Positions 1 through 39,728 of a stretch of 39,728 nt of DNA are shown piece after piece (position 1 is the first letter of the stretch; each line of letters begins with the position of its first letter). Made by a program: the position numbers and the translations under genes. The stretch lies in contig NZ_AOIS01000005.1 of NCBI RefSeq assembly GCF_000337495.1, positions 1 to 39,728 on the forward strand. Reading direction: 5' to 3'. The notes beneath the pieces were generated by a model. The model was not told the origin of the DNA. It did no database searches and saw only the letters and a list, made by a program, of their open reading frames with translations. This stretch comes from Haloterrigena salina JCM 13891. Lineage in GTDB: Archaea > Halobacteriota > Halobacteria > Halobacteriales > Natrialbaceae.

Positions 1-1
1 G

Positions 2-169
2 TCGCGCGACGGCCACACCTGGGTGCTGAACTTCCGGAGCGATCCGGTCGCAGTGACGGGCGACGAGGACGTATCGTGGCGACTCGGCGGTCCGGAAATC
101 GATTCGTTCGATCTCGCGATCGCCGAGACCGACGCGGTCGACGAGTTCTCGGTGCAGATTCGAGAGTAG
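2..169 (+). CDS. C-terminal end of an unidentified protein, possibly a glycoside hydrolase (5' end outside the window)
   Basis: An open frame runs from the window edge to a TAG at 167-169 and encodes the last 55 residues of a protein. The fragment begins around SRDGHTWVLNF and is rich in Asp and Glu. The 'WVLNF' strand followed by alternating short strands looks like a C-terminal beta-sandwich domain, such as those closing GH42-type beta-galactosidases, and the neighbouring sugar genes fit that. This is inference from a short fragment; the family cannot be fixed without the upstream sequence. The downstream gene is convergent, about 150 bp away. Confidence 0.5.
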   Translation, partial: SRDGHTWVLNFRSDPVAVTGDEDVSWRLGGPEIDSFDLAIAETDAVDEFSVQIRE

Positions 170-320
170 CGCGACGGCGTAGCGTGCACGGAGTTATTCC
201 CGTTTTGTCGTCGCCGCCGCCGTGCTCGCGTGGTTCGGCGATGCGAGCCCGCAGTCGAGAACTCGAGACCGGGCGACGACTGCCGGGCCATCGATCGCCG
301 CGGAGGAGCCGAACCCGCGA

Positions 321-785
321 TCAATCCATTTTCAGCGTGACCGTGCCGTCGAAATTGAGCAGAATCCGCTGGGCGACGTCGCCGAACACCGCTTTGCCGG
401 TCGGAGAGCGCCGCCGGCCGACGACGAAAACGTGGTCGCAGCCGAGGCGCTCCGCGGTCTCGATGATCGCGTCGGCGCGGTCGGCCTCCTTGCTGACGAG
501 TCCGTCGGCGGCGAACTCGATCGACTCGTCGAACGACTCGAAGACGTCCTCGGCGAACTGGCGGGCGAACTGCGTCGCGGTGGCGGCCGGATCGGGCTCG
601 CTGTACGACGTTCCCTCCACCTGCTCGATCGTCTCGAGGTTGTCCGCCGTTTCGTCGACCTGATCCGGCGTGATCCACCCGAGAACGGTCAGTTTCGCGC
701 CGGTATCGTGTGCGAGGCGGCCGGCTTCCGCGAGCAGTTTGCGGTGCGTCTCGGTGTCGTCGACGACGACGAGTGCGTTATCCAT
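321..785 (-). CDS. UspA-type universal stress protein, single domain (154 aa)
   Basis: The protein starts MDNALVVVDD and has the single Rossmann-like Usp fold of alternating strands and helices, ending with GRRRSPTGKAVFGDVAQ and a final hydrophobic strand. The classical G-2x-G-9x-G(S/T) ATP loop is altered here (GRRRSPTGKAVFGD), as in many small haloarchaeal Usp proteins, so nucleotide binding is uncertain. The ATG at 785 was preferred to the upstream frame extension because homology begins there and an AT-rich CTTATTTC box (808-815, minus sense) lies 23-30 bp before it, fitting a nearly leaderless transcript. It is a stand-alone gene, divergent from the dehydratase gene that follows, and has no evident link to sugar breakdown. 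The role is probably stress tolerance. Confidence 0.85.
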   Translation of the reverse strand: MDNALVVVDDTETHRKLLAEAGRLAHDTGAKLTVLGWITPDQVDETADNLETIEQVEGTSYSEPDPAATATQFARQFAEDVFESFDESIEFAADGLVSKEADRADAIIETAERLGCDHVFVVGRRRSPTGKAVFGDVAQRILLNFDGTVTLKMD

Positions 786-807
786 GCCATCGTATTGATC
801 AGTCACC

Positions 808-815
808 GAAATAAG
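808..815 (-). promoter_or_regulatory. TATA-like box of the UspA gene
   Basis: CTTATTTC on the minus strand lies 23-30 bp upstream of the ATG at 785. This is the usual TATA distance for leaderless haloarchaeal transcripts. Confidence 0.45.
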
Positions 816-969
816 TGTACGGTCTATCGCGCCGGTCGACCGCTGGGGGAACCAAATCGTACGAGAGGGTACTCGAGGATGCACGAACGATGCCCGAGAA
901 CGGCTTCTATGGGTCGAACGCGATCGAGTTCCCGCAACCACTAAATGAGCCGGAGGGAAAGGGGCTACT

Positions 970-2124
970 ATGACAGAAATCGTCGACTACGAACTGTTCG
1001 AGGTCCCGCCGCGATGGCTGTTCCTGCGTCTCGAGACGGCCGACGGAACGGTCGGCTGGGGCGAACCGGTCGTGGAAGGGCGCTCGAAGACCGTTCGGAC
1101 TGCGGTAGAGGAACTACTCGATAACTACCTGCTGGGGGAGGACCCGGACCGGATCGAGGACCACTGGCAGGCGATGTACCGCGGTGGCTTCTATCGCGGC
1201 GGCCCGGTGCTGATGAGCGCCATCGCCGGGATCGACCAGGCCCTCTGGGACATCAAGGGCAAGCGGCTGGGCGTCCCGGTCCACGAACTGCTGGGCGGTG
1301 CGACCCGGGATCGGATCCGAGTTTACCAGTGGATCGGCGGGGATCGCCCCTCCGACGTCGCCGAACAGGCTCGAGCGCAGGTCGAGGCGGGCTTTACGGC
1401 GCTCAAGATGAACGCGACGGAGGAGATCGAGCGCGTCGACGATCCCGCGACGATCGAGGCCGCTGTCACGCGGCTCCGCGAGGTTCGCGAGGCCGTCGGC
1501 GACGAGGTCGACATCGGCGTCGACTTCCACGGTCGCGTCTCGAAGCCGATGGCGAAGCGGCTCGTCGAAAAGCTCGAACCCCACGAACCGATGTTCGTCG
1601 AGGAGCCGGTCCTGCCCGAGCACAACGACGCGCTGCCGGAGATCGCGTCCCACACCACGATTCCGATCGCCACCGGCGAGCGGATGTTCTCCCGGTGGGA
1701 CTTCAAGCAGGTCTTCGAGAACGGGGCCGTCGACGTGATTCAGCCGGATCTCAGCCACGCCGGCGGGATCACAGAGGTCAAGAAGATCGCGTCGATGGCC
1801 GAAGCCTACGACGTGGCGATGGCCCCCCACTGCCCGCTCGGACCGATCGCGCTCGCCTCCTGTCTCCAGGTGGACGCCTGCTCGCACAACGCGTTCATTC
1901 AGGAACAGAGCCTGAACATCCACTACAACGAGACCAGCGACGTGCTCGAGTACCTGGCCGATCCGTCCGTCTTCGACTACGACGACGGCTACGTCCAGAT
2001 CCCGGACGAGCCGGGGCTCGGCATCGATATCGACGAGGACCACGTGCGCGCCCAGGCTGACGTCGGCCACGACTGGCACAACCCCGTCTGGCGGCACGAC
2101 GACGGCAGCGTCGCCGAGTGGTAA
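970..2124 (+). CDS. dgoD: D-galactonate dehydratase-type enolase superfamily enzyme (384 aa)
   Basis: This is a mandelate-racemase-type enolase superfamily acid-sugar dehydratase. The N-terminal cap has PPRWLFLRLET, GWGEPVVEGR and YRGGFYRGGPVLMSAIAGIDQALWD, typical of the DgoD (D-galactonate dehydratase) branch. In the barrel I see D185-F-H187 (metal Asp plus catalytic His), E211 in EEP, E237 in GER, and H287 in PHCPLG. These match the ligands and two catalytic histidines of E. coli DgoD with an offset of two residues. The length (384) matches the family. The expected reaction is D-galactonate to 2-keto-3-deoxy-galactonate in the cytoplasm, which would feed the KDG kinase and KDPG aldolase encoded at 20.9-22.6 kb. 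A GGAGGG sequence sits about 15 nt before the start codon. Related sugar acids such as L-fuconate or L-rhamnonate are possible substrates, but the active-site set favours galactonate. Confidence 0.88.
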   Translation: MTEIVDYELFEVPPRWLFLRLETADGTVGWGEPVVEGRSKTVRTAVEELLDNYLLGEDPDRIEDHWQAMYRGGFYRGGPVLMSAIAGIDQALWDIKGKRLGVPVHELLGGATRDRIRVYQWIGGDRPSDVAEQARAQVEAGFTALKMNATEEIERVDDPATIEAAVTRLREVREAVGDEVDIGVDFHGRVSKPMAKRLVEKLEPHEPMFVEEPVLPEHNDALPEIASHTTIPIATGERMFSRWDFKQVFENGAVDVIQPDLSHAGGITEVKKIASMAEAYDVAMAPHCPLGPIALASCLQVDACSHNAFIQEQSLNIHYNETSDVLEYLADPSVFDYDDGYVQIPDEPGLGIDIDEDHVRAQADVGHDWHNPVWRHDDGSVAEW

Positions 2125-2645
2125 CGGACGGCCGGTAGTGCGACGGATATTCTTTCGGGACACTCGCGGCGTGAGTGCTATCGCTGCCTCAGCGGCGCCT
2201 CTCGAGGGTGGACGCGTGCCGCGCTCGATCGTGAATTCTCGCTTCGGACTCGATTCGAACGCCCGAGCGGTTCCACCTTCGCGTCCGCTCTCGCCGGAAA
2301 TAGCTGTGAGAGCGATACAGATCGACGATAGGGACGCTCGAGAGTTCTGTGCGTCTCGTTTCGTTCAGGATCCTGATACAGGCGTCCGCCATGGCCGGAC
2401 AGAATACCGCGTCGATCGACTGGCCTCGGTCCCTGTATTACGTCCATACAGTTGTAAATTTCTGTAGTTGCTCGATCCGAAATCGATCGGGGAACTGCAT
2501 TCACCCGATAGAAGGGGGGAGGACCGAGTTTTGAGGGCGTCCGGTCTCACCGAACACACCGTGCGCATCACTGCCACAGTGAGAGCGAATCCGAAGCGGA
2601 CGGTCCGATCACGCCGTCGGTATCGGACGACGAACGACGCAACTA
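2125..2645 (+). other. Intergenic region upstream of the GH4 gene
   Basis: About 520 bp without a credible gene; the frames open here have no domain-like composition. It holds an AT-rich palindromic segment (CCATACAGTTGTAAATT at 2444-2460) that is nearly repeated at 19391-19407, with additional CTGTA/TACAG half-sites around it (2433-2437, 2447-2451, 2463-2467). It ends in the TATA box of the GH4 gene. It is probably regulatory. Confidence 0.5.
2444..2460. promoter_or_regulatory. Candidate operator: AT-rich palindromic motif, copy 1
   Basis: The sequence CCATACAGTTGTAAATT has the dyad TACA-NN-TGTA. It matches the motif at 19391-19407 at 15 of 17 positions. It lies about 215 bp upstream of the GH4 start. 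A regulator binding site is inferred only from the dyad and the repetition. Confidence 0.35.
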
Positions 2646-2655
2646 CTTTATATTT
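2646..2655 (+). promoter_or_regulatory. TATA box of the GH4 gene
   Basis: CTTTATATTT is centred about 24 bp before the ATG at 2675. This fixes 2675 as the start and implies a leaderless mRNA. Confidence 0.6.
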
Positions 2656-2674
2656 CGATCGCCCTACGGAACGT

Positions 2675-4102
2675 ATGCACCGACTCGAGGAGAGAGTGCC
2701 GTCGCAGTCGCGTTCGTCGGTGAAGATCGGCTACGTCGGCGGCGGCAGTCACGGCTGGGCGCACACGCTCGTCAACGACCTGCTCCAGTGCGACGATCTC
2801 GCGGGGACGGTATCGCTCTACGACGTCGACTACGACGCGGCCGAACGGAACGCGAGACTGGCGAACAGCCTCGCGGACCGGCCGGACGCCAACGGCGCGT
2901 GGACGTTCGAGGCGCGTCGGGACGTCGACGACGCGCTCGCGGACGCCGACTACGTGATCTGCTCGATTCAGGATCCGGTCGAGGAGACGTTCGTTCACGA
3001 CATCGACGTCCCCCAGGAGTACGGGATCTACCAGACCGTCGCGGATACGGTCGGCCCCGGCGGCGTCCTGCGCTCGCTGCGAGCGATCCCGCAGTACCGC
3101 GAGATTGCAGCGACGGTCCGCGAGCAGTGTCCCGACGCCTGGGTCGTCAACTACACGAACCCAATGACGGTCTGTACGCGGGCGCTCTACGAGGAGTTCC
3201 CCGATATCAACGCGATCGGGCTCTGCCACGAGGTGTTCGAGACCCAGCGGCTGCTGGCCGACGTCGCCGAGCGGTACGTCGACGCGGCCGAGGACGTCGC
3301 GGCCGACGAAATCGAGGTGAACGTGAAGGGGGTCAACCACTTCACGTGGGTCGACGAGGCGTACTGGAACGGACGCGACGTCTTCCAGTATCTGGATCGC
3401 GAACTCGAGGAGCGAAAACCGATTCCGGGGTTCGAGCCCGGCGACTTAGACGGCGAGTCCTACTGGACGAACCACCACCAGACCGCCTTCGATCTGTACG
3501 ATCGGTTCGGGCTGCTCGGCGCGGCGGGCGACCGCCACCTCGCCGAGTTCGTCCCCTGGTATCTCGACATCGACGAACCCAGGGAGATCCAGCGGTGGGG
3601 AATCCGGCTGACGCCTAGTTCCGCCCGGACCGGCGACGACGAGGGGCCGGCGAAGATGGAACGGTATCTGTCCGGCGACGAGGCGTTCGAATTCACCGAG
3701 TCCGGCGAGGAAGTCGTCGATATCGTGCGCGCGCTCGAGGGACTCGAGCCGATCAAGACACACGTCAACCACCCGAACCGGGGCCAGACGCCCGACCTGC
3801 CGACGGGCGCCGTCGTCGAGACCAACGCCGTCATCACCGGCGGCGGTGTCGCGCCGATCACCGCCGGCGACCTCCCCCGCGAAGTGCGGTCGATGGTGCT
3901 GACGGCAGTGAACAACCAGGAGACGCTCATCGAGGCCGGCTTCGCCGGCGATCTGGACCTCGCCTTCCGGGCGTTTCTCAACGACCCGCTGGTCACCGTC
4001 CAGCGCGATGAGGCCCGCGACCTGTTCGCCGATCTCGTCGACCTCGAGCGTGACTACCTTCGAGACTACGACCTCGAGGGCGCCGCCGTCCTCGAGGACT
4101 GA
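2675..4102 (+). CDS. Glycoside hydrolase family 4, alpha-galacturonidase-like (475 aa)
   Basis: GH4 enzymes use NAD(H) and a divalent metal to cleave glycosides by oxidation, elimination and re-reduction. Seen here: the N-terminal Rossmann loop GGGSHGWA (22-29), NYTNPM (159-164), CHEV (184-187) and NHFTW (221-225). The Cys-His pair is the metal site. In GH4 the two residues after it track substrate: CHSV occurs in alpha-galactosidases, whereas CHEV was described for alpha-galacturonidases related to Bacillus LplD. I therefore infer removal of alpha-galacturonic acid from pectic oligosaccharides in the cytoplasm. No signal peptide is present. The ATG at 2675 was chosen over an in-frame start 69 codons upstream because homology begins there and a TATA box sits just before it. 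The gene lies between the galactonate dehydratase gene and an exported beta-helix protein gene. Confidence 0.85.
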   Translation: MHRLEERVPSQSRSSVKIGYVGGGSHGWAHTLVNDLLQCDDLAGTVSLYDVDYDAAERNARLANSLADRPDANGAWTFEARRDVDDALADADYVICSIQDPVEETFVHDIDVPQEYGIYQTVADTVGPGGVLRSLRAIPQYREIAATVREQCPDAWVVNYTNPMTVCTRALYEEFPDINAIGLCHEVFETQRLLADVAERYVDAAEDVAADEIEVNVKGVNHFTWVDEAYWNGRDVFQYLDRELEERKPIPGFEPGDLDGESYWTNHHQTAFDLYDRFGLLGAAGDRHLAEFVPWYLDIDEPREIQRWGIRLTPSSARTGDDEGPAKMERYLSGDEAFEFTESGEEVVDIVRALEGLEPIKTHVNHPNRGQTPDLPTGAVVETNAVITGGGVAPITAGDLPREVRSMVLTAVNNQETLIEAGFAGDLDLAFRAFLNDPLVTVQRDEARDLFADLVDLERDYLRDYDLEGAAVLED

Positions 4103-4411
4103 AGGCGAGAGGGGAGCGACAGCCCAGGAACCACAGCAGGCGGGTCCGCGCGGCGAAAACGACGGCATCGACACACCGTGACGTTCGACCGCAGAACGGG
4201 ACCGCCGACTACCGTTCGATTCGCGGTCTCGATTTTCTCGGAGACGATGAGCACTGGCCAGTACTCGCTCGACTCACCGGAGGAAACCGGATTCTCGCTC
4301 GAGCCGGGTTTGAGTTCCGATCACGGCTATGCAGATTTTACTGTAGATACAATAATTATATTCTAGAAATAAACCTTAACAATACTGTCCACGATAGCTA
4401 CGGATGCGACC
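4103..4411 (+). other. Intergenic region with AT-rich promoter segment
   Basis: No gene is seen. The last 80 bp (about 4335-4385) are strikingly AT-rich, with TTTTACTGTAGATACAATAA followed by TTATATTC and ACCTTAAC. This fits the promoter of the beta-helix gene that starts at 4412. No hairpin terminator for the GH4 gene was recognised. Confidence 0.45.
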
Positions 4412-5656
4412 ATGTCACAAGACGACACACGAGAGCGGAACAGCGAAGAGACCGAGTGCGCCGACTCGAACACGACGATTCCGAGCGTAACCCGCCGCCG
4501 GACGTTATCGCTCGCAGCCACGGGGCTGGCAGCGGGTGCGATCGGGACCGCGCAGGCGGACAATCACGACGCTGAGGTCTGGCAGACCGACGGCACCTGG
4601 TACGCCGCGAACGACGGGACGGTGTACGAGGGGCCGGATCACCTCGACGCGATCCAGGCGGCCGTCGATAGCCTCACCGCCGGTCGGACCTCGAAGGAGA
4701 CGGTCCTGATCAAAAACTCCGGGACGGTCGGTCCCCACTCGTGGGACGGTGACGTCAAGGCCGTCGATCTGCCCAGCTACACCGTCATCGATCACAACGG
4801 GACGATCTCCGTCGAAGACACCGGAGAGGATTTGATCGTGCCGTTTCGCGCACAGAGCGTCGAATCGATCGAGATCCGGAACGTCACCATCGAGGGCAAC
4901 CCACGTTACGGCATCTGGGTTCAGAGCTGTTCGGACGTGCAGCTGGGGACGATCAACATGTCGCTGTGGGACACCGAGACCGTCGGGATCGGGATCCGGA
5001 TCGACGACAGCGACGGCGGTCGGAGTCAGAACGTCTCGCTCGACTACGCCTTCGTCGAGGGATCCCAACACCACGGGGTGGAGACGTACGGCGTCGACGA
5101 CCTCACGATCGGCACCGTGGAGACCGTCGACACGGGCGGCTGCGGGCTGTTGTTGAACGACACGGCCTACGCGACGGTCGACCACGTCGACGCCACCCGT
5201 GCGGATCAGGGCGGCGGCTACGCCGGGTTCCGGTGTGCGAACGGCGCCGGCCCGGAGATCGTCGTCAATCGGGTCGACGCGGTCGACTGCGGTCGCGGGA
5301 TCTTCACCGTCTCCGGGAGCGAGGGCATCGAGATCTACAACGTCTATCTCGACGGCAACGGCGGGAACCTCGTCCAGGACACCCGGTATCTACTCATCGA
5401 CAGCGGTACCGTCACGAACACCGGCAGCAGCGGTATCCGCATCGACTCGCGGAGCAGCGACACCCATCCGCACACGTCCGACATCACGATCCGAAACCTC
5501 GACATCACGGGCAACGCCGAGTACGGCGTCTACGAGACCGGGCCCGACACGGAATCGAACGCGATTGTCGATAACTACTTCTGTACCAACGCCAGTGGAC
5601 CGGTCGAGACGTACGCGAACAGTACGAAGGTCAGCGGAAACTCCTACTGCGGCTAG
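4412..5656 (+). CDS. Tat-exported right-handed parallel beta-helix protein (414 aa)
   Basis: The N-terminus carries a twin-arginine signal: T27-RRR-TLSL, a hydrophobic stretch (AATGLAAGAIG), and a likely cut after A-Q-A at residue 49. There is no lipobox Cys, so the product is probably released or cell-wall associated. Residues about 75-400 form repeating short strands with N, G and D turns (for example IEIRNVTIEGN, LTIGTVETVDTGG, ITIRNLDITGN), the pattern of a pectate-lyase-like right-handed beta-helix. This fold is shared by polysaccharide lyases, GH28-type hydrolases and carbohydrate-binding proteins; I cannot see a diagnostic catalytic site, so the activity is open. Next to a GH4 galacturonidase-type gene it may act on extracellular pectic polymer. 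It is the only protein of the sugar locus with an export signal. Confidence 0.8.
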   Translation: MSQDDTRERNSEETECADSNTTIPSVTRRRTLSLAATGLAAGAIGTAQADNHDAEVWQTDGTWYAANDGTVYEGPDHLDAIQAAVDSLTAGRTSKETVLIKNSGTVGPHSWDGDVKAVDLPSYTVIDHNGTISVEDTGEDLIVPFRAQSVESIEIRNVTIEGNPRYGIWVQSCSDVQLGTINMSLWDTETVGIGIRIDDSDGGRSQNVSLDYAFVEGSQHHGVETYGVDDLTIGTVETVDTGGCGLLLNDTAYATVDHVDATRADQGGGYAGFRCANGAGPEIVVNRVDAVDCGRGIFTVSGSEGIEIYNVYLDGNGGNLVQDTRYLLIDSGTVTNTGSSGIRIDSRSSDTHPHTSDITIRNLDITGNAEYGVYETGPDTESNAIVDNYFCTNASGPVETYANSTKVSGNSYCG

Positions 5657-5710
5657 GACGAATCGGGCTCCACGAGCGCAGGTCCCAATCGTGCCGGAAG
5701 CCGAGTCGCC

Positions 5711-5718
5711 AAATATTT
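5711..5718 (+). promoter_or_regulatory. TATA-like box of the SGNH hydrolase gene
   Basis: AAATATTT lies about 30-37 bp before the ATG at 5748, at the usual distance for a short-leader haloarchaeal promoter. Confidence 0.45.
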
Positions 5719-5747
5719 GATATGGCGATCGGGAGAACGTGTCCGCT

Positions 5748-6776
5748 ATGCACCACGACGGCGTCCAGTTTCACAACGTCGACGACGTGCGCTCGCTCGA
5801 AGACCGGGACGGGAAACTGCTGCAACGAGTTCCCGAAGCGGTCAGAACCGAACTCAACGACGGTGCGCAGTCGCGGATGCGCCACCCAGCAGGCGTCGAA
5901 CTCCGTTTCGTTCCCGACGGCGCCGCGACAGTGACGCTCTCGACGGTGCCCGGCGGAAACGTCGAGGAGAGTACCGTTCGCGTCTTCTGGGGACCGATTC
6001 AGGGTTCGACAGCGGTTGTTGTTGACTCTGAGCCGACCGAGATAGAGGTCTCGCTGCCGGAGAAACTCGCCGACCTCGAGCCGTCGGCCGTCGAGGATCT
6101 CGCCTTCGATCCCCGCGTCTGTCGAATCCGACTACCGGGCGAGCACCGCGGCGGGCCGATAGCGTATCACGGTCTCGAGGGCGAGGTCCGTCCGCCCCAC
6201 GAAGACGAACTGCCGGATAGACGCTACCTCGCTTACGGCACCTCGATCACCGAAGGCGCAATGCCGCTGGGCGAGCACCTGACCTACGTCAGCCAGACGG
6301 CCCGCCGACTCGACGCCGACCTCGTCAACCTCGGCTCCTGTGGTACCGCCTACTGCGACGCCGTGATGGCCGACCACATCGCCGAGCGCCACGACTGGGA
6401 TATCGCGACGCTCTCGATCTCGGTGAACATGGTGGGAACCTTCTCTCCCGAGGAATTCCGCGATCGCGCCGAGCGGCTGATCGACCGCGTGGCGAGCGCC
6501 CACCCCGAGAAGCCGGTCGTCGCCATCACTATCTTTCGCAACGCTCAGGACGTCTGCCGGAGCGCCGATCCCGAGGGGCTGTGCGATCGGTTCCGCGAAG
6601 AACTTCGCGAAATCGTCGCCGAGACGCCCCACGAGAACGTGTCGCTCCTCGAGGGACCGGATCTGCTACCGACAATCGGCGGGCTCACCACCGATCTGGT
6701 TCATCCCGGCGACAACGCGATGATCTCGATAGGCGAGGCCCTCGCCGCCGAGCTCGAGCCGCTGCTCGAGGACTGA
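5748..6776 (+). CDS. SGNH/GDSL-family hydrolase, probable carbohydrate esterase (342 aa)
   Basis: A beta-sandwich-like N-terminal half (1-150) precedes an SGNH domain. Block I is YGTSITEG with nucleophile S166; block II is NLGSCGTAYCD; block III is SISVNM; block V is DLVHPGDN with D316 and H319. The complete Ser-Asp-His triad suggests an active O-acetyl esterase. Two-domain proteins like this often deacetylate plant polysaccharide oligomers, and the surrounding pectin/xylan-type enzymes support that, but the substrate is inferred. There is no signal peptide, so it should act inside the cell. The start could be a GTG three codons earlier; ATG 5748 is preferred. The gene converges on the GH78 gene with only 36 bp between the stops. 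Confidence 0.8.
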   Translation: MHHDGVQFHNVDDVRSLEDRDGKLLQRVPEAVRTELNDGAQSRMRHPAGVELRFVPDGAATVTLSTVPGGNVEESTVRVFWGPIQGSTAVVVDSEPTEIEVSLPEKLADLEPSAVEDLAFDPRVCRIRLPGEHRGGPIAYHGLEGEVRPPHEDELPDRRYLAYGTSITEGAMPLGEHLTYVSQTARRLDADLVNLGSCGTAYCDAVMADHIAERHDWDIATLSISVNMVGTFSPEEFRDRAERLIDRVASAHPEKPVVAITIFRNAQDVCRSADPEGLCDRFREELREIVAETPHENVSLLEGPDLLPTIGGLTTDLVHPGDNAMISIGEALAAELEPLLED

Positions 6777-6812
6777 TGAGAAAACGGGCACCGAGTCGCC
6801 GGGTTCGTCGCG

Positions 6813-9554
6813 TTACTCGAACCCGAACTCGTACGTCCCCGATTCGACGTCGATCTCGAGGCGCTCGCCGTCCCGAACGGCCGAGACGCCGTCGGGAAGC
6901 GTCGCCGCTTCGTCGCCGTCCCAAACCGGCTCGCCGTCGACGGTCGCGACGGCGTCTTCAGTACTCGTCGGGAGGACGACCGTCGCCGACGCGTTCCACG
7001 GAATCGTGGCCTCGAGATGGAACGACTCGCTGCCGTCGTCCGTCTCGGGGTCCGTGTGCTCGCCGCGCGTCCACGAGACCGCGACGGGTCCTCGCTCGGT
7101 CGGCACCCGACCGGACGCCGACTCGAGTCCCGCCTCGGGCGGACGGATCTCGAGGCGTTCGCCCGCGAGGCCGTCGGAGCGAACGCCCAGGAGCGTCCGG
7201 AGGATGTACACCAGCACGGTCGCGCCCATAGCGTGGGACTCGCTGCGGTTGTGCCGCTGGTCGTCCGGCAGCGAGGAGTCGCGGCAGTGCCAGGTTTCCC
7301 AGGTGAACGTGCCGCCCTGCGCGATGATGTTCGCCCAGCCGTCGTCGTCGGGGTTCGTCAGCAGGTCGACGACCGCGTCGGGACGACCCGCGGTCTCGAG
7401 GGCCTCGAGCAGCCACGGCACCATCATCGGCCCCATCGACATTCCCTGGTCGGCCACGCGCTCGGCGACGGCGTCGACGCGCGCGTCGGGAACGAGACCG
7501 AACGCCAGCGGCAGCGCGTTAGCGTGCTGAGAGGCGGAGTCGCTCGCGTCGGTCGCGTCGCAGCCGTCGACGTAGCGGTCGCCCTGACGGAGACGGTCGT
7601 CGATCGCCGCCTCGAGCGCGCGCTGACGGTCGCGGTAGTGTGACCGCTCGTGGTCCGGCCGGTCGAGTTCGGCCGCGATGTCGGCCGCCCGGCCGAGCGC
7701 GCTCGTACAGAGGACGTTGACCGTGGTCCTGACGGGCCAGTCTCGGTCGTAGCCGTAGCGCATCTCCGGCGGCCAGTCGACGATCCCCTCCTCGTAGGGA
7801 CCGCCCCCGCCGCCCAAGAGGTTCGCGACGAGCCCGGTCTCGCCGTCCACGTGGCGCTCGACGTACGCCGCGATCGCCGTGATTACGGGATAGGCGCGCT
7901 CGAGCGTCGCCCGGTCGCCGGTCGTGCGGTAGTACCGCCAGACCCATTCGGGGAACGAGACCGTGAAGTCGGGGATGTCGCGCTTGCCGTCGCCGTTCGG
8001 ATAGACGGCGTTCAGCCGGCCCTCGCCCGCCCAGTACCGGTAGTGCGAGCGGCAGAACTCCGCGATCGCCTGTCGGCTCAGCGCGCGCTCCGCGAAGGCT
8101 CGCGTCGTCGTCCGCGAGACGTTGAAGCCGTCCATCAGAAACTGGCCCTTCTCGCGGGTCGGCGTGTCGACGAACTGCCCCTGACAGCCGTACAGCGCCG
8201 AGTGGCGCGCAAGGTCGAAGACCGCGTCGACCGTCTCGTCGTCGGACTCGAACGTCGCCGCCCGCTCGTCGGGGACGGCGTTGCGCGTCGCCAGCAGCCC
8301 CACCTGTTCGGGCTCGAGCTCCTCGCCCGGATCGTCGATCTGCAGGTAGCGGATGCCGAGGTAGTTGAACGGGCGAAACGTCCCCTCGCCCTCGCGCTGG
8401 ACGTACTCGTAGCGCATGTCCGTCCACTGCGTTCCTTCGGTCTCGGCGACCGAGCCGTCGTCCGCGAGCCGGTAGCCCGCTCTGAGCGCGACCCGGTGTC
8501 CGTCGGTTCCATCGGCAAAGCGCACCTCGGGAAGTCCGGCGTAGACCCGGCCGAAGTCGACCACGTACGAACCGTCCTCGAGTCGGTCCATCGAGACAGG
8601 CTCGATCGGCGACCGGACGACCTCGCTGCGCTGGGCGACGAGCCGTTCCCACGGCTCGGTCGGGTGGGTGCCGACGACGGTTGCGTAGTCCCACGCTCCC
8701 GCGTCGAATCCCGGTTCGTTCCAGCCGCGCGGGACTCGCCGAGCGTCGATTATCTCGATCGGCTCCGCGATCTCGTCGTTTCGCAGCGGGGCGTCCTCGC
8801 GCCACTCGGCCTCGCGGACGCGCCACGACCCGTCGGTGACGACGGTGCGCTCGGTCCCGTCGGCGAACGTCACCTCGAGCTGACAGATGAATCCGGGTTC
8901 GGCCGCGGGTCGCCCCTGCCCGGCGCCGTTCCAGTTGCACAACGCGCCGATCGCGTTCGCCCCCGTCTCGAGGTCGTCCGTGAGGCCGACGGTCTTGTAG
9001 TACTGGAAGTCCGGATAGGACGCCGACGGGCCGCAGTCGACCGTGCGCCCGTTGACCGACAGCTCGTATCGGTGGCTCGCGGAGACGTACGCACGGGCGC
9101 GTTCGATCTCCCCCTCGAGGGAGACCTCGCGGCGCAGATAGGTGAATTGACCGCGCTCGAACGCGCCGTCGTCCGGGCGAGAGATCCAAGATGCCTCCCA
9201 GTCGGCGGGCTCGAGCAGCCCCGTTTCCCACCGGGCCGGATCGCTCCACGCGCTCGGTTCGTCGGACTCGTCCCACACGCGAACCGCCCAGTGGTACTCG
9301 CGGCCGGACTCGAGAGGGTCGCCGTCGTAGGTCACCGCCGGCCGGTCCGACGACCGCTTGCCGGTGTCCCAGCAGTCCGCCTCGCCGGGCGAGAGTCGGT
9401 CGGGCGTCGACGCGACAAGCACTCTGAACGCGGTCTGTCGGGCCCCGCGGCGGTCGGCGTCGACCCGCCAGCGCAGGTCGGGTCTCGCGGCGTCGAGCCC
9501 GATCGGAGTCGACGCGTACTCGGTTCGAAGGGCTACTGGCTGGTTCCCTGACAT
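6813..9554 (-). CDS. GH78 alpha-L-rhamnosidase (913 aa)
   Basis: The N-terminus (LRTEYASTPIGLDAARPDLRW) and the fibronectin-like repeat ending in YHWAVRVWDE are typical of bacterial-type GH78 enzymes. Beta-domains follow (about 120-420), then the (alpha/alpha)6 catalytic barrel. At 463-476, DTPTREKG and MDG correspond to the GH78 acidic motif that carries the general acid. Around residue 750, TFTWETW corresponds to the conserved strand that carries the general base Glu, followed by the expected conserved SHAMGA. The length is in the usual 850-1000 range. It releases terminal L-rhamnose from rhamnogalacturonan, arabinogalactan or glycosides. No signal peptide was seen, so it is intracellular. 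A TTTTTACG box about 36-41 bp upstream of the start may be its TATA element. Confidence 0.92.
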   Translation of the reverse strand: MSGNQPVALRTEYASTPIGLDAARPDLRWRVDADRRGARQTAFRVLVASTPDRLSPGEADCWDTGKRSSDRPAVTYDGDPLESGREYHWAVRVWDESDEPSAWSDPARWETGLLEPADWEASWISRPDDGAFERGQFTYLRREVSLEGEIERARAYVSASHRYELSVNGRTVDCGPSASYPDFQYYKTVGLTDDLETGANAIGALCNWNGAGQGRPAAEPGFICQLEVTFADGTERTVVTDGSWRVREAEWREDAPLRNDEIAEPIEIIDARRVPRGWNEPGFDAGAWDYATVVGTHPTEPWERLVAQRSEVVRSPIEPVSMDRLEDGSYVVDFGRVYAGLPEVRFADGTDGHRVALRAGYRLADDGSVAETEGTQWTDMRYEYVQREGEGTFRPFNYLGIRYLQIDDPGEELEPEQVGLLATRNAVPDERAATFESDDETVDAVFDLARHSALYGCQGQFVDTPTREKGQFLMDGFNVSRTTTRAFAERALSRQAIAEFCRSHYRYWAGEGRLNAVYPNGDGKRDIPDFTVSFPEWVWRYYRTTGDRATLERAYPVITAIAAYVERHVDGETGLVANLLGGGGGPYEEGIVDWPPEMRYGYDRDWPVRTTVNVLCTSALGRAADIAAELDRPDHERSHYRDRQRALEAAIDDRLRQGDRYVDGCDATDASDSASQHANALPLAFGLVPDARVDAVAERVADQGMSMGPMMVPWLLEALETAGRPDAVVDLLTNPDDDGWANIIAQGGTFTWETWHCRDSSLPDDQRHNRSESHAMGATVLVYILRTLLGVRSDGLAGERLEIRPPEAGLESASGRVPTERGPVAVSWTRGEHTDPETDDGSESFHLEATIPWNASATVVLPTSTEDAVATVDGEPVWDGDEAATLPDGVSAVRDGERLEIDVESGTYEFGFE

Positions 9555-9646
9555 CGTCGTGTTCGTGTGCTACCCCTTTCGGCGGCCGTAAAAACGTACC
9601 GACACGAGGGGGCTGGCGCTCGAGCTTGCCATCTCACATTCTTACT

Positions 9647-10420
9647 TTACAGCCAGGGCCAGCTTATGCACAGTATGCCGATGACTACGAATAATCCCCC
9701 GGCAGCTAACCGTTTACTCCCGGTCCGTTTCAGTCGTTGTACTACCTCGTCCTTGGATTGATCTGAGAGGACAAAATCTCCGGCTTCCGTTGGTTCATCA
9801 ATCAGATACTTCTGTTCACCCCAGCTACCCTGTATCTCACGAGCTGTTCCGAGCACATAGACGTTCTCCCCGGGTTCAATTACTTCTTCCGTGTAGCGCC
9901 GATGTTCCCCGACACCCACTGGACCGTAGCGGCGTCTTGGGGCTTCATCAACATTCGGTTCGGTCTCGACATATCGCTGAATCCGCTCTGGAGGCTCGTG
10001 TCCACTATGAACCTCCGTTTGCATCTGCTCAACGATCAATTCTCCATCAAGGGGGAATTCAACTCGGATCTCACCGGTCCGATCGTCGACGACCAGTGGC
10101 TCTCTGATCGTTTCTTCGTGAATGATTTTCCAGTTTGTCCCCTCACTGGCGGTATTCTTCTCGACCGTAACGCGAGCTACTAGTGCATCGTCCATTTCTA
10201 TCGGGGATTTTCTCACCGTTGCATCCTCCGCAGGACGAGCAATCCCTTCAACCCCAATCGCCCCTGGCTGGAGACTACTAATAGAGGACGTAGTGGTGTC
10301 CGTAACCCGATCGCTCTGTGCAGATTGCTTGTGACCAAGATTTATGACGTGACAGCCAACGCCGACAAAGAACAAGCCAAAGGAGATCGGTATTAGTGTG
10401 CTGAGTATCTCTGGGGCCAT
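9647..10420 (-). CDS. GIDE/MULAN-like membrane protein (257 aa)
   Basis: The protein has an N-terminal membrane segment (about 5-27, ILSTLIPISFGLFFVGVG) and a C-terminal one (last 20 residues). Between them is a soluble region with motifs such as GIARPAEDATVRKSPIEMDDAL and a late ENVYVLGTARE. This arrangement matches the GIDE domain, known from the eukaryotic MUL1/GIDE E3 ligase and widespread without a RING finger in haloarchaea. No RING finger is present here, so ubiquitin-ligase activity is not implied. The ATG at 10420 is chosen because the membrane helix follows at once; an in-frame ATG at 10480 would add 20 polar residues. The gene is less GC-rich than its glycosidase neighbours and separates the GH78 and DUF2264 genes, suggesting later insertion. 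Its function is unknown. Confidence 0.75.
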   Translation of the reverse strand: MAPEILSTLIPISFGLFFVGVGCHVINLGHKQSAQSDRVTDTTTSSISSLQPGAIGVEGIARPAEDATVRKSPIEMDDALVARVTVEKNTASEGTNWKIIHEETIREPLVVDDRTGEIRVEFPLDGELIVEQMQTEVHSGHEPPERIQRYVETEPNVDEAPRRRYGPVGVGEHRRYTEEVIEPGENVYVLGTAREIQGSWGEQKYLIDEPTEAGDFVLSDQSKDEVVQRLKRTGSKRLAAGGLFVVIGILCISWPWL

Positions 10421-10934
10421 TAGATGCGGGTTGTTTTCACGGATAGATGAAAATTTCGTTAGTGTTTTCGAGTGGGACAAGATGCGGAGAGAAGAACGAT
10501 ATCGCTGCGAGATTGTGACCAGGCGAACGATCTCGCGGTCGACGTTTGGGTGACCGATCCCGACCCCGGCGCCGACTTACGCCACCGGAACGTACCCGAC
10601 GGCAGCAACCGGCTCCGGTCGTTCCAGAATCGCGATGATGGAGAGGGCCCGTTTCGGCCGAAACCGTCCGGACCCATTCGCGTCGGTCTGCGACCGACTA
10701 CAAGACAGGTGGACGTTGTAACGACCAAAATCTTGACACACGTCCGTCGAGTATACGGAGCTGCGCACTGAAACGTGCGCGGTACACGGAATAGCCTCTG
10801 GCAAGTCTATTCTCGGCTATCTCTCCCAGTGGGGCTGCTCCCACCAACCCCACTGGTGGGGAGATCCGACGGACGAAACGCAGAAGACGAACGAGCCCTA
10901 CAGCCGCGAGCGACCGGTACGCACTCGAGCCCGA
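10421..10934. other. Non-coding or degraded segment between the GIDE and DUF2264 genes
   Basis: About 510 bp with no convincing gene. Short frames are open but none shows family features; on the minus strand a hydrophobic run near 10578-10640 could be a trace of a lost membrane protein. The main structure is a pair of overlapping inverted repeats at 10826-10863, listed separately. Confidence 0.4.
10826..10863. terminator. Overlapping alternative hairpins behind the DUF2264 gene
   Basis: CCAGTGGGG (10826-10834) pairs perfectly with CCCCACTGG (10848-10856). Inside it, CTCCCACCA (10838-10846) pairs with TGGTGGGGAG (10854-10863) except for one extra G. The two stems share bases and exclude each other. 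The segment lies 70-110 bp past the stop of the minus-strand DUF2264 gene, so a terminator or processing site is the simplest reading. Confidence 0.35.
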
Positions 10935-12797
10935 CTACTCCGTCCCGTCGGTCTCCGAAATCTCGCCCGCCGTACACTCGAGGAGTCGGTCGCCGTCGGC
11001 CGTCTCGAGCGCGACGCGGTCGTCACTGTCGGCCGTCACAAGTTCCGGCGTCCGATCGAAATCGGTCGGCCCCTCGGGCGTCGCTCGGACGGCAGTGGCC
11101 AGCCAGTGTTCACCGGCGTCGTACCGCTCTTGAAGCGTCGGAACGACCGTGCGCGGGTGCATGAGATTCGTGTTTGGTTCCTCCGGGACGATCTCCGGCT
11201 GTCGATCGCCGCGCAGGTCGGTGACGAGACTCGTTCCGTTGGGATACGCGGCGCGGGCGGTCGCTCCCTCGGTCCCGTGGGAGAACTGCGTCGGGTCGTC
11301 GTCGCCCGTCCGATCGAGCGCGAATCCGCCCTCCTCGCTGTGAAGCGGTCGCGACGTCTCGAGGCGGTGGACCCGAACGTGCCAGGGAAGCGCCGGCGCC
11401 AGCCAGGTTTCGACGCTGACGTCGTCCCACGGGGTCCACAGCGATTTGAGAGTCGTCCCGTCGACTTCGGTCGCGGCGACCGACTCGGGGGCGGGGGACT
11501 TGTACAGGTCGCCGTCCGGGCTGAGCGCGAGCGTGCTGTCGTGTCCCGCCTCCCCGAGACCCGCGTTCTGCCCGGCCATGGAGAACCCGAAGGTCGCGGA
11601 GTAGGCGAACTTCCCGTACTTCTCCGGCCCGTAGATGCTGTCCTGGGCGAGCGAGAGCGCGAACAGGTGGTCGTCGTCCCGGCAGATGACCTTCCGAGGT
11701 TCGGACTGGACGACCGTCTCGGGGCGGTCGGGAAGCGGTTCCTCGTCGGCCTGCCAGAACGGGTGCGTCGGCTCGAGCGCGAGCGGCAGGAACGCCTTCG
11801 TCGCCCAGTACGGCGAGTTCGGCGAGTTGTACACCTCCGACGTCTTCAGCGTCGGATACCGGTAGCCGACCGACAGCAGGCCGCCGTCCGTGAAGATCGG
11901 CTGGTTCAGCCACCAGCGGATGTTCCGCGCCCAGAGCCCTCTGAGCACGCCCCACGGGAGCGGGTTCAGATCGGCGAACGCGAGCGCGCCCCAGAACCCG
12001 GCCTGCGCGAAGCGGTAGGTGAGGCTCCGTCCGAAGGGGAGCGCGCGCCCCTCGTCGTCGAACCAGTGGACGTGCTCGGTCGCGAATTCCCGCGCTCGGT
12101 CGCGAAACCGGCGGGCTCGCTCCGGATCCTCGTCGCCACAGACGGCGGCGTAGACGAGCCCGTAGAAGTGCATCGCCCACGGCAGGTAGTAATCGATCGG
12201 ACTTCCATCCCCCGGCTGGCCGTCAGTGTACCAGCCCTCGCCCTGGTAGAACGACTCGAGTCGGTCGAGCGATTCCTGGGTACGCTCCCAGTCGTGGGCC
12301 GCGCCGACCGATCGGAGCCCCATGTTGACCATGACTCGGAAGAACAGCCAGTTGCAGTCGTGGAGCTCGGCGTCGTTGATCTGGTTCAGCCAGCGGACAA
12401 GTCGGTCGCGCTCCGGTTCGGAGAGCGGATCCCAGATTCGTTCGGGAGTCAGCGCGAGTCCGAGCCCGATCGCAGCCATCTCGACGTGTTTCTGGGAATA
12501 GTCGTCCGCCTCGCCCCAATACTCGTCGTGGCTCGGGTCCGTGCCGTTGACGAGGCCGCGTCGAACGAGGTCCCACTGATCGGACGTCCCGTGGACGCTC
12601 AGCGGGACGAGCCCCCACAGCGGTCGCGCGAACCCCTCGAGTTCGGCGGCGACGGCGGGAAAGTGTGCGCCGGTCGCCGTCGGTCTCACTCGCGCGCCGC
12701 CGGGGCTGGCGTGCTCGTACAGCGGCTCGACGAGGTCCTCGACGGCTCGTTCGAAATCGACTCGCGTCCGAAGCGGATTCTCCGAGACCGGATTCAT
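10935..12797 (-). CDS. DUF2264 family protein, GH154-type putative beta-glucuronidase (620 aa)
   Basis: The N-terminal two thirds form an (alpha/alpha)6-toroid-like domain with DUF2264 landmarks: ARPLWGLVPL (about 57), EYWGEADDYSQKHVEMAAIG, NDAELHDCNWLFFRVMVN, WYTDGQPGDGSPIDYYLPWAMHFYGL, GRSLTYRFAQAGFWGALAF and YNSPNSPYWATKAFLPLAL. A beta-rich C-terminal domain follows. DUF2264 proteins are the basis of CAZy family GH154, in which beta-glucuronidases acting on arabinogalactan are known; that activity is inferred here, not shown. There is no signal peptide. The ATG at 12797 was taken because homology begins at MNPVSENPL and CGTTTTAG (minus sense) lies at TATA distance. The gene is divergent from the GH2 gene, with about 140 bp between them. 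Confidence 0.82.
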   Translation of the reverse strand: MNPVSENPLRTRVDFERAVEDLVEPLYEHASPGGARVRPTATGAHFPAVAAELEGFARPLWGLVPLSVHGTSDQWDLVRRGLVNGTDPSHDEYWGEADDYSQKHVEMAAIGLGLALTPERIWDPLSEPERDRLVRWLNQINDAELHDCNWLFFRVMVNMGLRSVGAAHDWERTQESLDRLESFYQGEGWYTDGQPGDGSPIDYYLPWAMHFYGLVYAAVCGDEDPERARRFRDRAREFATEHVHWFDDEGRALPFGRSLTYRFAQAGFWGALAFADLNPLPWGVLRGLWARNIRWWLNQPIFTDGGLLSVGYRYPTLKTSEVYNSPNSPYWATKAFLPLALEPTHPFWQADEEPLPDRPETVVQSEPRKVICRDDDHLFALSLAQDSIYGPEKYGKFAYSATFGFSMAGQNAGLGEAGHDSTLALSPDGDLYKSPAPESVAATEVDGTTLKSLWTPWDDVSVETWLAPALPWHVRVHRLETSRPLHSEEGGFALDRTGDDDPTQFSHGTEGATARAAYPNGTSLVTDLRGDRQPEIVPEEPNTNLMHPRTVVPTLQERYDAGEHWLATAVRATPEGPTDFDRTPELVTADSDDRVALETADGDRLLECTAGEISETDGTE

Positions 12798-12820
12798 GGC
12801 CGAGATATACTGACACGGGT

Positions 12821-12826
12821 CTAAAA
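12821..12826 (-). promoter_or_regulatory. TATA-like box of the DUF2264 gene in the divergent promoter region
   Basis: TTTTAG (minus sense) is 24-29 bp before the ATG at 12797. The intergenic region 12798-12936 must also hold the GH2 promoter, but I see no clear TATA box for that gene. Confidence 0.4.
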
Positions 12827-12930
12827 CGATTGCCATATGGGATCCGTTCGGCTTCGGACTCGTGTCACGCTCGAGGCGACGGACTCGACCCGTCTCGACC
12901 GAGGATTGATGATGGTTCGTCGAACACTAG

Positions 12931-16131
<3,201 letters not shown>

Positions 16132-16305
16132 CGGCGGCCGTCCATCGTCTCGACGGGAGGCGGGTAGATCGACTACGACGGGTGTTGCGTCCGGGGCGAT
16201 TACTGCTACGTCGGGGGACTCGTTCGAGCGACCGAGCACTGATCCCGGTACTGGCGACGGACAGAGGATTTTTACCGGCCCGTTTCGAGTATCGAATCAC
16301 GCGCT

Positions 16306-19191
16306 ATGATAACTCACGAGCCGTCAGACGGCAGCGTGCCGATCGTCGCCGGAGAGTCGGTCGCGGACATCTACGTCGACGGGAACGATCACGAGGTCGC
16401 GACCATCGCGGCGACCGACCTCGGCGACGATATCGAGCGGGTTACGGGACGCCGGCCCGCGGTCACCGATTCGCTCGCCGAACTCTCCGAGACCGCCGTG
16501 ATCGTCGGGACGATCGGTCGCTCCGCAGGCGTCGAGCGGTGCCTGCAAGCGAGCGACGTCGATGCCGCGGCGCTGACGGACGAGCGGGAGAGTTTCGTCG
16601 TCGGAACGGTCGACGATCCGCTGCCGAGCCTCGAGTCGTGCGTGCTGATCGCCGGGAGCGATCGCCGCGGGACGGCCTACGGGGCGTACGAGTTGTCGAA
16701 GCGGATCGGCGTCTCGCCGTGGTACTGGTGGGCCGACGTGCCGACGCCCGACCGGGAAACCCTCTACGCGACCGAGGATCTCGAGCGGGCGGGACCGCCG
16801 TCGGTTCGGTACCGCGGGGTGTTCGTCAACGATGAGGACTTCGGGTTCCGCGAGTGGGCGCAGCAAACGCACGATCCGGCCACACCGGACGGCATCGGTC
16901 CGGAGACCTACGAGCGGCTGTTCGAACTGCTCTTGCGACTCAAGGCGAACACGATCTGGCCTGCGATGCACGAGGGAACGAAGTCGTTCTACCGGTGTGC
17001 GGGCAATCGCGAGGCCGCCGAACGGTACGGCATCGTCGTCGGCACCTCCCACTGCGAGCCGATGCACCGCAACAACGTCGACGAGTGGGACCGGGAGACA
17101 GACGGCGAGTGGAACTACGCGACCAACGCGGAGCGGATCCGTGAGTACTGGACCGACCGCGTCGCAGAGGTCGCCGGCCAGGAGAATCTCTTCACGGTCG
17201 GCATGCGCGGGATCCACGACTCGGGGATGCCCGGCGGCGACACCCTCGAGGAACGCGTCGACCTGCTCCAGCGGGTGATCGACGACCAGCGCGAGATCCT
17301 CGACGAACACCACGAGTCGCCGGTCGAGACCGTCCCGCAGCTATTCTGCCCATATAAGGAGACGCTCGAACTCTACCGGAACGGGCTCGAGGTGCCCGAA
17401 GACGTCTGTCTCGTCTGGCCCGACGACAACTTCGGCTACCTCCGGCGGCTGCCGACCGGCGAGGAGCGAGCGCGGTCCGGCGGCCACGGCGTCTACTACC
17501 ACCTCTCGTACTGGGGACGTCCGCACGACCACCAGTGGCTGTGTTCGGTCCCGCCGGCGCTGACCCGCGAGGAACTGCACCGAGCGTACCGCCGCGGCGT
17601 CGACACGCTCTGGATGGCAAACGTCGGCGACCTCAAGCCGGCGGAGAAAGAGACGGAGTACTTCTTCGAGTTGGCCTGGGACGTCGACGGCGTCGCGGAG
17701 CGATCGGCGACCGACTGGCTCGCCGAGTGGGCCGCCCGCGAGTTCGACCCGGCCCACGCGGACGAAATTGCCGACGTCCTCGCCGAGTACTACCGACTCG
17801 CGCTCGCCCGCAAGCCGGAACACGTCGGCTGGAACGCGGTGTACCCGAACACCGAGAAGAACGAACCGACGTTCAGCGCGGTCGATCACGGCGACGAAGC
17901 CCGGCGACGGCTCGAGGCCTACGAGCGGATCGACGAGGCGGCCGCGGCGATCCGCGAGGAACTGCCCGAGAAATACAGAACAGCGTTCTTCCACCTCGTC
18001 GAGTACCAGATCCGGTGTGCGCGAGCGATGAACGAGGGAGCCCTCGAGGCGATGCGGAGCCGGCTCTACGCGGGTCAAGGGCGGACGAGCGCAGCAGCGT
18101 ACGCGGATCGATCGCGGGCGGCGCTCGACCGGATCGACGCGGCGACGGAGCGGTACAACGCCTCGTCGAACGGCAAGTGGCGCGGGATGATGTCCGCGAG
18201 CCCGCGGGACCTGCCGGTGTTCGACCCACCGGCGACCGGGCGCGTGACCGACGATCAGGGTCCGACCCTCGAGGTCGCCGTCGAGGGAACGGCGGCCGTC
18301 GCCGGAACCGGTCCGCGAACCCGCCGACTGCCGACGATCGTGCAGGGCGTCGACCGGCCGCGGTTCGTCGACTGCTACAACCGCGGCGGGGGAACGATCG
18401 AGTGGACGGCGACGGCCGCCGACGACTGGATCGACCTCGAGCGAACGTCGGGGACGTTCGAGACGGACGAGCGGCTGTGGGTCGGCGTCGAGTGGGACGC
18501 CGCGCCGGACTCGCGGACGACCGGCCGTATTCGGATCGCGGGCGCCGGTCGGGAACTCGAGGTCGCGGTGCCGATCCGGCCGCGGGAGCGACCGACTGCG
18601 GGCGGGGTTGACGGTGATTCCGAGCCAGGTCCCAAGCGAACGCCGGTCTTCGTCGAATCGAACGGCCGCGTCGCGATCGAGGCCGACCATCCGACGACCG
18701 TCCGACAGGCGGAGACGCGCTGGGAGCCCGTCGACGGCCTCAGCCGAACGACCGGGACCGCGATGGCCGGGCGAGCAATCGACGGCCCGCGCGTCGACGC
18801 CGATGCGATCCGCGAGCGGGCGGCCCGTCTCGAGTACGACTTCGAGGCCGATGCCGGCGCCGTTCGCGTCGAAGTGCAGCTGTTGCCGACGCACGCGCCG
18901 ACCGAGTCGACACCCCACCGGTACGCGGTCGCGATCGACGGCGCCGCACCGACGGTCGTCGACTTCGACGCGAACGGCGGCGAGCACGACCCGCAGTGGC
19001 AGCGGAACGTCCTTCGCTCGAGCGTCCGTTCGACGACCGACCATGAACTCGATCGGGGCGGTCGCCACACGCTGTCGCTGTACGCGATGGATCCGAGCGT
19101 CGTCGTCGATCGGGCAGTCATCTACACTGATGACGACGCCCGCCGGTCGTACCTCGGGCCGCGAGAGACGCGGGATCGGCGACTCGAGTGA
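16306..19191 (+). CDS. GH115 alpha-glucuronidase (961 aa)
   Basis: GH115 enzymes remove alpha-1,2-linked (4-O-methyl-)glucuronic acid, usually from glucuronoxylan. Diagnostic stretches seen here: an N-terminal domain with VAGESVADIYVD and GRRGT-type turns (GSDRRGTAYGAYELSKRIGVSPWYWWADVP, 118-146), SVRYRGVFVNDEDFG (166-180), LKANTIWPAMHEGTKSF (212-228), GTSHCEPMHRNN (247-258), GVYYHLSYWGRP and LWMANVGDLKPAE. A C-terminal beta-domain (about 680-950) has the closing features of the family (VDFDANGGEHDPQWQRNVLRS). The length is typical. There is no signal peptide, so it is intracellular. TTTTTACC about 33 bp before the start may be the TATA element. Its product would be glucuronate, whose isomerase route needs the mannonate dehydratase that is broken just downstream. 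Confidence 0.9.
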   Translation: MITHEPSDGSVPIVAGESVADIYVDGNDHEVATIAATDLGDDIERVTGRRPAVTDSLAELSETAVIVGTIGRSAGVERCLQASDVDAAALTDERESFVVGTVDDPLPSLESCVLIAGSDRRGTAYGAYELSKRIGVSPWYWWADVPTPDRETLYATEDLERAGPPSVRYRGVFVNDEDFGFREWAQQTHDPATPDGIGPETYERLFELLLRLKANTIWPAMHEGTKSFYRCAGNREAAERYGIVVGTSHCEPMHRNNVDEWDRETDGEWNYATNAERIREYWTDRVAEVAGQENLFTVGMRGIHDSGMPGGDTLEERVDLLQRVIDDQREILDEHHESPVETVPQLFCPYKETLELYRNGLEVPEDVCLVWPDDNFGYLRRLPTGEERARSGGHGVYYHLSYWGRPHDHQWLCSVPPALTREELHRAYRRGVDTLWMANVGDLKPAEKETEYFFELAWDVDGVAERSATDWLAEWAAREFDPAHADEIADVLAEYYRLALARKPEHVGWNAVYPNTEKNEPTFSAVDHGDEARRRLEAYERIDEAAAAIREELPEKYRTAFFHLVEYQIRCARAMNEGALEAMRSRLYAGQGRTSAAAYADRSRAALDRIDAATERYNASSNGKWRGMMSASPRDLPVFDPPATGRVTDDQGPTLEVAVEGTAAVAGTGPRTRRLPTIVQGVDRPRFVDCYNRGGGTIEWTATAADDWIDLERTSGTFETDERLWVGVEWDAAPDSRTTGRIRIAGAGRELEVAVPIRPRERPTAGGVDGDSEPGPKRTPVFVESNGRVAIEADHPTTVRQAETRWEPVDGLSRTTGTAMAGRAIDGPRVDADAIRERAARLEYDFEADAGAVRVEVQLLPTHAPTESTPHRYAVAIDGAAPTVVDFDANGGEHDPQWQRNVLRSSVRSTTDHELDRGGRHTLSLYAMDPSVVVDRAVIYTDDDARRSYLGPRETRDRRLE

Positions 19192-19390
19192 CTCTCGCTC
19201 GCAATGTCGATGGATAACTCGTACTACTTCGATAGTGGAACGAGATCGCCGTGATTAGGACCGTTGAGACACGTGGCCGGCAGTCGACGACTGCGTACGG
19301 GAACTACAAATTCGGTCATAGCGAACAGTATTGGTCACATGTAGCACGGAACGTTCCCGAGAGGGAGAGACGAAGGTGATGTCTTTACAG

Positions 19391-19407
19391 CCATACATTT
19401 GTATATT
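19391..19407. promoter_or_regulatory. Candidate operator: AT-rich palindromic motif, copy 2
   Basis: CCATACATTTGTATATT contains the perfect dyad ATACA-TT-TGTAT. It matches the motif upstream of the GH4 gene (2444-2460) at 15 of 17 positions. No intact gene starts nearby, so it may have belonged to a lost promoter. Confidence 0.35.
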
Positions 19408-19866
19408 GAGGGTCGAATACGTCGACCCTGGTTCGGCGCAACAGAACGTAGTGAATTGGACGCTCCAGTTCGCAAACGGAAACTGCTGTATCGGACCGCT
19501 GCGTATCGGCTTCGAGAGTTCGTCGTGGGAGACGTTCGGCGAGAGCGGACGAAAGTGCGGGAAGAGGAGCATCGGTCCCGTCCGTGACCGGAGTAGCAGC
19601 GTTGAAGAGACAGACGACCGACGAGATTGATATTCAATCTATCGCGACCGTTCGGAGTTACCGAACGAATTCCAGCCGTCGGGAGCGCGAAATGTTACTC
19701 GACGAGGAGACATACCAATCTCAGCCTATCGACTAATGAGATTCCGTGCTGTATGAACACACACATTGAATAAACCCGTTAGGTTACGATTCCTGTCCAG
19801 TGTCGGTAATTCTGTAATCGAGTTAATAAATAAAAGAAATAAAATACCATTGTATATCATTATATT

Positions 19867-19884
19867 CGTTGTCGCGAGACAACG
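19867..19884. terminator. Perfect hairpin with GCGA loop
   Basis: CGTTGTC-GCGA-GACAACG forms a 7-bp perfect stem with a four-base loop of GNRA type on the plus strand. It lies downstream of the minus-strand dehydratase remnant, where a transcript end would be expected. Confidence 0.35.
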
Positions 19885-20059
19885 ACAGTTGTTATCGGGG
19901 AAGAGATAGTGAGCAGGCCATAGCGATAGATTTCGACCGCACGGAGAAGAATCGAGCCGCAAAGGCGGACACAGCTGATGCCACACCGCTCTCCACAGGG
20001 CAGTGCTCTGGCGATGCTCGGCGCGACCGGATTTGGCAGACTCCTCTCGAGCACAGCAG

Positions 20060-20661
20060 GCGGCCGTCACGGGTCCGGCGACGAGTCGGCGACCGACACC
20101 ACCGCCTCGATGAACGACTCGTAGTGCTCCTAAAACTCCACTTCGGTATACTCGCGCTCGAGGCCGGGCCGAGTTCGTCCGGATCGTCGACCTCGTCGTA
20201 GTCGAACGCCGTCCCCTCGGCGCCACCGCGGAGTTCGGCTGTTCCGGTTCGCATCGGCACGACGCCCTGCGGGTTCCACTGATAGCCGAGAATCGGGATA
20301 TCCGCCACGCCGAGGTTCCGGATCAGCGTCGTGATCTGCTCGAGCGTCTCGTCCACCCCGTCGCGGTCGAACATGATATCGCCGTACAGCGAGTACGGCA
20401 GCGACTGGATCCCGGCCAGGGAGAGGTCGGCCGCCTCGACGCGGTCTTTCGCTGCCTCGAGGTCCGCGACCGAGGGATCGCGTCGCGTCCGACCGCGAAC
20501 GTTGCGTTCGCGTCCCGGTCGTTGAACTCGTCGGGTTCCTCGTCGACGTCCGCGTGATCGACGAAGACGTCCGTCGCGCCGAGCTGGCGAATATACTGGA
20601 GTCGCGGTCTCGAAAGGGAGCGCGTGCGAACGCCGACTCTGATCGTCGTCTCGGTAGTCAT
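20060..20661 (-). pseudogene. uxuA: Decayed mannonate dehydratase (uxuA) with two frameshifts and a nonsense codon
   Basis: Read on the minus strand from ATG 20661, the frame gives VGVRTRSLSRPRLQYIRQLGATDVFVDH. It loses one base near 20474-20476 and continues in another frame through VADLEAAKDRVEAADLSL and LGVADIPILGYQWNPQGVVP with MRTGTAELRGG. It shifts again near 20145-20175 to give EYTEVEF-stop-EHYESFIEAVV, where the stop (20130-20132) replaces an expected Trp. The joined product aligns in order with UxuA (LADVRQAGAT, YNFMPVLDWTRT, FLKAIIPVAEE in E. coli). The metal-binding and catalytic C-terminal half is missing or unrecognisable, and the 3' boundary is approximate. UxuA converts D-mannonate to 2-keto-3-deoxygluconate, the substrate of the kinase encoded next door, so the gene once belonged to this pathway. 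A sequencing error cannot explain all three lesions plus the missing half. Confidence 0.8.
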
Positions 20662-20886
20662 ATGGTACATGTTGACGCAGTATGAGCTACCTGCTGACAG
20701 TGTGTCGTTCTTACGGAAACTAGTATCGAAATCATCGGGATACCCGGGCGGTTTTCGCGACGCTCACAGTCGTCGGCCCGGCCGAATCGGATCGGTTCCC
20801 CTCCGATTCACGGTGTACTCGACTCCCGTACCCCGTCGAGAATCCCCAAAGTTATGTTCGTCGCCGGGAACTCCAAATTGACCAGT

Positions 20887-21852
20887 ATGACGGATTCCAC
20901 CGATGGGACGACGACCGAGATTACGACGTTCGGTGAGACGATGCTCCGGCTGGCGCCGGAACGCGGAGAGCGACTGGAAACGGCGGAGTCGCTCGACTTC
21001 CGGACGGCGGGCGCCGAGAGCAACGTTGCGATCGCGGCGAGTCGGCTCGGCGCCGACGCGGTCTGGATCTCGAAGCTCCCGGAGACGTCGCTCGGTCGGC
21101 GCGTGACGACCGAAGTACGGTCGCACGGAGTGACGCCGGCGGTCGCCTGGAGCGACGAGGGGAGACAGGGTGCGTACTATATCGAAGAGGGCGGGGAACC
21201 GCGGGGAACGAACGTCATTTACGACCGGCACGACGCGGCGATAACGACGGCGAAACCAGACGACGTGCCGATCGACACGATCCGATCGTCGGACGTGTTC
21301 TTTACCACGGGTATCACGCCGGCGCTGTCCGAAACGCTGTACGAGACGACCGCCGAGCTCCTGGACGTCGATACCACGACCGCCTTCGACCTCAACTACC
21401 GGAGTAAGCTCTGGTCGCAATCGACGGCGCAGTCGGCCTACGAGGACCTCCTCCCGAAGGTCGACCTGCTGTTCGCCCCCGAACGCGACGCGCAGTCGAT
21501 CCTCGGCGTCGACGGGACGGGCGAAGCGATCGCCGACGAACTCCGCACGCGGTTCGACTGCGAGACGGTCGTCGTAACGCGGGGCGCGGACGGCGCGGTC
21601 GCGAGCACCGCCGAGGGAAGCGCGAGCCAAGCCGCGTTCGACACCGAGACGTTCGACCCGATCGGGACCGGCGACGCGTTCGTCGGCGCGTTCCTCTCGC
21701 GGTACGTCCGCGACGCGTCCGTTTCGGAGGCGTTGACGTGGGCGGCGGCGACGGCGGCGTTGAAACGAACGATCAAGGGCGATCTGGCTGTGATCACCGA
21801 GGACGAAGTCGAAGCGGTCATCGCCGACGACGGGGCCGGGATCGACAGATAG
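20887..21852 (+). CDS. kdgK: 2-keto-3-deoxygluconate kinase, PfkB family (321 aa)
   Basis: This is a ribokinase/PfkB sugar kinase. Seen here: FGETMLRLAPERG at the N-terminus, AGAESNVAIAASRLG (41-55), GRQGAYYIEEGGEPRG in the lid region, FDLNYRSKLW (167-176), and GTGDAFVGAF (260-269) with catalytic base D263. The FxETM-L and FDxNYRxxLW motifs are those of KDG kinases. It phosphorylates 2-keto-3-deoxygluconate or -galactonate to KDPG/KDPGal in the cytoplasm. The ATG at 20887 is preferred over one 11 codons upstream because it precedes the family N-terminus and an AAGTTATG box lies about 30 bp upstream. The KDPG aldolase gene follows 80 bp later with its own TATA box. Confidence 0.92.
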   Translation: MTDSTDGTTTEITTFGETMLRLAPERGERLETAESLDFRTAGAESNVAIAASRLGADAVWISKLPETSLGRRVTTEVRSHGVTPAVAWSDEGRQGAYYIEEGGEPRGTNVIYDRHDAAITTAKPDDVPIDTIRSSDVFFTTGITPALSETLYETTAELLDVDTTTAFDLNYRSKLWSQSTAQSAYEDLLPKVDLLFAPERDAQSILGVDGTGEAIADELRTRFDCETVVVTRGADGAVASTAEGSASQAAFDTETFDPIGTGDAFVGAFLSRYVRDASVSEALTWAAATAALKRTIKGDLAVITEDEVEAVIADDGAGIDR

Positions 21853-21902
21853 CGAGCCGGACACCGACCGGGCGCTATCAGTATAGTTCGTCATCGGTAC
21901 GA

Positions 21903-21909
21903 TTTATTA
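21903..21909 (+). promoter_or_regulatory. TATA box of the KDPG aldolase gene
   Basis: TTTATTA lies 24-30 bp before the ATG at 21933, indicating a separate, nearly leaderless transcript for the aldolase. Confidence 0.5.
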
Positions 21910-21932
21910 GGTCTCGCACACGGAGTATCGAT

Positions 21933-22571
21933 ATGAGTACTCGAAAGAGAGAGCAGATCGTTGACAGTGGCGTGATCGGGATCCTTCGCGGCGTCGACCC
22001 GGACTCGGCGATCGACGTCGCTTCTGCAGTCGTCGACGGCGGCGTCACGGCGCTCGAGGTAACCGCGGACACGGAAAACGTCGTAGAAACGATCGACACG
22101 CTCTCGAGCCGGTTCGACGACGTGCTCGTCGGTGCGGGGACCGTCTTGGACGCGGAAACGGCCCGAGCCGTGCAGTTAGCCGGTGCGGAGTTTCTGGTGA
22201 CGCCGACCGTCGACACCGACGTCATCGAGGTGAGCAATCGCTACGGGACGCCCATCGCGTCGGGCGCGTTCACGCCGACCGAGGCGCTACGAGCCTACGA
22301 GGCCGGCGCCGACTTCGTGAAGGTGTTCCCGGCAAAAACCGGCGGGCCGGAACACGTCGCGGCGATCGGCGGCCCGCTCTCGCAGATCCCGCTCGTTCCG
22401 ACCGGCGGCGTCAGTCCCTCGAACGCGGACGCGTACATCGAAGCGGGGGCCGTCGCGGTCGGCGCCGGCAGTGCGATCGTCGAGGACGAAGCCGTCGCGA
22501 CCGAAGACTACGCGAGGATCACCGAGAACGCGCGTCGAATGGTCGACACCGTCGAATCGGCGCGAGAATAA
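21933..22571 (+). CDS. kdpgA: KDPG / KDPGal aldolase, class I (212 aa)
   Basis: This has the short single-domain TIM barrel of the Eda/DgoA family. It begins GVIGILRGVDPDSA, has LEVTADT (41-47) with catalytic E42, VGAGTVLD (66-73) and FLVTPTVD. The Schiff-base lysine K130 is in DFVKVFPA, followed by the phosphate loop PTGGVSPSNADAYIEAGA. It is the same length as E. coli Eda (213). It splits 2-keto-3-deoxy-6-phosphogluconate (and probably the galacto epimer) into pyruvate and glyceraldehyde-3-phosphate. Together with the kinase gene upstream it completes the lower branch of the semi-phosphorylative Entner-Doudoroff route. The start at 21933 is supported by the TATA box and homology. Confidence 0.93.
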   Translation: MSTRKREQIVDSGVIGILRGVDPDSAIDVASAVVDGGVTALEVTADTENVVETIDTLSSRFDDVLVGAGTVLDAETARAVQLAGAEFLVTPTVDTDVIEVSNRYGTPIASGAFTPTEALRAYEAGADFVKVFPAKTGGPEHVAAIGGPLSQIPLVPTGGVSPSNADAYIEAGAVAVGAGSAIVEDEAVATEDYARITENARRMVDTVESARE

Positions 22572-22781
22572 CGCTGTACGACGCGATTGGGCCGTCGTAC
22601 TCGATCTGAAAGGAGCGGTGGTGAGGATGTCCCCTGAATCATAAGTTACCAAATACTATTACATACATACCAGATTGGAGACTGTTTCGAGGAAGGAAGG
22701 TGATCGACTTCTGGACGGGATGAGGTAGGTGCTCTACTGGTGAAGTCAACTACTCGAGGAATACCTAGCAGCACCGTTCTC

Positions 22782-22800
22782 GTTTCCGTCCAACGGAAAC
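22782..22800. repeat. Origin-box-like dyad
   Basis: GTTTCCGT-CCA-ACGGAAAC is a perfect 8-bp inverted repeat with a 3-bp spacer. Each arm contains the TTTCCGT core found in the repeats around the orc gene. Dyads of TTTCC/GGAAA are typical of haloarchaeal origin recognition boxes. Confidence 0.45.
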
Positions 22801-22954
22801 TGATCCTTCCGCTCGTTCTCTCTAGCACTTCTTACATACGCATCTCATGTAGCGTATCGTAGGGGTATAGCCGGTCACTCGTTGATAGCGTAGTGCTCGG
22901 TTCATCGGGAAGATCTATGATTTTACTAGAGAACACGCCCTTCGACAGACATAT

Positions 22955-22997
22955 TATCTAAGACCCTAATCTAAGAGTCAAATATAACTATCTGAGT
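22955..22997. repeat. Three TATCTAAGA-type elements upstream of the RNA ligase unit
   Basis: TATCTAAGA (22955-22963), AATCTAAGA (22968-22976) and TATCTGAGT (22989-22997) are direct repeats. Their reverse complement, TCTTAGATA, is the core of the iteron array in front of parA at 29.6 kb. Confidence 0.5.
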
Positions 22998-23066
22998 AAT
23001 ACAAGAGGTTCGACGACTATACTCGAGGTGACCTGCCACCGTTCAAGTCGGGAAACGGAGTTATTC

Positions 23067-23222
23067 ATGAAACTGATAGAAGAATCGTCTACCGCAATTG
23101 GAGAGAGCCGAACTATAAGCACCGACAGAGTAACAAGGAGTAGTGGAATAGATTTGTTGATGGAACTGTACGTACTGTCGGAACAGGTCGGGAATGATTC
23201 GGCAGAAACCAATAGCTCATGA
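23067..23222 (+). CDS. Small ORF overlapping the RNA ligase start (51 aa, hypothetical)
   Basis: This short frame begins MKLIEESSTAIGES and ends with a TGA that overlaps the ligase ATG in the sequence ATGA, the usual arrangement of translationally coupled genes. A GGAG sequence precedes the ATG by 6 nt. The residues near the end (IDLLMELYVLSEQVG) could form one amphipathic helix. No family is recognised, and the composition is less acidic than usual for this organism. It could be a real coupled peptide, a leader that sets ligase translation, or a chance frame. The ATG at 23067 is the one with the GGAG; an in-frame start exists at 23028. Confidence 0.35.
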   Translation: MKLIEESSTAIGESRTISTDRVTRSSGIDLLMELYVLSEQVGNDSAETNSS

Positions 23223-24055
23223 AGAGGTTTCCATCGATACCGCCGATCATCGACGTCGCTGACGGCTGCTTCGAGGACGGGCATCTCTGGCTGATAGAGA
23301 AGGTCGACGGGGCGCATTTCCGCTTCCAACTCCAGGGGTCGGGATTGATTCGATTCGGCGATCGGAATCGCGTCTACGACGATCCGGCTGCCGTTCCGGA
23401 GCCGTACCAGCACGCCGTCCGTCACGTGCGAACGAACCTCGAGCGAGAAGCGCTTCGGGACGCCGTCGACGACGTCGAAGCGCTCGTTTTCTTCGGCGAG
23501 GCGATGCACCGGCACACGATCGACTACGACTGGGAACGGACGCCGTCGTTCCTCGGCTTCGACGTCTGGTCGGCCCAGAAAGAACGGTTCTACCCGGTCG
23601 ATACCGTCGAGCGAATCTTCGATCAGCTCGGTCTCCACACGGTGAACATCTTCGAGCGCGAACGGCGGGCTCGAGACTTCGATCCCGACTCGTATTCCGT
23701 CCCCCAGTCTGCGTGGTACGACGGACCCGCCGAAGGAGTGATCGTCCGGAACAAACGGGGCCAGCGAGCGACGCTTCTGCATCCATCGTTTCGCGAGATC
23801 GAGGAGACGACGCCAGTCGACGCATCCGCGGCGGAGGTAGCCGAAACGTACGCGACGCAACGACGGTTCGAAACGCTCTCGAGCGAACTCGAAGACCGGG
23901 GCCGTCCCGTAACGTTCGACACGCTTTACGAGCGCGTCCTCGAGGATATCGGTCGCGAAGAACACAACCGGCTCTACCACGAGAGCGACCCGATCGACAT
24001 GAAGGCGTTCCGATCCGAAGTTAGTGCGCTAACGCGCCGATTCCTTGACGAGTGA
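23219..24055 (+). CDS. RNA ligase family protein, covalent nucleotidyltransferase (278 aa)
   Basis: The nucleotidyltransferase motifs of ATP-dependent ligases are in order. Motif I is EKVDG with the adenylation lysine K28; motif III is FFGEAM (91-96); motif IIIa is FLGFDVW (111-117); motif IV is EGVIVR (172-177). Motif V is at RATLLHPSF (183-191), where relatives usually have Lys next to the Ala; here it is Thr. A short helical C-terminal region follows. The small size and lack of an OB domain indicate the RNA_ligase (Rnl2-like) family rather than a replicative DNA ligase. It would join or repair RNA ends, or nicks in RNA/DNA hybrids. It sits beside the replication origin, convergent with orc1/cdc6, and its own upstream region holds partition-type repeats. 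The changed motif V leaves activity uncertain. Confidence 0.8.
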   Translation: MKRFPSIPPIIDVADGCFEDGHLWLIEKVDGAHFRFQLQGSGLIRFGDRNRVYDDPAAVPEPYQHAVRHVRTNLEREALRDAVDDVEALVFFGEAMHRHTIDYDWERTPSFLGFDVWSAQKERFYPVDTVERIFDQLGLHTVNIFERERRARDFDPDSYSVPQSAWYDGPAEGVIVRNKRGQRATLLHPSFREIEETTPVDASAAEVAETYATQRRFETLSSELEDRGRPVTFDTLYERVLEDIGREEHNRLYHESDPIDMKAFRSEVSALTRRFLDE

Positions 24056-24137
24056 CGGAATCTCCTAGAGACCCGCCTCGATACAGCGTGTGCTTGAGAA
24101 GGCCGTTTTGCTTGCTAACGGTTCCCTCACCCATACA

Positions 24138-24322
24138 CACCCCGAATTTCCGTCATCCATTCGGACCCCCCTCGTTTCCGTCGTTTCCGTACGCCCCACC
24201 CCGGATTTCCGTCGTTTCCGTCGTAGTTCGAACACACCCCGTCGCACCCCGGGTTTCCGTCGTCCATTCGGACCCCCCACGTTTCCGTCGTTTCCGTACG
24301 CCCCACCCCGGATTTCCGTCGT
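24138..24322. repeat. Duplicated origin-box array behind the orc gene (nine TTTCCGT cores)
   Basis: A unit of about 78 bp occurs twice at a 107-bp offset (24138-24215 and 24245-24322). The inner 60 bp (24156-24215 and 24263-24322) differ at one position. Each unit has four TTTCCGT cores preceded by C-rich runs such as ACCCCCC or CCCCACCCC; one more core lies between the units. All cores have the same orientation. They match the ACCCCACGTTTCCGTCGTAA boxes upstream of orc, so they are likely Orc1/Cdc6 binding sites. Confidence 0.75.
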
Positions 24323-24348
24323 ATATTCTTGTTTGATATTCTGGAAAT

Positions 24349-25581
24349 TTATTCGTCATCCCAGTTCTGCATTCGGCTATCCTCCAGAATGGTCTCGCGG
24401 ACGACCTGCGGATCCTCGATGAGCCGGTTCTGCAGATGAATTCCGCCTGCGCTCCCCTTGTTGATCTTCTCGATCTCGAGGACGCCGAGAAACGCCTGCT
24501 CTTTCAGGATGTCTCGGAACCGGCGAACCGAGAGAATATCCATATCGAGGTGTTCGCAGATGCGCTCGTACTGGTCGTACACGCGACTCGTGAGGAAGGC
24601 GTCGTCGTCGGAGTTGACGCTGAGTTCGGTCAACGCGAGCAGCGCGGCCTTCGCCTGGGTTGGCGCACCGTTGACGAGTTCCCGAAAGCGGTCCTTTTCG
24701 GCGTGTTGTTGGGCCTGCCGGACGTGTTTCTCTCGGACTATCTCGGCGCCGTCCTCGTAGGCGACCTCGCCGGCGTGGCGCAGAATATCGATGGCCTTCC
24801 GCGCGTCGCCGTGTTCCTGGGCGGCGAACGCGGCGGACAGCGGAATCACATCGTCGGACAGAACCCCGTCCTGAAACGCGTCCGCACGATTGAGCATGAT
24901 CTCGCGGAGCTGGTTCGCGTCGTAGGGTTTGAAGAACAGTTCCTTGTGCTGGAAGCTGCTCTTGACGCGTTCGTTCGTATTATCGACGTACTGGATCTTG
25001 TTGCTGATCGCGATGACGCCGATACTACAGTCGATCTTCCCCGCTTCCTCGGCCCGCGAGAGTTTCATGAGGAGACTGTCGTCGTTCATCAGATCGATCT
25101 CGTCGAGGATGATGATCGCGGAGTCGAACTGCGCGTCGAGCGTTTTCCAGAGCAGTTTGTAGTATTTCGACGTGCTGAGACCGGTATGCGGGACGGTGAT
25201 CTCGGTAACGGATTCGTCGTTTAACTTCGCGGCGAGAGAAGAGATCGCCTGCGTTTCCGTATTATCTTCAGCGCAGTCGATATACGCCGTTCCGATCGTG
25301 ACACCCTCCTGAGCCGCACTTTGTGCGCGTTGACAGACGTGCCTCGAGACCAACGACTTTCCCGTTCCCGTCTTCCCGTAGATCATCACGTTTTCCGGGG
25401 AGTACCCGTGAACTGCGCCGTTCAGACGTTTCGCTAGCTTCGAGATCTCCTCATCGCGCCCGACGATTCGATCGGCTTCGGGAACGTGACCGATTTTCAA
25501 GAGATCCTTGTTCGAGAAGATCCGATGCCCTGATTCGAAGAGCGGATCGTCGACGGAATCGGACGAGGAGTCGGGTGTCAT
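24349..25581 (-). CDS. orc1/cdc6: Orc1/Cdc6 replication initiator (410 aa)
   Basis: This is an AAA+ origin-binding ATPase. The Walker A loop is GKTGTGKS (69-76) within MIYGKTGTGKSLVSRH; Walker B is IIILDEID (156-163). Sensor 1 lies near VIAISNK and sensor 2 near GDARKAIDILRHAGE. A C-terminal winged-helix DNA-binding domain follows (about 310-400, LSVRRFRDILKEQAFLGVLE). The length is typical for haloarchaeal Orc proteins. It should bind the ORB-like repeats on either side and start replication of this replicon. TTTTATAC (25611-25618, minus sense) lies 30 bp before the start, and an ORB-like box begins only 15 bp beyond it, so self-repression is plausible. Confidence 0.95.
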   Translation of the reverse strand: MTPDSSSDSVDDPLFESGHRIFSNKDLLKIGHVPEADRIVGRDEEISKLAKRLNGAVHGYSPENVMIYGKTGTGKSLVSRHVCQRAQSAAQEGVTIGTAYIDCAEDNTETQAISSLAAKLNDESVTEITVPHTGLSTSKYYKLLWKTLDAQFDSAIIILDEIDLMNDDSLLMKLSRAEEAGKIDCSIGVIAISNKIQYVDNTNERVKSSFQHKELFFKPYDANQLREIMLNRADAFQDGVLSDDVIPLSAAFAAQEHGDARKAIDILRHAGEVAYEDGAEIVREKHVRQAQQHAEKDRFRELVNGAPTQAKAALLALTELSVNSDDDAFLTSRVYDQYERICEHLDMDILSVRRFRDILKEQAFLGVLEIEKINKGSAGGIHLQNRLIEDPQVVRETILEDSRMQNWDDE

Positions 25582-25610
25582 TCGATAGGAAACGATGTGA
25601 GCGGTAGGAG

Positions 25611-25618
25611 TATAAAAC
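25611..25618 (-). promoter_or_regulatory. TATA box of orc1/cdc6
   Basis: GTTTTATA (minus sense) is 30-37 bp before the ATG at 25581. The nearest ORB-like box begins at 25633, within the region where a bound initiator would block the promoter. Confidence 0.6.
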
Positions 25619-25632
25619 TAGTGGGGAGGCCC

Positions 25633-25652
25633 ACCCCACGTTTCCGTCGTAA
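25633..25652 (+). repeat. ORB-like box 1
   Basis: ACCCCACGTTTCCGTCGTAA, identical to box 2 and adjacent to the orc promoter. Confidence 0.8.
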
Positions 25653-25715
25653 TTCTACTGAATACCTGGCTTAGAGAGTTTGGAAAGAGGGAATAAGACA
25701 GTTGATAGTATAACC

Positions 25716-25740
25716 GTATTTCCGACGTAGATCGGAATAC
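25716..25740. repeat. Near-perfect dyad inside the origin
   Basis: GTATTTCCGA and TCGGAATAC face each other across a 5-6 bp spacer, with one extra T in the left arm. It carries a TTTCC core but lacks the C-rich extension of the main boxes. Confidence 0.4.
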
Positions 25741-25795
25741 CGCCGATAACGGGACGGTAGAGACGATAGAGAGAGAAGAGGACGCTCACCCCCAC

Positions 25796-25815
25796 ACCCC
25801 ACGTTTCCGTCGTAA
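25796..25815 (+). repeat. ORB-like box 2
   Basis: ACCCCACGTTTCCGTCGTAA, preceded by CACCCCCAC. It is the left border of the putative unwinding element. Confidence 0.8.
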
Positions 25816-26109
25816 CTCGATGAGAGGGAGTGGTGTGGAGTTGAAGCGATCGTTCGGAGGGAGATTTTTACGGATTACTCGCTAGATACCGGTGTTATCC
25901 ACCAAAGACAGCTACGGAAAGGAGAAGTTAGCCAACCTCTATTTCGACCGACGAAACGAAGAACTACCGTTTCGTCAATAAACGAAGTTAGCTTAGTGGA
26001 CTATAGTCAATCTAACTACTTCAATCTAGGTATTGGAAGCAGCTGCCGCCATTCAAGAACCGGTAACATGATCCGTTATCTGCACACCCCTGCCTCCGTT
26101 CGTGGAGAA

Positions 26110-26126
26110 ACGACGGAAACGTGGGG
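26110..26126 (-). repeat. ORB-like box 3 (inverted)
   Basis: ACGACGGAAACGTGGGG is the exact reverse complement of the box core. It is followed by a longer G-run (GGTGGGGG). It is the right border of the putative unwinding element. Confidence 0.8.
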
Positions 26127-26174
26127 GGTGGGGGTTCACCTCTGTTCTCAGCACCCCTTCGGTTCCCTCTCGAT

Positions 26175-26197
26175 ACGTCGGAAACGTGGGGTGGGTG
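26175..26197 (-). repeat. ORB-like box 4 (inverted, one change)
   Basis: ACGTCGGAAACGTGGGG followed by TGGGTG. Compared with box 3 it has TCGG for ACGG in the outer arm. Confidence 0.75.
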
Positions 26198-26648
26198 TCT
26201 CCTCCCATCTAGCTCTCCTTTCCGAGTCGCCTTCCCAATACGAGCATACTCAGTAGTCTCGACGTCAGCTGATTTTCGAGTCGATGAGTTCCATCGCAGT
26301 AGCGAACTCACTTCCGGGAATACTCCCGTTGCTGACCAGGAGATCAGAGACGATTACTGCCGCTCGAGGACAGTCAGTCCGCCTTCCCGACACTCGAGGC
26401 CTCCCCAACACTCGAGGCCAAGAATATTTCCCCGTGGGTGGTTGCTGTTCTGGTCGCGAGTCGTACGGAAGAGCGTCACTTGAATCGGTCATGCTCGTAC
26501 CGAAGTGACGACGTCTTCGACCTTGATCCGAGCTATTCGGTTCCCAGTCTGCTTAAGAGCCAGATGAGAACTACTGAAACGAACGCCACCGACGACGCGT
26601 CCGAATCGCATCGATACCGACTTCCTTCCGACCGGCGAGTGATCGGGT
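26198..26648. other. Intergenic region between origin and the PEP-mutase-family gene
   Basis: About 450 bp without a convincing gene. An 18-bp tandem duplication (CACTCGAGGCC core) occurs at 26384-26419. CTTAAGAG near 26550 could be a TATA element, but that leaves a leader of about 70 nt before the gene at 26649. Confidence 0.4.
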
Positions 26649-27596
26649 ATGACCGATTCCGGTACCGCGCTTCGAGAGCGTCTCGACCGCGACGAACTAC
26701 TGGTCTGTCCCGGCGTTCACGATCCGCTCACCGCCGGCGTCGCCGACGCCGTCGGCTTCGACGCGATCTACATGACCGGGTACGGGACGTCGCTATCGAA
26801 GACCGGCTATCCCGACGCCGGGTTCATCACGATGCCGGAGATGATCGACAACGCCGCGACCATTCAAGAGCGGATCGACGTTCCGCTTATCGCCGATGCC
26901 GACAACGGGTACGGAAACGCGACGAACGTGATCCGGACCGTCCGAGAGTACATCAACGCCGGCGTCGGTGCGATCCACATCGAGGACCAGACCTTCCCGA
27001 AACGCTGTGGCCACACGAAAGGCCGACAGGTCATCCCACGAGAAGAGGCGGTCGGAAAGATCGAAGCCGCGGCCGACGTTCGCGACGATCGCGCCGAAGA
27101 CTTCGTTCTCATCGCTCGAACCGACGCCCGCGGAACGGGAGACGGCTCCCTCGACGAAGCGATCGGGCGCGCGAACGATTTTCTCGAGGCCGGCGCCGAC
27201 GTCGCGTTCGTTGAGGGACCGACCGACGAATCGGAACTCGAGCGAATCGGCCGGGAGGTCTCGGGTCCGCTCGTCTACAACTTCGTCGGTGACCTCGGCT
27301 CCTCGCCGTACGTCGACCTCTCGTCGCTCGACGAGTGGGGATTCGATCTCGTGATATTCCCGATCGCGTCGACGCTGTCGACGATCCCGAACGTCCACGC
27401 CGACCTCAGCGCCTTCGCGGACGATCCCGTCGGGGCGATGCAGGCCATCGACGACGAGTTCAACGCCCAACCCGTCGGGAGCCTCCACGAGTTCGCCGGC
27501 TTTCCGGAGGTCGTCGACTGGGAACGGCAGTACCTCCCCGACGAGGAACAAGACAAATACGCGGGCTCGCTCGGAGACGATCCCGAATCTGAATGA
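26649..27596 (+). CDS. Isocitrate lyase / PEP mutase family protein (315 aa)
   Basis: This is a TIM-barrel enzyme of the ICL/PEPM superfamily. Mg-binding and catalytic motifs: DADNGYGN (83-90), IEDQ (111-114) and KRCGH (118-122), the catalytic loop of lyases in this group, followed by GRQVIPREEAVGKI. The Cys in KRCGH points to a C-C lyase, such as 2-methylisocitrate lyase, dimethylmalate lyase or a related lyase, rather than a phosphonate mutase. The length of about 315 fits methylisocitrate-lyase-like proteins; true isocitrate lyases are longer. The substrate is not decided by sequence, and no methylcitrate-cycle partners are nearby. It is cargo between the origin and the partition genes. 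Confidence 0.85.
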   Translation: MTDSGTALRERLDRDELLVCPGVHDPLTAGVADAVGFDAIYMTGYGTSLSKTGYPDAGFITMPEMIDNAATIQERIDVPLIADADNGYGNATNVIRTVREYINAGVGAIHIEDQTFPKRCGHTKGRQVIPREEAVGKIEAAADVRDDRAEDFVLIARTDARGTGDGSLDEAIGRANDFLEAGADVAFVEGPTDESELERIGREVSGPLVYNFVGDLGSSPYVDLSSLDEWGFDLVIFPIASTLSTIPNVHADLSAFADDPVGAMQAIDDEFNAQPVGSLHEFAGFPEVVDWERQYLPDEEQDKYAGSLGDDPESE

Positions 27597-27702
27597 GTTG
27601 AGACGGACGCAGCCCTATTTCACGACGCGCACGCGTTGGAGACTGTTGGCGACTTGGAATTTCCACGGCACGAATGAACGTCGCGGCGGCTATCAAGCGC
27701 GC

Positions 27703-28011
27703 TTACGGAGGGTGGCCGGCGTCGGCGAGTTGCTCGAGGAAGTCTTCGAGGAGTTTCCGCGCGGTATCGTCGTCGCCGTCGGAATTGCGGTGACTGTCGA
27801 CGGGGAGGTCGTAGACCGTTATCTCCGCACTGGTGAGGTTCGTTAGCGTCCCCGTCCGACACTCGAGGTTGAGAATCGCACCGGCGAAGATAACGATCGC
27901 CCGATGGTCGTCGACGTCGAGGAACTGGATCTCGAGTCGCTCGAGGATCGTCGTGACGTCGATCGCCGACGCGAACGTACACTGTTTGGAGACGTCGACA
28001 GCCGTACTCAT
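27703..28011 (-). CDS. Hypothetical small acidic protein (102 aa)
   Basis: An open frame with haloarchaeal composition starts MSTAVDVSKQCTFASAIDVTTILERLEIQFLDVDDHRAIVIFAGAILNLECRTG and ends with an acidic helix (DTARKLLEDFLEQLADAG). The central alternating hydrophobic strands (RAIVIFAGAILNLEC) suggest a compact alpha/beta domain. No family is recognised. It is transcribed away from the metallophosphoesterase gene. A chance frame is possible but the composition argues against it. Confidence 0.6.
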   Translation of the reverse strand: MSTAVDVSKQCTFASAIDVTTILERLEIQFLDVDDHRAIVIFAGAILNLECRTGTLTNLTSAEITVYDLPVDSHRNSDGDDDTARKLLEDFLEQLADAGHPP

Positions 28012-28267
28012 CGTAATCGTCTTCGAGACGCAGTCTATTAGAACCTTACCTCGTTTCGAAATCTGTTCGGCGAGGTCGCAGATCGCAGGAGCTTCGAGAC
28101 GCCGCGCTCCGGCGGCTCAGCAGCGCTTCGTTTTCCTTCCGTCTCAGTGGGATTGTTCTTTTTCGCGACCGCCGTCCGATCGTACTGGTGAACATGTTGG
28201 AACGCGGGAGCAACGCCAGTTTCGACGCAGTATTAAGCCGCTAGAGGGAGTCGTTCGACGCGATTCC

Positions 28268-29134
28268 ATGCGATTGCTCGTACTCGGCGATCTCCACCTC
28301 GGCGAGGACGGATTCGACGCCGAACCACATCCCTCGTGGGATCGATTCGACGCGATCCTCACCGTCGGCGACGTCACTCACTCCCGCGTGACCGTAACGG
28401 ACGGACGACCACAGCAGGGGGAACTGGTGGGTCTCGAGGAAGCGCGAGCGTTCTTTCGGCAGTTGGACGATCTCGGCGTCCCGGTCCTAACCGTCCCCGG
28501 CAACCACGATTACCGACGGCATGCGGAAGTGGTCCGCGAGCCGACGCGAGTGCGGAACCTCCATCGCGAGACGTATCCGATCGAGGGATACCGCGCGTTC
28601 GGACTCGGTAGCGAGACGTTCGATGCCGGCCCGGAGGTTCGATACGATCCCGACGCGGTGACAGAACCGGACGATCCGGACGCGTGGCTCGAGCGGGCGC
28701 TCGACTGCGCCGGTCGCGGCGAGGCGGACGCGCCCCTTCCCGAGTTGCGCGAGCGAATCGACGCGTTCGACGACCAGTTCGCTACCTACACCGACCGGTA
28801 CGAGACGCTCCGGTCGCTCGCGACCGAGTGCGAAGGCGAACCGAACGCCGGGCGGATCGCGCTGACTCATCTCCCGCCGTTCGATACGCCGCTGGATCGC
28901 GTCGCGGAGTCGGTCCCACGTATCGGTGGCCGCCACTGGGGATCGATCGCGCTCAAGAACGTGCTCACCGAGTGCGATATCTCGTTCGTCGCGTGCGGCC
29001 ACATTCACGAACGGGAAGGCGTCGCTACTGTCGCTGATACGCCCTGTCTCAATGCGGGCTTCCGGAGCGGCTACGACGTAACGCTTGAGGGCGACGACGT
29101 TTCGATTGCCGACGCCGAACCGCCCGAGCGGTGA
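28268..29134 (+). CDS. Calcineurin-like metallophosphoesterase (288 aa)
   Basis: All five signature blocks of the metallophosphoesterase fold are present. GDLHLGE (7-13), GDVTH (34-38), PGNHDYR (77-83), THLPP (about 204) and CGHIHE (about 240) supply the two-metal site. It could hydrolyse a phosphomonoester or phosphodiester; the family covers nucleases, cyclic-nucleotide hydrolases and protein phosphatases, and the substrate is not visible here. The start at 28268 fits the core fold (MRLLVLGDLH), and TATTAA lies about 35 bp upstream; a longer frame upstream lacks homology features. It is cytoplasmic and lies between the origin and parA. Confidence 0.85.
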   Translation: MRLLVLGDLHLGEDGFDAEPHPSWDRFDAILTVGDVTHSRVTVTDGRPQQGELVGLEEARAFFRQLDDLGVPVLTVPGNHDYRRHAEVVREPTRVRNLHRETYPIEGYRAFGLGSETFDAGPEVRYDPDAVTEPDDPDAWLERALDCAGRGEADAPLPELRERIDAFDDQFATYTDRYETLRSLATECEGEPNAGRIALTHLPPFDTPLDRVAESVPRIGGRHWGSIALKNVLTECDISFVACGHIHEREGVATVADTPCLNAGFRSGYDVTLEGDDVSIADAEPPER

Positions 29135-29198
29135 CGATCGATCGAGACGGAACGCAAGCGGATGTTCCAGTCCGACTCTGTTAGTTTCCTCAGATTCT

Positions 29199-29231
29199 AA
29201 TCTAAGTATCTTAGACGCCTTTCTTAGGAAA
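29199..29231. repeat. Par-type dyad cluster, distal
   Basis: AATCTAAGTATCTTAGA contains the perfect palindrome CTAAG-TAT-CTTAG (29202-29214). It is followed by TTTC-TTAG-GAAA (29220-29231). Confidence 0.5.
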
Positions 29232-29450
29232 GTTATGTAGACAACAGTAGCAGACATCTTCGAAGCAAGGGTAACGATCCTGACTGTCCAAGGCCGTCGG
29301 TCTCCGGTCACGAAATCCTGCGAACGGCGAAGATTTGTTGTGTTTCGCCCCTCGAAATCGGTCTCGAATTGGAATATCCGCTGAGCTCCTTACAATCGCA
29401 CCTCTCACGAAGAACAGCCTATATCATCGCTGAGTCGAAGATAGCGGATA

Positions 29451-29490
29451 TATCTAAGATACATATCTCTGTTTCTTAGATATCTTATTT
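29451..29490. repeat. Par-type dyad cluster, middle
   Basis: TATCT-A-AGATA (29451-29461) is an 11-bp palindrome. TTTCTTAGATATCTTATTT follows at 29472-29490 with another overlapping dyad (AGATATCT). Confidence 0.5.
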
Positions 29491-29597
29491 TGATGACTGA
29501 GTTTGATACCGTCTCCTCCGCCGTTGTAATCCATGTTGTCTCTCGAACGTCAGCGGGATAGTAGTATGATCAATGGGGCTGGGGCTCTCAGATAAGG

Positions 29598-29645
29598 TTC
29601 TTAGATATGCTTCTTAGATATGTTCTTTAGGAATCTTACTTAGGC
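29598..29645 (+). repeat. Par iteron array next to parA
   Basis: TTCTTAGATATG occurs exactly at 29598-29609 and 29611-29622. Degenerate copies follow at 29623-29634 (TTCTTTAGGAAT) and 29635-29645 (CTTACTTAGGC). The period is 12-13 bp, close to helical phasing with slow rotation. It is a probable binding site for the parA partner protein. Confidence 0.6.
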
Positions 29646-29706
29646 ATCATATCTGTATGGCTTATTTGGAGAACATTCATATCAGCGTAGACCATCAGGG
29701 TTTCTT

Positions 29707-30582
29707 ATGCTCTCGTACACCGTTTACAGCGAAGCTGGAGGCGTCGGGAAATCGTCCCTCACAGCGAATCTCGCTGCCGCGCACGCTCGAGCGGGACTCG
29801 ACGTTCTCGTCGCCCCGTTGGATCCCCAGGACGGCGACCTCAGCCGACTGCTCGGCGTCGACGACGAGCGCGCCGATCACGAAGCCGACAACCTCGTCCG
29901 CCACATGGTCGGCAGTCCCCGCGGATCGTTCGACGATTTAATCCGGTCCGCCGAAGGGATCGACGTCATTCCGGAACACAATCTGCTCTCGGACCTCTCC
30001 GATTTCCTCACGCGCGAAAAACAGCAAGCCGAGAAGCTCGGTGACGCATACAACATCTACGCCCAACTCCAGCGCGTTCTTCAGGAAGCTGGCATCGCCG
30101 AGCAGTACGACGTTCTGATCTGTGACCCGCCGGCGACCGAATCGGATCACCTCTACAACGCGATTTATGCCACGCGGAACCTCGTGATTCCGGTCGAGCC
30201 CTCCGCGAAGGGCGAAGCCTCCGTCGACGGCCTTCAGCAGCTCGCGACGAACTTCGCCGACCGGATGGGTATCGAGGTCGGCGTCCTCGCCGCGGTGCCG
30301 AACGGGTTCAAGGGAACGAACGACCAGGCGGAACTCCTCGAGGAAATCTCGTTCCCGACGCCCGAGGTAATCGGCGACCGAACGTCGCTGATGGAAGGCT
30401 GCTGGAAGCAGCAGTGCTCGGCGTTCACGTACCAGCGCGAGCACCGCGACTACCCGCGAGATCACGAACTCGAGACGCTCGCCCAGTTCGATCGTCTCGC
30501 CCGGTATCTCGAGGAACAACGCGGAATCGAAGCGCCGAACCCACCCGAACCCGGCGCGCTCGAGGACGAGGTGACAGCATGA
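29707..30582 (+). CDS. parA: ParA-family partition ATPase (291 aa)
   Basis: This is a P-loop partition ATPase. The deviant Walker A region reads SEAGGVGKSS (8-17): the usual signature Lys before GGVGK is Ala, which I recall as typical of a haloarchaeal plasmid ParA group. Walker A' is LDPQDGDLSRLLG (37-50), and Walker B is DVLICDPPATESDHL. There is no N-terminal HTH domain, so DNA recognition is probably left to the partner. The gene follows the iteron array and overlaps the next gene by ATGA, giving a two-gene par operon. It should pull or space copies of this replicon before division. CTTATTTG about 40 bp upstream is the best TATA candidate. Confidence 0.9.
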   Translation: MLSYTVYSEAGGVGKSSLTANLAAAHARAGLDVLVAPLDPQDGDLSRLLGVDDERADHEADNLVRHMVGSPRGSFDDLIRSAEGIDVIPEHNLLSDLSDFLTREKQQAEKLGDAYNIYAQLQRVLQEAGIAEQYDVLICDPPATESDHLYNAIYATRNLVIPVEPSAKGEASVDGLQQLATNFADRMGIEVGVLAAVPNGFKGTNDQAELLEEISFPTPEVIGDRTSLMEGCWKQQCSAFTYQREHRDYPRDHELETLAQFDRLARYLEEQRGIEAPNPPEPGALEDEVTA

Positions 30583-31049
30583 CCGGGTTCAAGAGCGGTG
30601 CGAGCGCTGACGATCCGTTCGGCGACGCCGACGAGACGGATGACGAGTCCGAGACCGAGTCGGGGTCGGCGACCGAGTCGGCCGACTCGGCGTCTCGAGA
30701 CGAGTCCGAGTCACCGGAGTCCGCTAGTCGAGACCAGCACCAAGAGACGGACAGCGAATCGACGGCTGATAGCGAACCGACGACGGACGACGACTCGGCG
30801 ACCGATAGCCGCGGCTTGCCGTGGATCTACGAGCGCAACAGCATCACGGACGGACGGAAGAAGACCGTCCAACTGCACCTGCAAAAGTCCTCTCTCGACC
30901 GCGAACGCGATACGCGGTTGGAGATCGAAGACGTGCTCGACGAGTCGGTCAAGAAGGCCGATCTCCGCGAAGCCGCGTTGCTCGTCGGCCTCGAGCACAT
31001 CGACCAGGTCGCCGATCAGCTTCGCGAGTGGGGGTACGACTTCGACTAG
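30579..31049 (+). CDS. ParA partner, putative centromere-binding protein (156 aa)
   Basis: The ATG overlaps the parA stop (ATGA), indicating translational coupling. Residues 1-80 are a low-complexity acidic linker of D, E, S and T. The folded part (about 80-156) begins GLPWIYERNSITDGRKKTVQLHLQ and continues with helices (LDRERDTRLEIEDVLDESV and DLREAALLVGLEHIDQVADQLREWGY). A short basic strand (KKTVQLHLQ) followed by two helices is the pattern of a ribbon-helix-helix DNA-binding domain, which I infer binds the upstream iterons. Known archaeal and plasmid par operons have a small second protein in this place. No further family assignment is possible by eye. Confidence 0.75.
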   Translation: MTGFKSGASADDPFGDADETDDESETESGSATESADSASRDESESPESASRDQHQETDSESTADSEPTTDDDSATDSRGLPWIYERNSITDGRKKTVQLHLQKSSLDRERDTRLEIEDVLDESVKKADLREAALLVGLEHIDQVADQLREWGYDFD

Positions 31050-31288
31050 CCTCGCTGTTTGCCCCGTTCTGACGGCGAATTAGCTGTACTCCCTTTACGC
31101 TAGTCATCAAGCGTGTCCAAGAGTCCTCTTCGTCTATCTGATCGCCAAATCACTGTTCGTACGTAATCCTTCTCAACCACTAAATAACTGAATCGAACCG
31201 ACGCTGACACCCTCAACGGTCGCGAGAGACGCCAGCCGACCATCCGATCTTCATCCGTAGTGCGACTCGAGTGCGTTCCGAACGCGAT

Positions 31289-31678
31289 TCAGGCAGGAAC
31301 TGAAGCGCTCGAGTTGACGGTCGATTGAATATACCGTCGACCCACGAGCGTAGCAACGACGACGACCAGCATGATGCCGAGTGAGAGCGGGAGCGGTTGG
31401 CTCCCGACCAGCCAGTCCCCCGCCGGAGTTTGGTAGAGAATCGTCGCCGGGGCCGCTCCGCCGAGTGCGACGGCGGCGAGTCCGACCAGACTCTGGAGAA
31501 CGTACTGCTCCGGTTCGACATACAGGTAGACGCCGATCAGGACCGGCAGGCTACCGAGTACGAGTCCCGACACCTCTCCGGTTAGCGGGTCGATGTACAG
31601 GATCCAGTACAGTGCGAGAACGGCACCGATAACGATCGAGAGATCGAATTTTTGGTCAGTATATATCGTTGATACCAT
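31289..31678 (-). CDS. Hypothetical four-helix membrane protein (129 aa)
   Basis: Four hydrophobic segments are visible: LSIVIGAVLALYWILYI (about 13-29), VSGLVLGSLPVLIGVYLYV (36-54), LQSLVGLAAVALGGAAPATIL (62-82) and LSLGIMLVVVVATLVG (98-113). Loops are short and acidic. No family is recognised. The ATG at 31678 is preceded by ATATATAC at a distance fitting a leaderless promoter. The role is unknown. Confidence 0.7.
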   Translation of the reverse strand: MVSTIYTDQKFDLSIVIGAVLALYWILYIDPLTGEVSGLVLGSLPVLIGVYLYVEPEQYVLQSLVGLAAVALGGAAPATILYQTPAGDWLVGSQPLPLSLGIMLVVVVATLVGRRYIQSTVNSSASVPA

Positions 31679-31936
31679 ACGATTTCAGACGGGAGAGTGA
31701 TGTATAGCTCTTCGCGTGGTTCAAAGAGGGATTGTAGTTTATCAGCGCGTTCTCCCTACTTCACACGTTTCGCATTCAGCAGCCGGCCGAGTGCCCTTCA
31801 ATATCGACGAAATTTCACCAACAAGCGCCTTCGCGATCACACCTACTCTCGAGCCGTGGACCCACTAGAAGACTGGCTCGAGACGCCCCAGATGAACAAT
31901 AGGCTCCTTCAATACACAGTGCAGACGACTACTACT

Positions 31937-32149
31937 ATGTTAGATATAGTTATTATACTATTACTTGTTGCACTCGTGATCCAGTTTCCGATAGGAATCC
32001 TCCTGTACCTCGATGCGAAACGGCTCGATCTCAAAAACCCGGAACTGTACTGGCTGGGTGTAATCGTCCCCGCAGGAGGATTTGCGGTGATCCTGTACTA
32101 CCTCTCAGAACGAAAAACCCTCCTGAAGAACGAACCTGAGATGCCATAG
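31937..32149 (+). CDS. Small two-helix membrane protein (70 aa)
   Basis: The protein starts MLDIVIILLLVALVIQFPIGILLYLDAKRLDLKNPELYWLGVIVPAGGF and ends with a charged tail (SERKTLLKNEPEMP). Two membrane helices flank a conserved-looking loop (LDAKRLDLKNPELYWLG) that I recognise as recurring in short haloarchaeal membrane proteins of unknown function. An in-frame ATG at 31892 would add 15 polar residues and is less likely. The gene is convergent with the histidine kinase gene, 53 bp apart. Confidence 0.65.
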   Translation: MLDIVIILLLVALVIQFPIGILLYLDAKRLDLKNPELYWLGVIVPAGGFAVILYYLSERKTLLKNEPEMP

Positions 32150-32202
32150 ACGTCTTCGATCGACCGTAAGAGGGACGAACCGAGCGGCTTGCTGGTAGCC
32201 GC

Positions 32203-34662
32203 TCACGCTGCCGGGAGCGTAAACGAGAACGTGGTCCCCTCTCCAGGCTCGGAATCGACGCGAATATCGCCGTCGTGGCGCTCGACGATCCGTTGGCAAA
32301 GCGAGAGTCCGATGCCGGTCCCCGGATGTTCGTCGCGGCCGTGAAGCCGCTGAAACACCTCGAAGATCCGGTCTTGGTCTTCGGGATCGATCCCGATCCC
32401 CTCGTCGCGGACCGAAACTTTCCACCTCGAGCCCCGTCGGTCGGCCGAGATCCGAACCCGCGGCGGCTCGTCGCCGCTGTACTCGAGCGCGTTGCTCACT
32501 AGGTTCTGGAAGACCTGCTGAAGCTGGCTCTCGTCGCCGCGGACCCGCGGGAGCGATTCCGTCTCGATAGAGGCGCTGGTCTCCTCGATCCTCACCTGCA
32601 GGTTCCCGATCGCGTCGTCGACCACCTCGTCGAGATCGATCGGTTCGAGCGGCTCGCCCTGCGTTTCGACCCGGGAGTACTCGAGCAGCCCGTCGATCAT
32701 CTTGCGCATGCGCTCGGCGCCGTCGACGGCGAACTCGATGAACTCCTCGGCGTCTCCGTCGAGCTCGTCGGTGTAGCGACTCTCGAGCAGTTGCAGATAG
32801 CTCGTGACCATCCGTAGGGGCTCCTGCAGGTCGTGGCTCGCTGCATAGGCGAACTGCTCTAAGCGCTCGTTTGATTCCTCGAGTTTGCGCTGGTACTCCT
32901 TTCGCTCGCTCACGTCCCGAAAGTAGACCGAGAGTCCGGTCTCGGAGGGGTAGACGTTGAACTCGAACCAGACGTCGTCTTCGTCCACGTAGATCTCGAA
33001 GGTGACGGGCTCTTGGGTCTCCAGGGCCCGTTCGAACTCCTCCCGATGGCGGTCTTCCGTTCCGTCGGGAACGACGTCCCAGGCCTTCCGATCGAGGATT
33101 TCGTCTTTCGGTCGCCCGACGAGTTCCGCGGCGTGATCGTTGAGGTGGGTGAATCGGAACTCGTCGTCCAGCGCGTAGAAGGCGTCGGAGATCCGGCCGA
33201 GGATCTCGCTCAGTTCGGTCTCGAGCTCGCTCTTTCGTTGTTCGAGCTGTCGCTCGCGCTCTTTCAGTTCGGTGATGTCCTTGCTGCCCGTGATGATGCG
33301 TTCGATCTCCCCGTCCGGTCCGAAGACCGGCGCCGTATTGACCCGGAAGTACAGCCGCTCGCCGTCCGGCGGTTCGAATATCAGCTCCTCGTCGAAGATC
33401 GGCTCACCCGTCCGCAAGACGCGGCCCGACGTCGTCTCCTCGGGCTCGAGGAGTTCGCCGTCGGCGTCGTAGATCTTCCACTCGCCGGTGTCCACCGGAT
33501 TGTCGGTGAACTCCGACTCCGAAAGTCCGAACGTCTCTTGGGCCCGTTGGTTGGCCAGTATCGTCTCGCGATCGGCGTTCTGGACCGCGATCCCCACCGG
33601 CGCCGTTCGCAGGAGCTTTTCGGTCTGCTCGTACTCGCGGCGGAGTTCCCGTTCTCGTTCCTTCTGCTCGGTGATGTCGTCCACCGCCAGGACGACCCTC
33701 GACTCGTCGTCCTCGGCGTGCTCGAGCGGCACGGCGGTGATCGAGAGCCACCGGGAGCCGACCGCCGGCACATCGACCTGACACTGGTAGTCCTCTATCG
33801 GGCGCCCGGTCTCGAGGACCCGCGTCCAGGGCCGCTCGTCGGCCGGAATCGGCTCGCCGTCGACGTCGTAGAGGTTCCACGAGTCGATCGATGACGACTC
33901 GGACGCTCCCGGCTCGATATCGAATCGGTCGGCCAGCCGCTGGTTCGCCCGAACGATGTCGTCCGACGGCGTGAGCAGGCCGATACCGACCGGGACCGTC
34001 TCGAGGATCTGCTCGGTGAAGTCGCGCTCCCGCTGCAGTTGCTGCTCGTAGGCCCGCCGCTCGGTCATATCGCGAGTGACCTTCGTAAAGCCCTGCAGCG
34101 TTCCCTCCTCGTCGCGGACGGCCGTGATGGTGACGGTCGCCCAGAACCGGGAGCCGTCGGCGCGGACGCGCCATCCTTCGTCCTCGACCCGGCCCTCGTC
34201 CCGCGCGATGTCGAGGTTCCGCTCGGGCGCTCCGTCGGCGACCGCCGCGTCGGTGTAGAACGTCGAGACGTGCTCGCCGACGATCTCGTCCGTCTCGTAG
34301 CCCTTGATCCGGTTCGCCCCCTCGTTCCAGCTGGCGACGGTGCCGTCGGGATCGAGCGTGATGATCGCATAATCCGTGACGGCGCTCACGAAGGCCTCGA
34401 ACTCCGCGCCGTCGTTTCCGTCTCTCTCGTCGGTCGACCGCTCGGATCGCCACCACACTCGAGTCCCCGGCTCGAGTTCCCTCGTCTGCAGTTCGTCGCG
34501 TTCCGCGAGTTCCTCGAGGACTCGGCGTGCGGTCTGTGGCGGACACGCTATCCGGTCGGCGACTTCGGGTGCCGTGATCGGCGCGGACGACTGGTCCAAC
34601 CCCGCAAATACGCTCCGGACGTCCTCGCGGGTCACGTCCTGAGCGGAATCGGGACGGTCCAT
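32203..34662 (-). CDS. Multi-PAS sensor histidine kinase with N-terminal winged helix (819 aa)
   Basis: Residues about 10-72 form a winged-helix-like domain (TAPEVADRIACPPQTARRVLEEL ending in WWRS). Four PAS domains follow at about 85-205, 215-330, 345-465 and 485-600, recognisable from repeated VGIGLLTPSD and ILANQRAQETFG patterns. The HisKA helix carries the phosphorylated His near residue 609 in YAASHDLQEPLRM. The HATPase domain has N box NLVSNALEYS, G1 DEGIGI and G2 GTGIGLSL. There is no transmembrane segment, so it senses a cytoplasmic signal, possibly redox, light or a small molecule. No response regulator gene is adjacent, as is common in haloarchaea. The ATG at 34662 was chosen because the frame upstream has no domain features. 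Confidence 0.9.
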   Translation of the reverse strand: MDRPDSAQDVTREDVRSVFAGLDQSSAPITAPEVADRIACPPQTARRVLEELAERDELQTRELEPGTRVWWRSERSTDERDGNDGAEFEAFVSAVTDYAIITLDPDGTVASWNEGANRIKGYETDEIVGEHVSTFYTDAAVADGAPERNLDIARDEGRVEDEGWRVRADGSRFWATVTITAVRDEEGTLQGFTKVTRDMTERRAYEQQLQRERDFTEQILETVPVGIGLLTPSDDIVRANQRLADRFDIEPGASESSSIDSWNLYDVDGEPIPADERPWTRVLETGRPIEDYQCQVDVPAVGSRWLSITAVPLEHAEDDESRVVLAVDDITEQKERERELRREYEQTEKLLRTAPVGIAVQNADRETILANQRAQETFGLSESEFTDNPVDTGEWKIYDADGELLEPEETTSGRVLRTGEPIFDEELIFEPPDGERLYFRVNTAPVFGPDGEIERIITGSKDITELKERERQLEQRKSELETELSEILGRISDAFYALDDEFRFTHLNDHAAELVGRPKDEILDRKAWDVVPDGTEDRHREEFERALETQEPVTFEIYVDEDDVWFEFNVYPSETGLSVYFRDVSERKEYQRKLEESNERLEQFAYAASHDLQEPLRMVTSYLQLLESRYTDELDGDAEEFIEFAVDGAERMRKMIDGLLEYSRVETQGEPLEPIDLDEVVDDAIGNLQVRIEETSASIETESLPRVRGDESQLQQVFQNLVSNALEYSGDEPPRVRISADRRGSRWKVSVRDEGIGIDPEDQDRIFEVFQRLHGRDEHPGTGIGLSLCQRIVERHDGDIRVDSEPGEGTTFSFTLPAA

Positions 34663-34919
34663 GAATATGTGCTGCGTACGAGTCGGATCCGTAAATCCTT
34701 GACGTGAGAGACGAGTGCGGAGTGAGCCGTGTGCCTTCGTCCGAGCTACCGTACTTGCAGTGCCATCGCAGTGACGCTGGTAACGGGTGTCGCTCGCTGA
34801 TCGATGCGGCGTCGAGATTGTCCGGGACAATGACGAGATCGCCCAGCTGCCGCCGGCCGACGGTCACATCGAAACCAGCGGGGTGATCACGTCTGGATCA
34901 AACACTCCTTCAACTGCCG
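34663..34919. other. Intergenic region upstream of the kinase gene
   Basis: Nothing clear is seen apart from the expected promoter of the kinase gene. It borders the MITE-like element. Confidence 0.35.
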
Positions 34920-35183
34920 TGTTGAATAGGGGTACGGCACGGTGATCAGAGTGGCTCACAAAGCTGTTCGATGTTTGGAATGGCAAACATAAGGACGATC
35001 TCACGGAACTCTCGATACCAAGCCTGCGCTCGCACGGCGGAGCCGAGCGAGCGCTTCGTTGTTTAACTAAGCGCTTACATGTCTCAACGAAGTCGAGGAG
35101 GTCTACTTCAGTCATACTGACTTTCCTCGGCTTCGTCCTTACTGATTTGACGGTCTACCCCGACGCTGTCTTGCTATTCAACA
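34920..35183 (-). mobile_element. 264-bp MITE-like deletion derivative of an IS5-type element
   Basis: The segment is bounded by 10-bp inverted ends TGTTGAATAG (34920-34929) and CTATTCAACA (35174-35183). Inside it, on the minus strand, are the start and the end of a transposase with the middle deleted. I could not define a target-site duplication by eye. It cannot transpose on its own but could be moved by a full-length relative. Confidence 0.65.
34945..35115 (-). pseudogene. Transposase remnant, start fused to end
   Basis: From ATG 35115 the frame reads MTEVDLLDFVETCKRLVKQ, matching the N-terminus of haloarchaeal IS5-type transposases. After a degenerate joint, another frame reads QAWYREFREIVLMFAIPNIEQ and stops at 34945, resembling the C-terminal WYREFREIVLM of the same family. 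About 250 residues including the catalytic DDE core are gone. Confidence 0.65.
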
Positions 35184-35210
35184 GAAGACTTTCAACAACT
35201 ATACAGATGC

Positions 35211-35392
35211 GTCCCGATATCACTCCGTGGGAGTACGGCCGATCAGTTCGAACGGATTCAAAACCACCTCGAGACTGGCGTGGTCACGAACTTTCACGGG
35301 CCGATGTCGTTGGGGTCTTGATGGCGGACTTCGAGGAATTCGAAGCGGTACCGTTCGACGACGTAGCGGGCCGTGAACCGACAGTCTCCGAA
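35211..35392 (+). pseudogene. Frameshifted ORF remnant of unknown family
   Basis: One frame reads ISLRGSTADQFERIQNHLETGVVTNFHGPMSLG and stops. The next frame continues directly as VLMADFEEFEAVPFDDVAGREPTVSEL. Restoring one base near the GGGG at about 35314-35317 joins them into a sensible acidic haloarchaeal-like protein. The 5' end is not found; the MITE boundary lies just upstream. The family is not recognised. Confidence 0.35.
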
Positions 35393-36550
35393 CTAGTGAT
35401 CCGGCCTTCTCTCGAGGATGTCGAAAATATCGATCGCTTTGTACTCTTGATTCCGCTGTTTGCCAGTCGCCTCAACGAGAACACCGTCGGATACTAACTC
35501 CTCGATGGCGTTATACGCGGTTTGCCGACTGACATCGAACTCGTCTTGGACATCGGTAGCAGTGAAGTACGGCATGTCGAAGACGCCCCGCGCGAGGCGA
35601 TGACTCGTTTTCTGGTGTGGATACCGTTGCTCGTAGTCGCGCCGAAGTTCCATCAGCCGCTGTGTCCGCTCGTACGAGTCCCGCGCCTGCACCTCGATTC
35701 CGTCGATGAAAAACGCGATCCAGTCGTGCCAGTCCCCGGTTTCGCTCACAGAGCGCATCTTCTCGACATATTCCTGCTTGTTGCGATTGAAGTAGGCGCT
35801 CGGATAGAGATACGGCTGACTCAGATATCCTTCAGCGCAGAGCTGTAATACGATGAGAATGCGACCAAGCCGGCCGTTCCCGTCTGCACAGGGATGAACC
35901 GTCTCGAACTGATAATGCGTAACCGCGAGATCAACGAGCGGGTGATATTGGCCGCCCATTTGGATATACGTCTCCAGAGAGTCCATCAGCTCGGGAACCG
36001 ATTGGTGCGGCGGGGGAACGAACGGCGGTTGACTGGCGTACGGAGACGGGAGGTGGACATCGGTCGTCCGCCATTCTCCGACGACTTCACCTTCGTTTCG
36101 AACGTTTTCGAGGAGCAACTCGTGGAGCGACTGGAGGAGTTCGAGCGTTATCGGTTCGCCCTCTTTGATCGCGTTAAATCCTTTTTGAAGGGCGCGTTCG
36201 GCATTCAGGACCTCCTGCAAGTCTCGACTCACGTCGACGTTCTCGTTTCCGCTGGTCCGCGTGTGATGGGCGTATACTTCGTCCACGTCGACATTAGCGC
36301 CTTCTATTTCGGCGGTTTCGACGGCCTCGAGTCGAACGAGGGACGTATAGAGGACCGGTGAGAAATCGACGGTTGGACTGATTCCGTCGATTCGGCCGAG
36401 CTGAAAGGACGCCTCGGCGATACGTTCCGTGAGTTCGTCGTCGATATCGATTCGTGTCGAGAGGGGGAGCTTGTCCGGAATGTAGTATGGGTGTGGATGA
36501 GATTCGCGATAGTGTCCGGGTGCCTCTTCCGGAAGTTCTCGAGTCCGCAT
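35393..36550 (-). CDS. Fic family protein with N-terminal inhibitory helix and C-terminal winged helix (385 aa)
   Basis: A Fic-N-type domain (about 30-130) carries LEAVETAEIEG (74-84), which fits the [S/T]xxxE[G/N] inhibitory motif with T79, E83 and G84. The Fic core has the catalytic loop HPCADGNGRLGR (219-230); the usual Phe after HP is Cys here. A flap-like segment (SPYASQPPFVPPP) precedes it. The C-terminal 65 residues form a winged helix (TATDVQDEFDVSRQTAYNAIEELVSDGVL). Such class II Fic proteins transfer AMP to target hydroxyls and can regulate their own promoter. It is a single gene with no separate antitoxin gene. The composition is less GC-rich than the neighbouring UspA gene, and its flanks are broken genes, suggesting acquisition. 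Confidence 0.88.
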   Translation of the reverse strand: MRTRELPEEAPGHYRESHPHPYYIPDKLPLSTRIDIDDELTERIAEASFQLGRIDGISPTVDFSPVLYTSLVRLEAVETAEIEGANVDVDEVYAHHTRTSGNENVDVSRDLQEVLNAERALQKGFNAIKEGEPITLELLQSLHELLLENVRNEGEVVGEWRTTDVHLPSPYASQPPFVPPPHQSVPELMDSLETYIQMGGQYHPLVDLAVTHYQFETVHPCADGNGRLGRILIVLQLCAEGYLSQPYLYPSAYFNRNKQEYVEKMRSVSETGDWHDWIAFFIDGIEVQARDSYERTQRLMELRRDYEQRYPHQKTSHRLARGVFDMPYFTATDVQDEFDVSRQTAYNAIEELVSDGVLVEATGKQRNQEYKAIDIFDILERRPDH

Positions 36551-36619
36551 TTGACTATACCACGAACTCTGGCCTGTTAATCATACCGCTCTTAAATGGA
36601 CTTGATTACTGGTGTCTGA

Positions 36620-36910
36620 GACGGCCCTACTCAAAATACGAGACGAGAGTTTGGAGAACGGGTCCTCTTGCGACAGCGATTGACTGCAGAGCAGGCCACG
36701 CAGGTCCCTTTGACGGATCGGCAGTTCGAGGTCTTTCTGACCGCTCTCGACGCGTGGTACTACGACGTTCCACGCGAGGCGACGCTGACGGCAGTCGCGT
36801 CGGCGCTCGGCGTGACCAAGTCGACCTGTAGCGACGTCTTACACCGCGCGGAGAGCGCGGTCGCCCGCTGGTTCGCGGACGAATCCGTCGACTCTCGTGA
36901 GCGCGCCTGA
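36620..36910 (+). pseudogene. HTH_10 (bacterio-opsin activator type) C-terminal domain, 5'-truncated
   Basis: The frame opens after a TGA at 36617 and runs to 36910. The last 65 residues, LTDRQFEVFLTALDAWYYDVPREATLTAVASALGVTKSTCSDVLHRAE, are the HTH_10 DNA-binding domain found at the C-terminus of Bat-like regulators. No ATG or GTG lies before the domain; only a TTG at 36668 could start it. Full regulators have another 100-500 residues upstream, and the sequence there is unrelated DNA beside the Fic promoter. It is most likely a remnant, though a short regulator starting at TTG is possible. Confidence 0.65.
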
Positions 36911-36962
36911 TGAACGCTCACGGCGGATCGGGCCGGAGACGGTTCCGGTTTCGGGTCGCCTA

Positions 36963-37808
36963 TCAGGCCGTTCGGTCCGGGGGGATCAACATGACGTTGC
37001 CGTCCGCTCGCGCGACGATGTCTTCGGAGACGCTCCCGAGCAACAGTCGGCGGAGCCGGCTGTGACCGCGCGAGCCGACGAGGACCGTCGTCGGCTCGTA
37101 CTCCTCCTCCGCGGCCAGAATCTCGCCGGCGGGATCGCCTTGCCGGACCTCGGTTCGCGTCTCGATCCCCCACTCCTCGAGTTGCGCCGCCAGCTCCGCC
37201 AGTCGCGCTTCGGGATCAGCGTCCTCCGGAAGCACCGGATCCTTCGGCGTTTCGACGTGGACCAGCGTCGCCTCCTGCGTCGCGTGGCGGAGGTAGGAGA
37301 ACGTCTCGAACGCCCGCTCGGCGTTCTCCGAGAAGTCCGTCGCGTACAGCATCCGCCGGAACAGGTGTTCGCGGAGGACGTCCGGCTCGTCCGCCCCGCG
37401 CTCGATCCGGTTGACGAGCAGCGGGACGACCGTCGTCCGCGCGAGGTTGCGCGCGGTCGATCCGATGACGCGGTTCTCGAGCGGGCTCTTCCCCCGCGAG
37501 CCGACGACCGTGAGGCTGGCGCCGATCGCCTCGGCAACGCCGTTGATTCGCCGGTGGGGCGTGCCGCGGACGACGTGCGCCTCGACGTCGAAGCCCGCGT
37601 CTTCGATGACGCGGCGGTAGCGCCCCAGTGCCTGCTCGCGCCGTTCCTCGAAGTCGATCCCAGGCATCCCCGCATGGACGTTCGACGGGATTACGGTCAC
37701 GAGGTGGATCTCCTCGACGCCGATTCGACCGAGGCACTCGAGGCAGGTCTCGCTCTCGATCGTCGCCTCGCTGGCGGCGGAGAGGTCGGTCGCGCAGATC
37801 GCTTTCAT
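36963..37808 (-). CDS. Two-domain UspA universal stress protein (281 aa)
   Basis: Two tandem Usp domains are visible. Domain 1 (1 to about 135) starts MKAICATDLSAASEA and ends with the ATP loop VGSRGKSPLENRVIGSTARNLA. Domain 2 (about 150-281) starts RRMLYATDFSENAERAFE and ends VGSRGHSRLRRLLLGSVSEDIV. Both keep the G-2x-G-9x-G(S/T) pattern, so ATP binding is likely, unlike the small Usp at 321-785. It has cysteines C5, C23 and C26. The ATG at 37808 matches the family start. The gene is divergent from the small-membrane-protein/TauE pair. Confidence 0.92.
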   Translation of the reverse strand: MKAICATDLSAASEATIESETCLECLGRIGVEEIHLVTVIPSNVHAGMPGIDFEERREQALGRYRRVIEDAGFDVEAHVVRGTPHRRINGVAEAIGASLTVVGSRGKSPLENRVIGSTARNLARTTVVPLLVNRIERGADEPDVLREHLFRRMLYATDFSENAERAFETFSYLRHATQEATLVHVETPKDPVLPEDADPEARLAELAAQLEEWGIETRTEVRQGDPAGEILAAEEEYEPTTVLVGSRGHSRLRRLLLGSVSEDIVARADGNVMLIPPDRTA

Positions 37809-38139
37809 ACTACTCGTAGGGCCGACGCCATGATATTGTTTCCGGTGGTCAATACCGACATCGTCCGATCGATCGCGGACATGTGGACTGCGACTCGGAC
37901 ACCGGCGACCACTAGCCGGAAAGACGTCACTGCGGTGACCGATAGAATCGCTCGAGGCAGTCGCCTCGACCGCGCGCGAACTGTAGCAGACGGCTCGCCA
38001 CTTGAACCGTATATCCGAATAGGTTATCCAAATATTTCCGTAGGATAGCCGTGTGATTGATCGCAGTAATATTGTACGCAATTCCCAAAAGCGTTATAGC
38101 CATCCTCCGGGTAGACGATAGTGAGCAGAAAACCATGAG
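37809..38139. other. Divergent promoter region
   Basis: About 330 bp between the UspA gene and the permease pair. Near 38021-38049, GGTTATCC and GGATAGCC form a near-perfect dyad around an AT-rich centre (AAATATTTCC). GTTATAG at about 38092-38098 is the likely TATA box for the rightward genes. No gene is seen. Confidence 0.45.
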
Positions 38140-38319
38140 ATGCACACAACCGAACGGCGGTGGTCGATCGCGATGATCGACCTCGCCGCGTCTTCGTCAA
38201 CAGTACAGGCGGGAACCCTCGTCGGCGCCGTCCTCCTCGAGGCGTTCGTCCTCTACGTCGGGTACGGCGCGCTCGAGCGAGTCGCAATGCCGATCGTCGA
38301 GCGGGTGAAACACGCATAA
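38140..38319 (+). CDS. Small single-helix membrane protein overlapping the permease (59 aa)
   Basis: The frame encodes MHTTERRWSIAMIDLAASS followed by a membrane helix (GTLVGAVLLEAFVLYVGYGAL) and a short tail (ERVAMPIVERVKHA). Its TAA shares the A with the ATG of the TauE/SafE gene (TAATG), so the two are translationally coupled. Small one-helix proteins in this position occur next to haloarchaeal TauE-like permeases and may be a subunit or assembly factor; that role is inferred. An internal ATG at 38173 would give 48 residues and is also possible. Confidence 0.65.
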   Translation: MHTTERRWSIAMIDLAASSSTVQAGTLVGAVLLEAFVLYVGYGALERVAMPIVERVKHA

Positions 38320-39359
38320 TGGAGCTATTCGGAATCGCACTGGCGACGCTCGCGCTGTTCGTGAGCTTCGGCTTCATGGTCGGCGTGCTGTTCGGTTTCT
38401 TCGGGATGGGCGGCTCGTTCCTCGTCACGCCCGCGTTGCTCGTGATGGGATATCCCGCCAGAGTCGCCGTCGGGAGCGGGATGGCCTTCGTCTTCGGGAC
38501 GGCAGTGATCGCGACGTTAAAACACCACGACCTGGGACAGGTCGACTACAAACTCGGCGGATTGATGATCGTCGGCACGTCCGTCGGCATCGAAATCGGG
38601 CGAATCGGGGTGTTCTACCTCGAGGAACTCGGTCTCGCCAGCGGGGTCATCGGCGTCACGTACGTCGTCCTGCTGGGCGCGATCGGCTTGTTCGTCACGC
38701 GTAACGCGCTCACGGACGACGGTGGAGAGGATTCGAGCGGCGGCCACCACGACGCCGCGGACGAGGAGATCGATCCGGACGCGATCCCGGACGTCGCGAA
38801 GAAGATCCAGTCGTACCGCGTCCCGCCGATGATGACGATCGCGGGTGGCATCCAGGTCTCGCTGTGGATGGTCCTCGGCGTCGCGTTCGCGACGGGGCTG
38901 CTATCGGGCTTCCTCGGCGTCGGCGGTGGCTTCATCCGGATGCCCGCGATGTTTTACCTCATTGGGGTCCCCGTTCCGGTGGCGGTCGGGACCGATCTGT
39001 TCGAGATCGTCTTCTCGGGTGGGATCGGCTCGTTCCTCTACGGGATGGAAGGCGGCGTCGATCTCTCGATCGTCGCGCCCTTGCTCGCGGGGAGTGCACT
39101 CGGTGCTCGCATCGGATCGGCCGCGACCGGTATCGTCGACGAGGCCGACATCAAAATCTACTTCGGGCTGATGCTGCTCGGTGGATCGATCGCCGTCGCG
39201 TTCCGCCAGGCTGGCGACTACCTCGGAATGGAAGTCCTGAGTACGATCAGCTTCGCGCTGATTCTGCTCTCGGCGTTCATGGTCAGCGGGGCCGTGATCT
39301 ACAGCACGATCGCGACGATGCGATCGGAGTCGAAGGCGTCTGCGGCGTCCGCGGACTAA
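38319..39359 (+). CDS. TauE/SafE family permease (346 aa)
   Basis: Both halves of the TauE/SafE duplication are seen. The first starts with VGVLFGFFGMGGSFLVTPALLVMGYPARVAVGSGM. The second has LSGFLGVGGGFIRMPAMFYLIGVPVPVAVGTDLFEI. About eight membrane helices are predicted, split by an acidic cytoplasmic loop (about 130-165, DDGGEDSSGGHHDAADEEIDPD). The family moves sulfite, sulfoacetate, taurine-derived or other organic anions; the substrate is not decided by sequence. It is translationally coupled to the small membrane protein upstream and is followed by the winged-helix regulator, which may control it. Confidence 0.9.
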   Translation: MELFGIALATLALFVSFGFMVGVLFGFFGMGGSFLVTPALLVMGYPARVAVGSGMAFVFGTAVIATLKHHDLGQVDYKLGGLMIVGTSVGIEIGRIGVFYLEELGLASGVIGVTYVVLLGAIGLFVTRNALTDDGGEDSSGGHHDAADEEIDPDAIPDVAKKIQSYRVPPMMTIAGGIQVSLWMVLGVAFATGLLSGFLGVGGGFIRMPAMFYLIGVPVPVAVGTDLFEIVFSGGIGSFLYGMEGGVDLSIVAPLLAGSALGARIGSAATGIVDEADIKIYFGLMLLGGSIAVAFRQAGDYLGMEVLSTISFALILLSAFMVSGAVIYSTIATMRSESKASAASAD

Positions 39360-39460
39360 CGTCAGAGACGCCGCTCACCGCGTTCGACTGCGGCGCATTG
39401 AGATTGCGCAATATTCACACAACCCTTATACCGGTGCGGTCCTTATCAGCGGATAGTAAA

Positions 39461-39728
39461 ATGGCTAATTCGATGGCGGAACAACTGCAGCAGGATATGG
39501 AGTGTGAAGGGCTGTTGGAGTGTATTCACGGACTCAAGCAACTCGACAAGGAGTGCTTTCGCGTGCTGGTCGAGAGCGAAGAAGCGCTGACGATCGACGG
39601 GGTCGCCGACCAGGTCGACCGTGAACGCTCGACCGCGTACCGCTCGATCCAGCGGCTGCTCCAGAGCGGCTTCATCCAGAAAGAGCAGATCAACTACGAC
39701 CAGGGCGGCTACTACCACGTCTACTATC
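39461..39728 (+). CDS. TrmB-like winged-helix transcriptional regulator (N-terminal 89 aa, cut by window end)
   Basis: The visible part starts MANSMAEQLQQDMECEGLLECIHGLKQLDKECFRVLVES and has a winged-helix domain (about 25-85). The recognition helix region is VADQVDRERSTAYRSIQRLLQSGF, followed by the wing (KEQINYDQGGYYHVYY). This is the haloarchaeal TrmB/MarR-like fold. CTTATA at about 39425-39430 is at a fair TATA distance. It lies downstream of the permease in the same direction, separated by 101 bp, so control of the permease is plausible but unproven. Confidence 0.75.
   Translation, partial: MANSMAEQLQQDMECEGLLECIHGLKQLDKECFRVLVESEEALTIDGVADQVDRERSTAYRSIQRLLQSGFIQKEQINYDQGGYYHVYY

Follow-up and report, generated by a model that had tools for sequence, protein, structure and literature searches.

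The orc1/cdc6 gene of a Haloterrigena replicon is enclosed by boxes of one type: on its promoter side they make up a candidate origin of the usual haloarchaeal layout, and directly downstream they form an array in which every box points the same way. In its strict form the box occurs at no other place in the genome, and the downstream array is kept in nearly all orthologous loci. We conclude that the array is a real and conserved feature, for which a known type of mechanism offers a good explanation. The reading that we prefer, and hold to be probable though by no means settled, is that the array exerts negative control by titration of the initiator Orc4, perhaps together with handcuffing. The novelty is modest, and lies in the array being a standing part of a widespread family of plasmid origins and in its polarity being biased across families.

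The window, by which we mean the whole stretch of 39,728 nucleotides that was analysed, comes from a Haloterrigena with a genome of 4.84 Mb. Synteny links the locus to plasmid pHTS220 of Haloterrigena salifodinae, whose gene order it repeats (RNA ligase, orc, isocitrate lyase/PEP mutase family, ParA). The window therefore most probably belongs to a Haloterrigena replicon like pHTS220. The RNA ligase family gene (23219-24055, plus strand) is convergent with orc, and the gene for the ParA family ATPase (29707-30582, plus strand) belongs to the neighbourhood shared with pHTS220. Neighbouring genes at 12937-19191 encode a glycoside hydrolase of family 2 and one of family 115, which suggests that the breakdown of sugar polymers is encoded on the replicon.

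The initiator gene (24349-25581, minus strand) encodes a protein of 410 amino acids and is complete, with both the AAA+ domain and the C-terminal winged helix. The best named relatives of the protein are the Orc proteins of pHTS220 (99% identity) and H. turkmenica pHTUR01 (98%), and Orc4 of Halobacterium pNRC200 (93%). With an Orc at least 75% identical to that of pNRC200 and with boxes of the type CCCCNNNTTTCCGWCGT, the locus is a plasmid origin of the Orc4 type. It is not oriC1 with its universally conserved Orc (cdc6A/orc7), because its distribution is patchy (63/391 genomes) and its closest relatives are plasmid Orc4 proteins; nor is the initiator of the RepA type that goes with incA in P1, since it is an Orc1/Cdc6. 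On contig C17 of the same genome there is an Orc (L013/L015) that is of the oriC1 type by similarity, with a match that is split by about 160 extra residues inside one open frame. Ahead of our gene, about 29 nt from the start codon, the sequence reads as a TATA-like stretch, AGTTTTATAC (25610-25619, minus strand), which is only 15 nt from the nearest origin box and makes autoregulation of orc plausible.

On the promoter side of orc, which starts at 25581 on the minus strand, two direct and two inverted boxes enclose an AT-richer stretch, with positions as given in the original prediction. Both direct boxes are CCCCACGTTTCCGTCGT on the plus strand, one proximal to the promoter (25634-25650, at about -69 in 67/74 orthologues) and one in the gene-side arm (25797-25813), while the distal arm has the inverted boxes CCCCACGTTTCCGTCGT (26110-26126) and CCCCACGTTTCCGACGT (26175-26191) on the minus strand. 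A fifth box, AACCGTATTTCCGACGT, which has no G-string and had been overlooked, is found at 25712-25728 (plus strand) and sits in the same place (-147) in 67/74 orthologues. The stretch between the inverted sets, 25818-26105, is the presumed unwinding element; its AT content is 52%, with a best 60-mer of 68% at 25975, compared with 37% for the window. Inverted G-string boxes that flank an AT-rich stretch beside an orc gene are what is seen at haloarchaeal origins adjacent to orc/cdc6, and, judging by close relatives and by what is generally known of ORBs, we infer that a haloarchaeal plasmid of the Orc4 type has its origin here. Orc4 would then bind the inverted boxes on either side of the AT-rich region (25.82-26.11 kb), where replication would start.

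The downstream array (24128-24322, plus strand) lies in the gap between the stop codon of orc and that of the RNA ligase gene, which converges on it. It had been predicted that nine TTTCCGT cores in one orientation are found on the 3' side of orc, and both the count and the polarity hold: there are exactly nine, all on the plus strand. Six of them are full boxes of the form CCCC-NNN-TTTCCGT (24140-24156, 24168-24184, 24199-24215, 24247-24263, 24275-24291 and 24306-24322) and three are half-cores without the G-string (24184-24190, 24215-24221 and 24291-24297). Part of the array is a tandem duplication, in which 88 nt at 24128-24215 return at 24235-24322 with a spacing of 107 bp and 91% identity. 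Inverted partner boxes and an AT-rich element were looked for within the array and neither was found, so it is a cluster of the origin's own boxes, immediately downstream of orc and without origin features of its own, which is the arrangement known from oriC2D of Haloarcula hispanica.

Chance or low-complexity repeats are excluded as the source of the boxes by observed and expected counts in the window, 9 against 0.03 for CCCCNNNTTTCCGT and 9 against 0.26 for TTTCCGTCGT, as well as by the whole-genome count of the strict box, CCCCNNNTTTCCGTCGT, which occurs 8 times in 4.84 Mb, every time at this locus, and 0 times as a reversed control pattern. Copies of the array at unrelated loci that lack an orc gene had been named beforehand as a finding that would refute the prediction, and by the strict box there are none in this genome. 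A relaxed box pattern, searched in 41 genomes, gives 7-14 matches where an Orc4 orthologue of at least 76% identity is present and 0-2 in the other genomes. Elsewhere, a 5404-base contig of Natronococcus jeotgali (L264), too short for context, has an orphan four-box array of the Orc4 type with the usual spacing (4294-4410) and no orc. At another locus (L265, 3174-3254) two Orc4-type boxes 65 nt apart, resembling the Orc4 distal arm, lie beside a different orc (36% identical) and are a possible remnant of recombination between origins.

We compared 74 distinct orthologous loci, with an Orc of at least 75% identity, and found downstream boxes in 72 of them. There are 3-11 boxes in each array, exactly four in 46 of the 72, and the first mostly lies 25-28 nt past the orc stop codon. 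All boxes share one orientation (343/343). Spacings of 31, 28 and 27 nt are common and do not make up a single phase, for which reason helical phasing was dropped as an explanation. Haloterrigena and its near relatives have 6-8 boxes, following the duplication, where four is the common form. The gene next downstream varies among the orthologues (RNA ligase, DNA polymerase B, VapB, amino acid permease and others) and the array stays constant, which excludes that it belongs to this neighbour. In one of the two exceptions, L079 of Halorussus amylolyticus (7222-8327), a TnpB-type element has come between the Orc4 gene and the array, which survives at a displacement of about 0.9 kb; contact with the orc gene is thus not needed. 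The other, L244, has no downstream array, and neither has a Halobacterium plasmid with a truncated orc4. The bases of the boxes are less variable than the spacers (p=0.002) and synonymous sites (p=3e-6), which is supportive of conservation and not strong, as it comes from 14 closely related sequences of the common four-box layout.

The array was also sought in seven relatives at 62-70% identity and was absent from all of them. These relatives are placed outside the Orc4 clade in the tree, which makes a single gain of the array, within the Orc4 clade, probable; those at 62-63% identity have, in place of the array, additional boxes in the gene-side arm of their origin. Orc4-type origins are present in 63/391 genomes and 28/87 genera, at a cut-off (E<=1e-150) that also lets in the relatives at 62-70%. 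The patchy distribution, with orthologues that mostly are about 93% identical across families, points to horizontal spread of the Orc4 origin.

The closest tested counterpart in layout is oriC2D of H. hispanica, where 11 ORBs downstream of cdc6E have no origin activity and were shown by genetics to restrain oriC2, and can be deleted only if oriC2 is deleted too; the plasmid level falls in a graded way with the number of boxes, and titration of Cdc6E was proposed by the authors, who also noted that many other orc genes are followed by ORBs (PMC3936714, 2013). In both systems the origin is upstream of orc, an ORB-rich cluster that is not an origin lies directly downstream, and the same box is used on both sides. 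The Orc families are however different. The likely cdc6E homologue of H. lacusprofundi (L273, three downstream boxes), which was identified by box count and map position and used here instead of the H. hispanica protein, is only about 34% identical to the Orc of the window, which means that the two loci are alike in layout without being orthologous. Moreover, oriC2 lies on the chromosome and is limited to few genera, whereas Orc4 origins are mostly on plasmids and are spread over the order. True counterparts are instead the Orc4 origins of pNRC200, pHLAC01, pHTUR01, pHTS220 and others, with an orthologous initiator, the same upstream layout and the same one-orientation array downstream.

In the bacterial plasmids P1 (oriR-repA-incA) and F (ori2-repE-incC) the initiator gene is likewise flanked by origin repeats upstream and control repeats downstream. 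Their initiators and repeats are unrelated to the Orc4 system, so the likeness is one of layout and probable logic and not of kinship. Extra initiator sites are used in the same way in bacterial iteron replicons, and titration and handcuffing have both been described for ori2-inc of Vibrio cholerae (PMC6090056). Initiation is lowered by titration also at E. coli datA, which is far from oriC, while the Orc4 array adjoins the initiator gene and is the sole cluster outside the origin. That boxes flank orc genes on both sides was reported in a 2012 survey, with about ten cases, and the main text of that survey does not name the Orc4 loci of pNRC200, pHLAC01 and pHTUR01 (PMC3528665). The architecture is thus already known, and judging from the open-access papers that we searched it is the family-wide conservation of the array and the bias in its polarity that appear to be new.

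We hypothesize, from what is known of oriC2D, that the role of the array is a negative one. It would bind the same Orc4 as the origin without being able to start replication, reduce the free Orc4 available to the origin, and perhaps also be held to the origin by bound Orc4, and initiation and copy number would be limited by the lowered free Orc4 or by the handcuffing. In favour of titration, the array and the origin are built from the same box, which in its strict form is found nowhere else in the genome, and the box accompanies the Orc4 gene across the 41 genomes. Of the possible roles raised in the original prediction, titration and copy control is the best supported, although it is not a new idea after the reports of 2012 and 2013. 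Against a strict form of it are cells with two Orc4 origins: Halorubrum lacusprofundi has them on two replicons, with initiators that are 97.6% identical (L234 and L267), and Halorussus vallis has two identical ones on a single plasmid (L262 and L263). Strict cross-titration would disfavour such coexistence unless some of the origins are dormant. In Halobacterium NRC-1 orc4 is dispensable (PMC1906834), and the replicon may there be carried by another origin. Taken together, this suggests either that some copies are dormant or that cross-titration is mild. A fixed polarity is also superfluous for a simple sponge, and may be a mere result of tandem growth. The absence of the array from the orthologue L244 likewise counts against the titration reading.

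That the array could be a positive part of the origin, extending the gene-side arm as an enhancer or a second start site and so raising local Orc4 or aiding the loading of the helicase, is rather unlikely. Its boxes are oriented like those of the gene-side arm, and the extra boxes of the 62-63% relatives look as though sites had been relocated. But an inverted partner and an AT-rich element are absent downstream, for which a second origin was rejected as the leading reading, and oriC2D, the tested relative in layout, has no origin activity by itself and lowers the plasmid level (PMC3936714). The second start site that was suggested for the array is disfavoured on these grounds, as well as by the single orientation of all 343 boxes. 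To about the same degree we doubt that Orc4, bound just past the orc stop inside the convergent pair, is a barrier that blocks read-through both ways and insulates the expression of orc. The short distance to the stop codon in most orthologues would suit a barrier, as would the many arrays that occupy the roughly 140 nt by which orc4 is separated from a convergent polymerase B gene, but the array is also kept where the downstream gene is co-directional or distant and where the TnpB-type element parts it from orc; up to 11 boxes exceed the needs of a barrier, and arrays in other orc families stretch across 800 nt.

It is less probable still that the array is a relic, a neutral repeat that grew by duplication of origin boxes and is carried without function. 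Tandem duplication accounts for the single orientation and the variable number, and with mostly about 93% identical orthologues in a patchy set of genomes (63/391) the conservation may largely be recent common descent. On the other hand, there is less variation at the bases of the boxes than in the spacers or at synonymous sites, the array is retained in relatives at 76% and 83% despite altered spacing, and several unrelated orc families have arrays of private boxes. A centromere-like role, with the Orc4-coated array as partition site for the nearby ParA, is hardly credible; the window does have a ParA family gene at a distance of 4 kb, and at some other loci there is one close to orc, yet most Orc4 loci have none beside the array, and the array box is the origin box, which has no known link to partition.

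Other orc genes of the same genome have private downstream arrays, on contigs C58 (TTTCACTCGACACCTGGGGT, 15 in 800 nt), C57 (ATTCATCTCGCACACGGGGT, 6) and C37 (TTTCACTGAAAACGAGGGG, 3), which excludes that one array is common to all orc genes of the cell. The array on C58 (L004, 2712-3500) is larger than ours, with its 15 boxes of another sequence in one orientation behind a different orc. The general statement that boxes are mainly on the promoter side is right, but the Orc4 family and several other orc families are standing exceptions. A de novo survey of boxes, which covered 220 distinct Orc proteins from 34 families, revealed downstream arrays of one orientation, their G-strings directed away from the gene, in seven unrelated families (those of the Orc4, L004, L007, L008, L175, L183 and L273 types), and one family of mixed polarity, with two plus and three minus loci. 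Arrays at L028 and L041 were left out, as they have no upstream member and resemble unrelated tandem repeats. L010 seems to have a true downstream origin with inverted pairs, unlike the arrays of one orientation. One could imagine a rule by which, whatever the box sequence, the G-strings point away from the gene and the cores toward the origin, and the array would do more than soak up Orc, being a polar device such as an oriented assembly of Orc paired to the gene-side arm of the origin; we find this unlikely, but somewhat less so than the alternatives above. Seven families against none gives p=0.016, and seven against one or two gives 0.07-0.18, so the bias across families is suggestive only. 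We do not accept polarity as a law, because one family has loci of both signs and because arrays that grow by duplication keep their polarity for free.

How archaeal replicons control their copy number is poorly understood, and the idea of initiator titration in haloarchaea rests, in the open-access papers that we searched, on a single chromosomal case, oriC2D. The Orc4 locus has a layout of that kind built into a widespread haloarchaeal plasmid origin, and is in layout an archaeal counterpart of the P1 and F iteron plasmids. The near-identical Orc4 origins that share a cell in H. lacusprofundi and Halorussus vallis raise the question of how cross-titration is avoided, and the natural variants of the array, with 3 to 11 boxes, one insertion and one loss, make both dose and polarity directly testable.
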